NCBI GenBank assembly: GCA_024742485.1
Contig: JANSYK010000003.1
Span: forward strand, 620,001 to 684,000
From: Alphaproteobacteria bacterium
GTDB lineage: Bacteria > Pseudomonadota > Alphaproteobacteria > Rhizobiales > Rhizobiaceae
Reading direction: 5' to 3'
DNA length: 64,000 bases
Part shown: piece after piece, positions 1 through 64,000 of the stretch
Layout of the letters: every line of letters starts with the position of its first letter
Position numbering within the stretch: the first letter of the stretch is position 1
Position numbers and translations under genes: made by a program
The notes under the pieces: model-generated
Told to the model about the DNA's origin: nothing
Seen by the model: only the letters and a program-made list of their open reading frames with translations
Database searches by the model: none

Positions 1-634
1 CGGTTCTGTCCTTGGCATTGTTCCATCCCTTGCGAAACCGGTAATATGCGACATTTCGAAAGGGGCCGGGCTTCATGGCCAGTTGCTGACGCTGCACTTC
101 AATCACCTTGATAGCGCGTTGGCTGAGGGGAATCGTCCGTGGTCTGTTGGATTTGGTTTCCCAGAAGGTGACGTGCCGCGGGCCAATATCTGACCAGTTC
201 AAATGCAGTGCTTCGCCGATGCGGGCACCTGATTCGGCCAGGAATCGGGACAGCTGTGCGTAGTGATGGTTTTCCTCTTCGAGGTGGCGTAGCAATTGCT
301 GTTCTTCCTCGATGGTCAGAAAGCGGATACGGGCATTGCGTTCCGGCAATTTCTGAAAGTCCGGAAGCGTTGCCAGTCCACCATTGCGGTGGTGCTTCCG
401 TAAAATCTTGGAAAGACTCGCAAATTTCCGGTTGATGGTTGAGTTCTTGTTGCCCTTTTGGCGAAAGTGGATTGTCAGCCCATCCAGAAGTGCATTGTCA
501 AAATTCGTGTGGTCGTTCACCAGCATATAGTGGTGGATTTCGTCCACATAGGTTCTGCAGGCTTCCCTGTGTTTTCCGTTTTCCCACAGAAGGTCGGCAT
601 ATTGCCCCCAGAGGTCCAGAAGGGGTTGTGGCAT
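1..634 (-). CDS. Tyrosine recombinase/phage integrase family protein (partial, C-terminus outside window)
   Basis: The minus-strand frame is open from the ATG at 634 to the window edge (211 codons), with a TAG stop about ten codons upstream of that ATG, so the N-terminus is complete and the C-terminus is missing. The first ~90 residues look like a SAM-like core-binding domain (NKNSTINRKFASLSKILRK). They are followed by the start of the catalytic domain with ESGARIGEALHLNW, whose Arg in ARIGEA fits the first catalytic Arg of tyrosine recombinases. The H-x-x-R and Tyr motifs would lie outside the window. Members of this family cut and rejoin DNA at short att or dif-like sites. Whether this one belongs to a mobile element or is a solitary chromosomal recombinase cannot be told here. 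The Shine-Dalgarno sequence is weak. Confidence 0.8.
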   Translation of the reverse strand, partial: MPQPLLDLWGQYADLLWENGKHREACRTYVDEIHHYMLVNDHTNFDNALLDGLTIHFRQKGNKNSTINRKFASLSKILRKHHRNGGLATLPDFQKLPERNARIRFLTIEEEQQLLRHLEEENHHYAQLSRFLAESGARIGEALHLNWSDIGPRHVTFWETKSNRPRTIPLSQRAIKVIEVQRQQLAMKPGPFRNVAYYRFRKGWNNAKDRT

Positions 635-730
635 GTTGAGTGTCCCATAACAAAATAACTATTGAGTCAGCAGGACCACACTCCATGGCTGATTGTTTTG
701 ACGGAATTCTCCGCATTGTTTCCCCCATAG

Positions 731-766
731 AAAAGGGCGCCTGGTGAAACAATCCACCAAGCGCCC
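731..766 (-). terminator. Rho-independent terminator of the porin gene
   Basis: An inverted repeat with arms GGGCGC-C-TGGTG (735-746) and CACCA-A-GCGCCC (755-766) encloses an 8-nt loop. Read on the minus strand it is followed by TTTTC, just after the porin stop codon at 813. This is a classical intrinsic terminator shape. Confidence 0.75.
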
Positions 767-812
767 CCAATTTTGGCAGCAGCTTTAAGGCTGCTACAGA
801 ACAATCCGTAGC

Positions 813-1919
813 TTAGAAGCTGCGAACCATTTCCGCGATGACTCTCCAGTCGCCGTTACCGGTGTTAACCGGAGCGTCGAGATCGAAGTAGTTGATCGCA
901 ACACCGAAGTTCAGGTTGTCAACCGGATCCCAGCTGATACCACCGGAAGCGCGCCATCCGTCAGCACCGGTCTGAACGTTACCGGCTGATGTGTAGAAGT
1001 CAGAGAACCACTGACCAGCTACGTAGAGAGCGACTTCAGGAGTGAACTGATGCTGGTAAGAACCCAGAACCGACCACTCAGCTGTGTAGGTTGCACCACC
1101 GGTGATCGGTGTGTTGTTTGCACCGAAGCGGGTTGCACCGGAAGCGTAGAAACCTTGCAGGCGAAGGTTGCCATTGGCGCCGATGTCGGCGTTCAGGCCG
1201 AGCTTTGCAGCCCATTCGCTACCGAAGCCAGCGCCGGCGCTACCCTGTTCGTCATAGGCTACAACACCGAATACAGTGATACCGCCAACAACACCGCCCA
1301 AGCGACCGATGATGTCAGGAGTGTAGCTGGTCATAACGCCATCATCTTCAAGAGAGATTGCGCCGAACCAGTTGCCACCGCCGAACTGATACTGGATCAT
1401 GTTCGATTTGGTGAAACCGTAGTTACCACCGAAGATGCCGTGAGCACCGTAACCTGACAGGCCACCATTCGTGGAGTATGCCCAAGCTGAATCGTCATAA
1501 CCGACATGCAGGCCGGCAATTTCGATGTAGCCCTGGTCCATGCCGAAGGTTGCGCCCTGGGCCATGGAAGAGTTTTCAGCTTGCAGACGAATGTAGGAGT
1601 GCAGTTCACCCCATTCGGTGTCGGACTTTGCGCTGACCTGAACACGAGCACGTGTTGCAGTGTCATATGAATCCTTTGCAGCAGCTGCGGGAGGAGAAAC
1701 TTCTTCTTCCTCGAAGCCCAAGCGGAAGCGGACGTTACCGCTGATGCGCAGGCAAGTTTCGGTACCAGGGATATAAAAATATCCGCTACCGAATGCGTCA
1801 CAGACGCGGACATATTCTACTGGCTCTGGCTCTGCAGCGATAATCGCATCGGCTGCGGAAGCACCAGAAACTGCAACCATCGCTGCAGCGGAGCCGAGAA
1901 GAAGGCTCTTAATGTTCAT
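813..1919 (-). CDS. Outer-membrane porin, Rhizobiales Porin_2 (Omp2b-like) family
   Basis: This 368-residue protein has a Sec signal peptide (MNIKSLLLGSAAAMV, cleavage probably after ASA near residue 22). A segment of the type EPVEYVRVCDAFGSGYFYIPG follows with TCLRISGNVRF, the conserved N-terminus of Hyphomicrobiales porins. The rest is rich in alternating aromatic and glycine residues expected of a beta-barrel, and the C-terminal residue is Phe, as usual for Bam-assembled porins. It should form a general diffusion pore in the outer membrane. The start at 1919 is chosen because GGAGGTCAG lies just upstream and the signal peptide begins there; the frame is open further upstream to 2063. It is monocistronic, with its own terminator downstream. 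Confidence 0.93.
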   Translation of the reverse strand: MNIKSLLLGSAAAMVAVSGASAADAIIAAEPEPVEYVRVCDAFGSGYFYIPGTETCLRISGNVRFRLGFEEEEVSPPAAAAKDSYDTATRARVQVSAKSDTEWGELHSYIRLQAENSSMAQGATFGMDQGYIEIAGLHVGYDDSAWAYSTNGGLSGYGAHGIFGGNYGFTKSNMIQYQFGGGNWFGAISLEDDGVMTSYTPDIIGRLGGVVGGITVFGVVAYDEQGSAGAGFGSEWAAKLGLNADIGANGNLRLQGFYASGATRFGANNTPITGGATYTAEWSVLGSYQHQFTPEVALYVAGQWFSDFYTSAGNVQTGADGWRASGGISWDPVDNLNFGVAINYFDLDAPVNTGNGDWRVIAEMVRSF

Positions 1920-2591
1920 TTTCTGACCTCCAGTCAATTTTCTAAAATGGTCTGGGCAAAAGCTTTTGACGGCGTTCCCTGTCCCATCCCCAACTAAAGA
2001 AGACAAACAGATGATCCGTCCCTCTTCTGGATTTGAAGATAACCAACCCGGTTTGGGACGCAATGAAGATTTCGCCTCGTCTGCCGATCCACACTGCCGA
2101 TGCCCTGTTGCTGTTGCACAAAAGACACGATTTCCGCATCTGCGGGTGGAAATCTTTTCAAAGCATTAAGAATCCGACGTGTTTCGGTGTTGCAAATTGC
2201 ACCGAAAGGGCGGGAATCGATTCTATTCATGCCGCCATCCTGACCGATTCATACATTTGACCCGCCTGATTCTCTCTTGTGAGTCTGCCAACGCAGTCTC
2301 TGATTCTGGTACGCCAATATGAGCCCGTAAGTCCGTTGGCTCGATACCAGCAAGGCCGTCGATGAACCAGGACCGCATGACAACCGGTAATTGCCCATGC
2401 CACCTGCATCAGGCCAAATTGTCGAATGAACTATATAAAGCACGACAACCGAGCAGGACGTCTCGGGAACGGGTTCCCCCAATATTTCCAACATATCCCC
2501 GCCTTTTCATGTGTCGTTCCGTATTAAGCTGCAAGAAACTGCAAGAAAGGGGATTGCCAAACCATCGAAAACCCTTAGAAAAACTTGGCGC
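1920..2591. other. Gene-free stretch between porin and tRNA-Ser
   Basis: About 670 bases without a credible coding frame. Short ORFs on both strands overlap one another, show no family motif and lack good ribosome sites. The porin promoter must lie at its left end. A hairpin-forming element sits at 2129-2154: arms GATTTCC and GGAAATC with a nested CCGC/GCGG pairing, followed on the plus strand by TTTTC. It could be the end of a small transcript, but nothing else supports one. Confidence 0.5.
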
Positions 2592-2681
2592 GGAGAGGTG
2601 GCCGAGTGGCTGAAGGCGCTCCCCTGCTAAGGGAGTATACCAGAGATGGTATCGAGGGTTCGAATCCCTTCCTCTCCGCCA
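2592..2681 (+). tRNA. tRNA-Ser (anticodon GCU)
   Basis: The 90-nt gene has a paired acceptor stem GGAGAGG (2592-2598) with CCTCTCC (2671-2677), discriminator G and an encoded CCA (2679-2681). It shows the D-arm sequence TGGCCGAGTGGC-TGAAGGC, an anticodon stem CTCCC/GGGAG with loop CTGCTAA (anticodon GCT), a long variable arm as in class II tRNAs, and a T-arm GAGGGTTCGAATCCC. It decodes AGC and AGU serine codons. Confidence 0.97.
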
Positions 2682-2793
2682 TCCTTCCCAGAAATTCAGT
2701 TGTCGGCGGTTTGCAGTATCACCACGATCCTCTTGCTCAGCCCTTAGCCTCGGAACACCGAATGATGCACCGACACTTGGAAGGCAGTTACGA

Positions 2794-3531
2794 ATGACCG
2801 GCAGGGCTTTTATCATTCACCTGGCGCGCGCGACGGCGCGCCGTCAGCATGTCGATCAACTCATCATGGACTGCCCGGTTCCCGCCGAAATAGTTGACGC
2901 TGTTGATGGCGGGTTGCTGTCCCCTGATGAAAGGGCCGACGTCTATGTTCCCCGTCTTCACCGGCCTGCCTATCCATTTACGCTGCGGGAGGCCGAAATC
3001 GGTTGCTTTCTCAGCCATCGGCTGTGCTGGCAGAAGATTGTTGAGAATGATCTGCCTTATGCTCTGGTGTTTGAAGACGATGCGTTGCTCGACAAGGAGA
3101 TCGCGGGCAAGGCACTGGAGCTGGCCGAAAATCACATTGAAGAGAGCGGCTACATTCAATTGCCGGTCCGTGCGATCGGCGACAATCCGTACGTCGTGGC
3201 CCAGGATAACGGCACGCGGCTGGTAAGGCCCGGTGTCGTGCCGCTCCGCCTGTCCGGTCAGATGATCAGCCGATCAGCGGCACGCGAGCTTCTGCGCCTG
3301 ACGACCGTTTTCGACCGGCCGGTTGATACATTCCTGCAGATGTTCTGGTTGACCGGCATCCGGCCTTTGGCGGTCGAACCCTCCGGATTGACCGATTGCA
3401 CGCAGGAGGCCGGTGGTAGCACGATTTCGCGACGCAAGCCTTTCGGCGAAAGGGTGGTGCGTGAGGTCAGGCGGTTTTGGTATCGGCGCGCTGTTGCGAT
3501 TCGATCAGCCCGCGCCGGTGCACGGAACTGA
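2794..3531 (+). CDS. Glycosyltransferase family 25 (LPS-type beta-glycosyltransferase)
   Basis: The 245-residue protein starts with FIIHLARATARRQHV, matching the GT25 N-terminal pattern, and carries REAEIGCFLSHRLCW (residues 65-79) and the metal/nucleotide-binding ALVFEDDALL (residues 90-99, with E94-D95-D96). GT25 enzymes usually add galactose or glucose to lipooligosaccharide or other surface glycans at the cytoplasmic face of the inner membrane. GGAAGG precedes the ATG. It lies downstream of tRNA-Ser and ends 14 bases from the convergent fcl stop, so it is transcribed apart from the GDP-fucose genes but probably acts on the same surface glycan. Acceptor and donor sugar are unknown. The basic C-terminal tail (RFWYRRAVAIRSARAG) may bind the membrane. 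Confidence 0.85.
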   Translation: MTGRAFIIHLARATARRQHVDQLIMDCPVPAEIVDAVDGGLLSPDERADVYVPRLHRPAYPFTLREAEIGCFLSHRLCWQKIVENDLPYALVFEDDALLDKEIAGKALELAENHIEESGYIQLPVRAIGDNPYVVAQDNGTRLVRPGVVPLRLSGQMISRSAARELLRLTTVFDRPVDTFLQMFWLTGIRPLAVEPSGLTDCTQEAGGSTISRRKPFGERVVREVRRFWYRRAVAIRSARAGARN

Positions 3532-3545
3532 CCGGTGCAGCCGGC

Positions 3546-4505
3546 TTAATGCACGCCGCGATTGGATTGCGCGTCAAGGAAGCTCTGATAGGCCGCGGCG
3601 ATACCGTCCTCCAATCCGATCCCAGGCTGCCAGCCCAAAGACCTGGCAAAATGACTGTCCATCAATTTGCGGGGCGTTCCGTCCGGTTTGGATGGATCGG
3701 TCTTGATGTCACCCTCAAAGCCGACAACCCGGGCAATCGTTTCCGCCAGTGCCAGAATCGTGATGTCCGATCCCGATCCCAGATTGACATGCTCACTGCC
3801 GGAATAGTGTTTCAGAAGGTGAACGAGACCCTCGGCACAGTCATCCACATGGAGAAACTCACGCAGAACCGTTCCGGTGCCCCAGATGACCATCGTTTCC
3901 GCTTTACTCTCTTTGGCTTCATGGAAACGACGAATGAGAGCCGGCATGACATGACTGGCCTGCAGATCATAGTTGTCGCCGGGGCCATATAGATTGCAGG
4001 GCATCGCGGAGATGTAGTCAGCACCATATTGCTCGCGATAGGCCTGGCAGAGCTTGATACCGGCGATTTTGGCGATGGCATACCATTGGTTGGTCGGCTC
4101 CAGCGGGCCGGTGAGCAGCGACTCTTCCCTGATCGGTTGCTTCGCCATTTTCGGATAAATGCACGATGAGCCGAGAAACAACAGTTTCGACACGTTGATA
4201 TCGTGGGCCGCACCAAACAGGTTGGACTGGATCACCAGATTGTCCTGGAGAAAATCGACGGGGTAGGATGCATTTGCAAGAATGCCGCCCACTTTTGCCG
4301 CGGCGATGATGACCGTATCGGGCCTGTTCTCGCGCATCCAGCGCAACACGGCGGTCTGGTCCATGAGATCCAGTTCGGAACGCGGCGCCGTCACAACCTC
4401 GCAGTCTTCTCCAACCAGCCGGCGCACCAGTGCCGATCCCACCATACCGCGATGGCCGGCAACGAAGACGCGTTTGCCCCGCAAATCATAAAGCGGCTCA
4501 ACCAT
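3546..4505 (-). CDS. fcl: GDP-L-fucose synthase (GDP-4-keto-6-deoxymannose 3,5-epimerase/4-reductase)
   Basis: This enzyme turns GDP-4-keto-6-deoxy-D-mannose, the Gmd product, into GDP-L-fucose with NADPH. The 319-residue protein has the Rossmann motif GHRGMVGSA (17-25), the epimerase/reductase Ser and Cys in GSSCIYPK (S113, C115), the SDR Tyr and Lys in YAIAK (Y142, K146), and [15 protein letters not shown] carrying the expected His. Length and residue spacing fit the Escherichia coli enzyme (S107, C109, Y136, K140) with a constant offset of six. Its ATG overlaps the gmd stop by eight bases, so the two are translationally coupled. Together with the upstream fucosyltransferase it forms a GDP-fucose supply-and-use operon. 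Confidence 0.96.
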
Positions 4506-5577
4506 GATTGTTGGACTTTATCTCCAGGTCGGCGTCACGAAAGTCCTGCTCCGTCATTTCACGCACCAGTTCGTCGAATGAAATCTCTGGGGTCCAGCCA
4601 AGAATCTCTTTCGCCTTGGTCGCATCGCCCAGCAGGGTTTCGACTTCCGTTGGGCGGAAGTAGCGCGGATCCACGCTGACAATGACCTTTCCATTGTCGT
4701 CGCGTCCCTTTTCATCGATGCCGGTTCCCTCCCAATGGATGGCCATGTCGAGGCACGTTGCTGCCGCATTGACGAAATCACGCACACTATATTGCTCACC
4801 GGTTGCGATTACGAAATCCTGGGCCGCTTCCTGTTGCAGCATCATCCACTGCATTCGAACATAATCGCGGGCGTGGCCCCAATCACGCTTGGCGTCGAGG
4901 TTGCCAAGATAAAGGCAGTCCTGCGTGCCCAGCTTGATCCGTGCCAGAGCGCGTGTGATCTTGCGCGTAACGAAAGTCTCTCCACGCAGCGGGGACTCAT
5001 GATTGAAAAGAATGCCGTTGCAGGCATAAAGCCCATAGGCCTCACGGTAATTGACGGTGATCCAATAGGCATAGAGCTTGGCCACAGCATAGGGGCTTCG
5101 CGGATAAAACGGCGTTGTTTCCGTTTGCGGCACCTGTTGGACCAAGCCGTAGAGTTCGGATGTCGACGCCTGATAGAATCGGGTTTTTTCACCAAGTCCG
5201 AGAATACGAACGGCCTCCAGAAGGCGCAACGGGCCAAGGGCGTCGGAGTTGGCCGTATATTCCGGTTCCTCAAACGACACGGCCACATGGCTCTGTGCGG
5301 CAAGATTGTAGATTTCATCCGGCCGAATTTGCTGAAGTATATGCGTCAGGCTGGATGAATCCGTCATATCACCATGATGCAGAACGAATTTCCCCGAAGC
5401 GCCATACTCGCCATCAAACAGGTGATCGATGCGTGCGGTGTTGAACAGAGATGTGCGCCGTTTCAGTCCGTGGACTTCATACCCCTTGCCCAACAGCAAT
5501 TCTGCAAGATAGGCGCCGTCCTGCCCGGTGACTCCGGTTATCAGGGCGACCTTTCGGTCGTTCGATTGCTGGATCAA
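4498..5577 (-). CDS. gmd: GDP-mannose 4,6-dehydratase
   Basis: Catalyses GDP-D-mannose to GDP-4-keto-6-deoxy-D-mannose, the first committed step to GDP-fucose. The 359-residue protein has the NADP-binding [11 protein letters not shown] (14-24) and [13 protein letters not shown], and a catalytic set T139-S140-E141 (STSELYG), Y163 and K167 ([12 protein letters not shown]). These lie seven residues from the positions I recall for the E. coli enzyme (T132, E134, Y156, K160). It overlaps fcl by eight bases and lies 26 bases after the GT10 gene, so the three are probably one transcript. Confidence 0.97.
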
Positions 5578-5603
5578 TTTGTATTTCCGTTGCTTGCGTC
5601 GCG

Positions 5604-6569
5604 CTACTGGCCGGCCAATAGATCTCGCATCGTCTCGGCGGCATTTTGTTCATAATCAAGGTAGCGAAGCGCCGTATCGCGATTGCGCTCAATGAATGTT
5701 CGCCTGCGCTTGTAATCATCGGGACCGGCCTTTGCAATCGCTAGTCGCATCTCGTCTGCGGATTCACAGATGACCATGCCCCGCAAATCGAAATAATGCC
5801 CGATATCGGGGGCGCCCCAGTAGATCGGAACTGTTTCACACAGCAGGCTGTCGATCAGCTTCTCCGTGAAATATCCCGCTTCCCGCGCGTTTTCGATGAC
5901 AACCGAATAACGATAGTCTATCAGCCCGTCCTCCTTGGTGTCGATCGGACGATAGGCCCGACCAAGCAAATCGACATCGTGGCCTGCGGCGCTGCACCAG
6001 TCTGCGATTGCATGGCGCAATCGGTGACCGTCCGTGCTCCTTTTGGCCGACGCGATAAGGGACATGTTCTTCGTCTTTTCGCCGGGTTTTGCCGTTGCGG
6101 GGTCGACCCAGGCGCCGCCAAACGGCATTACCAGCGCATTGCGTGCCCAGCGGGCCATGGAAGGGCGGTGGGTGATGAGGCGGAAGAAACGTTTCTGAAG
6201 AAGAATGGCCAGCCAATAGTTGCGGCGATGGATGACGTAGGGTTCAGGAATGATCAGGGAAACGCCGCATTCCACACCCTTGCCGGCATACCGGAAGTTA
6301 CTCGACCTGGGATAGAGGATGACATGATCGTCCGGCGTCAGATCACGGACCGTACCTGCGCACTCCGGTGGGCCAAGGGGCCAGTTGAGCGCATCCAGAG
6401 GAACATCTGACAACATCCCCTTCAGTCGGACCTCATAGGGCAGGACAGCTATCACAATCGCTCGGGTCTTTCGGTCTGATCGAACTGTTGGTTCGTGTTC
6501 ATAACGGTTTGTGGGCGAGCTGCAAATGCCCTGCGGTTTTAGAGTGTTTCTGCGATTCGTCGGCTCCAC
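5604..6569 (-). CDS. GT10 family fucosyltransferase (alpha-1,3/4-fucosyltransferase-like)
   Basis: The C-terminal half holds the GT10 donor-binding signature in pieces: [17 protein letters not shown], then [20 protein letters not shown]. These contain the conserved V-x-E-N, TEK and P-I-Y-W-G elements that bind GDP-fucose. The protein therefore probably transfers L-fucose from GDP-fucose onto a surface glycan in the cytoplasm. The frame starts at a GTG (6569) that overlaps the end of the upstream amidohydrolase gene by 31 bases. A second GTG at 6455, just before the first Rossmann-like strand (VIAVLPYEV), is an alternative start, and neither has a strong ribosome site. The linkage and acceptor cannot be read from sequence. 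No heptad or membrane-anchor tail like that of Helicobacter enzymes is seen. Confidence 0.82.
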
Positions 6570-8017
6570 ATATTGTGTTCCTCGACAACCGGTCCCATGT
6601 CCATAGGCGCAATTGTGCCATCCTCGACGATAACCTCTCCGTGCACAACGGTTGTGCGGGCGGATTGAGGTGCGCAGAACAACACCGCCGCGACGGGATC
6701 ATGCAGGGCACCGGCATAGCCGATCGAGTTGAGATCGAGAGAAAAGAAATCGGCACATTTTCCGGTTTCCAGGGCGCCGATGTCGTTGCGTCCCAGAACG
6801 CTGGCGCCGCCAATCGTCGCCAACTCCAATGCCTGGCGCGCGGTCATCCATTCATCCGCCCGCAGCGGGTGAGATTGAGACAGGAGAAAATGGCGGCGTG
6901 GTCCCTCCGGCGGCAAGAGCCCCATCTGCAGACGCGCCAGCAGCATTGCCTGACGGGCTTCCATCAACAGGTTTGAGGAATCATTGCTTGCGGAACCGTC
7001 GACGCCGAGCCCGACCTTTACCCCTGCCGCGAGATATTTCTTGACCGGCGCAATCCCGGACGCCAACCGCATATTCGAGCAAGGACAATGAGCCGCGCCG
7101 CACCCGGTTCTGGCAAACGTCTCTATCTCCCGGTCATCAACATGGATGGCATGGGCAAACCAGACATCGGCCCCCAGCCAGTCGAGCCCTTCCATCCATT
7201 CGACCGGCCGTTTTCCGAACCGTTCAAGCGTGTAGCGCTCTTCGTCCAGGGTTTCACACAGATGCGTATGCAGCATGACATGTTTGTCACGCGCCAATGT
7301 CGCCGATTCTCGCAGCAGATTCTCACTGACTGAAAAGGGTGAACATGGTGCGAGAACGATCCGAGTCATGGATCCGTGGGAGGCATCATGGTAGCGATCG
7401 ATGACGCGAATACTGTCATTTAATATGTCGTCTTCCATTTCCACACATTCGTCAGGTGGAAGCCCGCCCTGAGATTCTCCCAACGACATGGACCCTCGGC
7501 TCGCATGAAATCGGATGCCGAGATCCCGTGCTGCCTCAATCAGATAGTCAACCTTGTTGCCACTGCGAAAAAGATAGGAATGATCGAAAACCGTTGTACA
7601 GCCTGAAAGCGCCAGTTCGCTGAGACCAATCAGTGCGCTGGTTCGCGAAGCTTGCGGATTGGTGCGTGCCCAGACCCGGTATTGTGCCGTCAGCCAGGGG
7701 AAGAGATTGTTGTTTTGAGCGGCAGGCAGATTGCGGGTCAGTGTCTGATTGAGGTGATGATGCGTGTTGACGAAACCCGGAAGGACAATCTGCCCGGTTG
7801 CGTCGATGACCCGGTCCGCACTTTCAGGCAGCTCTGATGATGGGCCCACCCTCAGGATCACGCCATCTTCGGCATGGAGACCACCACCGACAATTTCCCG
7901 TCGATCGGCATCCATGGTCACGAGCATGTCGGCATTCTTTACGAGCAGAGTAGTCAAGTGATTGTCCGTCCGGGTCACAAAAGGAGAGTGTGTCAGGGTC
8001 AGCATATCCCACCGCAT
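6539..8017 (-). CDS. Amidohydrolase, 8-oxoguanine deaminase-like (chlorohydrolase/guanine deaminase subfamily)
   Basis: A cyclic amidohydrolase with the N-terminal beta-sandwich (LLVKNADMLVTMD), the metal motif GFVNTHHHLNQT, HTHLCETLDEE, FAHAIHVDDREI and VGLGVDGSASNDSSNLL. These supply the His, Glu and Asp ligands of subtype III enzymes acting on oxidised purines, s-triazines or cytosine-like rings. The combination of HTHLCET with GSASNDSSNLL is what I recall for 8-oxoguanine deaminases (8-oxoguanine to urate plus ammonia), but hydroxyatrazine-type hydrolases are close relatives, so the exact substrate is inferred. The frame is open to a GTG at 8029; the ATG at 8017 has GGAAAG upstream and is preferred, while a later TTG near 7957 would fit family length better. 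It runs towards the fucose genes and overlaps the GT10 frame. Confidence 0.75.
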   Translation of the reverse strand: MRWDMLTLTHSPFVTRTDNHLTTLLVKNADMLVTMDADRREIVGGGLHAEDGVILRVGPSSELPESADRVIDATGQIVLPGFVNTHHHLNQTLTRNLPAAQNNNLFPWLTAQYRVWARTNPQASRTSALIGLSELALSGCTTVFDHSYLFRSGNKVDYLIEAARDLGIRFHASRGSMSLGESQGGLPPDECVEMEDDILNDSIRVIDRYHDASHGSMTRIVLAPCSPFSVSENLLRESATLARDKHVMLHTHLCETLDEERYTLERFGKRPVEWMEGLDWLGADVWFAHAIHVDDREIETFARTGCGAAHCPCSNMRLASGIAPVKKYLAAGVKVGLGVDGSASNDSSNLLMEARQAMLLARLQMGLLPPEGPRRHFLLSQSHPLRADEWMTARQALELATIGGASVLGRNDIGALETGKCADFFSLDLNSIGYAGALHDPVAAVLFCAPQSARTTVVHGEVIVEDGTIAPMDMGPVVEEHNMWSRRIAETL

Positions 8018-8180
8018 GGTGCTTTCCACGCCGATGCTGATGAAACTCTTTCAAGAGCCTGCCGCCCATAGGGTCGTGGATTCCGCATTTTGAAACAATG
8101 GCGACAAGTTGCGTGCCGCCACTGGTATCGGAGCCGGAAAGCGGTATTAAGGGGCCAGGACACAACATGTGGAGAGCGTC

Positions 8181-9983
8181 ATGGCTGAAAACAAAGATCC
8201 GAACAAAGCAAAACTGCGTTCTCGCGAATGGTTCGACAATCCTGATAATCCTTCCATGACGGCGCTCTATCTCGAGCGTTACCTGAATTACGGCCTGACC
8301 CGGGACGAGCTGCAATCGGGCAAACCGATCATTGGCATCGCCCAGACGGGCTCTGATCTGTCTCCGTGCAATCGGCCACATCTGGAGCTGGCAAAACGGG
8401 TAAGGGAGGGGATCCGCGAAGCTGGTGGGATCGCCATCGAGTTTCCGGTGCATCCGATTCAGGAAACCGGCAAGCGTCCGACAGCCTCGCTGGATCGCAA
8501 CCTGGCCTATCTCGGACTGGTTGAAATTCTCTATGGCTATCCGCTGGATGGAGTGGTTTTGACAATCGGTTGTGACAAGACGACGCCGGCTTGTCTCATG
8601 GCGGCGGCATCGGTCGATATCCCGGCTATCGTGCTGTCCGGCGGACCGATGTTGAATGGCTGGTACAATGGAGATCGCTGCGGGTCGGGTACGGTTATCT
8701 GGAAGGCAAGAGAACTGCTCTCCACCGGTGAAATTGATTACGAAGAATTCACGGAAATGGCGGCGGATTCCGCCCCATCAGCCGGCTATTGCAACACCAT
8801 GGGCACGGCGACAACCATGAACACGCTGGCAGAGGCGCTGGGCATGGCGCTGCCGGGCTGTGCGTCCATACCGGCGCCGTATCGCGAGCGCGGTCAGATC
8901 GCCTACCACACGGGTAAGCGCATTGTGGACATGGTCCATGAGGACATGAAGCCCTCAGACATCATGACGCGAGAGGCTTTTGAGAACGTCATTGTGGTCA
9001 ATTCAGCTATCGGCGGTTCCACCAATGCGCCGATTCACATCAATGCAATCGCCCGGCATGTCGGCATCGAACTGACGGTCGACGATTGGGAAAAACATGG
9101 GCTTGATATTCCGCTTATCGTCAATCTTCAGCCTGCGGGCGACTATCTCGGCGAGGACTTTCACAGGGCAGGCGGTGCGCCGGCTGTTGTCGCGGAACTG
9201 ATCAAGCATGGACGCCTCAACGAGCAGGCGATCACCGCCAATGGCAAACCCATCGGCGACAATTGCCGGGATCGCTTCAGCACCAATTCGGATGTGATCC
9301 GCAGCTTCGAAACCGCGCTCAAACCACAGGCCGGGTTTAAGGTCATGCGTGGCAATCTTTTCGATTCCGCCATCATGAAACTCAGCGTGATTTCCGACGA
9401 ATTCAGAGCCCGATATCTCTCCAACCCGGATGATCAAAATGCCTTTGAGGGCAGGGCGATTGTATTTGATGGCCCCGAAGACTATCACGACCGAATAGAC
9501 GATCCGTCACTCGAAATTGACGAAACCTGTCTCCTCTTCATGCGCGGCGCCGGTCCGATCGGCTACCCGGGCGCGGCCGAAGTAGTCAATATGCGCGCAC
9601 CATCCTACCTCATCGAGAAGGGTATCAATGAATTGCCCTGTATAGGTGATGGTCGGCAATCAGGGACGTCAGGTTCGCCGTCGATCCTGAATGCTTCACC
9701 GGAAGCCGCAGCCGGTGGTGGCCTCGCTTTGTTGAAGACCGGAGACCGCGTCCGCATCGATCTTGAAAAGGGACGGGCGGACATGCTGGTGGACGAAGAG
9801 GAAATCAGGGATCGCGCCGCCGTCCTGGAGGCAAATGGAGGATATGATTATCCCGCGTCTCAAACGCCCTGGCAGGAAATGCAGCGCGCTGATGTCGATC
9901 AACTGTCGCATGGCATGGTGCTCAAGAAGGCAGTGAAATATCAAAAAATTGCTGCGACGAGCATGCCGAGAGACAACCACTAG
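8181..9983 (+). CDS. IlvD/Edd family dehydratase (sugar-acid dehydratase, L-arabinonate/D-xylonate type)
   Basis: The protein is ~600 residues and has the three Fe-S cluster cysteines of the family: [22 protein letters not shown] and [12 protein letters not shown]. It also has the C-terminal signature [15 protein letters not shown] followed by [15 protein letters not shown]. The opening [20 protein letters not shown] is typical of pentonate dehydratases rather than dihydroxyacid dehydratase IlvD. It probably removes water from an aldonic acid to give a 2-keto-3-deoxy acid; which sugar acid is not determined. The ATG at 8181 has GGAGAG just upstream; a GTG at 8169 is in frame but lies on that ribosome site. 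No sugar transporter or aldolase is next to it, so the pathway context is missing. Confidence 0.85.
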
Positions 9984-10047
9984 CAAGATGGTGGCGGCGC
10001 CGCGTCGCGGTCCCAGGATCGCATCTTATGCGATCGAATATGACAGA

Positions 10048-10962
10048 TTAGTCCGCTACGGATTTTTCAATGAAGGCGGCTATGGCCTCCGGCAGATTGC
10101 CCAGATGAAGGACAGGCGCATGCCCCTGTCCTTCGGCCGTAATTGATTCCATCGAGGGGTGCCGGCGCGCCATCTCCTCTACGGTTTTTGTTGACAGCAA
10201 TGATGAATTCTCGCCACGGATCGACAGCAGGGGAATGGTCCGCAAACCTTCAAACTGAGGCCACAGCGTTGGCAATGGCGTGTTCAGGTCGACCCCGCGG
10301 AGCATGTCGACAATGGCGGGATCAAAGTTCGGGTTCAGTTTTCCGTTCTTTTCCACAAACATGGGTCGAACATAATCCATCCAATCTTCATCGTTCAGCG
10401 CTGTAAAGGCACGCCCCTGCGTTTCACGAAGCAGTGCGACTGCCTCCTCCAAACTGCCTGGCGCGGTCAGCCGATCCTGATATGCCATGATCTGGGCGAG
10501 GCCTGCACCTTCAATCTCAGGTCCTGCGTCGTTGAGGATGGCGGCGGCCAGAATGCTCGGTCGGATCGCCGCAAGCGCATGAATGATCAAAGCTCCGCGC
10601 GATGTTCCTATGAAGATGGCATGTTTGATGCCGAATGCCGCACAACCCGACAGGATGTCATCGGCCTCAACTTGGATGATGTAATTGTCCGAGCTCTTGT
10701 CGCGTTGTGATTTCCCGCGGCCGCGCAGGTCGAAACACACGACACGTCGCGGCGCCGATGTATTGCCAGACAAGTGAACCGCCAGTTGGTGGAAGTCGGC
10801 ACTGTTGCGCGTCAGGCCCGGTAGGCACACGACAGGTGTCTGGTGCAGCGTCTGGGGGCTGTCATTTCCATAGATTCTGGCGTAGAGCCTGAGGCCGTCA
10901 CTGGCTGAAAAATGAACCTCTTTGTAGCCCGTTGGTGACGGCGCGGTGTTTTCGGATGCCAT
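10048..10962 (-). CDS. Alpha/beta-fold hydrolase
   Basis: The 304-residue protein has an oxyanion-hole region (VVCLPGLTRNSADF), CFDLRGRGKSQRDK as in many alpha/beta hydrolases, the nucleophile elbow IGTSRGALI (Ser as nucleophile) and a late TAEGQGHAPVLH supplying the catalytic His. The acid is probably in the SIRGENSSLLS stretch. Substrate is unknown; haloperoxidase, esterase and lactonase relatives all share this layout. There is no signal peptide, so it should be cytoplasmic. It is convergent with the IlvD/Edd gene (64-base gap), follows the transglycosylase gene on the minus strand, and shows no clear functional link to either. Confidence 0.8.
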   Translation of the reverse strand: MASENTAPSPTGYKEVHFSASDGLRLYARIYGNDSPQTLHQTPVVCLPGLTRNSADFHQLAVHLSGNTSAPRRVVCFDLRGRGKSQRDKSSDNYIIQVEADDILSGCAAFGIKHAIFIGTSRGALIIHALAAIRPSILAAAILNDAGPEIEGAGLAQIMAYQDRLTAPGSLEEAVALLRETQGRAFTALNDEDWMDYVRPMFVEKNGKLNPNFDPAIVDMLRGVDLNTPLPTLWPQFEGLRTIPLLSIRGENSSLLSTKTVEEMARRHPSMESITAEGQGHAPVLHLGNLPEAIAAFIEKSVAD

Positions 10963-11018
10963 GGTATCTCAGATTGTTTGGACTGCGCTAATGGATTGCG
11001 TCGACGAGCATCGCGATT

Positions 11019-13097
11019 TCAGCGGCGGCCGAATCGCAGATCACCTACAATATCAGCCTTTTGGCCCAAACGCGTCTTGTAGACCTGATAGTTTTCCATG
11101 ATCCGCTGTACGTAGTTTCGGGTCTCTGTGAACGGGATGCTTTCCACCCAGTCCACCACCTCATCGACCGGCTTGCCGCGCGGATCACCAAATCTCTTCA
11201 ACCATTCCTTGGCTCGCCCTGGACCGGCATTATAAGCCACGAAAGTCAGTACATAGGATCCATCAAACTCGGTGATCTGATCACCGAGGTAGTGGGCACC
11301 CAGTGTTGCGTTGTAGCCGGCATCGCGTGTCAGTTTGGCCTTTGAGTAGGCGAGCCCGTTTTTCCTGGCAACCAGCTTGGCGGTACCGGGCAAAAGTTGC
11401 AGCAACCCTCTGGCATCGGCCTTGGAGATGGCTGCCTTGTCAAAGGCGCTTTCTTGGCGGGCAATGGAATATGCGAGCGCCTTGCCCGAACCGGAAATAT
11501 TTGCGCTGGATGGAATGACGCCGACGGGAAAGGCAAGAGCCGCGACATCAAGCCCCCGACCAAAGGCTATCTTGCCAACCTGCAATGAGAGCCGGTGATT
11601 GCCCTGTTTTTCTGCCATCGCGGCCAACATCGCAAGTTCACCGGGATTGGAGAGTTCTCTGGCGAGGCCAATGTAGAGCGTTGTCGCACGGTTTTCGTGA
11701 CCGACCTCGGCGAGGCGACGGATCGCACGCACGGCTTCTCGTGACGTGAATTGTGAGCGCTCGGCTTGTGTGGGAGCCGGATACCGGACCTGCAATCCTG
11801 ACTTTTGAATACGCGCGGCGGCCAGTTGCCCATAATACGTTGCGCTGTAGGCTGCGGCCTTGCTGAAATAATCCGACGCCTGCCCGGGGCCGCCAGCTTC
11901 CGCAGCGCGGCCGAGCCAGTAATAGGCACGCGATCGCGAAAGGGGACGTGTTGCGACATCCAGTACCCTTTGAAAATGATTTGCGGCCGCTTTGCCGTCG
12001 CTAAATCCAAGCAGGGCAAACCAGCCGGCGTGCCATTCGGCTTCGATTACGTCGACTGGGCGCGTGGCGACATGATGTGCCGCGATCTTGTAGGCCAGGG
12101 CCAGATTGCCGTCTTCGGCAAGACCACGGGAAACAATACGTTGTTCGACCCACCACTCTCGTGTGTTGATGAGGGCATTGGCATCGCGCGGTGCCTTGAG
12201 CAGCAGATCGGCAGCTGCCTTGTATTTTTTGTTGCGCCTTAGGTACTCGATGCGGGCAAAAAGATAGCTGGGATCATCGTGCCAGCTACTGTGTACCGCC
12301 TTGAGGCGCGCCGGCGCTTTTGAACTCTTGCGGATCACCGCCGCACGGGCCTTGAAGAGTGACTGGGCATCCGCAAGGCCATCCAAACGGTCCGCCTGGG
12401 TCACCCGGTCGCGATACAGCAGCATGTCCATGCGCCGCTTGTGGTCTTTCTTGGTCAACAGACCGGAATAGCTCTTCAAGATCAGATTTTCGGTTTGCTT
12501 GTCGAGAACCTTGGTGCGCCAGAGTGTGGCCATGACGCCGGCCGCCCGTTGTTTTTCTCCGGTTGCCATCAAGGCGCGCGTCAGTGCAATAGCGCCTTCC
12601 GATGTTTCAGGTCTTGTGTCGCCGAACGCTGCGACCACCTGGGCGGGCGCCGCCTTCTCACGATAGAGCGCGCGCTCGGAGTGTCGCCGCAGGGCGGACA
12701 GGCCTGGCCAGCCCTTCAACTGGTGGGAGGCCGCTGCAATCTCCAGGGACGGAACGCCCTTGGCACCCGAAATTGCAATTGCCCAAGTCAGGATCCGCAG
12801 ATCCAGAGAATTTCTTGCCATTCCATCTCGGATGGCACGGGCGCGCGTGATATCGCCTTTGGACAGGGCATCCAGGCCACCCTTCAGTGTCCCGGAAATG
12901 GCATTCGGATTGTTCGGTCTCTGAATCGACGACGTTGTTTCCCGCGAGGGAGCTGCACTTTGCGCCAGCTTCGAGCCCGTATCCGGGCGGGCGGTCGGGA
13001 TCGGCACATCTGAATCAAGCAGGGTGGCGCGACTGGCCTCCGCCGTTATCAACAGGGCGGTCGTGGCCAGGAAGGTCGTCAGCGCGGATTTGAACAT
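11019..13097 (-). CDS. slt: Soluble lytic murein transglycosylase (Slt70-like)
   Basis: A 692-residue periplasmic enzyme that cleaves peptidoglycan between N-acetylmuramic acid and N-acetylglucosamine, giving 1,6-anhydromuropeptides. It has a signal peptide (MFKSALTTFLATTALLITAEA), a long superhelical all-alpha region of TPR-like repeats (~80-520), and a C-terminal SLT domain. That domain shows the catalytic Glu in ARQESAFD (E549), GLLQLLPGTAK, and the substrate-binding AYNAGPGR and FTETRNYVQRI. Length and domain order match Slt70. The region upstream to dapA is divergent, so it has its own promoter. Confidence 0.93.
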   Translation of the reverse strand: MFKSALTTFLATTALLITAEASRATLLDSDVPIPTARPDTGSKLAQSAAPSRETTSSIQRPNNPNAISGTLKGGLDALSKGDITRARAIRDGMARNSLDLRILTWAIAISGAKGVPSLEIAAASHQLKGWPGLSALRRHSERALYREKAAPAQVVAAFGDTRPETSEGAIALTRALMATGEKQRAAGVMATLWRTKVLDKQTENLILKSYSGLLTKKDHKRRMDMLLYRDRVTQADRLDGLADAQSLFKARAAVIRKSSKAPARLKAVHSSWHDDPSYLFARIEYLRRNKKYKAAADLLLKAPRDANALINTREWWVEQRIVSRGLAEDGNLALAYKIAAHHVATRPVDVIEAEWHAGWFALLGFSDGKAAANHFQRVLDVATRPLSRSRAYYWLGRAAEAGGPGQASDYFSKAAAYSATYYGQLAAARIQKSGLQVRYPAPTQAERSQFTSREAVRAIRRLAEVGHENRATTLYIGLARELSNPGELAMLAAMAEKQGNHRLSLQVGKIAFGRGLDVAALAFPVGVIPSSANISGSGKALAYSIARQESAFDKAAISKADARGLLQLLPGTAKLVARKNGLAYSKAKLTRDAGYNATLGAHYLGDQITEFDGSYVLTFVAYNAGPGRAKEWLKRFGDPRGKPVDEVVDWVESIPFTETRNYVQRIMENYQVYKTRLGQKADIVGDLRFGRR

Positions 13098-13407
13098 GGG
13101 AACATTATCTCAAAAATTGGGGCATAAGTCTGTCCATCAATCGATGGCAGGTGGCCGGAACTGTGGGTAACTCTCTGTTCAACATCTTCCAGATTGCCAA
13201 AGAGGGGTGAAAAGACCGTTAAGCAATGGTTAGGGCAGGCACTGCGCGCCGCATTCGAGGCAGGGAAAATCCGGTCGAATTGCCGTCCGGTATGCTTGCA
13301 GCAATCGGCGCGGGCGACTATGGTGCAGCGCTTTTGACGGCATCGTGCAGCCGCAAGGCTGAGAAAATACAAACCGGGCGCGCGTACCGGACGATTCAGG
13401 AGTTGAG
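13098..13407. other. Divergent intergenic region slt / dapA
   Basis: About 310 bases between the divergent slt and dapA starts. It must hold both promoters. AGGAG lies five bases before the dapA ATG. I see no strong palindrome, riboswitch-like structure or coding frame. Confidence 0.5.
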
Positions 13408-14289
13408 ATGTTCAGGGGATCCCTTCCGGCGCTCGTCACACCGTTTGACGAAACGGGTGCGTTTGACGAGACAGTATTCGCAGATTTTGTGGAATGGCAG
13501 ATTGCCGAGGGCAGCCAGGGTGTTGTTCCCGTGGGAACGACCGGTGAATCACCCACCCTTTCGCATGACGAGCATAAGCGTGTGGTCGAGCTGTGCGTCA
13601 AAACCGTCAATGCGCGTGTGCCGGTGATAGCCGGGGCTGGCTCGAACAATACGGCGGAAGCCGTTGATTTGGCGCGCCATGCCGAAAGCGCCGGCGCTGA
13701 CGCTGTTTTGGTCGTGACACCGTACTACAACAAGCCGAGTCAGCGTGGGCTATACCAGCATTTCTCGGAGATCGCGAAAGCCGTGTCGTTGCCGATCTTT
13801 ATCTACAATATTCCAGGCCGCTCGATCATCGACATGAGTGTCGAGACAATGGCCTCTCTATCGCAGGACTTCTCCAATATTGTCGGTACCAAGGATGCCA
13901 CTGCCAAACTTGATCGCGTTTCCGAGCAGAGACACGCCTGCGGCCCGGATTTTATACAATTGTCAGGCGAGGACGCGACCGCCCTCGGATTCAATGCCCA
14001 TGGTGGTGTTGGTTGTATTTCCGTGACGGCAAATGTCGCCCCACGGCTTTGTTCGCAATTTCAGCAGGCCACGTTGTCCGGTGATTTTGCAAAGGCCCTG
14101 GAATATCAGGACCGCCTGATGCCGTTGCACAAGGCCCTGTTCATCGAGCCCAATCCCGGTGGCCCGAAATATGCCCTGAGCAAGCTCGGCCATATGGGAG
14201 AAACGCAACGCTCGCCGATGGTGGCAATCGAACAACCCACGCGCGATGCAATTGATGCAGCACTCCGCCATGCGGGATTGCTGAACTGA
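13408..14289 (+). CDS. dapA: 4-hydroxy-tetrahydrodipicolinate synthase
   Basis: Condenses pyruvate with L-aspartate-4-semialdehyde in lysine and diaminopimelate synthesis. The 293-residue TIM barrel has the Schiff-base lysine in GTKDAT (K162), the proton-relay residues in [11 protein letters not shown] (T44, T45) and Tyr133 in FIYNIPGRS, the usual positions for DapA. Ribosome site AGGAG precedes the ATG. smpB follows 41 bases downstream on the same strand. dapA-smpB adjacency is, as I recall, common in Hyphomicrobiales. Confidence 0.97.
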
Positions 14290-14330
14290 AAAATCAGTTT
14301 CGTCCGACCGCTCGGGAGCTCTTGTAGATC

Positions 14331-14807
14331 ATGTCCAAGAACAGCGCCAAGCCGAAGCGGCGCAATGTTGCAGAGAACCGCAAGGCGCGGTTCAACTACG
14401 AGATCATCGACACGTTCGAAGCCGGTCTGGTCCTGACCGGTACGGAGGTCAAGTCGCTGCGCGAGGGCAAGGCGAATATCGCCGAATCCTATGCATCGGA
14501 AGAGGGCGGCGAGATCTGGCTCATCAATTCCTATCTGCCGGAATATCTCCAGGCCAATCGGTTCAATCATGAGACGAGGCGCCGTCGCAAATTGCTTCTG
14601 AACAAGAGGGAAGTACGAAAATTGATCGGTGCGGTCCAGCGCGATGGTATGTCGCTGATACCGCTGAGAATTTACTTCAACGATCGCGGCCGCGCCAAGC
14701 TCGAGCTTGCCCTGGCCAAAGGCAAGAAGATGCATGACAAACGCGAGACTGAAAAGAAGCGCGACTGGGACCGCCAAAAAGCGAGATTGATGCGCGAGAA
14801 GGGGTGA
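14331..14807 (+). CDS. smpB: SsrA (tmRNA)-binding protein SmpB
   Basis: SmpB binds tmRNA and carries it to stalled ribosomes for trans-translation. The 158-residue protein has the family core [43 protein letters not shown] and the positively charged C-terminal tail ([17 protein letters not shown]) that mimics mRNA in the decoding centre. Length is normal. No tmRNA gene was found close by. The next gene, eutA, is convergent. Confidence 0.97.
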
Positions 14808-14976
14808 GGCCAGCTGACCATTGCCGCTTTGCGACCAATCGCATTGAGGCACTTTCGTCCGTCTGGCGGTCTGCCTGCTGGATTGATTGGCGGATTGGTT
14901 TTTTAGGCAGGATTTGGAGCATCTCTCCACATGCGCACGTCAGCCCATCTGTTTGAAAACAAGGAAATCCATCGCA

Positions 14977-15765
14977 TCACGAGGTGTTTTGAGCAGGCAA
15001 TGCCTGGCGAAACAGTGATCCGAACCCTTGGGGGGAGTGATTTGCCAGGCCGCTGACCCGCGTCATCGCCCAAACGCTCGCCTGATTGGAAGTGACGACC
15101 GGTTTGCCGATGCGCTCTTCGATCTCACCGATCAACCCGACGACGGGGAGGGCCGTGCAGGAGATAAAGAGGGCCTGCGCATCCTCATGGTCGGCCGCAA
15201 TTGCCGCGTTGATAATTGTCTCGTCACTGATTCTTGCCATGTCGCGGTCGTCGTCCACACCGAGGCATTCAAATCGAACGATCTCCAGGCCATGAAGCCG
15301 GAAATAATGTGCCATCGGCTCGCTCGTCGCGACGGTATATGGCGTCAGGACCGCGAGTTTTTTCACACCGAAAGCGGAAAGGGCCTGGCGGGCCGCATGG
15401 GTCGGTGTGACCACCGGCACATCCGGAAGGGATAGCTGGATGGCGGACCGCACGGTTTGGTCACCGATGACCACTGAAGCCGCTGTGCAGCTGTAGCAGA
15501 CCGCCCGCAAGGGCCCGGTGGCAGCCAACAGGCTGGCGGATTCGGCAAGCCTCGGTGTCATCTTTCGCAGATTTTCTGGCGTTGTTGGATTCTCATAGGC
15601 GACCCGCGCCACATGGACCGCCACGTCGCGGGCGGGAAGCTGGCGGTAAAAGTCACCCTCACTTGTCAGATCTGTTGCCAGAACTATCAATCCGAACCTG
15701 GCGGTCTGTTCCCGATCGACGAACAGAGGCTTTTCGGTCGAAAGCGCGACACTGATTTGTTCCAT
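14977..15765 (-). CDS. eutA: EutA-like Asp/Glu racemase-superfamily protein of ectoine utilisation clusters
   Basis: The 262-residue protein belongs to the maleate isomerase/arylmalonate decarboxylase/Asp-Glu racemase fold. Two cysteines sit in the paired motifs YSCTAAS (C93) and ISCTALPV (C203), the usual two-Cys active site. AGGAC-type ribosome site (AAGGACGACC) lies upstream of the ATG. Its position directly after an ectoine-type TRAP transporter and a usp gene matches the uehABC-usp-eutA order I recall from marine Rhodobacterales, where eutA is the first of eutABCDE. Its biochemical role there is not firmly established. Here eutB to eutE do not follow: the next gene is the convergent smpB, so eutA ends the module. 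Confidence 0.78.
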   Translation of the reverse strand: MEQISVALSTEKPLFVDREQTARFGLIVLATDLTSEGDFYRQLPARDVAVHVARVAYENPTTPENLRKMTPRLAESASLLAATGPLRAVCYSCTAASVVIGDQTVRSAIQLSLPDVPVVTPTHAARQALSAFGVKKLAVLTPYTVATSEPMAHYFRLHGLEIVRFECLGVDDDRDMARISDETIINAAIAADHEDAQALFISCTALPVVGLIGEIEERIGKPVVTSNQASVWAMTRVSGLANHSPQGFGSLFRQALPAQNTS

Positions 15766-15820
15766 TCTGGTCGTCCTTTGCCTTGCCGAGATTTACCTGA
15801 TCGCTGCATTGATCAGGGGT

Positions 15821-16258
15821 TCAAACAACCATCACCGGACATTTTGCTAGGCTGGTCACCTTGTGCGATACGCTGCCAAGCAGGAATCCCTCGATGTCCC
15901 CTAGTCCTCTGCTGCCGATGACGATCAGATCAACTGCGTGCTCCTCGCTGAACTTGACAATCGTCCGGGCGGGTTGCCCGCTCTTGACGAAGCCGCGCAC
16001 CTGCTGACTTCCTTCCTGGGTGGCAATCAGTTTGGCTTCCTCGGCAAGGCTTCTGCAATGGTCGCGCATGACATCGTCAAGATTTTCAGGGTCTTCCGGC
16101 CGCAACATCGACATCGACGCTTCCAGCAGTGAATGGTGACGGTAGACTGTCAGAATGAGCAGTTCGCCACCGCAAGAATTTTGAAGTCTGGCCGCCAGCT
16201 TGAGTGCCTTGAGTGCACCTTCTGAGCCATCAACGGCGACAAGGATGGTCTTGAACAT
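15821..16258 (-). CDS. Universal stress protein (TeaD-like, UspA family)
   Basis: A 145-residue UspA-domain protein with the N-terminal KTILVAVDGSEGALKA and the ATP-binding pattern G-2x-G-9x-G-S in the segment at residues 115-131 (GSRGLG then FLLGSVS). ATP-binding Usps adjacent to ectoine TRAP transporters (TeaD beside TeaABC in Halomonas) are known to influence transport activity. By position, 12 bases after uehC and 55 bases before eutA, this protein is expected to play the same part. The link is inferred from synteny. Confidence 0.9.
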   Translation of the reverse strand: MFKTILVAVDGSEGALKALKLAARLQNSCGGELLILTVYRHHSLLEASMSMLRPEDPENLDDVMRDHCRSLAEEAKLIATQEGSQQVRGFVKSGQPARTIVKFSEEHAVDLIVIGSRGLGDIEGFLLGSVSHKVTSLAKCPVMVV

Positions 16259-16270
16259 GGCGTGGCCTCG

Positions 16271-17554
16271 TCAACGGAATGCCAGATCACGCAGGAACAG
16301 CGCGATTTGCGGGAAAAAAATGAGTGCCACAGACACACACAGCAGGATCACGGTGAACGGGAAAATGCCCCGAATCACGTCCATGTATGGTCGTTTGAAA
16401 ATGGCGATGGCGGTAAAGATGTCGCAGCCAAAGGGTGGCGTAGCAGACCCGATCGCGACTTGCAGTGTAATAATCGTGCCCACGAGAACCGGATCCAGAC
16501 CGACAGAATTGACGACCGGGGCAAATATCGGAACCAAAATGAGGATCACCACAATCGGATCGACGAACATGCAACCGATGAAAAATGCGACCGAGATGAC
16601 GGCGAGGACGCTTTTGGGACCCATATCTGCAACGCCGATGGCGGCCAGAATCTGTTGCGGGACCTGAGCAAAGGAAATCACCCATGAAAACGACGCCCCA
16701 GCGCCAACGAGAATGAACACAACGGCTGTGATCAGACCCGTCGATTTGGCGATTGTGTAGATGTCGGGCAGCTTCAGAGAGCGAAAGACAATAAACTCCA
16801 GTATGAAGGCATAGAGCACACAGGCCGCAGCTGCTTCCGTCGGGCTGAAAATTCCGCCATAGATTCCACCGACAATGATGACTGGAAATCCCAGCGGCCA
16901 AATGGCCCGCTTGACGGAATCAAACCGCTCCGACCAGGTGGCGCGCGGCTCGGTCGGCACTTTGTTGATTGTCGCATAGATCATGCTGTAGGCGGAAAAG
17001 GCGACCAGCAGAAGCAGACCAGGACCGATGCCGGCAATGAACAATTCCGCAATCGAAGTGCTTGATATGACGCCGTAGATGATCATCCCGATTGACGGCG
17101 GAATGAGAAATGCAATGTCCGATGCGTTGATGATCAGTGCAAGAACAAAGGAATCCTTGTATCCCGCCTTTAACATTCTCGGTCGCAGGGGGGAGCCAAC
17201 GGCAACAACCGTCGCCTGGGTGGAGCCCGACACGGCGCCAAACAGGGTGCAGGCCGCTGCGGTGCTGACGGCAAGCCCGCCTTTCACGTGACCCATGAAC
17301 TTCATCACCATGTCGATGAGCCGGTCGGCAGAATGCCCGCGCGTCATGATGTCTGCGGCCAGGATGAACATCGGCACGGCAATAAGCGATGCAGGTCGGA
17401 TGCCTGCCATGATCTGCTGGACCATGAAGTCCATTTTTCCGAGATCGCCGAACATCATCAGAAAACCGACAAACGTGGCCGCGATAAGCGGGATCATCAT
17501 CGGGAATCCGAGGAGAAGAAGCACGATCATGATAAGGAAGATTGTAAGTGCCAT
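16271..17554 (-). CDS. uehC: TRAP transporter large (DctM/UehC) permease subunit, ectoine type
   Basis: The 427-residue, very hydrophobic protein has about a dozen membrane segments and DctM-family motifs (TIFLIMIVLLLLGFPM, LTTGAAC-like AAACTLFGAVSGSTQA, IPPSIGMIIYGV, GGIYGGIFSPTEAAA, DPIVVILILVPIF). It is the sodium-coupled transport channel of a tripartite ATP-independent periplasmic importer. The gene begins 11 bases after uehB and the three TRAP genes are clearly one operon. Substrate assignment to ectoine/5-hydroxyectoine comes from UehA and from the neighbouring usp, eutA and enuR. Confidence 0.92.
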   Translation of the reverse strand: MALTIFLIMIVLLLLGFPMMIPLIAATFVGFLMMFGDLGKMDFMVQQIMAGIRPASLIAVPMFILAADIMTRGHSADRLIDMVMKFMGHVKGGLAVSTAAACTLFGAVSGSTQATVVAVGSPLRPRMLKAGYKDSFVLALIINASDIAFLIPPSIGMIIYGVISSTSIAELFIAGIGPGLLLLVAFSAYSMIYATINKVPTEPRATWSERFDSVKRAIWPLGFPVIIVGGIYGGIFSPTEAAAACVLYAFILEFIVFRSLKLPDIYTIAKSTGLITAVVFILVGAGASFSWVISFAQVPQQILAAIGVADMGPKSVLAVISVAFFIGCMFVDPIVVILILVPIFAPVVNSVGLDPVLVGTIITLQVAIGSATPPFGCDIFTAIAIFKRPYMDVIRGIFPFTVILLCVSVALIFFPQIALFLRDLAFR

Positions 17555-17565
17555 GGCGCGTGCCC

Positions 17566-18144
17566 CTAAACCTCGATTTCGTCGTCTTCATATCCCTCCA
17601 GCACATGGGTAGAGAGATAGATGTCCTTGTCGACGATGTTCCGAATAGCTGTCAGCGCGTATTGAAGGCCGGTCATGAAAAAGCCGACCGGAACCCAGAG
17701 GAATATCCAGTAGATCGGTATCTGCAGGGCTGGCAGAACGCGGCCCGAGGTCGCCACTTTGATGATATAGCCAATGGAAAAATAGCACAGCGCGAACATC
17801 GCCATGGCCGTGACAATGGCGATCATCACCATCAGCACCTTGCGCGCCGGAGGCGGCATTGCATCGAAAATGGCGGACATTCGGATATGACGGCCCTGAC
17901 GCGCCGCATAGCTGATGCCGGCAAAGGTGATGAGGATGATGAGGATCCGGTTGAGTTCTTCAGTAAAGAACAGGCTGTATTGAAAGACAAAACGTCCGAC
18001 GACATTGGCCACAGTATTGGCCGCCATCAACAGAACACCTGACGCCAGCATGACCGACTCCACCCGGCTGATGGAGGAGTCGAGCACGCCCAAGACTCCC
18101 GGAAGCGACGATGCATGAGGGTCGCGTTTGTTCGTGTCGTCCAT
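17566..18144 (-). CDS. uehB: TRAP transporter small (DctQ/UehB) subunit, ectoine type
   Basis: 192 residues from the ATG at 18144, which has GGGAAGAG upstream; the frame is open to 18213 but that extension is not typical. Four predicted membrane helices appear (about 35-55, 65-85, 105-130 and 150-172 of the chosen start) with the DctQ signature VNVxxR-like [10 protein letters not shown] and [15 protein letters not shown]. It holds the large subunit and helps form the docking site for the binding protein. It sits between uehA (90-base gap) and uehC (11-base gap). Confidence 0.88.
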
Positions 18145-18234
18145 TTTTCTCTTCCCAATCGGTGGATCGCCCTCCGAGGAGGCCGCCAGAAAAGCGGCCT
18201 CCAGCTGATGCAAGACGCTGCGCGTCGCTGATTG

Positions 18235-19254
18235 TCAGTTCTTGGTTGCGTCCAGATCGGCCTTCAACTGGTCAAGGATTGCCTTGCCGCTGTCGCCGGT
18301 CATTTCGATGAATTTGGCTTCCACATCCGCAGCCGCATCCTTGAAGCATTTGCGCTCTTCTTCCGACAGAACGGTAATGGTCATTTCCGGTTTTGCAGCC
18401 TTTATCTTCTCAAGTTCGGATTCAGCCAGGCTGATCTGGTACTCTGCAATATAGTCATAGGCTGATGCCGCAGCGTCCTCGACGACCTTCTTGTCCGCGT
18501 CGCTGAGACCGTCGTAGAAATCCTTGTTGGCCATGAGTGCAGTGGTGAAGTTGTTATGACCGGCATAGGTGATGTGATCCGTCACCTCGTAGATTTTCGT
18601 GGAATACAGGAAGAAGGTCGGGTTCTCCTGACCCTGAATAATGTTGGTCTGCAGTCCGCCATAGACCTCGCCCCAGGGCAGGGGCGTCGGCGTCGCACCA
18701 AATGCCTTGTATGATTCGACGAGAAGTGGATTGGTCATCACCCGGAATTTGACCTCGTTGAGATCAGCGCAGCTCTTGACCGGTGACTTGGTGGTCATCG
18801 CCACCTCACCCTCGGGATACATGACCAGCAGTTCCAGACCCTGCTTGGCGTAGAGCTCTTTGAAATCCTCGTTGATCGCTTTCGACTGCTTGTAGAAGCG
18901 TGCCAGGTGGTCCTGGTCCGTCGGCAGCAGGTAAGGGACAAAAAAGACCTGAGCCTCCGGGATCAAGGCACCCGTGAAACCAGGTGACTGGTTGACGAAT
19001 TGTAGAATGCCGGCCTGTGCCTGCTCCATGATATCGGCGGATTCACCCAGTGTTCCGTAAGGAAACAGCTGAATCGTATTGTCGGAATTGGCTTCGACAT
19101 ATTCCTTGAACTTGGTCGCATAGACACCCTGTACTTCAGTAAGGGATTCCTCGAATGCATACTTCCAATCGCCGGCATGTGCCGCCATTGAACTTGCCAA
19201 CATGATGGCAGCGACCGCAGCGCCGCCCAGTGACGATCGAATACTCGTTTTCAT
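18235..19254 (-). CDS. uehA: TRAP transporter substrate-binding protein for ectoine/5-hydroxyectoine (UehA/TeaA-like)
   Basis: The mature protein follows a signal peptide (residues 1-27, cleavage before GDWKYAF). It carries GILQFVNQSPGFTG, a TNPLLVESYKAFGATPTPL stretch followed by PWGEVYGGLQTNI, and GQENPTFF. As I recall the TeaA and UehA sequences, these segments are nearly identical to theirs and include the Arg, Trp, Asn and Phe positions around bound ectoine. The TRAP DctP family is certain and the ectoine assignment strong but from memory. The start at 19254 has GGGAGAA upstream; the longer frame to 19398 lacks a signal peptide at its beginning. It heads the uehABC-usp-eutA operon and is preceded by a 292-base leader with repeated motifs. 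Confidence 0.88.
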   Translation of the reverse strand: MKTSIRSSLGGAAVAAIMLASSMAAHAGDWKYAFEESLTEVQGVYATKFKEYVEANSDNTIQLFPYGTLGESADIMEQAQAGILQFVNQSPGFTGALIPEAQVFFVPYLLPTDQDHLARFYKQSKAINEDFKELYAKQGLELLVMYPEGEVAMTTKSPVKSCADLNEVKFRVMTNPLLVESYKAFGATPTPLPWGEVYGGLQTNIIQGQENPTFFLYSTKIYEVTDHITYAGHNNFTTALMANKDFYDGLSDADKKVVEDAAASAYDYIAEYQISLAESELEKIKAAKPEMTITVLSEEERKCFKDAAADVEAKFIEMTGDSGKAILDQLKADLDATKN

Positions 19255-19426
19255 ATGTTCATTCTCCCAAATGACATGTGCTTCGTTTGTTCCCCGGTTC
19301 GGGATGGTCAATTGAAGGGGACCCCGGTTGGTGTCGGAGCCACCTCGAATATCGTTGATACCGCTCAAGCTGATGAGCAAGACATCACAAATTCCCATAT
19401 TGTTATGGTTTCATCAGATTTAAACA

Positions 19427-19467
19427 ATGACAATAAATAGTCAATGTGAATATTAAATCATGACAAT
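19427..19467. promoter_or_regulatory. Pair of ATGACAAT direct repeats ahead of uehA (candidate EnuR sites)
   Basis: Two exact copies of ATGACAAT (19427-19434 and 19460-19467) lie 33 bases apart start to start, about three DNA turns, 173-213 bases upstream of uehA. The same core recurs several times at the enuR start. MocR-type regulators often use direct repeats. Assignment to EnuR is inference. Confidence 0.4.
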
Positions 19468-19546
19468 TTCGGAAATCGCAACAAGTCATGCCAATGCGCG
19501 TTACAACATGAAATAGGTGCCCGAATTTTGTAGACTGCCACGGCCC

Positions 19547-20935
19547 TCAAAGGGCCATGATCGCAGGCTCCGGTTCACTTCGGGCCAGCTTGCTGATCAC
19601 CACCAGCCCCTTTTCGAGTGACTCTGCGCTTTCGGCACCAATGCATATTCTCACGCCATGGTGCCCAGTGGTTTCGGACATCTGGAAGGTTGTGCCAGGC
19701 GCCACCGCCACGCCATTCAGTCTGGCGTGAGAAACGAAGGCGTCCACGGTCCATCGACCCGGAACGGGCAGCCACAAATGCAGACCGTTGTCACTGGCAT
19801 TGAAGGCGGTGCCTTTGAGAATACTTGCTGCGAGCCTGTTGCGTTCTCCGAGCGCCCGTTGCTGCCATTTGAGCAGCGAAGATGCCGTTCCGTCCTCGAT
19901 CCATCGGATGGCGAGTTCAGCGATCAGTCCGGTGACCATCCAGTTCGTGACAAGATGACGATATGCTGCCGCCGGTTCAAACGTTTCCGGTACGACCAGC
20001 AAACCAAACCGCAAACCCGGCATGATGCATTTCGTCAAACTGGTGAAGTAAAATGTCCGCTCCGGCGCCAATTTGGCAATCGGAGCAGGCCGCGCCGACT
20101 GCAGCGGTCCCCATGCATCATCTTCCACGATGAGAACATCAAATTGCCTCGCGATCGCAACCAGTTCGGCCCGCCGCTCGTTTGACATGGTCGTCGCACA
20201 TGGCCCGAGGCCTGTCGGCATAACAAACAGGGCTTTGATTGGCTCTCTTTCGCACGCAGCCAAAAAGGCAGATGGAGTGATTCCCTCATCATCGATCTCC
20301 AGTCCGCGCAGGCGCAATCCGAGATACTGTGCCAATGGCTTTAACGTGTGATTGCCCATTTCCTCTGTCACGACCAAGTCGCCTGGATTGGCCGCCGTCA
20401 TCAACGCCACCGTCATGGCCGATGTTGCCCCATTGGTCATGATGAGGCTTTGTTCTTCAAGTTCGACACCACAGCTCTGAAGCCATTTTGAGGCAGGCTG
20501 GGAATACCGTCGCAACGTGACGGACGGCCGGAAAGTGGAGATCACCTGTGCGGGCAGATCTTCGCTCAGTTTGGCAAGCGCCCGACGCATCAAATCGAGA
20601 TGATGGGATTCAAACACGGGTTTCAACATTGAAAAATCAATGAGTGCACCCTGTTGATTGTCGGGCAGATATGGCGTGCGCGTGTCACTGGTGCCCGCGC
20701 GTACAAATGAGCCTCGACCGACCTCTCCAACGATAATGCCTCGCCGGGTCAGGTCGTCATAGGCCCTGCTGACGGTCTGGACACTCAGCTGCAAATCATA
20801 TGCGAGCTCACGATGGGTCGGCAGCCGGTCTCCAATGCGCAATTCACCGGCGTCGACGGCCCGGACCAGGGTTTCCGCCAAGGATCTGTAAACGGGTCGG
20901 CGAAGGTCCTGTTTGTTGGGTGGCCATATTGTCAT
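19547..20935 (-). CDS. enuR: MocR/GntR-type PLP-dependent regulator, EnuR-like (ectoine utilisation)
   Basis: The 462-residue protein fuses a GntR winged helix (1-78; VYRSLAETLVRAVDAGEL, RLPTHRELAYDLQLS, RGSFVRAG) to a fold-type I aminotransferase domain (95-455). PLP-site residues include TNGATSAMT, VEDDAWGP and the Schiff-base lysine in TSLTKCIMPGLRFG, at K302. K302 is the position I recall for the PLP lysine of EnuR from Ruegeria pomeroyi. EnuR represses ectoine uptake and catabolic genes until an ectoine breakdown product binds PLP. Gene order enuR-uehABC-usp-eutA on one strand supports this role. The ATG overlaps an ATGACAAT motif. Another MocR function cannot be excluded without binding data. 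Confidence 0.85.
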   Translation of the reverse strand: MTIWPPNKQDLRRPVYRSLAETLVRAVDAGELRIGDRLPTHRELAYDLQLSVQTVSRAYDDLTRRGIIVGEVGRGSFVRAGTSDTRTPYLPDNQQGALIDFSMLKPVFESHHLDLMRRALAKLSEDLPAQVISTFRPSVTLRRYSQPASKWLQSCGVELEEQSLIMTNGATSAMTVALMTAANPGDLVVTEEMGNHTLKPLAQYLGLRLRGLEIDDEGITPSAFLAACEREPIKALFVMPTGLGPCATTMSNERRAELVAIARQFDVLIVEDDAWGPLQSARPAPIAKLAPERTFYFTSLTKCIMPGLRFGLLVVPETFEPAAAYRHLVTNWMVTGLIAELAIRWIEDGTASSLLKWQQRALGERNRLAASILKGTAFNASDNGLHLWLPVPGRWTVDAFVSHARLNGVAVAPGTTFQMSETTGHHGVRICIGAESAESLEKGLVVISKLARSEPEPAIMAL

Positions 20936-20995
20936 GATCTATTGATGGACGGTATCGTGACAATTGACAAGCCTTTATTGTCTACCCGATTGTCA
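20928..20995. promoter_or_regulatory. Cluster of TGACAA/TTGTCA half-sites at the enuR start
   Basis: Within 68 bases there are ATTGTCA (20928-20934, overlapping the start codon), TGACAATTGACAA (20958-20970), ATTGTC (20977-20982) and ATTGTCA (20989-20995). The core TGACAA is shared with the two repeats upstream of uehA. This fits an autoregulated MocR operator, although TTGACA also resembles a -35 element. Confidence 0.4.
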
Positions 20996-21088
20996 GCCTG
21001 CAAACGCGCCGAATGCATCGATCCTTTGAGATCAGCAATTGAACACATGTCAAACCACCGCGTCAGAGCGCACCAGGCCTGGCACATT

Positions 21089-21778
21089 TCAGGCCTCCCG
21101 GTTGGATCGGCCTGCTGCAATGTCGGGATCGATGTCCAGAAAATCCGAGACCTGGTGAAACACATCATGGAACATGTCTTCCGTCAGTCTGCCGGTATTG
21201 GTGTTGTACCGCGAGCAGTGATAGCTGGAAAAGACCGCCAGATCACCGACATCGGAACGGCCATTGTGTATAAAGGGATGGGCGACGACCCGCGCACCCA
21301 GGGTTCGGATCGTCGAATCATGGGCGATTTTCCCGAGGGTCAAAACAGCCCGAAGATTGCCCATGGCAGCCATTGTTGCCGACAGAAACTGGCGGCACGT
21401 ATTGATTTCGGCTCCGACCGGCTTGTTCTCCGGAGGAACGCATCGAACGGCATTTGTGATTGCCGTGTGAACCAACTGCAGCCCATCGTCCGGCCGCGCG
21501 TCAAATCGCCCATTTGACAACCCGAACCTTGAAAGCGTTCCGTAGAGCAGGTCGCCGGCAAAGTCGCCGGTAAATGGCCGACCCGTACGATTTGCCCCGC
21601 GAAGACCTGGAGCAAGGCCGATAATCAACAGACGTACGCCCGACAACCCGTCTTCCGGCAGAAATGTTTCCACCGGAGCATTGAACCAATCCGGATGAGT
21701 GGTTCTTTGCTGCGCGATGAAGCCGTGCAGGCGAGGGCACAATTGGCAATCTCTTGGTGGGTCGATTGGGATGGTCAT
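21089..21778 (-). CDS. Type 5 uracil-DNA glycosylase (UdgB-like, Fe-S)
   Basis: Base-excision repair enzyme removing uracil and some deaminated bases from DNA. The 229-residue protein has four cysteines fitting the 4Fe-4S cluster (DCQLCPRL, NAVRCVPPENKP, NTCRQF), the active-site motif GLAPGLRGANRTGRPF-TGDFAG, where family 5 has no catalytic Asp, and the late motif YHCSRYNTNTG. The start at 21778 is chosen because it lies after the stop of the upstream NYN gene (21801) and is where family proteins begin; the frame is open to 21871. With the NYN gene, rpoZ and rsh it makes up a block that, as I recall, usually follows smpB directly in related genomes. Confidence 0.88.
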   Translation of the reverse strand: MTIPIDPPRDCQLCPRLHGFIAQQRTTHPDWFNAPVETFLPEDGLSGVRLLIIGLAPGLRGANRTGRPFTGDFAGDLLYGTLSRFGLSNGRFDARPDDGLQLVHTAITNAVRCVPPENKPVGAEINTCRQFLSATMAAMGNLRAVLTLGKIAHDSTIRTLGARVVAHPFIHNGRSDVGDLAVFSSYHCSRYNTNTGRLTEDMFHDVFHQVSDFLDIDPDIAAGRSNREA

Positions 21779-21800
21779 TGCATGGCAATAGCGAAAATCG

Positions 21801-22388
21801 TCAGTGCTGCAAATCGAATTCCTGATCCGGTTCATCCGGGGTCTCGCGCACCGGTCTTTCCGACTGGGCACGGCCGATATCGTCTTTCAACGAGACGATA
21901 TCGATGAAATTGTCCGCCTGCCGTCTCAGATTGTCCGCGATCATGGCCGGTTGGGTCGCAACGGATGAAACGACGGAAACCTTACGCCCGCGCCGTTGCA
22001 GGGCCGCGATAAGACTGGCAAAATCGCCGTCTCCGGAAAAAATGACAAGGTGATCGGTCGTGTCGGCCTGTTCCATGGCATCGACCGCCAGTTCGATATC
22101 CATGTTTCCCTTGATCTTACGTCGTCCCGATGAATCGGTGTATTCCCGAGCCGGCTTGGTGACGACCCTATAGCCATTATAGTCAAGCCAATCGATCAGT
22201 GGCCGGATCGACGAATACTCCTGATCTTCTACCAGTGCGGTGTAGTAGTAGGCGCGCAAGAGGTATCCGCGACTCTGAAAATACGTCAGCAGCTTACGGT
22301 AATCGATATCGAATCCAAGATTCTTCGACGTCGCAAACAAGTTGGCGCCATCGATAAAGAGCGAAATTTTTTCCCGTGGATCGAACAT
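21801..22388 (-). CDS. NYN (PIN-like) domain protein, LabA/DUF88 family
   Basis: The 195-residue protein has the NYN acidic residues in SLFIDGANLFATSKN, KGNMDIELAVDAMEQ and VIFSGDGDFASLIAAL, arranged as in PIN-like ribonucleases that bind a metal with three or four aspartates. The likely role is RNA processing or decay, but no substrate is known for this subfamily. The start at 22388 has GGGGGC upstream and begins the domain; the longer frame to 22466 adds an unrelated stretch. It ends 22 bases before the glycosylase start. Confidence 0.87.
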   Translation of the reverse strand: MFDPREKISLFIDGANLFATSKNLGFDIDYRKLLTYFQSRGYLLRAYYYTALVEDQEYSSIRPLIDWLDYNGYRVVTKPAREYTDSSGRRKIKGNMDIELAVDAMEQADTTDHLVIFSGDGDFASLIAALQRRGRKVSVVSSVATQPAMIADNLRRQADNFIDIVSLKDDIGRAQSERPVRETPDEPDQEFDLQH

Positions 22389-22803
22389 TTTGCCCCCAAA
22401 ATATTTCGGAATTTCACAGTGCGAATATGAGATGCGCCACTCATGGAGATGCCTAATGTTGCGCAAACCAACAATTATTTATGGACCATCAAAAAAAGCC
22501 AAATAGCCACCGGCGATATCAATGCAAGTAACGAAACACGAAAACTAGATCAAATCTCCGGGAATTCAACCGCCAGCTCGGATGTATTTTGTATTACTGC
22601 ACAGCTGCGTGCGGAAACAGGCAGACTTGAATGTGTTCACTCAATATTTTCGGTTCGAAAATGGATAGATGGGAACGAAAATGGGCCCGTTTCGCCGCAC
22701 AATCGGCCAGTTTTGGATGATTTGGCGCATTGCGCTTGAAAAACGGTGCGAGAACGGGTATCGCCAACGCAATCTCGAAATAATTGTGTATAAAGGACAG
22801 GCT
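22389..22803. other. Divergent intergenic region NYN gene / rpoZ
   Basis: About 415 rather AT-rich bases between divergent starts, so both promoters are here. Short frames on either strand (for example 22443-22739) have no recognisable content. AAGGAC lies eight bases before the rpoZ ATG. No tmRNA or other structured RNA could be recognised. Confidence 0.45.
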
Positions 22804-23220
22804 ATGGCTCGTGTCACCGTCGAAGATTGCATCGACAAAGTCGACAATCGATTTGATCTGGTCCTGCTGGCAAGTCATCGGGCGCGTCAGGTGTCTCAGG
22901 GTGCGCTGATTACGGTTGATCGTGACAATGACAAGAATCCTGTGGTCGCATTGCGCGAAATCGCCGACGAAACGTTGTCGCCAGGGGATCTCAAGGAAGA
23001 TCTGATTCATTCCCTTCAAAAACATGTCGAAGTGGACGAGCCGGAGCCCGATCCGGAAACGCTGCTTGCCACAGAGGAAGTGGAAGAAACCATCATCGAG
23101 CTTGCTTCAGAACCGGCGCCGGCAGAAGACGAACCGGTGTCCTTCGACCGAATGTCGGAAGACGAACTTCTCGCCGGGATCGAAGGTCTGGTTCCGCCGG
23201 AAAAAAGCGACGACTACTGA
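22804..23220 (+). CDS. rpoZ: RNA polymerase omega subunit
   Basis: The 138-residue protein opens with [20 protein letters not shown] and has [12 protein letters not shown] and [12 protein letters not shown], the omega core that helps assemble RNA polymerase and contributes to the ppGpp site. It is longer than the E. coli subunit because of an acidic C-terminal tail ([17 protein letters not shown]), usual in Hyphomicrobiales. The start at 22804 has AAGGAC upstream; the frame opens earlier at 22669 but without family sequence. A terminator follows, so rpoZ and rsh are probably separate units. Confidence 0.97.
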
Positions 23221-23248
23221 TTCCGATTGCGATGCTGCTGATAGGAAT

Positions 23249-23282
23249 GCGCCGGGCCTCGTGGTCCGGCGCGTTTTGTTTT
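23249..23282 (+). terminator. Rho-independent terminator after rpoZ
   Basis: GCGCCGGGCC (23249-23258) pairs with GGTCCGGCGC (23263-23272) around a TCGT loop and is followed by GTTTTGTTTT. Confidence 0.9.
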
Positions 23283-23360
23283 GACGAACCGTATCGAAAA
23301 ACACGATAGTGCTGCTGCGAACAAGGCTCGGTCGCGCGGCATGAACGGAGAAAACACCAT

Positions 23361-25583
23361 ATGATGCGTCAGTACGAGCTCGTTGAGCACGTGCAGAAAT
23401 ATAAGCCGGATGTCAACGAGTCCCTGCTTAACAAAGCTTACGTCTATGCAATGCAGAAGCATGGCAAGCAAAAGCGCGCAAATGGTGATCCCTATATTTC
23501 CCACCCGCTCGAGGTTGCCGCGATCCTGACGGATATGCGGCTTGACGAGGCAACGATCGCCGTTGCGCTGCTGCACGACACCATTGAGGACACAACGGCG
23601 ACTCGCGCTGAAATCGATGAGATTTTCGGGGAGGAAATCGGCGCCCTTGTAGAAGGCCTCACCAAGCTCAAGAAACTTGATCTGGTAACCAAGCGTGCCA
23701 AACAGGCGGAGAATCTTCGCAAGCTCCTGTTGGCCATTTCGGACGATGTACGCGTTCTGCTGGTCAAGCTTGCGGACCGTCTGCACAACATGCGCACCCT
23801 TGACTTCGTGCCGCTTGAAAAGCGAGCGCGGATAGCCGAGGAGACCATGGATATTTATGCGCCTTTGGCCGGGCGCATGGGCATGCAGGACATGCGTGAC
23901 GAACTGGAAGAACTGTCCTTCCGGCACATGAATGCCGAAGCCTATGAAACCGTCACGAAAAGGCTGGATGAACTCTCGAAATCCAACAGCGGCCTGATCC
24001 GCAAGATTGAAACAGAACTCGGTGATCTGTTTGAGGAACACGGGCTCAACGCGACAGTCTCTGGGCGCCAGAAAAAACCATACTCGGTTTTTCGGAAGAT
24101 GCAGTCAAAATCCCTGTCGTTCGAACAATTGTCGGATGTGTATGGATTTCGGGTTGTCGTGGACAGCGTGGGTGATTGTTATCGGGCTCTGGGCATTATC
24201 CACACACGCTGGTCTGTCGTCCCGGGCCGGTTCAAGGACTATATCTCGACACCCAAACAGAATGACTACCGGTCCATCCACACCACCATAATCGGACCGT
24301 CAAGGCAGCGGGTGGAAACGCAGATCCGCACGGCCCGCATGCATGAAATTGCCGAATATGGTGTTGCGGCGCATACGATCTACAAGGACAATTCGGTCGC
24401 GGAGAAGGCGCTGCTGCCGCAGGATTCAAACGCCTATTCCTGGTTGCGGCGCACGATCGAGCAGCTCTCTGTTGGCGACAATCCCGAAGAATTTCTCGAA
24501 CACACAAAACTGGAACTGTTTCACGATCAGGTATTCTGCTTCACCCCGAAGGGTCAGCTGATTGCGCTGCCGCGCGGTGCAACACCCATTGATTTTGCCT
24601 ACGCCGTCCACACCGACATTGGAGACACCACCGTCGGCGCCAAAATCAATGGCCGGATCATGCCGCTGGTGACACAGCTCAACAATGGAGACGAAGTCGA
24701 GATCATTCGTTCTGGTGTGCAGGTGCCGCCGGCGGCCTGGGAGGAGATTGTCGTCACCGGCAAGGCTCGCGCAGCGATCCGGCGGGCAACACGGGCGGCG
24801 GTTCGCAAGCAGTATTCGGGTCTTGGATATCGGATCCTGGAAAGAACGTTCACCCGCGCCGGCAAGGTTTTCTCGCGTGACGAGATGAGCACCGTGCTAC
24901 ACCGGCTTGGTTTTCGGGATGTCGAGGATGCCATTGCTGCGGTCGGTCGCGGTGAGTTGTCGTCCAAGGACGTCATGACGGCGCTGTTCCCCGACCATCA
25001 GATCGAGCGCAATGTGGTCAAGCAATCCGTTGCCGATGAAGGCTGGTTCAATCTGCGCAGCGCTGCCGGCATGATTTTCCGCGTTCCCGGCCGTTCGAAA
25101 AACCGGCGCGACAGGAAATCCAAAAACCTGGAAGACGCGTTGCCGATTCGCGGAACCGGCACGGACCTCGCGGTTTCGTTCGGCGCGACCGGCGCCGTAC
25201 CGGGGGATCGAATAGTTGGCATCATGGAGCCCGGCAAGGGGATCACGATTTATCCCATTCAGTCGCCGATGCTGACGGAGTATGACGACCAGCCGGAACG
25301 ATGGATTGATGTGCGCTGGGATATCGATGAATCGGGCAATCAGCGCTTCCATGCAAAGATCTCACTCAATGGCCTGAATGAGCCCGGAACGCTGGCGGAA
25401 GTTGCCCAGGCCATTGCGGCAAGTGACACAAATATCCGAAATCTGTCGATGATCCGTGTCGCCGACGATTTCACCGAAATGAACATCGATCTGGAGGTCT
25501 GGGATCTCAAGCATCTCAACAAACTGATCGGTGTGTTGCGCCGCATGGCATGCGTGAGCAGTGTTTCGAGAATTTATGAATGA
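23361..25583 (+). CDS. rsh: Bifunctional (p)ppGpp synthetase/hydrolase (Rsh, RelA/SpoT family)
   Basis: The 740-residue protein makes and degrades the stringent-response alarmone. The HD hydrolase domain (~20-190) carries DPYISHPLEVAAIL and ALLHDTIEDT. The synthetase domain (~220-370) has YGFRVVVD, GRFKDYISTPKQNDYRS (RFKD, the form found in bifunctional enzymes) and AEYGVAAH. TGS (~405-465; VFCFTPKGQLIALPRGAT), a helical/zinc-like region and a C-terminal ACT domain (~660-740; NEPGTLAEVAQAIA) follow. It is the only long RelA/SpoT protein seen here, as expected for alphaproteobacteria, which usually have one Rsh. Start MMRQYEL with GGAG upstream. Confidence 0.96.
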   Translation: MMRQYELVEHVQKYKPDVNESLLNKAYVYAMQKHGKQKRANGDPYISHPLEVAAILTDMRLDEATIAVALLHDTIEDTTATRAEIDEIFGEEIGALVEGLTKLKKLDLVTKRAKQAENLRKLLLAISDDVRVLLVKLADRLHNMRTLDFVPLEKRARIAEETMDIYAPLAGRMGMQDMRDELEELSFRHMNAEAYETVTKRLDELSKSNSGLIRKIETELGDLFEEHGLNATVSGRQKKPYSVFRKMQSKSLSFEQLSDVYGFRVVVDSVGDCYRALGIIHTRWSVVPGRFKDYISTPKQNDYRSIHTTIIGPSRQRVETQIRTARMHEIAEYGVAAHTIYKDNSVAEKALLPQDSNAYSWLRRTIEQLSVGDNPEEFLEHTKLELFHDQVFCFTPKGQLIALPRGATPIDFAYAVHTDIGDTTVGAKINGRIMPLVTQLNNGDEVEIIRSGVQVPPAAWEEIVVTGKARAAIRRATRAAVRKQYSGLGYRILERTFTRAGKVFSRDEMSTVLHRLGFRDVEDAIAAVGRGELSSKDVMTALFPDHQIERNVVKQSVADEGWFNLRSAAGMIFRVPGRSKNRRDRKSKNLEDALPIRGTGTDLAVSFGATGAVPGDRIVGIMEPGKGITIYPIQSPMLTEYDDQPERWIDVRWDIDESGNQRFHAKISLNGLNEPGTLAEVAQAIAASDTNIRNLSMIRVADDFTEMNIDLEVWDLKHLNKLIGVLRRMACVSSVSRIYE

Positions 25584-25590
25584 TCCGGTT

Positions 25591-25617
25591 GCGGGTTTGC
25601 TGGCGTATCAAACCCGC
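25591..25617 (+). repeat. Stem-loop after rsh
   Basis: GCGGGTTTG (25591-25599) and CAAACCCGC (25609-25617) form a perfect 9-bp stem with a 9-nt loop immediately after the rsh stop. No T-run follows, so it may protect or process the message rather than terminate it. Confidence 0.5.
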
Positions 25618-25726
25618 ACGGTTGGCGTAAAGGCCGTTCAAATTTCCGGGATCGGGAAGCATTCTATAAACAAATTGCGGTTTAATGTGGCATGGTGCCG
25701 AAACCAAAGGGGTAATCAACGCCGGA

Positions 25727-26308
25727 ATGCTATTTCGCCGCCGAAAACCAATCGGATTGTCTGAACGAGCCCGGATCTTCTTCTGGCCGCGCAGATCGTT
25801 CTCGCGGTCCTTTCAGTATTTCGGCAAGAGAATTCTGCGTCTGTCGGCGACACCGCATGCGATAGCTGCCGGCGTGGCCGCTGGTGTGATGGCATCCTGG
25901 TCGCCCTTTTTGGGATTTCACTTCGTGATTGCCGCGGCGCTCGCCTATGTCTTTGCCGGAAATATACTGGCATCGGCACTCGGCACGGCTTTTGGCAATC
26001 CCCTGTCATTTCCTTTTATCTGGACGGCCAGCTACAAGATGGGACAGTACATTCTGGTTGATGATTTTCAGGGCAAGGTCCACGGAATCCATCTTGGCCG
26101 CATGTTCAGGGAACTTGATTTTCACCAGTTGTGGGAACCGGTGATCAAGCCCATGCTCGTCGGTTGCCTACCCTTTGCCATAGCGTTCGGGGTCGGGTTT
26201 TACATTCTGACCTATGTCAGTGTTGCGACCTTCCAAAGCCGCCGGCGACGCAAGCTTTCGGCCCGTCGAGTGAACCGCGGTGATCTGTCGGGCGGACAAA
26301 CCGTGTGA
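25727..26308 (+). CDS. DUF2062 domain membrane protein
   Basis: The 193-residue protein starts MLFRRRKPIG, has a basic N-terminus (WPRRSFSRSFQYFGKRIL) and then the DUF2062 core: ATPHAIAAGVAAGVMASWSPF, GFHFVIAAALAYVFAGNI and GNPLSFPFIWTASYKMG, with three or four membrane helices and a basic tail. Function is unknown; homologues sit between rsh and acpS in related genomes as I recall. The ATG at 25727 matches the family start; the frame also opens at an ATG at 25685. Confidence 0.85.
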   Translation: MLFRRRKPIGLSERARIFFWPRRSFSRSFQYFGKRILRLSATPHAIAAGVAAGVMASWSPFLGFHFVIAAALAYVFAGNILASALGTAFGNPLSFPFIWTASYKMGQYILVDDFQGKVHGIHLGRMFRELDFHQLWEPVIKPMLVGCLPFAIAFGVGFYILTYVSVATFQSRRRRKLSARRVNRGDLSGGQTV

Positions 26309-26349
26309 TGCGACCGCTGCGCGCCACTATATGAAGGGTCCGGTTCGAT

Positions 26350-26751
26350 ATGATCATAGGCATCGGAAGCGATCTGATCGACATTCGCCGAATCGAAAAG
26401 TCACTTGAGCGGTTCGGCGACCGTTTCACCCAACGTTGCTTCACGGAAATCGAACGTCAGAAATCGGATCGCAGAAAGCTTCGGGCAGCTTCCTACGCAA
26501 AACGCTTCGCGGCCAAGGAGGCTTGTTCCAAGGCGCTGGGGACGGGCCTCTCCAAAGGCGTATTCTGGCGGGATATGGGGGTCGTCAATCTGCCAGGCGG
26601 CAAGCCGACCATGCGATTGACCGGTGGTGCATTGCAGCGCCTTGACAGCCTGGTGCCGCCCGGACACGAACCGTCCATCCACCTGACCATCACCGATGAT
26701 TTTCCATTGGCCCAGGCCTTTGTGATCATCGAAGCCCTGCCGTCGCATTAA
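26350..26751 (+). CDS. acpS: Holo-[acyl-carrier-protein] synthase
   Basis: Transfers 4'-phosphopantetheine from CoA to apo-ACP for fatty-acid synthesis. The 133-residue protein has [15 protein letters not shown] with the Mg-binding Asp and the [15 protein letters not shown] motif with the second metal-binding Glu. The C-terminal [16 protein letters not shown] is also typical. Length is standard. It is followed closely by lepB, rnc, era and recO on the same strand, the usual alphaproteobacterial order. Confidence 0.96.
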
Positions 26752-26835
26752 GGCTGGGTCGTCACTCCATTTACTTTGCTACCCCGGCACACTAGTAAGC
26801 TGGACTCAGCGATAAACGAAAGAAGGTTCGCAAGC

Positions 26836-27579
26836 GTGTCCGAGACCGTAGAAAAAAAACAATCAAGCTTTGGCGAAACCTTGAAGGTGATCGTTCAGGC
26901 GCTGCTGTTGGCTTTGCTGATCCGCAGCTTTCTGTTTCAACCGTTCTCGATTCCTTCTGGATCCATGATGCCGACACTGCTGGTTGGTGATTACCTGTTC
27001 GTATCGAAATACGCCTACGGTTATTCGCGCTACTCTTTCCCATTCTCGCCGGATCTCTTTTCCGGCCGGATTTGGAGCAGCGATCCAGAGCGCGGCGACA
27101 TCGCGGTATTCCGACTGCCGCGCAATCCGAAGATCGATTACATCAAGCGTGTGATTGGCCTTCCCGGTGACAGGGTCCAGATGATCTCAGGGGTGCTCCA
27201 CATCAATGGAGAGCCGGTCAAACGGGAACGGGCGGGCGGTTTTCGTCCACAGGACAGTTATGATATTGGCTCTGAAGTTCCGGTCTACCGCGAAACACTG
27301 CCCAACGGGGTGAGCTATGAAACGCTTGACCAGGTGCCGAACTCGATCGGTGACAACACCCGCGAATTCCTGGTGCCGGATGGTCATTATTTCATGATGG
27401 GCGACAATCGCGACAACTCGGCCGACAGCCGGTTTGATGTTGGATTTGTTCCGTTGGAAAATTTCGTTGGCCGCGCCGAAATGATCTTTTTCTCGATCGG
27501 TGGTGATTCTTCACCGCTCGAGATTTGGAAATGGCCGTCTGAAATGCGCGTCGGCCGCCTGTTCGAGTTGACCGAGTGA
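26836..27579 (+). CDS. lepB: Signal peptidase I
   Basis: Membrane serine protease that removes signal peptides from Sec-exported proteins. One N-terminal transmembrane helix (~15-34) precedes the catalytic Ser43 in IPSGSMMPTLL. The general-base Lys lies in DYIKRVIGLPGDRV and the late motif YFMMGDNRDNSADSR closes the domain. The GTG at 26836 is preferred: GAAGG lies upstream and family proteins start MSE-T/K here. The frame is open to 26776. It overlaps the possible upstream rnc start by four bases. Confidence 0.95.
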   Translation: MSETVEKKQSSFGETLKVIVQALLLALLIRSFLFQPFSIPSGSMMPTLLVGDYLFVSKYAYGYSRYSFPFSPDLFSGRIWSSDPERGDIAVFRLPRNPKIDYIKRVIGLPGDRVQMISGVLHINGEPVKRERAGGFRPQDSYDIGSEVPVYRETLPNGVSYETLDQVPNSIGDNTREFLVPDGHYFMMGDNRDNSADSRFDVGFVPLENFVGRAEMIFFSIGGDSSPLEIWKWPSEMRVGRLFELTE

Positions 27580-27593
27580 AGCAGGAGAAGGCG

Positions 27594-28277
27594 GTGGCGG
27601 AATTCGACCACAGCCAGCTTGCCGATTTGATTGGCCATACATTCGCCGATGAGAAGCGGCTTGAACATGCGCTGACCCACGCCAGTGCACGCTCCGGTGG
27701 CCGGGGTAATTATGAGCGTCTGGAATTTCTCGGTGACAGGGTGTTGGGTCTGGTGATTGCCGAACTGCTCTTTTCGCTGTTTCCTGCCGCCAAGGAAGGC
27801 GAGCTTTCAGTGCGCCTGAACCAGCTGGTCAGCGCCGAGACCTGCGCGTCCGTGGCTGATGATCTGCAATTGCATCAGTTCATCAAAACCGGCTCGGACA
27901 TCAAGAGCCTGACCGGCAAACGCATGGCCAGTGTCCGCGCGGATGTCATGGAATCGCTGATTGCCGCCATCTATCTGGATGCCGGACTCGAGGCAGCGCG
28001 GACCTTTGTCGTTAAAAACTGGGGTGCGCGGGCACGCGCCTCAACGGGCGCAAAACGAGACGCCAAAACCGAATTGCAGGAATGGGCACACGGACGGTCC
28101 GGCATTGCACCAACCTATACCATTGTCGAGCGAACCGGACCTGACCATGAACCGCAATTCAAAGTGAAGGCCGACGTCGCCGGCATCGAGCCGGAGTTCG
28201 GTACAGGCAGATCCCGAAGGGCCGCGGAGCAGGATGCGGCGGCCAGGATGCTGGAACGTGAGGGCGTTTGGACGTGA
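27594..28277 (+). CDS. rnc: Ribonuclease III
   Basis: Cleaves double-stranded RNA in rRNA maturation and regulation. The RNase III signature ERLEFLGDRVLGLVIAELL carries the metal-binding acidic residues, ADVMESLIAAIYLDAG carries the second set, and a C-terminal double-stranded RNA-binding domain starts near KTELQEWAHGR and ends with GRSRRAAEQDAAARML. GTG at 27594 has AGGAGAAGG six bases upstream; an in-frame GTG at 27576 overlaps the lepB stop. The stop overlaps the era start (GTGA). Confidence 0.96.
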   Translation: MAEFDHSQLADLIGHTFADEKRLEHALTHASARSGGRGNYERLEFLGDRVLGLVIAELLFSLFPAAKEGELSVRLNQLVSAETCASVADDLQLHQFIKTGSDIKSLTGKRMASVRADVMESLIAAIYLDAGLEAARTFVVKNWGARARASTGAKRDAKTELQEWAHGRSGIAPTYTIVERTGPDHEPQFKVKADVAGIEPEFGTGRSRRAAEQDAAARMLEREGVWT

Positions 28278-29206
28278 CAATAGCAGACGACGAGAGCTCG
28301 GAAGCCGACAATGCGCCGACCCGATCGGGATTTGTCGCACTGATCGGAGCGCCGAATGCGGGAAAATCGACACTGGTCAACCGTTTTGTCGGTGCGAAGG
28401 TTTCGATTGTCAGCCACAAGGTCCAGACAACCCGGTCACTTGTGCGCGGCATTGTCATTCACAAGGGTGCCCAGATCGTGTTTGTCGACACACCCGGCAT
28501 TTTCAAGCCGCGCCGCCGGCTGGACCGGGCCATGGTGACATCGGCCTGGGGCGGGGCGCACGATGCCGATGTGATCTTCTTCCTGGTGGACGCGGAGAGG
28601 GGGCTCGCCGGAGATGCCGAAAGAATTCTGGAAGGTCTCGTCGAGGTCAGGAAGCCCAAGGTTCTGATCCTGAACAAGATCGACCGGGTCCAGCCCGAAG
28701 CACTTCTGGAACTGACCGCGAAGGCAACCGCCAACGTCGCGTTCGATGAGACCTTCATGATCTCGGCATTGAAGGGACCTGGCTGCGATGACGTGCTGGA
28801 TTACCTGGCGAAAGTCCTGCCGGAAGGGCCATGGTATTATCCGGAAGATCAAATCACTGACCTGCCGCTGCGCCAGTTGGCAGCCGAGATCACCCGTGAA
28901 AAACTCTATGCTCGGCTACATCAGGAATTGCCCTACGCCTCCCACGTGGAAACGGAAAAATGGGAAGAACGCAAGGATGGCAGCGTACGCATTGAACAGG
29001 TGATCTATGTAGAGCGCGAGAGCCAGAAGAAAATCGTGCTCGGCAAGGGTGGCGACAGTATCAAACACATCAGCCAGCAATCCCGGCGCGAGATCGGTGA
29101 CATTCTGGGACAGGTTGTGCATCTGTTTTTGTTCGTGAAAGTGCGGGGCAATTGGGGCGATGACCCCGAACGCTATCGCGAAATCGGACTTGAATTTCCC
29201 AATTGA
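28274..29206 (+). CDS. era: GTPase Era
   Basis: Essential GTPase that binds the 3' end of 16S rRNA in small-subunit assembly. G1 is GAPNAGKST, G3 is VDTPGIF and G4 is LNKIDRV. The C-terminal KH domain has ELPYASHVETEKWEER and VLGKGGDSIKHI. Start GTG at 28274 overlaps the rnc stop by four bases; a TTG at 28268 is also possible. Coupled to rnc and followed by recO, as usual in alphaproteobacteria. Confidence 0.97.
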   Translation: MTIADDESSEADNAPTRSGFVALIGAPNAGKSTLVNRFVGAKVSIVSHKVQTTRSLVRGIVIHKGAQIVFVDTPGIFKPRRRLDRAMVTSAWGGAHDADVIFFLVDAERGLAGDAERILEGLVEVRKPKVLILNKIDRVQPEALLELTAKATANVAFDETFMISALKGPGCDDVLDYLAKVLPEGPWYYPEDQITDLPLRQLAAEITREKLYARLHQELPYASHVETEKWEERKDGSVRIEQVIYVERESQKKIVLGKGGDSIKHISQQSRREIGDILGQVVHLFLFVKVRGNWGDDPERYREIGLEFPN

Positions 29207-29224
29207 GCGGCACAGGTTCATCCG

Positions 29225-29977
29225 ATGCAATGGCAGGATGAGGGAATTGTACTAGGGGTCAAACGACACGGCGAAAGCAGCGCCATCGTCGAGATCATGA
29301 CCCGTGAGCATGGCAGGCATCTGGGCCTTGTGCGTGGTGGCCGGTCACGGCGTATGCAGCCCGTGCTTCAGCCAGGCAATGGAGTGTCGGTGACCTGGCG
29401 CGCGCGGCTCGACCAGCACCTGGGCAGTTTTCAAATCGAACCCGTTGAGTTGCGTGCGGCGCGTCTGATGGAGACCGGGACCGGTGTTTACGGCGTGCAA
29501 GCCATGGGTGCACTTCTTCGCCTGCTGCCCGAACGCGACCCTCACGGGCATCTTTTTGAGGCTCTTGGAATCATTCTGAATCATCTGCATCAACCGATGG
29601 ATGCCGGGGAGCTGTTTGTCCGCTTCGAAATTGCGGTTCTCGAGGATCTTGGTTTTGGGCTGGATCTGACCCGGTGCGCTGCAACCGGCGCGAAGAATCA
29701 GTTGCAATTCGTATCGCCGAAATCAGGCCGGGCAGTCAGCCGCGAGGCGGGCATGCCCTGGCAGGATAAATTGCTGACCTTGCCGTCGTTCCTGGCCGAC
29801 GGCAGCCGGCATGCGGCAGACCCGACGAGCCTGGAAGAGGCATTTCGGCTCACAGGCTTTTTTCTGCATCGCCATGTTTACGAGCCGCGTGGGATGGAAA
29901 TGCCAGATTCGAGGGCTGGATTTATCCAGGCGGTGCTTAAGGCTCATCTGGTTTCGCACAAACCAGATGAGCCTTGA
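29225..29977 (+). CDS. recO: DNA repair protein RecO
   Basis: Recombination mediator of the RecF pathway that helps load RecA on SSB-coated DNA. The 250-residue protein opens with [19 protein letters not shown], an OB-fold, and continues with [17 protein letters not shown] and [14 protein letters not shown]. The central part has [10 protein letters not shown]-like sequence, but the classical zinc-ribbon cysteines are reduced to a single visible one. Last gene of the acpS-lepB-rnc-era-recO run. The final codons form one side of a perfect hairpin. Confidence 0.93.
29939..29975 (+). terminator. Perfect 16-bp hairpin at the end of recO
   Basis: AAGGCTCATCTGGTTT (29939-29954) and AAACCAGATGAGCCTT (29960-29975) are exact complements around CGCAC. 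The hairpin lies inside the last codons of recO, ending at its TGA. No T-run follows, so it may end transcription in a factor-dependent way or shield the 3' end. Confidence 0.55.
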
Positions 29978-30308
29978 TCCGCGTGAACAGTTGTCCGTTC
30001 CAACCAGCCATTCGGGCGACGGTGACGACTGAGAATCAGTTTATGGCTGACTTCTCGACACGCACGACCCCACAGAGCCAGCTATGGCTTGGGAAACAGG
30101 ATTTGATCAGGATCTCGGCTTTCCGTGGGTTGCACTGCGGACCCACGGTAAGGGCAAGCGGACCATGCAATCCAGGACCACATACAAGCATGGCGATCTT
30201 TGTGTACGGGCCGCTACGAGAACGACCAGAGCCTGCTCTGCATAAGTGAACATCTCGCATCCAGGGACAAATCAAGATTGCGCGCTCCACCGAAAAATAC
30301 CGACGGTT
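29978..30308. other. Convergent intergenic region after recO
   Basis: About 330 bases between convergent recO and the repeat-protein gene, without a credible coding frame. It contains two inverted repeats: CCGTGGGT/ACCCACGG (30123-30130 and 30141-30148) and GCGCTCCA/TGGAGCGC (30282-30289 and 30320-30327), the second flanking the stop codon of the minus-strand gene. These may act as transcription end structures. Confidence 0.45.
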
Positions 30309-32204
30309 TCACCGAACTATGGAGCGCCGGAAGTTGAAACGACCCGATCTGCGTTTTTTGGTGACTGCGCGCTCGGAACAAAGAAATTCCAGCTTGCCGA
30401 ATTTGTTTACGTGCACCGTGGCTGCGCTGCGATGATGACAGTATTCAGCGTGTTGGTTCTTTTCCTTCATGGATATGAAAACCAGATGAGGGTCTGTCAA
30501 ACCACCCTCCAGCTTTGACAGCCGCCAATAGCCTTTGCCTTCCAACCCCCAGTCCCCGGTGGTGTGAATGGTGTAGATGCTTCCTGATCCGCACTCGGTG
30601 ACGACGGACAGATTTTCTGAATAGGCATAGGGCTGTTGGGGTTTTGCCTCCACCTGATGCTGTTGCTCGCCCAGCAGCCGAATGCCATCGGAATTCGGCC
30701 GGAAGGCATCCGGTGTCAGTTTGAAAAATCGCGTGTGTCTGGGCTCCAGATTTTTCTTTTTCAAAGATCTGAAAAAACCGCCACCGGGATGTGAAACGAT
30801 CAGGAGGGTTGAACCGTCAGACAGTTTTGCAAGGCCCAGGCCTCCGCCCGCTGATCTCAGGCCCGGGAGCCTGTATCTGTGCTGTTGCTTGTCACCAGCC
30901 GCGTTGACCCCAAACCACCGCAGATAATCCTTGCCGTCTTCAAGCTCGGCCACGAACAATCCGTCACCCAGAACTGAAACGCCGCTGGGATGCTCAACCC
31001 TCGACTTGTGCATCGAATAAAGAACATTCTTGGCATTTCCGCTCGTTCGCGACCATTTTTTGTCCTCGAGAAAGAAAATGAAACCCTTCTTTCTGTGGCT
31101 GTGACTGCCGGCATAAGGGTAACGGACGGAATTCGTGCGCACAAAGCCTTGAACGTGTTTGCCGCCAGATTGAAAACTGTTCTTGGGCTGCATCCCTTCG
31201 GGTCGATACCTGTGGCCCCCGTCAAAGTCCCATGAGCCTTTTACCCAGGATTGGTTCATGCCCTGCGCGAATTGCGCTTCGACATTATTTGCACATTTGT
31301 TGCAATCAAGATCACCAAATTGACATTTGGTTTCGCCAATGGTTGCCAGTTTTCCAGGACCGAAAAACCAGGTGACTTCGATATCGTCAATCTTGTATCC
31401 GGATCTTTTAAACCCTTTTCGGGCTTTGAGCAGGTCCGCGCGCGAGTTCACGACACGCAACTTTTTGTCCGGCCCGGTCTTTCCAAACAGGCCATAATAC
31501 TTTTGACCATCCGTGTTTCCCAGAATTTCAAGATCGATCAGCCGATAGCCTTTTTTGCGAAAGTCGGTGCGCGCCCTTTTGAATTGATCCCAATTTCCGC
31601 CCATGCTGGAGCCGGCTGGATACTTTCCAGCGTGAAAGACGCCCGCGTACCACTGTGTGCTTCCATCATACCAGGTCTCGAAATCATGCATACGGAGGCC
31701 CTGCTTCTCGTATTTTGCCCATTCCTTGTGAAATTTCTTCCACCCCGGGACCACCCATAGAGCGTGTGCTCCCTTACCTTTGATGTAAGTCGCACCAAAA
31801 TAGCGTTTTTTGTTTTCGGTCCAGGTTTCGAAATCCTGCAGCCGGTACCCCTTTTTGCTCCAGTTCTTCCAGCCATTCATGACCGTTTCCAACGACACGC
31901 GTATTTGAGAGGGGTCGTTGCCACGCGTCTTTTTGAAAACACCTGAATATTTCGCAGTGTTGTTCTGAACTTCGAAATCGTGAAGCCGAAAACCATTCTT
32001 TTTGTATTTTAGCCAGCCCTGGTGAAAGTCTTTCCAGTCGCGTGCAATGAGCAGTGTATTGTTGCCTTTTTTCTTCTCAAAGGTTGCGCTCCATCGCCAT
32101 TCGGCAGATGCGACCTGTATCACAGCGGCGTTTCCGATGAACCCAGTCAGCACCACAGCTGCAGCCCGGACGATGTTGGACACTCTGGAAGTCGTCATTT
32201 TCAT
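30309..32204 (-). CDS. Secreted protein with five ~50-residue tandem repeats (polyglycine-hydrolase-like/BTRD1-type) and an unassigned C-terminal domain
   Basis: 631 residues from the ATG at 32204 (AAAGAGG upstream). A signal peptide covers residues 1-34 (cleavage after ASA, before EWRW). Residues 35-285 hold five repeats marked by GFRLHDFE (71), GYRLQDFE (119), GLRMHDFE (169), GYRLIDLE (219) and GYKIDDIE (269), each followed by a Y-x-G-V/L-F strand. This is the pattern I recall for the bacterial tandem repeat domain found before the catalytic part of polyglycine hydrolases. Residues 290-631 begin with a Cys cluster (CQFGDLDCNKC) and contain propeller-like strands (HPSGVSVLGDGLFVAEL, GGGLGLAKLSDGSTLLIV) with no catalytic signature I can name; no serine beta-lactamase motif is seen. 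It follows the metallopeptidase gene by 61 bases and is probably co-transcribed. Confidence 0.75.
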   Translation of the reverse strand: MKMTTSRVSNIVRAAAVVLTGFIGNAAVIQVASAEWRWSATFEKKKGNNTLLIARDWKDFHQGWLKYKKNGFRLHDFEVQNNTAKYSGVFKKTRGNDPSQIRVSLETVMNGWKNWSKKGYRLQDFETWTENKKRYFGATYIKGKGAHALWVVPGWKKFHKEWAKYEKQGLRMHDFETWYDGSTQWYAGVFHAGKYPAGSSMGGNWDQFKRARTDFRKKGYRLIDLEILGNTDGQKYYGLFGKTGPDKKLRVVNSRADLLKARKGFKRSGYKIDDIEVTWFFGPGKLATIGETKCQFGDLDCNKCANNVEAQFAQGMNQSWVKGSWDFDGGHRYRPEGMQPKNSFQSGGKHVQGFVRTNSVRYPYAGSHSHRKKGFIFFLEDKKWSRTSGNAKNVLYSMHKSRVEHPSGVSVLGDGLFVAELEDGKDYLRWFGVNAAGDKQQHRYRLPGLRSAGGGLGLAKLSDGSTLLIVSHPGGGFFRSLKKKNLEPRHTRFFKLTPDAFRPNSDGIRLLGEQQHQVEAKPQQPYAYSENLSVVTECGSGSIYTIHTTGDWGLEGKGYWRLSKLEGGLTDPHLVFISMKEKNQHAEYCHHRSAATVHVNKFGKLEFLCSERAVTKKRRSGRFNFRRSIVR

Positions 32205-32265
32205 GGAACAAGCCTCTTTACGAAATTGGGAGCAAGAGCTGAGGATGCGGTTCAGGTTTTGGTTG

Positions 32266-33975
32266 CTACCAATTGAAACCTGAACTGGGGAACCGTTTGA
32301 ACTCCAGGCCACGGACAGTCTTTCCGTCGTAGACGGCGCGGCCGAACATGTATGTAAACAGGGCATAATTGTCGTTGTTTCGTGTGGTGCGGTTGTAATT
32401 GCGCCCCTTGCAGCCGTTGTAGTTGGCTATATAGACTGCCTTTTTTCCGTATAGCGGACGGGCAGCGCGGTATTTGCCACAGGCTACCCAATAGTCGTGC
32501 GTGTCGCTGACCCAGTAACCACTCCTGGGAATCTTGAGCCAGTGATACAGTTCGTGGACGATGGTTTTTGCGCGAAGACTATTGCGCCTGTTTGGGCTGA
32601 ACCATCCGTCGCAGAAATTGATGGTGCCATTGACGAGGTGATTGGCAGACGGATAGTTGCCCGTCGTGGGGATTTTTCGGTAGCACGGATGCGCTCCCCT
32701 GTTGCCTTCGTTTCTGCGGCATTTGACCGTGTAGGTCGTTCCCCGAAAACGCTTCTGCCAGACCTTTCCGATGGAATCGCGTATCCGCACAAAACGTTTG
32801 CCATCATACGGACCGAACCAACCGCGCATTGACACATTCTCGTAACTCGGCGCGTTGGCATAGTCATTGATGTGGTCATAATTCCACATCCTCTCGCGAC
32901 GCCCCTTGTTCCTGTCAAGATACTGCATGGCCTGATGAGCTCGCCATGCATAGAAATGAGCCAGGGCCCAAGCTTTGTGGATTTGCTGTTTGTCGGATGT
33001 ACTGCACCCCGTATAGCCCTTTGGCCAGCGGATGGCGGGCATATCGATGGGAAACATGTAGCCGGAGCGCGTGTCTTTCTTGGTGCGTTCGCTGAATACG
33101 AAGGCGAGGGGTTTTCCGTTATCTGTTGGATTGGCGTTCCTGGACTCCTTGCGAATCCCGGAAGTGCAGCAATTGTCTTTTACTGCGGCAGCTTCAACAT
33201 TCTTGAGCCAGCATTGCGCTTTGGTTCCATTCGAGGTCCGGCGCACATAGGTATAGGCTTTGCATTCCCGGTCCAGCGCGCACAGGGACGCACACGTGGC
33301 GGAATCTCCGTCGGTGATCTCAAAACTCATATAGTCACCGCCGGGGCGGTCCTCGCCCCTTGTCGATGTCAAAAGGGCTGCCGCTTTGGTCTTCACACCC
33401 GAAGTGCAGCACGTATTGGCAACCGGCGCCGGTTTCGCATTCTTGTACCAGCATTTCGCCTTTGGTCCCTGCGCACCCGGTTTGGAGTAGGTAAAGGCCT
33501 TGCATTGCGTGTCGGCGGAACAGACGTTCTTGCAAATGGCAACATCCGCATGCGGCAGGGTTCTGCTTTTATAATCCGATCCCGGACGGTCACGCCCGGG
33601 CTCGAGCCGGATGATCTCCAAGGCGGATTTTTTCACCCCGGATGTGCAACATTCACTTTTGACGGCTTTTCGGATGGTGTGTTTCAGGTAGCACTTTGCT
33701 TTCGAGCCCTGAACACCCGGTTTCACGTAGGTGTAAGCCTTGCACGCCTCTTCGTCTGCGCAACGCTTCGCACAAAGAGCAGGCCGTGCGCGGTTTAGAA
33801 TTATGGTCCTGAAATCGCCGCCCGGTCGATCAATCCCCCTTTCAACGCTTCCAGAGAAATTGGCAACAGAAGGTGCGACAGTGGCTGCCAATGTGATGGC
33901 GACCGCAGCAACCAACTTGATGAAACCGGAAGGATCGAAGCACCGGCGACAATGCCTGGTTTGTTCAATGAACAT
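32266..33975 (-). CDS. Secreted protein with three PAN/Apple-like repeats and an aspzincin (M35-like) metallopeptidase domain
   Basis: 569 residues with an N-terminal signal (hydrophobic stretch 18-38). Residues 47-280 are three repeats of exactly 80 residues, each with DRPG-S/G-D (at 49, 129, 209), CKA-Y/F-TY (78, 158, 238), a K-A-x-C-W/Y segment and CCTSG (109, 189, 269). They are rich in paired cysteines like PAN_4/Apple modules that bind protein or carbohydrate. The C-terminal part (~290-569) has HELYHWL (HExxH at 474-478), a downstream SDTHDYW with a candidate third zinc ligand and NNDNYALF. This order is known from lysine-specific and M35-like aspzincin peptidases. The likely role is an extracellular zinc protease; the target is unknown. 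GGAAGAGGG precedes the ATG. Confidence 0.8.
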   Translation of the reverse strand: MFIEQTRHCRRCFDPSGFIKLVAAVAITLAATVAPSVANFSGSVERGIDRPGGDFRTIILNRARPALCAKRCADEEACKAYTYVKPGVQGSKAKCYLKHTIRKAVKSECCTSGVKKSALEIIRLEPGRDRPGSDYKSRTLPHADVAICKNVCSADTQCKAFTYSKPGAQGPKAKCWYKNAKPAPVANTCCTSGVKTKAAALLTSTRGEDRPGGDYMSFEITDGDSATCASLCALDRECKAYTYVRRTSNGTKAQCWLKNVEAAAVKDNCCTSGIRKESRNANPTDNGKPLAFVFSERTKKDTRSGYMFPIDMPAIRWPKGYTGCSTSDKQQIHKAWALAHFYAWRAHQAMQYLDRNKGRRERMWNYDHINDYANAPSYENVSMRGWFGPYDGKRFVRIRDSIGKVWQKRFRGTTYTVKCRRNEGNRGAHPCYRKIPTTGNYPSANHLVNGTINFCDGWFSPNRRNSLRAKTIVHELYHWLKIPRSGYWVSDTHDYWVACGKYRAARPLYGKKAVYIANYNGCKGRNYNRTTRNNDNYALFTYMFGRAVYDGKTVRGLEFKRFPSSGFNW

Positions 33976-33996
33976 TCCCTCTTCCTAACCTTAGGG

Positions 33997-34033
33997 CAAT
34001 CCAGGTTTTGACGACGTTGGCAAAACCTGATTG
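33997..34033 (-). promoter_or_regulatory. Inverted repeat in the leader of the metallopeptidase gene
   Basis: CAATCCAGGTTTT (33997-34009) and AAAACCTGATTG (34022-34033) are complementary except for one bulged C, with a 12-base spacer. Lies 22-58 bases upstream of the start codon, so it could be an RNA stem-loop in the leader or a DNA-binding site. Confidence 0.5.
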
Positions 34034-34052
34034 CATCAACAATATCGGTGGT

Positions 34053-34066
34053 CGACACCGGTGTCG
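34053..34066. promoter_or_regulatory. 14-bp perfect palindrome CGACACCGGTGTCG
   Basis: A perfect dyad 78-91 bases upstream of the metallopeptidase ATG. The position suits an operator or activator site; the neighbouring LuxR-type regulator is an obvious candidate but the link is untested. Confidence 0.4.
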
Positions 34067-34453
34067 CATCTCCGACAAAACGAGAAACGGATTGATGACA
34101 AAGACAATCGGTTTCAGCCAGAAGAACCGGCAAATTGCGTCATATGCCGGTGGAGTATCGGTCGGCGGCTGGACTTAGGGCAATCCCTTGATTCTGAGGG
34201 ATTTGGCGAGGTCAGCCGGTGCGGTACACTGAGAATGGGCACCGAAGACTGGCAGGGGTGGCGAGGCGCTGCTGGGCACTCTACCCAATCACGGCGGATT
34301 GCGGCGGTCCTTGCATCGGCCACGAAGCTCAGTCCGAATGGGTCAGTTCGGTTGCCAAGGACGAGAGCGACCCTCAAACGTCTCGATCCCAATTCAGGAT
34401 GTAACGGTTGTTCCGTGGTGGCACCACTTGAAATCGCAAAATCTGCCCATTCG

Positions 34454-35197
34454 CTACAAGGTGATTTCGTTCCGCAACAACGCGCGTGCGACTGCTTCTG
34501 GACGGGTGCGTGCTCCGAGTTTTTTTCGGGCGTTCGATATATATTCACTGACAGTCGGAACTGAGAGAACAAGCCGATCTGCAATCTGATTGGTCCGCAG
34601 CCCGATTGCCAAGAGCGCAAGACAATCGCGCTCACGAGGGGACAACACAGGTTTTGACGACTGCATCGGTGCAATGTGGGAAATTTTCGTATTCAAGAAC
34701 AGTGCTGCAACCTGAAGGTCGTTTGCCAGTCGCAATATGTTCTGTGGTCTGAATTTTGACGACTTGTCAAAAAATAGGGTGAGGTTGCCGTACGTCGACC
34801 TGTCCAGTTGATGGATCGGTATCGTCACACCGCCATGTACATGAAAATCGGCTGCCAACGCCATGAATCTGCGCTCATTGGCATCACTGATTTTTGTGGG
34901 CTCGCATTTCCAGATTAGGGGACGGGTGTTGTTTTTGCAGTAGTCCGGGAATCTGTCGGCGGCCTGCAGGGACTTGTCTGCAAGCACCGCATTCAACAAG
35001 TCATCGCTGACAAATTTTCCATAGGTTTTGCCATGTCGCACCTTGTCCCGAACACCATTCCTTCCGTCCACAGGAATGTCGGAACAAAAGAACGCGCAAA
35101 AAGGCTGCAGGTCAGCAAATTGCGAAACAACACAATTGAGTGCCGCGATTTCACTATGGGATTCGTGCAGGTCGTCGAGTAACTGGCGGTGGTCCAT
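34454..35197 (-). CDS. LuxR-family transcriptional regulator with autoinducer-binding-like domain (LuxR solo)
   Basis: 247 residues. The C-terminal GerE-type helix-turn-helix is clear: LSPRERDCLALLAIGLRTNQ, IADRLVLSVPTVSEYISNARKKLGA. The N-terminal ~170 residues resemble an autoinducer-binding fold, with HVHGGVTIPIHQLD carrying the conserved Gly-Gly region and LIWKCEP an aromatic position, but the full Trp-Tyr-Asp-Trp ligand set cannot be confirmed by eye. No luxI-type synthase is in the window, so it is a solo. ATG at 35197 has GAGG seven bases upstream; a TTG at 35203 is the frame's first start. It lies on the same strand upstream of the secreted metallopeptidase and repeat-protein genes and may control them. 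Confidence 0.83.
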   Translation of the reverse strand: MDHRQLLDDLHESHSEIAALNCVVSQFADLQPFCAFFCSDIPVDGRNGVRDKVRHGKTYGKFVSDDLLNAVLADKSLQAADRFPDYCKNNTRPLIWKCEPTKISDANERRFMALAADFHVHGGVTIPIHQLDRSTYGNLTLFFDKSSKFRPQNILRLANDLQVAALFLNTKISHIAPMQSSKPVLSPRERDCLALLAIGLRTNQIADRLVLSVPTVSEYISNARKKLGARTRPEAVARALLRNEITL

Positions 35198-35231
35198 GAC
35201 CAAACCTCACAAGCCGAGCACCCCACCTGAT

Positions 35232-35258
35232 CCCCACAATCAACCTTAATTGTCGGGG
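35232..35258 (-). promoter_or_regulatory. Inverted repeat ahead of the LuxR-type gene
   Basis: CCCCACAAT (35232-35240) and ATTGTCGGGG (35249-35258) are complementary apart from one extra C, with an 8-base spacer, 35 bases upstream of the ATG. Candidate autoregulatory site or leader hairpin. Confidence 0.4.
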
Positions 35259-35433
35259 CAGATGGTGACAAGTCAATTTCCAGCGGATGTTCACGACCGA
35301 AATGTTCGCGCAGGGCGGCCTTCTTCACAGCCATTCGCCGAAAGAAGTTACGCGATACATCCCACCTGTGGGAACCCAGAGGGTTCGCTCAGGACCAGCG
35401 GTAGCCACGAGTGACAGCATACCAATTTGTGTC

Positions 35434-36675
35434 CTACTCGGCTGCAACCGGACTTGGCCTATCGACAGCCTTCTCGCTGATGGGCCAATTGAGCAGCGCC
35501 GCGACCAGGCCAAGCGCGACGGAGATCCACCAGACAGGGTCAAAGCTGCCGATCCGATCATACAGGTAGCCACCAAGATAAACCCCCAGGAACGAGCCGA
35601 TCTGGTGTGACAGGAACACGATACCGCCAAGCATGCCGAGATGGCGCGTGCCGAACATGATGGCGACAAGAGCGTTGGTCAGCGGTACCGTTGACAGCCA
35701 CAAAAGGCCGATCGTGATGGAGAAAACGATGACCGAAACCCCTGTCGGCGGCAACAGCAGGAAGAGCGCGATGGCCACCGAACGGCTGAGATAGAGCCCA
35801 ACGAGCAGCATCGGCTTTGAATGGCGTTGCCCCAGGAATCCGGCCGCCAGGGATCCGATTATGTTGAAAAAACCGATCAGGGCGACCGCGAACACGGTGT
35901 AGCGTGAATCCAGGCCGATATCACTGATATAGGCTGGAAAATGCGCCGTGATAAACGCCACATGGAAGCCGCAAACAAAGAATCCCGTCGTCAGCAACAC
36001 GTAGCTTTGGTGACCAAACGCTTCACGAAGCGCCTGGCGAACGGTCTGTTCGATATCGGTTGAGGCGTAGGCGCCGGATTGTGCATTGCCGCGCAGAGCC
36101 ACTGCCAAGACCGGAATCGCCAGCATGGCGATGGCCATATAAACCAGCGTGTCGGACCATCCGACCGCATTGATCAGACCCTGGGTGATCGGTGCAAACA
36201 CGAACATTCCGGCCGATCCGGCTGCTGTTCCAAATCCGAATGCCAGTGGGCGGTTTGCGGCCGAGACATTGCGGGCGAAGGCGGCCATTATGATGCCGAA
36301 GGAACCGGCGCCGACCGCAAGCCCTATCAGAATTCCGCCGCCGATATGCAGCCAGATCGGAGCATCGGCGATCGCCATGATATAGAGCCCGGCGGAATAG
36401 AGCAGTGCTGAAAGAAATAACACGCGCCACGTGCCGTATCGGTCGGCGATGGCGCCGAATACCGGTTGCGCGAAGCCCCAGAACAGGTTTTGCAGTGCCA
36501 TGGCGACCGCAAATGTCGTTCGGTCCCAGCCCATTTCTGCCAGCATTGGAAGCTGAAAGAAGCCCATGACCGATCGCGGCCCGAATGTCATGGCGGAAAT
36601 CAGGCAGCCTGACAGGATGATCAGCCACGGCAGTCCGGTCTTGGTAGGTGATTCCGGTCCCAATTCGTCCCCCAA
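35434..36675 (-). CDS. Major facilitator superfamily transporter
   Basis: The 413-residue protein has twelve predicted membrane helices and MFS features: FGAIADRYGTWRVLFL (loop 2-3 motif), GGILIGLAVGAGSFGI in helix 4-5, and GIVFLSHQIGSFLGVYLGGYLYD near the C-terminus, as in the OFA/monocarboxylate-like subgroup. Substrate unknown. It is divergent from nadA, sharing the upstream region with the nadABC operon, but no sequence feature ties it to NAD precursors. The start at 36675 gives a short soluble N-terminus; no better start is visible. Confidence 0.85.
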   Translation of the reverse strand: MGDELGPESPTKTGLPWLIILSGCLISAMTFGPRSVMGFFQLPMLAEMGWDRTTFAVAMALQNLFWGFAQPVFGAIADRYGTWRVLFLSALLYSAGLYIMAIADAPIWLHIGGGILIGLAVGAGSFGIIMAAFARNVSAANRPLAFGFGTAAGSAGMFVFAPITQGLINAVGWSDTLVYMAIAMLAIPVLAVALRGNAQSGAYASTDIEQTVRQALREAFGHQSYVLLTTGFFVCGFHVAFITAHFPAYISDIGLDSRYTVFAVALIGFFNIIGSLAAGFLGQRHSKPMLLVGLYLSRSVAIALFLLLPPTGVSVIVFSITIGLLWLSTVPLTNALVAIMFGTRHLGMLGGIVFLSHQIGSFLGVYLGGYLYDRIGSFDPVWWISVALGLVAALLNWPISEKAVDRPSPVAAE

Positions 36676-37046
36676 GGATTTTATGTCACAACAGTTTGGC
36701 CAGGTCAGCCGGTTGCCAAGACAAACAACTGATCGGTCACACGCTGCCTGACAAAGATCGATCGGCAGAAAGCTACGGTGGCAATGCCTCCAATGTCAAA
36801 GCAGCAATTTTGACGCACATATCAGAATTGTTGATTGAAAATGCTGATTGCAGTTCACGTGATAATTCAACCCATGATGCAATTTCACTTGCATCGGCCA
36901 AACTTCAGCCCTACATAAGCTCCACCGGTTCGCCGGTTTTATTTTGGTGCCATTTATGCTCAATGTGAGCAAAAGAAACCGGCCGCCTCAATCGGCTGGC
37001 ACTCAAAGCCTGTTCATGAACGGGCGGGAACGAAAGGAGGGGCACG
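36676..37046. other. Divergent intergenic region MFS / nadA
   Basis: About 370 bases with promoters for both directions. It contains the palindrome at 36954-36974 and a second short dyad, GTTCATGAAC (37012-37021, flanked by GCC/GGC), just before the strong AAAGGAGG ribosome site of nadA. Confidence 0.5.
36954..36974. promoter_or_regulatory. nadQ site: Candidate NadQ operator upstream of nadA
   Basis: TGCTCA-ATG-TGAGCA (36957-36971) is a perfect 6+6 dyad, extended by TT/AA on the flanks (36954-36974), about 75-90 bases before the nadA ATG. NAD-biosynthesis operons of alphaproteobacteria are controlled by the repressor NadQ, and a NadQ-like gene lies a few kilobases away. The match to the true NadQ motif is not verified. 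Confidence 0.5.
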
Positions 37047-38132
37047 ATGTCGATGCTCCAGACGCCGATCGCAGATCACTCGGACATATCAGCCCAACTG
37101 GACAGCGCAGTCGCGCGTTTCGGCATGGTCGACATGCCGGATTTGCGCTACACGCCCGCCGTCGCCCGAGAGACCGCCAACCTGTATGAGCGCGTCAAAG
37201 ACCACATTCCGTCCATCGAATGGCCGGTCTTTGCACCCTATATCCATGCCATCAACCGCCTCAAGAAGGAGCGCGGCGCGGTTATCCTGGCCCACAACTA
37301 CCAGACACCGGAAATCTTTCATTGCGTGTCGGATATTGTCGGTGACAGCTTGCAACTCGCCCGCGAGGCCTCCCGGGCCGATGCCGACATCATCATACAG
37401 TGCGGCGTTCACTTCATGGCCGAAACCTCGAAGCTTCTCAATCCGGACAAGACAATTCTGATTCCCGACATCCGGGCAGGGTGTTCGCTTTCCGAATCCA
37501 TTACCGGCGCGGATGTGCGATTGTTGAAACAGGCAAATCCCGGTGTGCCGGTCGTGACCTATGTGAACACATCCGCCGACGTGAAGGCAGAAACGGATAT
37601 CTGCTGCACCTCATCCAATGCCCTGGCCGTGGTCGAAAGCCTCGAATCGGACACCGTCCTGTGTATTCCGGACGAATATCTGGCGATGAATATCGCAAAA
37701 CAGAGCTCGAAGAGAATTCTGACCTGGAAGGGCCATTGCGAGGTGCACGAACGCTTCACCGCGGAGGAGTTGCTTGCCTATAAGGAATCCGATCCGCGAA
37801 TTCAGATCGTTGGCCATCCGGAGTGCCATCCTGACGTGATCGACGTGTGCGATTTTTCCGGATCCACCGCCGACATGATCAAATATGTCAAAACGGAAAA
37901 ACCCTCCAAGGTTCTGCTTGTGACAGAGTGCTCCATGGCGTCGAATGTCGAGGCTGAAACGCCGGGGGTCGAATTTGTCAAACCCTGCAACCTGTGCCCG
38001 CATATGAAGCGCATTACCCTGCCGAAGATTCTGGACAGCCTTGTTTATCTGAAGGAAGAGGTAACCGTTGATCCCGCCATTGCCGGTCGCGCCCGGCTTG
38101 CAGTGGAACGGATGATCAATCTCGGCAAGTGA
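37047..38132 (+). CDS. nadA: Quinolinate synthase
   Basis: Condenses iminoaspartate with dihydroxyacetone phosphate to quinolinate in de novo NAD synthesis; oxygen-sensitive 4Fe-4S enzyme. The 361-residue protein has [13 protein letters not shown] and the cluster cysteines in [22 protein letters not shown] and [10 protein letters not shown]. Strong AAAGGAGG ribosome site. The stop overlaps the nadB start (TGATG), and nadB overlaps nadC, so the three are a coupled operon. Confidence 0.97.
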
Positions 38133-39685
38133 TGTCCAACGTCGACGACATCATCATAATCGGCGGCGGGCTGGCCGGGCTCTTCTGCGCGCTGAAACTG
38201 GCGCCGCGTCCTGTGACGGTTCTGTCGGCCGCGCCGATCGGACAGGGATCCTCGTCCGCCTGGGCTCAGGCAGGTATTGCAGCAGCGGTCAGCCCCGGAG
38301 ACAGCATTGAAAAGCACCTTGCCGATACGGTAGAGGCCGGTGCGGGGATCGTCGACGAAACTGTCGCCAACATCATGGTATCCGAGGGTCCCGGGCGCAT
38401 AGAAGACCTCCTGGCCTACGGCGTGCCGTTTGACCGGGATTTGCAGGGCAGGCTGCGCACCGCCCGAGAAGCGGCCCATTCGGAGCGGCGCATTGTCGGT
38501 GTGCGCGGCGACATGGCCGGCAAGGCGATCATGGAGGCGCTGGTCGCCGCAGTTCGCAAAACACCATCCATCCGCGTTGTCGAGAACTACGTTTCCGAGG
38601 ACTTGCTTTGTGAGGGCGACCGGATCGTCGGAGTGACTGCTCGCCACGCCTTGCACAATGCAGGCATGCGCCTGTCAGCCAATGCGGTCGTCCTGTGTAC
38701 CGGAGGGATCGGGCACCTCTACGACCTGACAACCAATCCGGCCCAATCGTGCGGCGGTGGCATTGGTATGGCGGCAAGGGCAGGGGCGTTGATTGCTGAT
38801 CCCGAGTTCGTTCAGTTTCATCCGACAGCGATCAACGTCCAGTCGGACCCGGCACCGCTGGCAACGGAAGCGCTGCGCGGTCACGGTGCCAAATTGATCA
38901 ACGCAGCCGGTCATCGCTTCATGCCCGATCATCACCCGGATGCGGAACTGGCCCCGCGAGACGTTGTCGCGCGCGGGATCTTTTCCGAGATCAGGTCGGG
39001 ACGCGGCGCTTTTCTCGACTGTAGACGAGCCATTGGCCGCCGGTTTCCCGAAGCGTTTCCAACAGTCTATCAGCACTGCATCAAGTCAGGCATCGATCCG
39101 ATGCGAGAGCCCATACCGGTTGCACCGGCGGCGCATTACCATATGGGTGGCGTCTTGACCGACGGTGATGGCCGGACAAGTGTGGATGGGCTGTGGGCCG
39201 CCGGCGAAGTGACATCCACCGGCTGCCATGGGGCGAACCGGCTGGCATCGAACTCACTTCTTGAAGCTGTGGTCTTTTCGGCCAGGATTGCCGATGCGCT
39301 GCGCGAAACCCCTGTCGTTCCGGCAAGGCCTCCCACGGTTGCCGGCAGTGATGAAAGGCCGGGAGGCGAAGAACAACAGCAAATGGCACGACTGCGCAGC
39401 CTGATGGGGCGATACGTCGGCGTTGTTCGCAATGGCGCTGGCCTTGCTCGCGCCGCGGGTGAAATCGTCGCCATGCGCAATGATGGATCAAATCGGCAGT
39501 TCGAAAATTCGCTGATAGCGGCCGCGCTGGTGGTGGCCGGAGCGCTGCAACGGACCGAAAGCCGGGGCGGGCATTTCCGTTCCGACCACCCTGAGCACGA
39601 TCCGCAATGGCGTCGGCGAACGCGCATTTCGCTTCACCAGGCAGAAACGCTATTGTCGGACGCCGCCGAAAGGACATTTGCATGA
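38132..39685 (+). CDS. nadB: L-aspartate oxidase
   Basis: FAD enzyme oxidising L-aspartate to iminoaspartate, the NadA substrate. 517 residues with the dinucleotide motif [17 protein letters not shown], the covalent-free FAD region [14 protein letters not shown], the active-site FVQFHPTAI and the late [30 protein letters not shown] signature. ATG at 38132 overlaps the nadA stop; an in-frame GTG lies three bases earlier. Shares four bases with nadC. Confidence 0.96.
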
Positions 39686-40545
39686 CCGGCCTTCCTTCCC
39701 TGTCACCACTTCTGATCGAGCAAAGTGTTCGCGCGGCGCTTGAAGAGGATCTTGGCCGCGCGGGAGACATCACCAGTCAGGCGACTATTGCGCCCGATGC
39801 GGTGGCAAGCGCGGTCCTGTCGAGCCGCGAGCTTGGCATTGTTTCCGGAATTCCCCTGGCACACGCAGCGTTTCGCTTGCTGGATCCGGATATCAGCGTG
39901 GTGCCCGAAGCAAAAGATGGCGATCTGATCGAGGTCGGGCGGACAATCGCGCGTGTTGAAGGTAACGCCCGTGCAATCCTGTCCGCCGAACGCGTGGCGT
40001 TGAATTTCCTGATGCATATGTCCGGCATTGCCACCATCACATCGTCATTCGTCAAGCAGATCACCGGAACCGGTGCAGCAATCTGCTGCACGCGCAAGAC
40101 CATTCCTGGATTGCGGGCCATTGAAAAATACGCTGTGCGCTGCGGCGGCGGCTCAAATCATCGCTTTGGTCTGGATGATGCGGTGCTGATCAAGGATAAT
40201 CATATTGCGGTTGCCGGAGGTGTGACGGAGGCCATCGCGGCTGCAAAATCCTATTGCGGTCACCTTGTCAAAATTGAAGTGGAAGTGGACACGTTGGAGC
40301 AGTTCAATGATGCTCTGGCCGCCGGCCCGGACGTCGTCCTGCTGGACAACATGTCACTGGACGAACTGCGCGAGGCGGTCCGTATCAATGATGGCAAAGT
40401 GAAGCTGGAGGCCTCCGGTAATGTCGACCAATCCACCGTTGCCGCAATCGCGGGAACCGGCGTCGATTACATTTCGACCTCCAGGATCACTATCGCTGCA
40501 CCGACGCTCGATATCGGACTCGACGTCACTATCCGCGGCGACTGA
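39682..40545 (+). CDS. nadC: Nicotinate-nucleotide diphosphorylase (quinolinate phosphoribosyltransferase)
   Basis: Converts quinolinate and PRPP to nicotinate mononucleotide. 287 residues with [43 protein letters not shown] and [13 protein letters not shown] (substrate-binding Arg, Lys and His). ATG at 39682 with AAGGAC upstream overlaps the nadB stop (ATGA). It converges on the adenylyl cyclase gene with an 18-base gap. Confidence 0.97.
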
Positions 40546-40563
40546 AACAACGCGATCCCGGCG

Positions 40564-42564
40564 TCACGCCGATATTTCCTGAATGGATTCGTCGATCGGG
40601 CCCTGCTGGCTTGCAAAATGCGCATCCAACATCACCGTATAGACGGTGATTGGCTCGCTTCGACCGCGCAAGACATGAGAACCCGCATTGACAAGATGAG
40701 GCGGATCTCCGGCGGCCTTACGGCAGTCTTCGGAAATGCAGGCAACCATATCCCGGTCACCGATCAGCTCCTTGCCCAACTGCTCAAGACGAGAGGCGAC
40801 ATTCACGATGTCTCCGACGACCGTGTAATTGTGCCTGTCCGCGCCGCCAATGTTGCCAATGACCGCGCGGCCGGTATGCACACCCATTCTCAGTTTCAGG
40901 GGTTTCAGACCCTGATTTGCACGGGCGATATTGTTGTCGGCAAACGCCCGTGCGATGGCGTTGGCGGCCTCCAATGCGTGACTGGCATGGGACGGGTCGG
41001 CTTGCGGCGCGCCCCAAAACGCCATCAGACCGTCTCCCATGAACTTGTCGACCGTACCACCGTGCTCGCTGATCTTTGCGCACAGCAGATCGAAATGTTC
41101 ATTGAGAAATTTGACGACATCCGCTGCGCTCAGGTGCTCCGACATCGCGGTGAAACCGCCGACATCGGTAAACATTACGGTGATTTCCCGTTCCACCGAG
41201 CGTGTAGCCTCCGTGCCGGAGTGAAGCAGTCGCTTGACCAATTCCTTCGGAACGTATTGACCAAACTGAGAAAGGGCCGTGTGCATGGCATTCATGGCAC
41301 TGGTCTGTTCGTCAATCTCCCGAACCGGTGAACGCGGCAAGGGCTTATAGGAGTCCAGATCAAGATTGGCGAATTGGGAGGCGGATGTCGCGATTCGTCG
41401 CAACGGGTTTGACAACCGATTGCCAAACCAAATTGCCAGGGCGACGGCGACTATAAAGGCTGTCAGTCCGATAATGATCGAAACGACAATGCGCTCCAAT
41501 TCGTTTCTGATCTCGGCCGCATCGAAATAGGCAGTGAGCGCATAGGGCTGCTGTGACATTGCAGTGATGTCTTTTGATATGAAGATGTAATCATTGTCGC
41601 TTTCGTCGGATGCGCTTCCGATTCTGATGCCTTCGTCATTGTCACTTCCGACGCTATCGAGTCCCGATGCAAAGGCTTTTATGGCGTTGTCCGGGAAGCT
41701 GTGCAGGGCAATGGTTGGATTCTCCTGGAACAGTTGCGGGTGATGGGAATGGGCAATGACCTCATTGTTGTTGTTGGTAATGAAGGCGCGCGTGCCGTGA
41801 TCCTCCCCGATGCTCATCACGACGCGGTTCAGGCTATGCCCGCCGACCGCCGCAATCACCACCCCCTGTACACTACCGTCGCGACTGAGAGCCTGATTCA
41901 CCCTGTGAAAAAGAATGGTGCCGATCATTTCCGGTTCACTCCACACCGGGTTCCCGTCAGCGGGAAAAGCCGGCATGGATGTGTTGTTCGATCGAGACGC
42001 GGTTGTGTCCGGCCGTTTGCGTTGGCCCGGATCCAATGGCGGCGCGCTGTGTCTGTCTGACCGACCGGTTTGTGGTGCCGCTGGTGGCCCGCCCGGAGGT
42101 GGTCCCGCTGCTCGCGCAGGCTGGTTTTGTGGCGGGCCATCGAGAATGAAAATCTTGTCGTCCGGGTTGCGCGCCACGCCAAAATTCTGCCCATCTGTGC
42201 CAACGATCATGATGGTTTCCACCACCGGCTCGCTGAGCAGCAGTGTCTTGAGAACCATTTCCATGGTCTCGCGGTTGTCGATCTCGAATTCACCCTGTTC
42301 AAAGAGTCGGGCGACACCCGACACCACCCGCTCTCCCTCCGCAGCGTCTCGTTCGATGGTTTCCGCCATGTCGTCGATCAACTGTATCGCCTGGCGGTTC
42401 AGAAGAGAGAGCGTGTTGGAATAATTGGCATAGACCGACATGGCCAGAACGCCACCCACGGAAAGGGCAACGAGGCCGCCAAATCCGACAATCATCAATA
42501 GGCGCAGCGAAATGGTCCGCCGGGGCTTGGGCTTGGCCGCCTTGTCGATCGCTTTCAAAGCCAT
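40564..42564 (-). CDS. Membrane class III adenylate/guanylate cyclase with periplasmic sensor and HAMP domain
   Basis: 666 residues. A first membrane helix (~22-43), a periplasmic sensor region (~44-358), a second helix (~359-380), HAMP (~381-435) and a C-terminal cyclase domain (~458-645) follow in order. Catalytic residues are visible: metal-binding D467 (MFTDVGGFT) and D511 (DKFMGDGLMAFWG), purine-site K507 and T581 (NYTVVGD), and N588/R592 (NVASRLE). These favour ATP as substrate. The sensor contains a Pro-rich, probably disordered insert (~143-200). The ATG at 42564 has GGAG upstream; the longer frame to 42597 is less likely. It probably raises cAMP in response to an external signal that cannot be named. 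Confidence 0.9.
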   Translation of the reverse strand: MALKAIDKAAKPKPRRTISLRLLMIVGFGGLVALSVGGVLAMSVYANYSNTLSLLNRQAIQLIDDMAETIERDAAEGERVVSGVARLFEQGEFEIDNRETMEMVLKTLLLSEPVVETIMIVGTDGQNFGVARNPDDKIFILDGPPQNQPARAAGPPPGGPPAAPQTGRSDRHSAPPLDPGQRKRPDTTASRSNNTSMPAFPADGNPVWSEPEMIGTILFHRVNQALSRDGSVQGVVIAAVGGHSLNRVVMSIGEDHGTRAFITNNNNEVIAHSHHPQLFQENPTIALHSFPDNAIKAFASGLDSVGSDNDEGIRIGSASDESDNDYIFISKDITAMSQQPYALTAYFDAAEIRNELERIVVSIIIGLTAFIVAVALAIWFGNRLSNPLRRIATSASQFANLDLDSYKPLPRSPVREIDEQTSAMNAMHTALSQFGQYVPKELVKRLLHSGTEATRSVEREITVMFTDVGGFTAMSEHLSAADVVKFLNEHFDLLCAKISEHGGTVDKFMGDGLMAFWGAPQADPSHASHALEAANAIARAFADNNIARANQGLKPLKLRMGVHTGRAVIGNIGGADRHNYTVVGDIVNVASRLEQLGKELIGDRDMVACISEDCRKAAGDPPHLVNAGSHVLRGRSEPITVYTVMLDAHFASQQGPIDESIQEISA

Positions 42565-42674
42565 ATCAACTCCGTTGGTCTTCGCCCTATCCAGCACTAT
42601 AGAGGTTGAATTTGTCCAAATAAGCCCGGGAAGCCGTTCGCAGGATTTTTTCCCCTGTTTGGCTGGGGAGGGTG

Positions 42675-43661
42675 TTACCGTCCACCAAGTTTGAGGCCGG
42701 GGGCCGGCCGCTCCTGGAAAATCTTGCGCCGAAACCGGTAGAGCGCCGCCGGACGACCGCCGGTGGCGGCGCTAGAGGCGCCGGTGGGTTCAACAAGTTC
42801 TGCGCCCTCGACAAGCCGCCGGAAATTTTGTTTGTGAAGGTGCCGTCCGGAGATTGCTTCGACCGTGGTCTGCAACCGGGTGAGAGTAAACTCCGGCGGC
42901 ATCAGTTCAAATATGACCGGTCGGTATTTCAGTTTGCCGCGCAGCCGCGCCATGGCGGTCGCCAGAATGCGCCGGTGATCGATCCACATTTGGCGCCCCA
43001 GCGGGAAGCCAAGGCCCGTTTCCGGCACGCGCCCGTCCGCGACGGCCTCTTCGATCAGGCCCGCTTCGTAGAGCAATTCATAGCGCTCCAGAACACGCTC
43101 TTCGTCCCACGGAAAGTCTTCATCACCAAAAGCCAGCCGCAGCCGCGCCTTGCGGCTGGGCAGATGCCGATCATATGTTGCCGGCTCAGCTGCCCATTTC
43201 TTGAGCGCCGGCAGGAGAACCGAATCCAGCAGTGCCGGGCGTCCGTTCCGCCAGTCCTCCCATGGGAAATAGACGTACCAGTCACGCCAGAGAGCGCCGG
43301 CATTTTCGAGCGTCGCGGACAGATCCGGTCTTGCCCGCGTGAGGGCGAGATAGCCTACGGAAACAACATGCGGACCGGTGTCGCCGGGCTGTTTGTGGCG
43401 GCCACGGTCCCCAAACGTATAGAGCTGCTCGACATAACCCAGATGCAGTTCGGTTTGTTCCTGAACCGACGCACGTAGGCCAGTTTCAAAAGTGCGGTGA
43501 AGCAACGGATCAAAGGCGCCGATCGGCAGGCCATCGCACGGCGATTCGGAGTTATCAGTCCGCGCACCGCCCGAAATCACAAGAATTTGCGGTGTTTGCG
43601 CTTGAACCGAGACGATCGCGGCATTGAGCCCGATTTCCACGGCTGTCGCCTGTGACACCAT
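42675..43661 (-). CDS. nadQ: NUDIX-like plus winged-helix protein, NadQ/NrtR-type regulator of NAD synthesis
   Basis: 328 residues. The N-terminal ~200 residues form a Nudix-like fold (EIGLNAAIVSV, PIGAFDPLLHRTFETGLR, QTELHLGYVEQLYTFGD) without an intact hydrolase box. The C-terminal ~120 residues are a winged-helix segment (FELMPPEFTLTRLQTTVEAI, HKQNFRRLVEGAELV, GGRPAALYRFRR) as in NrtR. As I recall, alphaproteobacterial relatives (NadQ, COG4111) repress nadABC. The nadABC operon lies ~2 kb away beyond the cyclase gene, and a palindrome lies before nadA. ATG at 43661 sits one base after the phosphatase stop with GGAG upstream; the frame to 43778 overlaps that gene. Confidence 0.77.
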   Translation of the reverse strand: MVSQATAVEIGLNAAIVSVQAQTPQILVISGGARTDNSESPCDGLPIGAFDPLLHRTFETGLRASVQEQTELHLGYVEQLYTFGDRGRHKQPGDTGPHVVSVGYLALTRARPDLSATLENAGALWRDWYVYFPWEDWRNGRPALLDSVLLPALKKWAAEPATYDRHLPSRKARLRLAFGDEDFPWDEERVLERYELLYEAGLIEEAVADGRVPETGLGFPLGRQMWIDHRRILATAMARLRGKLKYRPVIFELMPPEFTLTRLQTTVEAISGRHLHKQNFRRLVEGAELVEPTGASSAATGGRPAALYRFRRKIFQERPAPGLKLGGR

Positions 43662-43662
43662 G

Positions 43663-44181
43663 TCAGCCGGTCTCCAGCGGCAAGACAAAGGGCATGCCGA
43701 TGGATGTTTCGGCGCCGCGCCCAATTCGCTCGATGGCCGACACCATACGGCCCTCCCGTTCCAGGACGCTGTCTGCAAGGGCGATCATGCGGCGGTTCGG
43801 TGTGGCGGTTGGCGACTGCTGCCGCAAGTTTGATGCCAAGCGTTCTTCATCGAGCGCCGGGTTGAGCGCCAACGCCGTGATATAAGCAGCAGCCGTTGAT
43901 CGTGAAATACCCATCCAGCAGTGAATGAGAAGCGGCGCTGAGCGATCCCATGCCTGGGCGAATTCGATCAAGCGGGTAATGTGATGATCTTCCGGCAACC
44001 GTAAACTGTCGATCTGCACGCTGATATCGTTCATGTTCAGGAAAAGATGCCGGTCGGGACGGATCGATGCCGGCCGTTTCACATCGTTTTCGGATGACAA
44101 GAGAGTTATCATCTCGCGAGCACCATGGGCTTTCGCCGTGGTGTGCAAATGAGACAGTGAACTGACAACCAGATGTGGCAT
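43663..44181 (-). CDS. Tyrosine/dual-specificity protein phosphatase-like protein
   Basis: 172 residues with the cysteine phosphatase P-loop HCWMGISRS (C88, R94) and an upstream acidic region (LNMNDISVQ) that could supply the general acid. The family in Hyphomicrobiales is commonly annotated as a protein tyrosine phosphatase; substrate unknown. It is the third gene of a tight operon (ygfZ, HD protein, this, NadQ-like) with gaps of 10, 21 and 1 bases. Confidence 0.85.
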   Translation of the reverse strand: MPHLVVSSLSHLHTTAKAHGAREMITLLSSENDVKRPASIRPDRHLFLNMNDISVQIDSLRLPEDHHITRLIEFAQAWDRSAPLLIHCWMGISRSTAAAYITALALNPALDEERLASNLRQQSPTATPNRRMIALADSVLEREGRMVSAIERIGRGAETSIGMPFVLPLETG

Positions 44182-44202
44182 GAGATATTGGTGTGTCCTG
44201 CC

Positions 44203-44817
44203 TTAAACCTCTTTGCCTCGCTGTTGCTCCAACGCTTCGAATCGTTTGAGAAAATCCGATTGAATCTGCGTTGCCGGCAGCGGGTCAAGAGTCAGCATAT
44301 CACGGGTAAACCCGCGCGGCCGCCCGAAAAATTTACCGGCCTCCGCCTCTGAAAAACCGGCCAGCAACGTGGCCTCGAAATAGGCTGCGATACCGTCGGC
44401 TTTCTTGATCCGCGTTTTCAAATCAGGCGGCAGGGAAGGCGGAAGTGAAAAGCGGCGAAGAACAGCTTCTTCAAGTCGCCGTTCGACCTTTTTGTAATCG
44501 CCGCCGACAATTGCCTTGAAGGGCGAGATCATGTCGCCAATGACATATTCAGGAGCATCATGCAGCAGGGCAATGAGCCGGTCGTCGGCGCTGGCGCGCG
44601 GGTGGGCATGTGAAAAAACGGTTTCGACGACCAGTGAATGTTGGGCGACGGAAAATGCATGTGCGCCGATAGTTTGTCCATTCCAGCGCGCGACCCTTGC
44701 CAACCCGTGTGCTATGTCGCTGATTTCCACATCGAGCGGCGAGGGGTCGAGAAGATCGAGCCGGCGCCCCGACAACATTCTCTGCCAGACGCGGGGTGGA
44801 TTTTGCCGGGCCGCCAT
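44203..44817 (-). CDS. HD-domain phosphohydrolase, YfbR-like
   Basis: 204 residues. The HD ligands are visible: SVAQHSLVVE, ALLHDAPEYVIGDM and KKADGIAAYFEA. The family includes the 5'-deoxynucleotidase YfbR and proteins annotated simply as HD hydrolases, so a role in nucleotide housekeeping is plausible but not proven. Operon member between ygfZ and the phosphatase. Confidence 0.87.
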   Translation of the reverse strand: MAARQNPPRVWQRMLSGRRLDLLDPSPLDVEISDIAHGLARVARWNGQTIGAHAFSVAQHSLVVETVFSHAHPRASADDRLIALLHDAPEYVIGDMISPFKAIVGGDYKKVERRLEEAVLRRFSLPPSLPPDLKTRIKKADGIAAYFEATLLAGFSEAEAGKFFGRPRGFTRDMLTLDPLPATQIQSDFLKRFEALEQQRGKEV

Positions 44818-44827
44818 CGCTGTTGCA

Positions 44828-45670
44828 CTATCCTTCCGAAACAGGAGGCGAGAACTGCAAGCCGGTCCAGGATGGCAATGTCAGGGTAACCGGCACGCCA
44901 CCCGCCAAAATGGGTGTGTCCTGTTCCAGAGCTTTGGCAACCCGATCTACCCGGACAAGCGCCAGGCCCGTGTTTTCAAGTGTTGTGCCCAATTGTCCGA
45001 CAGCTCGCTCATTGGCCTGTATCGGCGTTCCGGGTTCGGGCAGGGCGTCTGCGCCATTGACCCGAACTATTCTGCGGCGCGCCGTACCGCGATGCTGCAT
45101 GCGTGACACAACTTCCTGACCGACGAAACAGCCTTTCTTTAGTGATACGCCCTTGTTCAAATCCATTAGCACATCGTGTGGAAATGCTTCGGAAGGTTCG
45201 AAATCCCGTCCGGCCTCCGCTACGCCGTGGTCAATACGCAGGCGCGTATATTCATCCGTATTGCCGGTATCGACAACATCCGAACCATAGCGCCGATAGA
45301 CCGGGGACCCCTCGCAAAATCGTTCGTCGACAACAAGAGCCTCGGCGGGGTCGCAATCCCAGCACGCCGCGACACCGGTCGATTCAACCCGTTCAATGTC
45401 AGCCTTGGCGCGCAGCTTGTACATCGTCATCCTCTGTATGAATGGACCAACCTGGTCGGCGTCGAGATCAAACAAGAAACCGTTGTCGCCTGTCCTGGAT
45501 ATCAGGAATTCAAAGAGAATTTTTCCCTGCGGGGTCAGCAATGCGCCGACCCGGGCAAGACTGGCCGGCAGCCCGTCAACGTCGCAGGAGATGACATCCT
45601 GCAACAGGGTCTGGGCGTCTTGTCCGGCAATGCGAACAAGCGATCTGTGGGGCAGAGCCACGCAACTCAT
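44828..45670 (-). CDS. ygfZ: Folate-binding protein YgfZ (Fe-S cluster assembly/repair, IbaG-GcvT-like)
   Basis: A 280-residue GcvT-related protein that uses folate to help maintain certain Fe-S proteins. The diagnostic motif KGCFVGQEV lies at 179-187 (K179, C181). The N-terminal QTLLQDVISCDV and ALLTPQGKILFEFLI match the family. The ATG at 45670 is chosen because family proteins start here (CVALPHRSLVRI) and AAGGAAC lies upstream; the frame is open to 45766. First gene of the four-gene operon. Confidence 0.93.
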   Translation of the reverse strand: MSCVALPHRSLVRIAGQDAQTLLQDVISCDVDGLPASLARVGALLTPQGKILFEFLISRTGDNGFLFDLDADQVGPFIQRMTMYKLRAKADIERVESTGVAACWDCDPAEALVVDERFCEGSPVYRRYGSDVVDTGNTDEYTRLRIDHGVAEAGRDFEPSEAFPHDVLMDLNKGVSLKKGCFVGQEVVSRMQHRGTARRRIVRVNGADALPEPGTPIQANERAVGQLGTTLENTGLALVRVDRVAKALEQDTPILAGGVPVTLTLPSWTGLQFSPPVSEG

Positions 45671-45738
45671 GGTAACGAGTGTTCCTTTCGATGGACCCTT
45701 CGTAGGTAGGCGCTGGAAGCGTGGACGGCAAGGATATT

Positions 45739-46530
45739 TCAGTCTCCGGCGACGAAGAACTTCCACTCACCGTCGGGACTGATTGCAGTTCGATAGAAGA
45801 TATAGCTGCCGAACGCCTGCATATCTTCATAATCCCCGGCTGTGATGACGCGAAACAGTTCGACCATTTGCCGGTCGTCAAGACTGTCCAGCGGAACTGA
45901 ATAGAAATAGGGCCACAAATAGAGTTCGGTTGGCTCGCCGGCGTCGAGATGAGCGTAGCCGGTCTGAAAGATATCCAAGAGGATGGCGAGCAGTTCGTGT
46001 CCTTGGCCATCTCCGGATATTTCCTTGAGGAAATCAATCGGGTCTCCTTCATAGCCACCAATTGAAAGCTCGGTCCGATTGTTTCCGACACCCAGTAGCG
46101 GCCGCAGCCCCTCGATATTGCCCTTTGCCGCCGCCTCGACGATCAGCTCACGCATCCGGACAACGGGTTTTGGCAGAACAGAAAGGTCATAACTCACGGT
46201 CACTTCGGCCTGGGCGGGCGAATGATCCGTGTCGTCTGTCACATCCGTTTCCAGAGTATCCAGTGAAGACGGGTCATCATCGGAGACCGGCTCAGCGCCT
46301 GTATTTCCTGTCGCTTCCGGTATCTCCAGTGTTCCGTCAGGCTTGTTGTCAGGGACAACATCTCCGACATCGCTGAGCGCCAGCCTCTGGCTTGCAGCGC
46401 TCGGCATTTCGGGAACGGATTCATAGTCGACGGATGCCTGCAAATCGCCCGGAAATGCAACGGATGTCAGCACGGCCAGCCCGATGCCCAGAGGGACACG
46501 GCGGCGCAGATGCGTAGTCCGATGTCCCAT
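45739..46530 (-). CDS. Conserved hypothetical exported protein
   Basis: 263 residues with a signal-like N-terminus (RRRVPLGIGLAVLTSVAFPG, cleavage probably near 32). A Ser/Asp/Glu-rich low-complexity stretch (~50-112) follows, then a compact domain (~118-263) with VVRMRELIVEAAAKGNIEGL, RPLLGVG, LYLWPYF, DRQMVELFRVITAGDYEDM and a C-terminal SPDGEWKFFVAGD. I do not recognise an enzymatic signature; similar periplasmic proteins of unknown function occur in Hyphomicrobiales. It lies 68 bases upstream of ygfZ on the same strand and may share its transcript. Confidence 0.75.
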   Translation of the reverse strand: MGHRTTHLRRRVPLGIGLAVLTSVAFPGDLQASVDYESVPEMPSAASQRLALSDVGDVVPDNKPDGTLEIPEATGNTGAEPVSDDDPSSLDTLETDVTDDTDHSPAQAEVTVSYDLSVLPKPVVRMRELIVEAAAKGNIEGLRPLLGVGNNRTELSIGGYEGDPIDFLKEISGDGQGHELLAILLDIFQTGYAHLDAGEPTELYLWPYFYSVPLDSLDDRQMVELFRVITAGDYEDMQAFGSYIFYRTAISPDGEWKFFVAGD

Positions 46531-46554
46531 GCGCTCCCCCGTCCTTGTTCTTGA

Positions 46555-46812
46555 TTACTGAATCAGGCGCCCCGGCGAGAATTCCCCCGTCAACATTCGC
46601 TGACGGAGCTCTTCAAGCATGGCTTCCGCACCATCTTCTCCGAACATCTTGACGGTTTCGCGCATCACCGTCACCAAGGCGGCATCGGCAATGATCTCCG
46701 GCTCGATGCCATCGGCAACGCCTTCCGCCCACGCCTCGGTCTGATGTTCGAGCGCAGTTTGCATCTTTTCATGAATGATCATCTCATCGATGTCAGACAG
46801 GTTCTGTTCCAT
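46555..46812 (-). CDS. Small conserved hypothetical protein
   Basis: 85 residues, acidic and probably helical (SDIDEMIIHEKMQTALEHQTEAW, then a LEELRQRMLTGEFSP tail). No family recognised. The ATG at 46812 follows AGGTGG; the frame is open to 46845. It precedes the exported hypothetical protein by 24 bases on the same strand, suggesting co-transcription. Coding status rests on codon pattern and position. Confidence 0.65.
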   Translation of the reverse strand: MEQNLSDIDEMIIHEKMQTALEHQTEAWAEGVADGIEPEIIADAALVTVMRETVKMFGEDGAEAMLEELRQRMLTGEFSPGRLIQ

Positions 46813-46917
46813 CAAGTCACCACCACCTGGAGAACACTTCTCCATATTTTCCCGACCCTACACTAGCACGCCAATTGTGGCGAAAGACACGCAGTGAATT
46901 GTCCGGTTAACAAACCC

Positions 46918-47298
46918 CTAATTTCCGTAGCGCGCAATGATCTCCGACGCAAGTTCGAGACCCTCCTTGCGGTAAAGTTCTTCTGCCTCGACTGCGACGT
47001 CAGTACAGCTACGGTAAACGGACGCGAAAGACCGGTATCCTTTGTTGAACGCCGCGATCATCCGCGCCCTTCTTGCTTCCTGACCTGCCTCGACATCAAT
47101 CAGCGCCTGCATCCGGCTGCGCCAACCCTCGTCGACCCCCATGCACAATGTCCGCAGATAGTGAACGGAGCCGACAATCTCCGACAGACGGATCAGCCGG
47201 TCCTCGTAGGGTGGCTTGACGTCCTGAGACCCCGCGGTTGCGCTGAAGAGCGTCAAAAGGGCAAGGAACGCAACTGCGAATGTGGGCGACCTGAACAT
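46918..47298 (-). CDS. TIGR02301-type small exported protein
   Basis: 126 residues with a signal peptide (FRSPTFAVAFLALLTLFS, cleavage near 24). The pattern RLIRLSEIVGSVHYLRTLC, WRSRMQALIDVEA, RRARMIAAFNKGYRSFA and YRSCTDVA matches, as I recall, the TIGR02301 family restricted mainly to Hyphomicrobiales. Two Cys probably form a disulfide. Function unknown. Confidence 0.8.
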   Translation of the reverse strand: MFRSPTFAVAFLALLTLFSATAGSQDVKPPYEDRLIRLSEIVGSVHYLRTLCMGVDEGWRSRMQALIDVEAGQEARRARMIAAFNKGYRSFASVYRSCTDVAVEAEELYRKEGLELASEIIARYGN

Positions 47299-47378
47299 AT
47301 CAGCTGATCAATAGCACAGGCCTTTGCCGGTACAAGAGCAAAGCGCATCCCGGGCTCCAATCCGCCAAACCAAAAAGC

Positions 47379-48377
47379 CTATTGGCTGGCGGCCTTTTCG
47401 ATCTCGACGTCGGGCATGAAAGCATTGGCGACAAAGGCAAATGTAACGTCATAGGGAACGTCCTTACCCGCTTTCTGGACAATGATATTGCCGACCTCAC
47501 GCCCTTTGGCGATGCTGCCCGTGTCGAGTGCGGAGGTCTGTCCTTCCTCCCAGGTGATGGTCACGCCGTCGCGTTCCAGTGGGCCTTCCTCGCGCACTTT
47601 CAAGAGAGAGACGACAATCGGATCGGCGGCGTCACGAACCACCACCACGCGCGCCATTGGCTCGATGTCCTGGGGCAGTTCGCCCGAAAACAGAAACGGG
47701 CGGCTCGTCGTGTCGTAGCCGCGATAGGGGTTGGCTCCATAGTTGCGCATGCCTGAATTGTTCGGAACCAGAACCTGCCCGTCCGGATATCGGGCCTTGA
47801 AACGTTCCCAGGATTCCAGTCGGGAAGGCACCGGCGCCAGCTTGGTGCCCGTTTTTTCGCCTGCAATCGCTTCGCCGGTGAATTGCTGCCACCAACTTTC
47901 GGTTTTGCGGTCATACATGACCAAATCCGAATTGCGCAATTTGCCGGTTGTCCCGAATGTGTCCGGCGCGCCATCAATGACGCGATCGAAGACCAGCGCG
48001 GCATTGCACAGCGGGCAGTAGGTGACGGTCACTGGACGATCCCCAACGGTATCATTGACGATTTCATGCCACATCAGCACCCGCAATGGATAGGCGCGGG
48101 CATCTCCGTTGATCTCCAGACCGATGACCGGTTCCTTGTCATCCAGATCGGTATCTTGCGAAACCGGTATGAAAACAGGATCGTCAATGGACGGAATGCC
48201 GTCCTTGGGTGGTCCGCCGGACAAGATTTCCGCATAGTCGATGGAATGTTGTGAAAAATCTGTCGACCAGCCCTGTCTTTTCCAGGAATCCGGTTGTGAA
48301 GATGCGGAAACGACCAACGCCAGTAGCCAAGCGACGGCGAGGGCGGATCTCTGCGTCAAAAGTCGTAGCGCCATCAT
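47379..48377 (-). CDS. DUF3179 domain-containing exported protein
   Basis: 332 residues with a signal peptide (MMALRLLTQRSALAVAWLLALV). The DUF3179 core shows DDPVFIPVSQ, GLEINGDARAYPLRVLMWHEIVND, VTYCPLCNAALVFDR (C-x-x-C), FGTTGKLRNSDLVMYDRKTES and WWQQFTGEAIAGE. The conserved Cys pair suggests metal or redox chemistry, but the function is unknown. Three consecutive ATG codons (48380, 48377, 48374) lie after GGGAG; the middle one has the best spacing. Confidence 0.85.
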   Translation of the reverse strand: MMALRLLTQRSALAVAWLLALVVSASSQPDSWKRQGWSTDFSQHSIDYAEILSGGPPKDGIPSIDDPVFIPVSQDTDLDDKEPVIGLEINGDARAYPLRVLMWHEIVNDTVGDRPVTVTYCPLCNAALVFDRVIDGAPDTFGTTGKLRNSDLVMYDRKTESWWQQFTGEAIAGEKTGTKLAPVPSRLESWERFKARYPDGQVLVPNNSGMRNYGANPYRGYDTTSRPFLFSGELPQDIEPMARVVVVRDAADPIVVSLLKVREEGPLERDGVTITWEEGQTSALDTGSIAKGREVGNIIVQKAGKDVPYDVTFAFVANAFMPDVEIEKAASQ

Positions 48378-48503
48378 CATGGTCTCCCGTTTCGCCTGTT
48401 CGGTCAGAATATCAGGGTCAGGCAAACGCCACCTAGTCAAGCTTCGTCACATTTAGTTGAGGGTTGAACTGAACCCCGAACCCAAGCAAAACGCCCTTGG
48501 AGG

Positions 48504-48941
48504 TTAGTCGCCAGTCAATCCTCGGCGCGCAATATGCTCGATACACTCCAGAACACTTGGCGGCATGATGAGGGTTCTCGATTGCTCGGCATCAAACCAG
48601 CCCAGAGCATCGGCGTCGTCGCCGGCGACGGCATGTGTGATGTCGTCAACCTCGGCCAGATGAACCGCAAGCACATAGTGATAACCGGCCACCGTCTCGG
48701 GTGGAGAAATTAGATCATACAGACGGAAAAAACGAACATTGCGGCCGCGCAGTCCGGTTTCTTCGTGGAGTTCACGCAGGACGGCTTCGACGAGCCGCTC
48801 GCCCGGCTCAACCTTGCCACCCGGGAAGGCATAGTGGCCGGCCGACGGACCTTGAGCGCGGCGCACGAGAAGGAATTTGTCCTGCCGCATGACGATGCAC
48901 GACACAGCCATTCGGGGATAATGCCCGATTGATTCTTCCAT
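48504..48941 (-). CDS. Nudix hydrolase
   Basis: 145 residues with a complete Nudix box, G-x5-E-x7-R-E-L-x-E-E-T-G-L (GGKVEPGERLVEAVL then RELHEETGL). This coordinates Mg for hydrolysis of nucleoside-diphosphate-linked compounds. The short length and ISPPETVAGYHYVLAVHLAE resemble the NUDIX proteins often annotated ADP-ribose or MutT-like, but the substrate is open. The ATG at 48941 begins the domain with GAGG upstream; the frame to 49022 is longer and divergent from the DUF2799 gene. Confidence 0.9.
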   Translation of the reverse strand: MEESIGHYPRMAVSCIVMRQDKFLLVRRAQGPSAGHYAFPGGKVEPGERLVEAVLRELHEETGLRGRNVRFFRLYDLISPPETVAGYHYVLAVHLAEVDDITHAVAGDDADALGWFDAEQSRTLIMPPSVLECIEHIARRGLTGD

Positions 48942-49021
48942 CTTCCGCCAGCCTCGCCTATCGTTTGTCCACCGCATCGTTTCGCGAACAAGCAATAGTA
49001 ATCCAGAAGTCAGGAACTGCA

Positions 49022-49588
49022 ATGCGCTCCGCTGGTTTGAAAATGGTAACGATCATCCTGCTGGCGCCACTGGCCCTGAGCGCCTGCGCCACGCTCAACG
49101 AGGCGGAGTGCGAGACCTCGAACTGGCGCGATCTTGGTCAACGCAACGGTCAGGACGGGCGGGCATCGTCCTATGTCGTGGAGCATGAAAAGGCCTGTTC
49201 CCGTTTCGGAATTCCGGTCGATACGGCCAGTTGGCGTGCCGGCTGGGACGTTGGAATTCGCCAGTATTGTACACCGCGAAATGGTCTCCAGCAGGGCAAG
49301 GATGGCAAGAATTACGCGCAATCCTGCCCAGCCGATGTGGCACCCGGGTTCCTGCGGACCTACGCCATCGGCAAGCGGGTCTATGATGCCAAGCGGGAAC
49401 GCGAAAACATCAGCAATGAGATCGACCGGCTGCAGGAGTCGATCGGATCGGCGGACGATGAAAAGGCCAGAAACGAGCTGCAGACAAAACTGATCCTGAA
49501 ACAGTCGGAATTGCGGTTTGCCCAGGATCGGCTGCTTGAAGCCGAACGCCAGGCCGACCGGGTCCTCTACTCGAGCGGCTCAAACTAG
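49022..49588 (+). CDS. DUF2799 lipoprotein
   Basis: 188 residues. A lipoprotein signal peptide ends in LALSAC, with the lipidated Cys near residue 20. DUF2799 features follow: NWRDLGQRNGQDGR, CSRFGIPVDTASWRAGWDVGIRQYC and GLQQGKDGKNYAQSCP. The C-terminal ~60 residues are a predicted coiled coil (RENISNEIDRLQESIGSADDE and following). Outer-membrane or periplasmic anchoring is likely; function unknown. Confidence 0.85.
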   Translation: MRSAGLKMVTIILLAPLALSACATLNEAECETSNWRDLGQRNGQDGRASSYVVEHEKACSRFGIPVDTASWRAGWDVGIRQYCTPRNGLQQGKDGKNYAQSCPADVAPGFLRTYAIGKRVYDAKRERENISNEIDRLQESIGSADDEKARNELQTKLILKQSELRFAQDRLLEAERQADRVLYSSGSN

Positions 49589-49598
49589 GATCGGGTCG

Positions 49599-50363
49599 AT
49601 GTGCGGCCGATTTGCACTGACTGCGACCGCTGACGCCCTGCAGGCCTTTTTCGAGGCAACCGAGCTTGAACGGCACGAGCCGCGTTTCAACATTGCACCG
49701 ACGCAGCCGATCGTCATGATCAGAACCAATGGGGATGTGATCCGGCGTGACGGGGACAATCGGCCGGACAGGGAGTCATTGTTCGTGCGCTGGGGCTTGC
49801 TGCCATCCTGGGTGAAAGATCCCAATGACTTTCCGTTGCTGATCAATGCCCGTGCCGAAACAGCAGCCGGGAAGGCGTCGTTCAAGGCGCCTATGCGTCA
49901 TCGACGCACACTTATCCCGGCGTCCGGATTCTATGAGTGGCAGCGCGCCGGGCGGAACAAACCCCAGGCCTATTGGGTGCGTCCGCGCGATGGAGACATC
50001 GTGGCCTTTGCGGGCCTGATGGACACCTGGTCTTCCGTCGACGGGTCCGAGATCGACACGGGTGCGGTGCTGACAATCCAGGCGAATTCAGCGATCAACC
50101 ACATTCATCACCGGATGCCGGTGGTCATCCGTCCCGAGCATTTCGCCCGGTGGCTGGATTGCAAGACACAGGAACCGCGCGACGTCGCCGACTTGCTCAC
50201 GCCGATCGACGAAGATTTCTTCGAAGCCATTCCGGTTTCGGACAAGGTCAACAAGGCCGCCAATATCGGTCCGGACCTCCAGGACGAGGTTGAAATTGTT
50301 CCGGAACCCGAAAAGGCGTCGCCGGACGTCTTGAGACCGTCCGATCAACTCACCCTGTTTTAG
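49599..50363 (+). CDS. SOS response-associated peptidase family protein (HMCES/YedK, SRAP)
   Basis: 254 residues starting Met-Cys-Gly-Arg-Phe: Cys2 is the residue that forms a stable crosslink with abasic sites in single-stranded DNA after Met removal. Other SRAP markers are FNIAPTQPI, WGLLPSWVKD, NARAET, ASGFYEWQ (Glu) and HHRMPVVI (His). The start is fixed by the MCGRF motif at 49599, eleven bases after the lipoprotein stop. Confidence 0.95.
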   Translation: MCGRFALTATADALQAFFEATELERHEPRFNIAPTQPIVMIRTNGDVIRRDGDNRPDRESLFVRWGLLPSWVKDPNDFPLLINARAETAAGKASFKAPMRHRRTLIPASGFYEWQRAGRNKPQAYWVRPRDGDIVAFAGLMDTWSSVDGSEIDTGAVLTIQANSAINHIHHRMPVVIRPEHFARWLDCKTQEPRDVADLLTPIDEDFFEAIPVSDKVNKAANIGPDLQDEVEIVPEPEKASPDVLRPSDQLTLF

Positions 50364-50374
50364 GATGCGCTATT

Positions 50375-51004
50375 GTGCTGAATGATGCGGTTCTCGCCGC
50401 GGCGGTCGCAGGTTTTGTCTTGGGCGGGTCGCTGATCGTGGCAATTGGTGCACAAAACGCCTTTATCCTGAGACAGGGCTTGGTCCGTTCCCATGTGTTC
50501 GTCGTCTGTCTGATCGCCGCCCTGTGCGACGCATTGCTGATTGTGGCTGGTATTGCCGGATTGGGCGCGATCGTTGCCGGCTCGCCATTTCTGATCGGCG
50601 CTGTGACCCTCGGTGGCGCTGCTTTTCTGTTCGGATATGCGGTGCTGGCCTTTCGGCGGGCGTTGGCACCCAAGGCCCTGCATGCCGACAGCAAAAACAT
50701 GGGAAGCCTCTGGGCTGCGGTAACAACCTGCCTGGCGCTGACGTTCCTCAATCCTCATGTCTATCTCGACACGGTCCTGCTGATCGGTGGTCTTTCGGGG
50801 CAATATAACGGTTCGGCACGCCTTGCCTTCGGCGCCGGAGCAGTGACGGCATCCTTTGTCTGGTTCTTCACCCTTGGCTATGGCGCACGCTTGCTTGCGC
50901 CGGTCTTTGAACGGCCCATGGCCTGGCGCGTGCTGGATCTTCTCATCGCCGCCATCATGGCTCTTTTGGCAACCGGACTTCTCCTGAGATTTCTTGGGGC
51001 ATAG
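50375..51004 (+). CDS. LysE/ArgO family amino-acid exporter
   Basis: 209 residues with about six membrane helices and the LysE core: GGSLIVAIGAQNAFILRQGL near the N-terminus and CLALTFLNPHVYLDTVLLIGG in the centre, very close to ArgO and LysE. It should export arginine or lysine. The GTG at 50375 lies eleven bases after the SRAP stop; no ATG in frame is available nearby. Confidence 0.9.
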   Translation: MLNDAVLAAAVAGFVLGGSLIVAIGAQNAFILRQGLVRSHVFVVCLIAALCDALLIVAGIAGLGAIVAGSPFLIGAVTLGGAAFLFGYAVLAFRRALAPKALHADSKNMGSLWAAVTTCLALTFLNPHVYLDTVLLIGGLSGQYNGSARLAFGAGAVTASFVWFFTLGYGARLLAPVFERPMAWRVLDLLIAAIMALLATGLLLRFLGA

Positions 51005-51212
51005 GCTCAGAAAGGATCACGGAGCGTCCTCAAGGCGACTTGACGGGATCGGCACAAGGGGCGATAAGGCGAATATGAAAACGGTACGCGGCGCCGCCGC
51101 CATTTGCATTTGCTGGATTATCATTCGCTAGCCATCCGCTGGTCCGGCCGTTTTCGTCTCCATCTTCATCAGGACAAAAGCCCCGGCCAGAGGCACAAGG
51201 GGAGTTTGACCA

Positions 51213-52583
51213 ATGGGCGAGCCACGCCTGGTTTTGTACAACACGCTGACGCGCCGGAAAGAAGAGTTTCGTCCGATCGATCCGGACAATCTGCGAGTCT
51301 ATGCCTGCGGTCCGACCGTTTATGATTTCGCCCATATAGGCAATGCCCGTCCGCTCATCGTTTTTGATGTGCTTTTCCGGCTGTTGCGACACCTCTATGG
51401 CGCGGACCATGTCACCTATGTCCGCAACATCACGGATGTGGACGACAAGATCAACGCGCGGGCCGCGCGTGACTATCCGGGCATGGAGCTCAATGAAGCC
51501 ATTGCTCTGGTGACCGGCAAAACCACCGACCAATACCACGCCGATGCAAAGGCGCTGGGGTGCCTGGAGCCGACCATAGAGCCGCGCGCCACCGACAATA
51601 TCGCGCAGATGCAGAACATGATCTCCACGTTGATTGCCAGAGGCCATGCCTATGAGGCCGCCGGGGAAGTCCTGTTCGACGTGACCTCGATGCCGGATTA
51701 CGGCGCATTGTCAAACCGCAAGCTGGAGGATCAGCAGGCTGGCGCGCGCGTCGCCGTGGACGAACACAAGAAAAATCCAGGTGATTTTGTGCTGTGGAAA
51801 CAATCCAACGACCAGGAGCCCGGCTGGCCGTCACCCTGGGGCGTCGGGCGTCCGGGCTGGCATCTGGAATGCTCGGCGATGAGCGAACGTTTTCTTGGTG
51901 AAACATTTGACATTCACGGGGGAGGGCTGGATCTGATCTTCCCTCATCATGAAAACGAGATTGCACAGTCCCGGTGCGCCCACGGATCACAGAGGATGGC
52001 CAATGTGTGGATGCACAATGGTTTTCTTCAGGTCGAGGGGCAGAAAATGTCGAAAAGTGTTGGCAATTTCATCACGATTCACGAGCTTCTGGCGACGGAC
52101 AAGTTTGGCGGTCGCTCCTGGCCCGGCGAGGTTCTGCGGCTTGCCATGCTGATGACCCACTATCGGGATCCGATCGATTTCAGCCGGCGCAAGCTCGAGG
52201 AAGCCGAACGGCTGCTCGCCAAATTCGCACGCAAGGTCGGCGAAGCGCCTGTTACCGACAATGTCGATGCCGAAAGCGTTGCGTTTTTGAGTGATGATTT
52301 GAACTTTTCCGGGGCCCTGGCGCGGATCAGTGCGCTGGAAGGAGAAGTGCTGGCATCGACATTGAGCATGCTTGGATTTTCACAATACCGCATCAGGGAT
52401 GCGGCCGGTATGGACGAGGCAATCATTGCCGAACGCATTGCAGAGCGACTGGCGCTGATTGCCCGGAAGGACTGGACGCAGGCCGATGCCATTCGCGACG
52501 AGCTGGCGGAGATGGGCGTTCAGCTAAAAGACGGCAAGGATCCCGAAACCGGTGAGCGCGTGACAGATTGGGAAATGCGATGA
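51213..52583 (+). CDS. cysS: Cysteinyl-tRNA synthetase
   Basis: 456 residues of a class I synthetase. HIGH-type motif in [12 protein letters not shown], zinc ligands in [16 protein letters not shown] and [15 protein letters not shown] in [11 protein letters not shown] and a C-terminal anticodon-binding part ([14 protein letters not shown]). GGGGAG precedes the ATG. The 208-base leader has no recognisable T-box or riboswitch. cimA follows within about 40 bases. Confidence 0.97.
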
Positions 52584-52625
52584 CGGACAACAGCGCAACA
52601 GATGAGCGCCACAGGGGCTGGTCCA

Positions 52626-54227
52626 ATGGATGATCCGCGCGAAAAAATATACCTGTTTGACACGACACTGAGAGACGGGCAGCAGACCCCCGGCATTGAT
52701 TTTGGTGTCGAGGACAAGATCGCGATCGCCAAGATGCTGGACGATTTCGGCATTGACTATGTCGAGGGCGGTTATCCGGGGGCCAATCCGACAGATACGG
52801 CTTTCTTCGAAAAGAATCGCATGCAGTCCGCTTCCTTTGTCGCATTCGGAATGACAAAGCGTCCGGGTGTTTCGGCCTCCAATGATCCCGGACTGACCGC
52901 GCTGGTACAATCCAAGAGCGACAGCGTTTGTTTTGTTGCCAAAAGCTGGGACTACCATGTGTCGGTCGCGCTCGGGATCACCAATGCGGAAAATCTGGAG
53001 AGCATCCGGGCCTCTGTTGAGCACACCTGTGCGGCCGGCAAGGAGGCGATGGTCGATTGCGAGCACTTTTTCGACGGATACAAGGCCAATCCCGACTATG
53101 CCCTGCAATGTGCCAGAGCGGCCTATGAAGCCGGCGCGCGCTGGGTGGTTCTGTGCGACACCAATGGCGGCACCCAGCCAGCTGAGATTTCGACCATTGT
53201 CGAGGCGGTCATCGCCGCAGGAATTCCCGGTGCCAATCTCGGTATTCACACCCACAACGACACCGGGCAGGCTGTCGCCAACTCATTGGCGGCTGTTGAA
53301 GCCGGGGTGCGGCAAATCCAGGGCACCTTAAACGGTATCGGGGAACGGTGCGGCAATGCCGATCTGATCACGATCGTGCCCAATTTGGTGTTGAAACCCC
53401 TTTGGAACAAGAGGTTCGTCACGGCCATTGACGAGCAGAAGCTTGTTGATCTGACACGGTTGTCACACAGTTTCGACGAATTGCTGAACCGTCCGCCGGA
53501 AGCGCAGAATCCCTATGTCGGAGCCTCTGCTTTCGCGACGAAGGCCGGCATTCATGCATCGGCACTGCTCAAGGACCCGCGGACCTATGAACATGTTCCA
53601 CCAGAGGCTGTCGGCAATTCACGCCGAGTGATGGTGTCCGACCAGGGTGGAAAGTCCAATTTCATCAACGAATTGGAGCGCCGCGGTATCGACGTGGCGA
53701 AGGACAATCCCAAACTCGACCGACTGATTTCCATCGTCAAGGAACAGGAAGCGACTGGCTATGCCTATGAGGCGGCTGATGCAAGTTTTGAACTGCTTGC
53801 CCGCCGGGTGCTTGGACGCGTTCCGGAATTCTTCAAAGTCGACAGCTACCGGGTCATGGTCGAGCGCCGTTTCGATGCCATGGGCAATATCAAAACCGTG
53901 ACCGAAGCGATCGTCAAGGTGGAGATCGATGGCGAAAAGAAAATGTCCGTTGCGGAGGGGCATGGTCCGGTCAACGCGCTGGATATCGCCCTGCGCAAGG
54001 ATCTCGGGAAGTATCAAAAGGAAATCGAGGATCTGGAGCTGACAGACTACAAGGTGCGCATCCTCAATGGCGGAACAGAGGCCATTACGCGCGTGCTGAT
54101 CGAATCGCGCGATGTGACGAGCGAGCGCTGGTGGACTGTCGGAGTGTCGGACAACATCATAGATGCGTCATTTCAGGCGATGATGGATTCCGTCACATAC
54201 AAGCTGCTCAAGGGGCGGACCACCTAG
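52626..54227 (+). CDS. cimA: (R)-citramalate synthase
   Basis: Condenses acetyl-CoA with pyruvate to citramalate, the threonine-independent route to isoleucine. 533 residues of the isopropylmalate synthase superfamily: YLFDTTLRDGQQTPGIDF, EGGYPGANPTD, CDTNGGTQPAEI, GIHTHNDTGQAVANSLAAVE, and a C-terminal LeuA dimer/allosteric domain (from ~425). The D-T-T-L-R-D-G-Q-Q-T-P-G motif and length are typical of CimA rather than LeuA. The ATG at 52626 has AGGGG eight bases upstream; an in-frame ATG at 52602 is the alternative. Confidence 0.92.
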   Translation: MDDPREKIYLFDTTLRDGQQTPGIDFGVEDKIAIAKMLDDFGIDYVEGGYPGANPTDTAFFEKNRMQSASFVAFGMTKRPGVSASNDPGLTALVQSKSDSVCFVAKSWDYHVSVALGITNAENLESIRASVEHTCAAGKEAMVDCEHFFDGYKANPDYALQCARAAYEAGARWVVLCDTNGGTQPAEISTIVEAVIAAGIPGANLGIHTHNDTGQAVANSLAAVEAGVRQIQGTLNGIGERCGNADLITIVPNLVLKPLWNKRFVTAIDEQKLVDLTRLSHSFDELLNRPPEAQNPYVGASAFATKAGIHASALLKDPRTYEHVPPEAVGNSRRVMVSDQGGKSNFINELERRGIDVAKDNPKLDRLISIVKEQEATGYAYEAADASFELLARRVLGRVPEFFKVDSYRVMVERRFDAMGNIKTVTEAIVKVEIDGEKKMSVAEGHGPVNALDIALRKDLGKYQKEIEDLELTDYKVRILNGGTEAITRVLIESRDVTSERWWTVGVSDNIIDASFQAMMDSVTYKLLKGRTT

Positions 54228-54326
54228 ATATCGGGTCGCGATCCACTTCCATCGGTCACGAAACCGGAACTAAACGGCATGAACTTTCCGTTCTAACCAA
54301 TTCATCGGAATCGGTTTTTGCCAGAT

Positions 54327-55298
54327 ATGTTGAGCACAGAATGCACACTGGATATGATTGGCAATGATGCCGGCAACACGGCCTTGCGGGGATTCGATTT
54401 TGGCATCTGCGCCTACATTCTGTGGGGACTGACGCCAATACACATGCGGGCGATGGCCCATATTCCGGCGGTTGAGATTGTTGCCTTTCGCGGTCTCCTG
54501 TCAGTACCCATTGCCGGATGCATCCTGCTCTGACTCGGTCGGACCGGCAATGTCAAAGTCGTCCTGCGCCAGCCGTGAACCATTTTCATTCTGGCCGTGA
54601 CCGCCACGCTGATTTCGATCAATTGGGGGATCTATACCTGGGCAGTGTCCGTTGGGAGAACGGTGGAAACAGCCCTTGGCTACTATATCAATCCCATCGT
54701 CAGTATCATGCTCGTCGCCGCGTTTCTGGGTGAACGATTCACCCGCTCGCAGATTATCGCCATTGTTCTGGCGGTTGCGGCGGTGGTGCTGTTGACCGTG
54801 CACACCGGCGCCTTGCCCTGGATATCGCTGACCTTGGCGGTCAGTTTTGGTGTTTATGGCTATCTTCGCAAAATCGTTCCGATCGGGCCGGCGCAAGGCT
54901 TTTTTCTGGAGGTTGTTCTGCTGAGTGTTCCGTGCCTGGCGGTGCTTTACGTCTGGTTCCCGCCCGGTGTCAGCTACTTCATGGCCGGCAATCGCCAGGA
55001 CACGCTGTTGTTGCTGGCGGCCGGACCGGCAACGGCCATACCGCTTATCCTGTTTGCAACTGGTGCGCGGATGCTGCGTTATTCAACAATCGGCCTGATG
55101 CAATATGCAGCGCCAACCACCATGTTCGTGATTGCCGTTTTCCTGTTCAAGGAACCCTTTTCAGGAGTTCAGCCTGCTGCATTCTGTTTGATCTAGACTG
55201 CGCTGGTGATTTACAGCTGGTCTTCCCTGCGAAGACCTTCCGTGGTGGTGCAGATGTGGCAGGGAATCGGGGATCGCACACGGCGACCCCCGATTTGA
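54327..55298 (+). pseudogene. rarD: rarD-like EamA family permease, broken by three in-frame stop codons
   Basis: One frame without any shift encodes a RarD-type EamA permease: GFDFGICAYILWGLTPIH, a gap, ISINWGIYTWAVSVGRTVET, LGYYINPIVSIML, then GLMQYAAPTTMFVIAVFLFKEPF. It is interrupted by TGA at 54531, TGA at 54576 and TAG at 55194. In the family each of these positions suits a Trp (LLWLGR, QPWTI, LIWTAL), so all three look like TGG to TGA/TAG transitions. After the last stop the frame continues to 55298 with family-like TALVIYSW. Intact copies are ten-helix drug/metabolite-type permeases. The gene is almost certainly inactive. Confidence 0.85.
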
Positions 55299-55345
55299 AC
55301 CATTCGCCGTTGCGCAATCACCGTTTGGGCTTCGCCTCGCCGGTG

Positions 55346-56584
55346 CTAATTCAAGCCCATGCAATTGGCATAGTATGTTGTGGTTGCTGGCCAATCGGAA
55401 AAGACGCCCACAACACCGACTTCTTTTGCCAGAACATCGAGCAGGACAAGTGCGTCACCGTCATTGTCAGTGATGTCCGCGATGGTTTGATAATACCAGC
55501 CTCCGCCATTCGTCAGCGGGCCGGATCGTTCCAGAGTCCAGGTGATGAGGTTCAACCCCGCTGCTTTGGCCGCTGTGGCATAGGCAGACGGTTCGGGCCT
55601 GCCATCGCTTCCGCTGCGCACCAGAAACCACAGGGGAGGCGCCAGATAGCGGATTCCGCTTTGGGCGATCTCCTCCATTGACGGTGTCCAGCTTGCCGGA
55701 TCTTCCGGGTCGAGATCGGGGTAACGCCCGTCAAGATAAACAGCCTGTTGACCGAATTGCGGATTTTCTGACAGCCAAAACAGGACATCGTTCCTGTTGA
55801 AGGACTGGGGGAAGACATCGGATGGCTCTACGCCTGCAGCTTCATACTCGTCGATCAGTTTGCGGGCGTAGGCCTGCTGGCTGAACACGCCGTCAAAAGG
55901 CATGTCGACAGATGGTGATTTCAGCTCCGGCGTCATCTTGACGCCAAGCTCCTTGAACAGGGCAATAGACTCGGCATGGGTCAGCAGTGTGCCGCGGGTC
56001 GCATAGAGATCCGTTCGCCAGGATCCGGTCCCGCGCATATAGTCCTCAACCGACGTCGCATTCCGGTTCGCAGCATCCATCTTGCCGCTCAACTGACGAA
56101 ACTGTGAAAGCGTGATGTCGGAGGTGCAGCATTTGGCGGTTGCCTCCCTTTCATTCGCCGGATCAGCCGGCGTGAACGGGACGCTGCACTCCGAGGCGAT
56201 ATCCGGTTTCGCCAGAATGTTGGTTGTGGTGTGCAGGTCACACTGAGAATGGCGGCAGACAAGCGCACGGTCCTTGGTGAACGTCACGTCGCATTCAATG
56301 ATCCCAGCTCCCATGCGGGCCGCAGCACGGTAGGATTCCTCCGTATGTTCGGGGAATTGCAGTGGCGCGCCACGGTGCCCGATCGAGAATTCCGATTTAT
56401 AGAACGGCCCTCTGCCACATTGTTTCAGCGCCTGTTTGAGGGCGCCATCGTTGAGATGATCGACGAGCGCAAAGGGCCGTGGCCCCAGTTGCGCAGGAGT
56501 CTCGTCGTCGGCAGCCATGGCGGCACTCAGGGAAATGGGAACACTCAAAAGAACAAGATATCCGGCGATCGCAGTGCGTATCAT
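55346..56584 (-). CDS. Secreted glycerophosphodiester phosphodiesterase
   Basis: 412 residues with a signal peptide ([16 protein letters not shown]). The GDPD catalytic set is visible: [19 protein letters not shown] (His, Arg, Glu), [19 protein letters not shown] (Glu, Asp, His), [10 protein letters not shown] and later [12 protein letters not shown]. It hydrolyses glycerophosphodiesters to glycerol-3-phosphate and an alcohol in the periplasm. An extra Cys-rich stretch ([16 protein letters not shown]) is typical of the longer secreted subgroup. It lies convergent to the rarD remnant. Confidence 0.9.
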
Positions 56585-56893
56585 GCAATTCTCCAGTTTT
56601 GTTTCAGGTACATTTGCACAGGAACCCCGAATGTGTCCCCGGGGGTTGCCGAGTTCCCGTGATCAACAATGCATCAATGGGTAAATAACGTCTGAAATGT
56701 CTGTACGCTTACAAGCTGATGTGACTGTTTCATTCTACCCATCCACCCCGCCGACGATGAAAACAAATCCGATGTGATGGCGGTCTGAATGGCGAACAGA
56801 ATACCGGAAACATGGTTTGCCGACAGGCTGACATCCAATTCGACGCGCGACGGCGAACATGACAACCGCCGCCGCGCTGTCGCTGATGGCTGG
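56585..56893. other. Intergenic region between glycerophosphodiesterase and PhoX genes
   Basis: About 310 bases, containing the promoter of the glycerophosphodiesterase gene at its left and the 3' end of the PhoX message at its right. A 7-bp stem GGCTGGT/ACCAGCC (56888-56907) spans the PhoX stop codon. No clear Pho box or coding frame was seen. Confidence 0.4.
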
Positions 56894-58843
56894 TTAGCCG
56901 ACCAGCCCGCCATCTTTACGTGTGACGGTGATGACGGCGGAACGCGGAACACTGTCGCCACCGTCCGGCCAGTGGCTGTCGCCGCGCTCGCCTGGATGCT
57001 GAATGCCGATGAACATCGCACGGCGGTCAGCGCTCCAGGTCAGGCCGGTAACCTCGCATTGTTTCGGGCCGACAAGGAAGCGGCGGATTTCACCGGTGAC
57101 CGGGTCACCGGCGAGCATCTGATTGTTACCCTGACCGGCGAAATCCCCTTCGTTCGAATAATTGCCGTCGGTCTGAACCCACAGCAGACCGTTGGAATCG
57201 AACTTCAGGCCATCGGGCGAGTTGAACATGTTATCCGCGTTTAGGTTCCCGGATCCGGCCCGCTCGTCCTGATGAACGGTCGGGTTGCCGGCAAGCACGA
57301 ACAGGTCCCAGGCAAACCCGGGTGCCGTGTGATCGCCGCCATTCGGCTTCCAACGTACAATCTGGCCGTATTTGTTCGCCTCGCGTGGGTTCGGGCCGCC
57401 AACAGGCGTGAGATCACCACCCTTGTTTGGCTTGATGCCGCGGTTCTTGTTGTTGGTCAGCGCACAGTAGATTTCGTCCGCGTTCGGATTGGCGGCGATC
57501 CACTCCGGGCGATCCATCGTGGTTGCTTTTACTTTTGAACCGGCGACACGCGCATGGACGCAGATCTCGGCCTGACTGGCCATTCCGGTGGTCTCGGGTG
57601 TGAGTTCGATCCATTCGCCGGCGCCGTTGTCATGAAACCTGGCGACCGACAGTGTCCCATTGTCCAGCAGACTGTCTGTCTCGGCACCCGGAGCATACAC
57701 GCCGTCCGACACGAAGCGGTATATGAACTCACCACGCTCGTCGTCACCCATATAGATCACGATCCGGCCGTCCCTATTAACAACGCATTCGGCGTTTTCA
57801 TGCTTGAAACGGCCAAGTGCGGTGCGTTTTTTTGGGGTCGAATTCGGGTCGCGCGGATCGATTTCGACCACGTAGCCGGCGCGGTTCGGCTCGTTCGGAT
57901 GTTTCGAAATATCAAACCGCTCGTCGATCCTGGCCCAGCCATAGCCCCAGTCCTTGTCGCTGATGCCGTAGCGGACGAATTCGGGCGGCAGGTCCACGGG
58001 CTTTTGATCCTGAACGTCCTCCGTCGACGAGAAGTAGCCGTTGAAATTTTCCTCGCAGGTCAAATAGGTGCCCCAGGGTGTCTTGCCGTTGCCGCAATTG
58101 TTCCACGTGCCAAGCGTGCGGGTGCCGGTTGGATCGGCTTGCGTCTTCAACAGATCGTGTCCGGCTGCCGGACCGCTCAGTTCCAGCTCGGTATCCGGAG
58201 TGATGCGGCGATTATACGCGCTGTCTTTCACGATGCTCCATTTGCCGTTCTTCGGCGCGATTTCCACGATCGAAATGCCGTGCGCGGCCTTGCCCTTGGC
58301 GACGTCGTCGTCGTCGGTATCCCTGTACGCTTTCCTGGTGACAGTGCCGTCAGCATCCTTGACCTCGGGCACTGTTTTGTTGCCCCAGATAATGCTGCGG
58401 TTGGTGTATTCGTTGTTGACGACCAGCAGCGTCTTGTCACCGTCCATGAAAACATCCATGCCGTCTATATTATCGCCGAAGGCACGTGCCTGGCTGGCCG
58501 CGTTTCCACGTGTTGCGCCGTCGAATTCGGTGGCGTCCGACCACAAGGGATCACCCCAGCGCACAAGGACATCGGCGGTGTAGCCATCGGGAACCGTGAC
58601 TGTGTCTTCCGAATTGGCGGCGATCGCCGAAAAGGCGAAGCGGTCGCCGGCAGCCATGGCTTCTCCGGCAAGAAAGGTACTGTTCAACATGGCGAAGCTG
58701 CCAAATGCCAATGTTCCACCCAGGAAACCACGGCGATTGACGGAGGCCTCGACTATTCTGTCGAAGTCTGTTTCTTCAGAGCGCGGATTAATAACTTCAT
58801 CGAATTCGTCGAATGACAGATCGGTTTCGTTGGAAGATGACAT
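56894..58843 (-). CDS. PhoX-family alkaline phosphatase (DUF839), Tat-exported
   Basis: 649 residues. A twin-arginine signal NRRGFLGG lies at 36-43 after an acidic lead, so the folded protein is exported with its metals. The PhoX core is visible in VVNNEYTNRSI, GHDLLKTQADPTGTRTLG, GNCGNGKTPWGTYLTCEEN, ERFDISKHPNEPNRAGYVVEIDP (in parts), NAECVVNRDGRIVIYMGDDE, RPEWIAANPNADEIYCALT and DGLKFDSNGLLWVQTDG. PhoX enzymes hydrolyse phosphomonoesters using iron and calcium and are usually induced by phosphate starvation. The ATG at 58843 with AGAGGAACG upstream is preferred over the frame's earlier start at 58945. Confidence 0.92.
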   Translation of the reverse strand: MSSSNETDLSFDEFDEVINPRSEETDFDRIVEASVNRRGFLGGTLAFGSFAMLNSTFLAGEAMAAGDRFAFSAIAANSEDTVTVPDGYTADVLVRWGDPLWSDATEFDGATRGNAASQARAFGDNIDGMDVFMDGDKTLLVVNNEYTNRSIIWGNKTVPEVKDADGTVTRKAYRDTDDDDVAKGKAAHGISIVEIAPKNGKWSIVKDSAYNRRITPDTELELSGPAAGHDLLKTQADPTGTRTLGTWNNCGNGKTPWGTYLTCEENFNGYFSSTEDVQDQKPVDLPPEFVRYGISDKDWGYGWARIDERFDISKHPNEPNRAGYVVEIDPRDPNSTPKKRTALGRFKHENAECVVNRDGRIVIYMGDDERGEFIYRFVSDGVYAPGAETDSLLDNGTLSVARFHDNGAGEWIELTPETTGMASQAEICVHARVAGSKVKATTMDRPEWIAANPNADEIYCALTNNKNRGIKPNKGGDLTPVGGPNPREANKYGQIVRWKPNGGDHTAPGFAWDLFVLAGNPTVHQDERAGSGNLNADNMFNSPDGLKFDSNGLLWVQTDGNYSNEGDFAGQGNNQMLAGDPVTGEIRRFLVGPKQCEVTGLTWSADRRAMFIGIQHPGERGDSHWPDGGDSVPRSAVITVTRKDGGLVG

Positions 58844-59135
58844 GGGCGTTCCTCTGTATCGCGTGTATCCGTGAGACGTATCCTGTCCCGGATTTGGCCA
58901 CATCTTCCCGCGCGGCCGCGTAATCAGCGTCAGCCACGGTCGCACGTGCTCATCGGTGATGACCGCGCTTCATGAAGCGGCAGCGCGTTTCAATCCAAGA
59001 CATGTCGATGAATAGCGGCCGAACCTAACGCTTTTGTGACACTTCCGGCGATGGCAAGCCAATTTCATCTGCTCGCCAGAGGGCGTCTTTATCGCCCATT
59101 ATGCGGTCTCCGGGGTCTGCTAACGGGTCCGAAGT

Positions 59136-59744
59136 CTACATTTTCTCGATGATTTGCGCGTCGCCACTGTCACCATCGGTGGTTTCCCAGGCCTTGATGA
59201 TCGCCGCCACAATCTGGTTGGGTTCGTCGATAACCAGGGGCCTGACCAGGTGCTGTGAGTGCAGGAACCCTTCATCAGCCATATGGGAGAGCAATTGCAG
59301 CAGCGGGTCCCAGAAACCGCCAATATTAGCCAGCACCATCGGGTAGCGGTGTCGCCCGAGCTGCGCCCAAGTCATGATTTCAATGATTTCCTCGAGTGTC
59401 CCAATGCCGCCCGGCAGCGCTACAAATGCGCCCGATCTGTCGAACATCTTGTGCTTGCGTTCGTGCATGTCCTTGGTGACGAGCAATTCGTCAAATTCCA
59501 ATGCAGCGCTCTCTCCGGCCTCTCTTTCCTGCAGAAATTCAGGAATGATCCCGGTCACCAATCCGCCATGCTGTATGGTTTCGATCGCGACAGCGCCCAT
59601 GATTCCATGCGTACCTCCGCCATACACCAGCCGGATATCGTGCTCGGCCAGAGACCGGCCCAACACCCTGGCAGCCTTTTCGTAGTCGGGGTTTTGTCCG
59701 GACTGTGAGCCGCAATAAACACAGATTGATCGATTCTGAGACAT
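59136..59744 (-). CDS. LOG family protein (TIGR00730 Rossmann fold), cytokinin riboside phosphoribohydrolase-like
   Basis: 202 residues with SICVYCGSQSG, LVYGGGTHGIMGAVA, HERKHKMFDRSGAFVALPG and PGGIGTLEEIIEIMTWAQLG (the P-G-G-x-G-T-x-x-E catalytic motif). Enzymes of this type cut nucleoside 5'-monophosphates to free base and ribose-5-phosphate, best known in plant cytokinin activation; the bacterial role is mostly nucleotide housekeeping. The ATG at 59744 begins the domain; the frame opens at 59819. Confidence 0.92.
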   Translation of the reverse strand: MSQNRSICVYCGSQSGQNPDYEKAARVLGRSLAEHDIRLVYGGGTHGIMGAVAIETIQHGGLVTGIIPEFLQEREAGESAALEFDELLVTKDMHERKHKMFDRSGAFVALPGGIGTLEEIIEIMTWAQLGRHRYPMVLANIGGFWDPLLQLLSHMADEGFLHSQHLVRPLVIDEPNQIVAAIIKAWETTDGDSGDAQIIEKM

Positions 59745-59998
59745 GATGTGAGAGAGCATGATGCGGGCAAGCGCGTCAAGCGTGCGTCGCCCCGCGAAAG
59801 CCCGCACCCATGTGTTCAAACCTAAGGCGCGTCATGCTTGTTTGACCCTGCCAAAAGGTCTAGTTTGACATTGGTTGATCGAGCCCGAGCGACAAATTGT
59901 TGTGTGTTTCCGTGCAAGGCTCCGCATATTGAAGCGGATCGGTGCTATCCGTTTGAAACAAGAGCATCTTATTGGCGTTGTGACAGCTGGAGTATGGC

Positions 59999-62341
59999 AT
60001 GAAGAATAGCAAATCCCTGGTCTGGGGGCTCATCGGTCTGGCTGTCATCGTCGCTGTCGCCCTCTACGCCTATGATCGGGACCAGAAGCGCCGGCTTGCA
60101 CAAGCCGAAGCGGTGGAGGAACAGCAGGCCAGCACCGCGGAGGAGGAAAGCAAGTCCGAGCCGACAGAAGAGGCGCAAACTGCAGCCGATAAGCCGGAAG
60201 AAGCGGCCGATGACATGGCCGCCACCGCCGATACCGCCGATGCCGGCGATGACGGGTCAATCGATGCCGCGAAAACCGCGGATACCGGCGCCACCGAAAG
60301 TGGCGAAACGGAAACGGCTGTGGTGGACGGCGACAAGACCGATGAAACCGACAAACCCGAGCAAGCCCAGTCTGACGGAGTGAAAACCGAAACTGCTGCG
60401 GTGTCCGCAGCGCCGGCCGAACCAGCGTCACCACCGCAGTTTGATCTGGTGCGGGTCGAACCGGATGGATCGACAGTCATTGCCGGTCAAGCACAGGCCG
60501 GTGCGACCGTCGAAGTGGTCACCGGTGACACAGTGCTGGCTGAGTCTGAAGTCGGGCCATCAGGCGACTTTGCAGCCATTTTCGAAGACCCGCTTGCGCC
60601 CGGTGATTACGAAATAGTCCTGCGGGTTGTGGAAGACGGTGAAATCGTAACCGAGTCCCAGGAAGTCGCAACGGTCAGCGTGCCGGAGGAAAACCCCGAA
60701 GCCCTCTTGGTCATCGTTACCAAGCCGGGTGAGGCGAGCCGAATTCTGACACAACCCGAAGCGCCGGAAACCGCCTCCACAGCCGGTGGCCAGCCGTCAG
60801 CACCCGGCACCACCGAGACTGATGTCGCCGCCACATCGACCGGCAACAGCGAATCGGGCGATCAGGCATCGTCACCGGCGAAGGCGCCAGCAGAGACGTC
60901 TGGCGCTGAAACGGATATGACGGCGGCAGAGGCCGACACCGAAAAGCCGGCAGCGGGCGCAGCGGTTGATTCCGGATCGCAGGACGTTGCATCCGCAGAT
61001 ACGGATTCGGCCGAAACATCGACGAAAACACAGCCTCAAATGGCCGCCCTGAGCGAGACGGAAAAGCCCGACGAATCCAGTCAAACGGAGCCGTCGGCAA
61101 AGGTCGCAACATCTGAAACGTCCGCCGATGCCAGCGATGATGCCGAGACGGCCGAGACCGAAACCGCGGCGCTGGACAGTGATTCCGCCGATGCGGCCGC
61201 CACGCCAAGGCTGAGGATTGACGCCGTTGAAATCGAGGGTGGCAGAATATTCGTCGCCGGTTCCGCGACACCCGGAGCGTCGGTGCGTGTCTATGCCGAC
61301 GGGACAGCCATCGGTGACAGCCCCGTGAGCACGAGCGGTCGCTTTCTCGTCGAGGCTGAGCAGGATATCAGCGTCGGACAACATACGATCAGTGCCGATC
61401 TGATGATGCCGGGCAGCGATGCTGCCACCATGCGCGTGGCCGTTCCGTTTACGAGACCCGCGGGCGAAACCGTCGCGGCGGTCGCCGCACCAGCCGAAAA
61501 CGCCTCCAAAACGCCGGAGAAAATGACCGGGGAATCCGACCAGGCTGCAGATGGAAGTTCGTCAGAGCAATCCGCCATGGTCAAATCCGATGCAACACCA
61601 CCGGCATCGTCCGCCAAAGAGGACCAAGCCGTCACCGCCGAAGACAGTTCGGTTGAGGCACCAAAGGCGGCCGCAGAAACCGCCGACGCCAAGCCGCAGG
61701 CAAAGGAAGCCGAACAATCGAGCGACTCGATGGTTGCCACGACGGAGCAGGGGAGCCGATCCACCGACGCCAGCTCGTCCATGCAGAAAACCGAAAGCCA
61801 GAAAACCGAAAGCCCGAAATCCGAGGCCGAAATGGCTGCCAAACAAACTGAAACGGCTCAATCTGTCGCTGAGAGTGATGACCAATCGGCAACCGTAGCC
61901 GCGGCCGACACCAAGCCGGCCGATCAGACGGCGTCCGAAACCATGAATGCTGAAAAAGCGGATGAGCAACCGGACATGAACAAGGCATCGGAGGCGAAAT
62001 CGGCAGAATCCGAGGTCAAAACAGATGTGGCCTCAGACAGAAACGCCGACAAGGGTACGGAAATGGCTGCGGCAAAATCCACCCCGTCGGAGCCCGAGAC
62101 AGTGGTCCAGAAGGCACTTGAGCCGAAGGAAGGCTCTGTGATCATTAGACGGGGCGATACGCTGTGGCAGATATCGAGGCGGGTTTACGGACGTGGGGTT
62201 CGCTACACAACGATCTATCTCGCCAATTCGGACCAAATCACCAATCCGGATTTCATCGAACCCGGGCAGATCTTCATGGTCCCCAATGAACCGCTGACCA
62301 ATGCCGAAGAGCTTCATCGGGAACGCATCAAAAGGCGGTAG
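59999..62341 (+). CDS. Membrane-anchored LysM protein with very long acidic low-complexity linkers
   Basis: 780 residues. A single N-terminal helix (LVWGLIGLAVIVAVALYAY, ~8-26) anchors it. Long stretches rich in Ala, Glu, Ser, Thr and Asp separate two beta-sandwich segments: ~143-230 (FDLVRVEPDGSTVIAGQAQA, ATVEVV) and ~402-485 (RLRIDAVEIEGGRIFVAGSA, ASVRVYADGTAIGDSPV). A C-terminal LysM domain (~717-766: IIRRGDTLWQISRRVYGRG, QITNPDFIEPGQIFMVP) should bind peptidoglycan. Long LysM proteins of this type are common in Hyphomicrobiales; function is unknown. The high mean acidity is striking. Confidence 0.85.
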   Translation: MKNSKSLVWGLIGLAVIVAVALYAYDRDQKRRLAQAEAVEEQQASTAEEESKSEPTEEAQTAADKPEEAADDMAATADTADAGDDGSIDAAKTADTGATESGETETAVVDGDKTDETDKPEQAQSDGVKTETAAVSAAPAEPASPPQFDLVRVEPDGSTVIAGQAQAGATVEVVTGDTVLAESEVGPSGDFAAIFEDPLAPGDYEIVLRVVEDGEIVTESQEVATVSVPEENPEALLVIVTKPGEASRILTQPEAPETASTAGGQPSAPGTTETDVAATSTGNSESGDQASSPAKAPAETSGAETDMTAAEADTEKPAAGAAVDSGSQDVASADTDSAETSTKTQPQMAALSETEKPDESSQTEPSAKVATSETSADASDDAETAETETAALDSDSADAAATPRLRIDAVEIEGGRIFVAGSATPGASVRVYADGTAIGDSPVSTSGRFLVEAEQDISVGQHTISADLMMPGSDAATMRVAVPFTRPAGETVAAVAAPAENASKTPEKMTGESDQAADGSSSEQSAMVKSDATPPASSAKEDQAVTAEDSSVEAPKAAAETADAKPQAKEAEQSSDSMVATTEQGSRSTDASSSMQKTESQKTESPKSEAEMAAKQTETAQSVAESDDQSATVAAADTKPADQTASETMNAEKADEQPDMNKASEAKSAESEVKTDVASDRNADKGTEMAAAKSTPSEPETVVQKALEPKEGSVIIRRGDTLWQISRRVYGRGVRYTTIYLANSDQITNPDFIEPGQIFMVPNEPLTNAEELHRERIKRR

Positions 62342-62382
62342 GAGCAATTCGCCGGTTCCTTGGTCGGAAGATCACGGAGCCC

Positions 62383-62419
62383 GCACCGTTTCCCGTTTGT
62401 CAGAAACGTGAAACGGTGC
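62383..62419 (+). terminator. Long hairpin after the LysM gene
   Basis: GCACCGTTTC (62383-62392) pairs with GAAACGGTGC (62410-62419) and, inside a single mismatch, CGTTT (62394-62398) pairs with AAACG (62404-62408) around a GTCAG loop. No T-run follows. Confidence 0.6.
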
Positions 62420-62534
62420 AGTTGTCGATTTCGTTGATGTATTCAGGATTAAACGATACCGTCGAAACCTGAATTGCTCTATTTAGGATCGCCGGGGACG
62501 GCATCGTGTGATCGTCGCCGCTCGAGGGGCCTTT

Positions 62535-64000
62535 TTGTCAGACCAGAAGAAAACCATCGCCTCCGACACGGGCAATCCAATTCGAACTCTCCGGAATTTG
62601 TGGCCGTTCATGTGGCCGACGGATCGCGCCGATCTGAAACGACGCGTCATCTGGGCAGGTCTGTTTCTCGTCGCTGCCAAATTGGCTCAGGTTTTTGTTC
62701 CCTATTTCTTCAAATGGGCAACCGACGCTCTTGATGGCAAACATGACGGGTTGCAATTCCTGCCGGCCGTGCTGATCGCACCCGTCATGCTGGTTATCGC
62801 CTACAATGCGGCTCGAATCATTCAACTCGGTCTTAACCAGTTGCGCGATGCACTGTTTGCCCGTGTCGGGCAGCACGCGGTTCACCAACTGGCCTACAAG
62901 ACATTTGTTCATATCCACCGGCTGTCCTTGCGGTTTCATTTGGAGCGGCGGACCGGTGGCCTGTCCCGGATCATCGAACGTGGCGTCAAGGGCATTGAGT
63001 CGATCGTCCGGTTCACCATCCTCAACACTCTGCCGACGCTGCTCGAGTTTGCCCTGGTCGCCATCATTTTCGGGTTCACCTATGGCCTGTCCTATGTCGG
63101 CGTCACGGCCGCGGTCATTTGGCTCTACATCTGGTTCACGGTCCGTGCCAGTGACTGGCGCATAGCAATCCGCCGGGACATGAACGCCTCGGATACCGAT
63201 GCCAACACCAAGGCGGTCGACTCGCTGCTGAATTTCGAGACGGTCAAATATTTCTGCAATGAATCGATGGAAGCGGCTCGTTATGACGAGTCGATGGAGC
63301 GGTACGAACATGCCGCGACTCGCATCTGGACGTCATTGGGTTGGCTGAACATGGGACAGGGCGTCATTTTCGGCATCGGGATGGCCATCATGATGGTGAT
63401 GTCGGCAATGGCGGTGCAGCGTGGGGAGCAGACAATCGGCGACTTCGTGTTCATCAACGCGATGTTGATGCAATTGTCGATCCCGTTGAACTTCATCGGC
63501 TTCGTCTATCGTGAAATCCGACAGGGTTTGACGGATATCGAACAGATGTTCGATCTTCTGGATGTTGAAGCGGAAGTCACCGACAAACCCGACGCCGTAC
63601 CCCTGCGGGATACCGAGGGAGCGATCCAGTTTGAAGACGTGCACTTTCGCTACGAAACAGACCGGCCGATTCTGCACGGCATCAGTTTCGCGGTTCCGTT
63701 TGGCAAGACGGTCGCGGTCGTTGGACCCTCCGGAGCTGGTAAATCCACCATTTCACGGCTTCTTTTCAGGTTCTATGACGTGCAGCAGGGTGCGATCACC
63801 GTCAACGGGCAGGATGTTCGCGATGTCACGCAGGAATCGCTGCGCAACGCCATCGGCATGGTTCCCCAGGACACAGTGCTGTTCAATGACACGCTTGCCT
63901 ACAATATCCGCTATGGCCGTCTGAGTGCGTCCGACGAGGAGGTGATGGAAGCAGCCGAAATGGCGCAGATCGGAGACTTCATTCGCGCTCTGCCGCAAGG
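62535..64000 (+). CDS. ABC exporter, Atm1/HMT family (partial, C-terminus outside window)
   Basis: 488 codons are present to the right edge. The membrane domain (~20-330) has FLVAAKLAQVFVPYFFKWAT, LSLRFHLERRTGGLSRIIERG, NAVDSLLNFETVKYFCNE-like SLLNFETVKYFCNES and the Atm1 feature FVFINAMLMQLSIPLNFIGF. The nucleotide-binding domain starts near 340 with Walker A GPSGAGKST and the Q-loop region MVPQDTVLFNDT. The signature loop and Walker B lie outside. The family exports glutathione-type or Fe-S-related metal conjugates. The start is a TTG at 62535 with GAGGGG five bases upstream; a GTG at 62508 is in the same frame. Confidence 0.88.
   Translation, partial: MSDQKKTIASDTGNPIRTLRNLWPFMWPTDRADLKRRVIWAGLFLVAAKLAQVFVPYFFKWATDALDGKHDGLQFLPAVLIAPVMLVIAYNAARIIQLGLNQLRDALFARVGQHAVHQLAYKTFVHIHRLSLRFHLERRTGGLSRIIERGVKGIESIVRFTILNTLPTLLEFALVAIIFGFTYGLSYVGVTAAVIWLYIWFTVRASDWRIAIRRDMNASDTDANTKAVDSLLNFETVKYFCNESMEAARYDESMERYEHAATRIWTSLGWLNMGQGVIFGIGMAIMMVMSAMAVQRGEQTIGDFVFINAMLMQLSIPLNFIGFVYREIRQGLTDIEQMFDLLDVEAEVTDKPDAVPLRDTEGAIQFEDVHFRYETDRPILHGISFAVPFGKTVAVVGPSGAGKSTISRLLFRFYDVQQGAITVNGQDVRDVTQESLRNAIGMVPQDTVLFNDTLAYNIRYGRLSASDEEVMEAAEMAQIGDFIRALPQ

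Follow-up and report, generated by a model that had tools for sequence, protein, structure and literature searches.

A 5.46-kb block of three minus-strand genes is inserted in the genome of an alphaproteobacterium of the Rhizobiaceae, and it arranges known kinds of components in a new way: an M35 aspzincin-like protein, a BTRD1 repeat protein and a LuxR-type regulator. In the window, the 64,000-nucleotide stretch of DNA analysed here, the block (29978..35433, 5,456 bp) separates recO (29225-29977) from an MFS gene (35434-36675). The frames of these two flanking genes end only 3-32 bp apart in all seven other members of the genus, and the block is missing from between them in each of the seven; it is a clean insertion.

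The order of the genes is as the first-pass annotation described it, and all three frames are open without internal stops. The LuxR-type gene (34454..35197, minus strand) stands 478 bp upstream of the protease-like gene (32266..33975, minus strand), which in turn is separated by 61 bp from the gene for the repeat protein (30309..32204, minus strand). GC3 is ordinary for the protease-like gene (0.635) and low for the repeat protein (0.584) and the LuxR gene (0.569). The frame of the repeat protein is open from 32366, and we placed its start at 32204 on account of a signal-like N-terminus; signal peptides throughout are putative readings of the N-termini by eye.

The insertion and the 478-bp gap went unrecorded in the first-pass annotation, as did a copy of a dispersed palindromic repeat (33989..34090, about 100 bp) that occupies the intergenic region between the LuxR and protease-like genes. 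This repeat has at least about 37 further matches in each of two genomes, the one studied here and genome G683. A 28-bp palindrome, the strongest before the protease-like gene, was considered as a LuxR operator and set aside: it belongs to the genome-wide repeat and therefore provides no evidence for such a site. Promoter- and terminator-like sites showed no excess over shuffles, and the two matches to RNA families both fell under their gathering scores. A search of PHROGs with four proteins gave no match. A defence library matched neither the two putatively exported proteins nor two cyanobacterial proteins, and matched the LuxR protein in its HTH stretch only.

The protease-like protein (569 aa, secreted-looking) carries the three PAN-like repeats noted at first pass, which Pfam assigns to PAN_4 in three stretches (1e-41). 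These stretches are up to 56% identical to PAN_4 proteins within the order. A script picked one PAN-like frame at each of 27 out of 29 PAN-bearing loci of the order, and none at the other two; unlike the window protein, none of these 27 frames contains an HExxH motif. The motif itself, HELYH, spans residues 474-478 and is followed by conserved D491 and H493 and by N533-x-D-N-Y537. Pfam places this region in Aspzincin_M35 at 8.6e-4 and 20.2 bits, below the curated cut-off of 30 (PF14521). The aspzincin-like domain proposed at first pass is supported by profiles run with controls. A control profile (A7) was built from five real M35 proteins of class-mates, with no member of the new group included; the five come from seven matches of a PF14521 search, the others being one genome's second protein, used in profile A2 only, and one match below the cut-off. 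Against it the window protein scored 25.8 bits, a cyanobacterial relative 23.3 and a Thiotrichaceae relative 35.9, compared with 4.5 for the best of 300 shuffles and 5.9 for the best among 566 other ORFs of the window. Profile-profile comparison with M35 returned a probability of 97.5. These sequence comparisons point to homology with M35 beyond chance, and we assign the region as a divergent, M35 aspzincin-like domain.

The predicted structure of the HExxH domain has too low a confidence (pLDDT 42.6) to reveal a zinc site; its best two Foldseek matches were M35 structures, at E-values of 1.3 and 2.5 that are not significant. Among PDB sequences a three-member profile (A3) matched nothing, and the full-length protein drew two weak matches, both unrelated. 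When the bacterium's own genome was searched in six frames with PF14521, no hit reached E<=0.01.

The three members of that profile are the window protein and two close relatives found in one genome scan, from a cyanobacterium (56% identity) and a Thiotrichaceae MAG (50%). Common to all of them are HExxH-x(11-12)-D-x-H, with an invariant Glu in HExxH, and N-[NT]-D-N-Y. In common with the M35 proteins deuterolysin (1eb6), GfMEP (1g12) and AsaP1 (2x3a), they have a WFG motif, HExxH and N-x-D-x-Y. In contrast to those proteins, the new group has 11-12 residues between HExxH and the Asp, D-x-H in place of DxxY(G), and extra segments. The canonical third-ligand motif GTxDxxYG is absent from all three members, which read SDTHDY, SDIHDY and TDTHVH. 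In M35 profile alignments the conserved Asp falls one column ahead of the canonical one, and the third zinc ligand is ambiguous. The Thiotrichaceae protein reaches 27.4 bits against the Pfam aspzincin family, again below the cut-off of 30, and the cyanobacterial one has no Pfam match; the PAN_4 arm is found in the window protein and in neither relative.

A catalytic-domain search of 385 genomes of the class returned the bacterium's own genome and two weak matches, which we read as spurious because the stretches are covered by GGDEF-like and ABC-permease-like ORFs. No catalytic-domain homologue was found in plasmids, even with the Thiotrichaceae relative as query, nor in phages or viral contigs. 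Profile A3 added no new member in 291 genomes sampled from the larger group around the cyanobacterium or in 194 sampled from that around the Thiotrichaceae MAG; in each set it recovered just the one known before.

The second secreted-looking product (631 aa) consists of five repeats of about 50 residues (roughly residues 35-280) and a further C-terminal half. The predicted model contains each of the five, and their helices begin at residues 57, 105, 155, 205 and 255. Pfam matches BTRD1 in three stretches (1e-9, 38.6 bits against a cut-off of 23), and we assign the repeats to BTRD1, the N-domain of polyglycine hydrolases. A fold search placed the polyglycine hydrolase structure 7tpu (Fvan-cmp) first among PDB entries (probability 1.00, E 3.9e-3), although full-length TM-scores are only 0.22-0.23 and E 0.001 is reached by no PDB entry. 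Like polyglycine hydrolases and bacterial BTRD1 proteins, the repeat protein begins with a signal-like segment that five BTRD1-type repeats follow, but Pfam finds no beta-lactamase-like catalytic domain in it. The genome's other BTRD1 protein does carry such a domain, and its gene is the only one that a six-frame BTRD1 search of this genome listed at E<=0.001. BTRD1 occurs alone or with other domains among the genes examined, a survey that set aside the second BTRD1 gene of genome G300.

As at first pass, the C-terminal half is left unassigned: no Pfam family matched at E<=1, no relative was found, and the region was modelled below pLDDT 50. Homologues of the repeat protein were sought in 297 genomes of the order, where the one hit was the protein itself, and in plasmids, viral contigs and PDB sequences, where there were none. 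Propeller structures appear further down the fold list, none significant. Homology of this half, as a beta-propeller, to a cyanobacterial 329-aa protein is not claimed, because BLASTP, single-sequence hhalign and a four-member profile gave no support; with the last, nine of 30 shuffles outscored the real sequence.

The cyanobacterium lends some support to a connection between the two putatively exported proteins. There the aspzincin-like gene (5045-6007) lies 7.2 kb from a gene on the same strand for a five-BTRD1, polyglycine-hydrolase-like protein (13194-15101), so that both fit within some 10 kb of one contig. No other BTRD1 gene was found in the cyanobacterial genome, and by our estimate a single gene placed at random in 7.2 Mb would have roughly a 0.2% chance of such linkage. 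The BTRD1 part of the window protein is 27-31% identical to the cyanobacterial domain over aligned pieces; the cyanobacterial protein carries a beta-lactamase-like domain rather than the window's C-terminal half. Fragments of transposases occur close to these cyanobacterial genes, and the gene for the 329-aa protein begins 39 bp after the aspzincin-like gene. Relatives of that protein occur in Hymenobacter, Streptomyces and Embleya plasmids; none has an aspzincin-like neighbour, since the three stretches examined yielded 227 six-frame ORFs (60 aa or longer) and neither profile matched any of them below E 0.07. The Thiotrichaceae genome gave no BTRD1 match, neither relative holds all three gene kinds, and no LuxR-type gene was seen beside either (ORF lists read by eye, with Pfam run on part). 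The first-pass annotation had tied its proposal to recurrence of the three genes elsewhere and to a zinc site in the modelled HExxH region. The proposal is not overturned, because there is one co-occurrence and the quality of the model does not allow a verdict on the zinc site; what recurs is two of the three gene kinds in one cyanobacterium, and joint function gains support for the exported pair and not for the LuxR gene.

The LuxR-type regulator (247 aa) has both expected domains, an Autoind_bind-like N-terminal half (2.7e-10) and a GerE HTH (3.7e-15), as in LuxR solos and TraR-type proteins. The earlier description of a regulator without a synthase agrees with the lack of any Autoind_synth match genome-wide, but this absence is weak because control genomes were equally silent. 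Six conserved pocket residues of acyl-homoserine-lactone receptors are, in TraR numbering, W57, Y61, D70, P71, W85 and G113. Compared with a plasmid TraR, the regulator keeps three of them (D70, W85 and G113); since the equivalents of W57, Y61 and P71 are changed, an ordinary acyl-homoserine lactone would not be the expected ligand. The density or host cue suggested at first pass may control the pair. A second LuxR-like gene before the genome's other BTRD1 gene was considered as a repeat of the association and rejected, its HTH match being weak: a 237-aa part gave GerE at 0.072, and the 408-aa frame gave no HTH match at E<=0.01.

Our preferred reading, held tentatively and at somewhat less than even odds, is that the block was acquired horizontally and specifies an exported aspzincin-like protease with a BTRD1 docking partner under a LuxR-type switch. 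The protease-like and repeat-protein genes would probably be co-transcribed, and both products would leave the cytoplasm. The first would be a divergent M35 metalloprotease using three PAN_4 repeats, of a kind common in the bacterium's own order, as a targeting arm; the second would contribute its five-repeat BTRD1 domain and further C-terminal half. The PAN and BTRD1 parts may bind a target, either protein or glycan, and the zinc domain would cleave an extracellular protein meanwhile. The upstream LuxR-type protein would probably activate the pair in response to some ligand that is not an ordinary acyl-homoserine lactone. That said, the three genes might instead be unrelated passengers that entered a tolerant spacer together or successively. 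The distance of the LuxR gene, the dispersed repeat in that gap, the unequal GC3 values, the failure of either relative to hold the full set (or, in Thiotrichaceae, any BTRD1 match) and the transposase pieces beside the cyanobacterial genes all fit such an islet. The common strand and 61-bp gap of the protease-like and repeat-protein genes argue against it, as does the independent cyanobacterial linkage, and we consider it rather unlikely.

Other alternatives concern what the proteins do. The HExxH domain could bind zinc without proteolysis, in the manner of a Pra1-like secreted scavenger, with adhesive PAN and BTRD1 parts. The motif of Pra1 itself differs, however, and the HExxH Glu is kept in all three members with a conserved Asp nearby. 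We find this explanation improbable, despite the missing third-ligand motif, the conserved extra His (H493) and a weak match of a mixed M35 profile to pH-regulated antigen PRA1 (E 0.029). Zinc capture by Pra1 is reported in PMC3386192. A bacterial counterpart of fungal chitinase-modifying proteins, in which the pair would disarm host or competitor chitinases or glycine-rich proteins, seems very improbable. It draws on the linkage of the two domain kinds in the window and one cyanobacterium and on two papers: polyglycine hydrolases, with a five-repeat N-domain of the BTRD1 kind, cleave the linker of a plant chitinase (PMC9912923), and fungal M35 proteins are reported to suppress plant chitinases (PMC12924839). 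Yet the beta-lactamase-like catalytic domain is missing from the repeat protein, and BTRD1 is also found alone or with other partners. A broader conjecture, quite improbable as well, is a mobile module in distant groups that would turn two partners against secreted defence proteins, namely the N-domains of polyglycine hydrolases and an aspzincin subfamily without a name (HExxH-x(11-12)-D-x-H), the PAN repeats and a LuxR solo for a non-AHL ligand being added here.

Because HExxH is kept and GTxDxxYG is not, the subfamily illustrates the extent to which the zinc site of M35 may diverge. No function is known for the BTRD1 domain (PMC9912923). A compact bacterial block encoding BTRD1 apart from a beta-lactamase-like domain would be a genetically simple place to probe BTRD1 binding, next to a protease-like protein whose cyanobacterial relative is also encoded near a BTRD1 gene.

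Between recO and an MFS gene, the genome carrying the window (6.87 Mb in 161 contigs) holds a block at 29978-35433, in which the three consecutive minus-strand genes described by the first-pass annotation were indeed found. These comprise a LuxR-type gene (34454-35197, minus strand, 247 aa), a protease-like gene (32266-33975, minus strand, 569 aa) and a repeat-protein gene (30309-32204, minus strand, 631 aa). The latter two are 61 bp apart, the LuxR-type gene lies 478 bp upstream, and both longer proteins have, as judged by eye, a hydrophobic, signal-like N-terminus. In DNA searches, each of the eight genus members proved to have recO and the MFS gene, whereas matches to the block genes came from this genome only, candidate scoring being partial in three of the other seven. 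The frame ends at the recO-MFS junction lie 3 to 32 bp apart in all seven other members, versus 5,456 bp here. The block is a genuine insertion, sharply bounded, and its combination of genes is unusual. Against a hand-picked reference of 19 other window ORFs (mean GC3 0.657, sd 0.028), GC3 is 0.584 in the repeat-protein gene and 0.569 in the LuxR-type gene, while the protease-like gene (0.635) is within the ordinary range. Pfam detected no integrase or transposase domain in the three main ORFs.

The block also contains, at 33989-34090, one copy of a dispersed element of about 100 bp with two palindromic parts. This copy folds better than most of its shuffles (z -2.63; 4 of 200 equally good). 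Among the matches listed, some 37 further copies occur in this genome and some 37 in one genus relative (G683), with none in the other six members (candidate scoring partial in three genomes).

The protease-like protein had been claimed to carry an HExxH aspzincin-like domain. Its Aspzincin_M35 match (PF14521) is sub-threshold, at 20.2 bits where the cut-off is 30, and a six-frame PF14521 search of the genome left the protein unmatched at E<=0.01. A scan of genomes for close relatives reduced nine pattern matches to two confirmed loci, in Cyanobacteria bacterium FACHB-63 (56% identity to the window domain) and a Thiotrichaceae MAG (50%). Neither relative has a PAN domain by Pfam, and the cyanobacterial one has no Pfam match. 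Invariant in the three members are HE..H (474, 475, 478 in the window protein), D491, H493, N533, D535, N536 and Y537, with an HExxH-to-Asp spacer of 12, 12 and 11 residues. The M35 signature is described as GTxDxxYG (PMC12924839); all three members keep HExxH but lack GTxDxxYG.

So that kinship could be judged without circularity, five class-mate proteins found with PF14521 were made into a profile from which the new group was excluded. With it the Thiotrichaceae protein reached 35.9 bits, the window protein 25.8 and the cyanobacterial protein 23.3, versus 4.5 for the best of 300 shuffles and 5.9 for the best other window ORF; this bears out the claimed kinship. Profile-profile comparison of the new group with M35 gave a probability of 97.5 (E 6.4e-12). 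The structure prediction of the HExxH region proposed beforehand, an AlphaFold model from the three sequences, was poor (pLDDT 42.6), and its two best PDB matches, AsaP1 and deuterolysin, are both M35 but non-significant (E 1.3 and 2.5). The three-member alignment matched no PDB sequence. A mixed profile did match M35 structures; since it already contained M35 rows, those matches are no independent test. We conclude from these sequence comparisons that the catalytic domain is homologous to M35 and represents a divergent subfamily, with likely, still putative activity. The Thiotrichaceae gene has a convergent neighbour (locus L064, 8991-12131, minus strand) encoding 1046 aa with LamG and Sortilin-Vps10/BNR repeats.

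The three PAN-like repeats noted earlier correspond to three PAN_4 repeats over residues ~48-280. With the whole protein as query, 64 of 297 order genomes gave matches, itself counted; among the matches listed, all but the self-match stop short of the HExxH start at residue 474, the furthest ending at 362. From 29 PAN-bearing loci of order genomes a script chose a PAN-like frame in 27 (none in two), and none of the 27 has HExxH. This suggests a local origin for the PAN arm and a foreign one for the catalytic part. Only one further PAN_4 match was listed for this genome, the N-terminal PAN domain of a bacterial alpha-2-macroglobulin (stretch L073, 191-5692, minus strand).

The repeat protein's five ~50-residue repeats reappear as five strand-helix-strand units (residues 35-280) in its model, and its BTRD1 (PF17660) match, 38.6 bits, is above cut-off. 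A six-frame BTRD1 search of the genome listed only its other BTRD1 gene. Ten-residue-block means of the model are 56-90 from 41 to 280, and past 278 nothing is reliable. Among PDB structures the fungal polyglycine hydrolase 7tpu ranks first (probability 1.00, E 3.9e-3; whole-length TM-scores 0.22 and 0.23), and no PDB fold matched at E 0.001. The polyglycine hydrolase N-domain is described as a domain of unknown function built from five quasi-identical repeats (PMC9912923); the five-repeat arrangement is common to both proteins. In the other BTRD1 proteins examined, the repeats accompany a beta-lactamase-like domain (own genome, cyanobacterium), stand alone (class genome G300) or, in four stretches, follow a below-cut-off M23-like peptidase stretch (class genome G462, L112 3709-5586, minus strand). 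The C-terminal half of the window protein matched no Pfam family at E<=1 and had no relatives in order genomes, plasmids or viral contigs. The second BTRD1 protein of the genome (L072, 1953-3911, minus strand, G000:C120) has five repeats plus the beta-lactamase-like domain; 171 bp upstream lies a regulator-like gene (4083-5309, minus strand) with a weak LuxR-type HTH.

BTRD1 genes are rare, occurring in 3 of 200 class genomes, own genome counted. The 7.2-Mb cyanobacterial genome has five BTRD1 matches, all within one gene (L063, 13194-15101), on the same contig and strand as the aspzincin-like gene (5045-6007). Random placement would bring it within 7.2 kb in an estimated ~0.2% of cases. The Thiotrichaceae genome gave no BTRD1 match, so the linkage holds in one of two independent relatives. 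Because transposase pieces lie close to the cyanobacterial genes, these may have been transferred together without joint function. Of the proposed three-gene co-occurrence, the aspzincin-like/BTRD1 pair recurs in the cyanobacterium; no LuxR-type gene was seen near either relative (ORF lists by eye, Pfam on part of the ORFs). The regulators that did turn up there are an AAA protein and, near the Thiotrichaceae gene, a response regulator of the LytTR type. The cyanobacterial aspzincin-like gene is followed after 39 bp by one for a secreted-looking 329-aa protein (6047-7036, plus strand), without credible Pfam match; its relatives come from plasmid records of Streptomyces, Embleya and Hymenobacter.

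The window's LuxR-type protein has both expected domains by Pfam. Its nearest plasmid hits, taken together with gene content, suggest that the genome belongs to the Hyphomicrobiales. At what we take, from TraR, to be the six pocket positions, D81, W96 and G123 are kept and the other three are not, compared with plasmid TraR and another plasmid LuxR. Autoind_synth had no match in the genome, the control genomes being silent too. The LuxR-type protein may control the other two genes.

Open-licence literature yielded no pairing of aspzincin with a PAN domain, of deuterolysin with polyglycine hydrolase, or of a PAN domain with a metalloprotease in Alphaproteobacteria, which is no proof of absence elsewhere. 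Function and regulation of the block are what we infer; its strongest new facts are an aspzincin subfamily in three distant bacteria and the linkage of that subfamily to a BTRD1 gene in a second genome.
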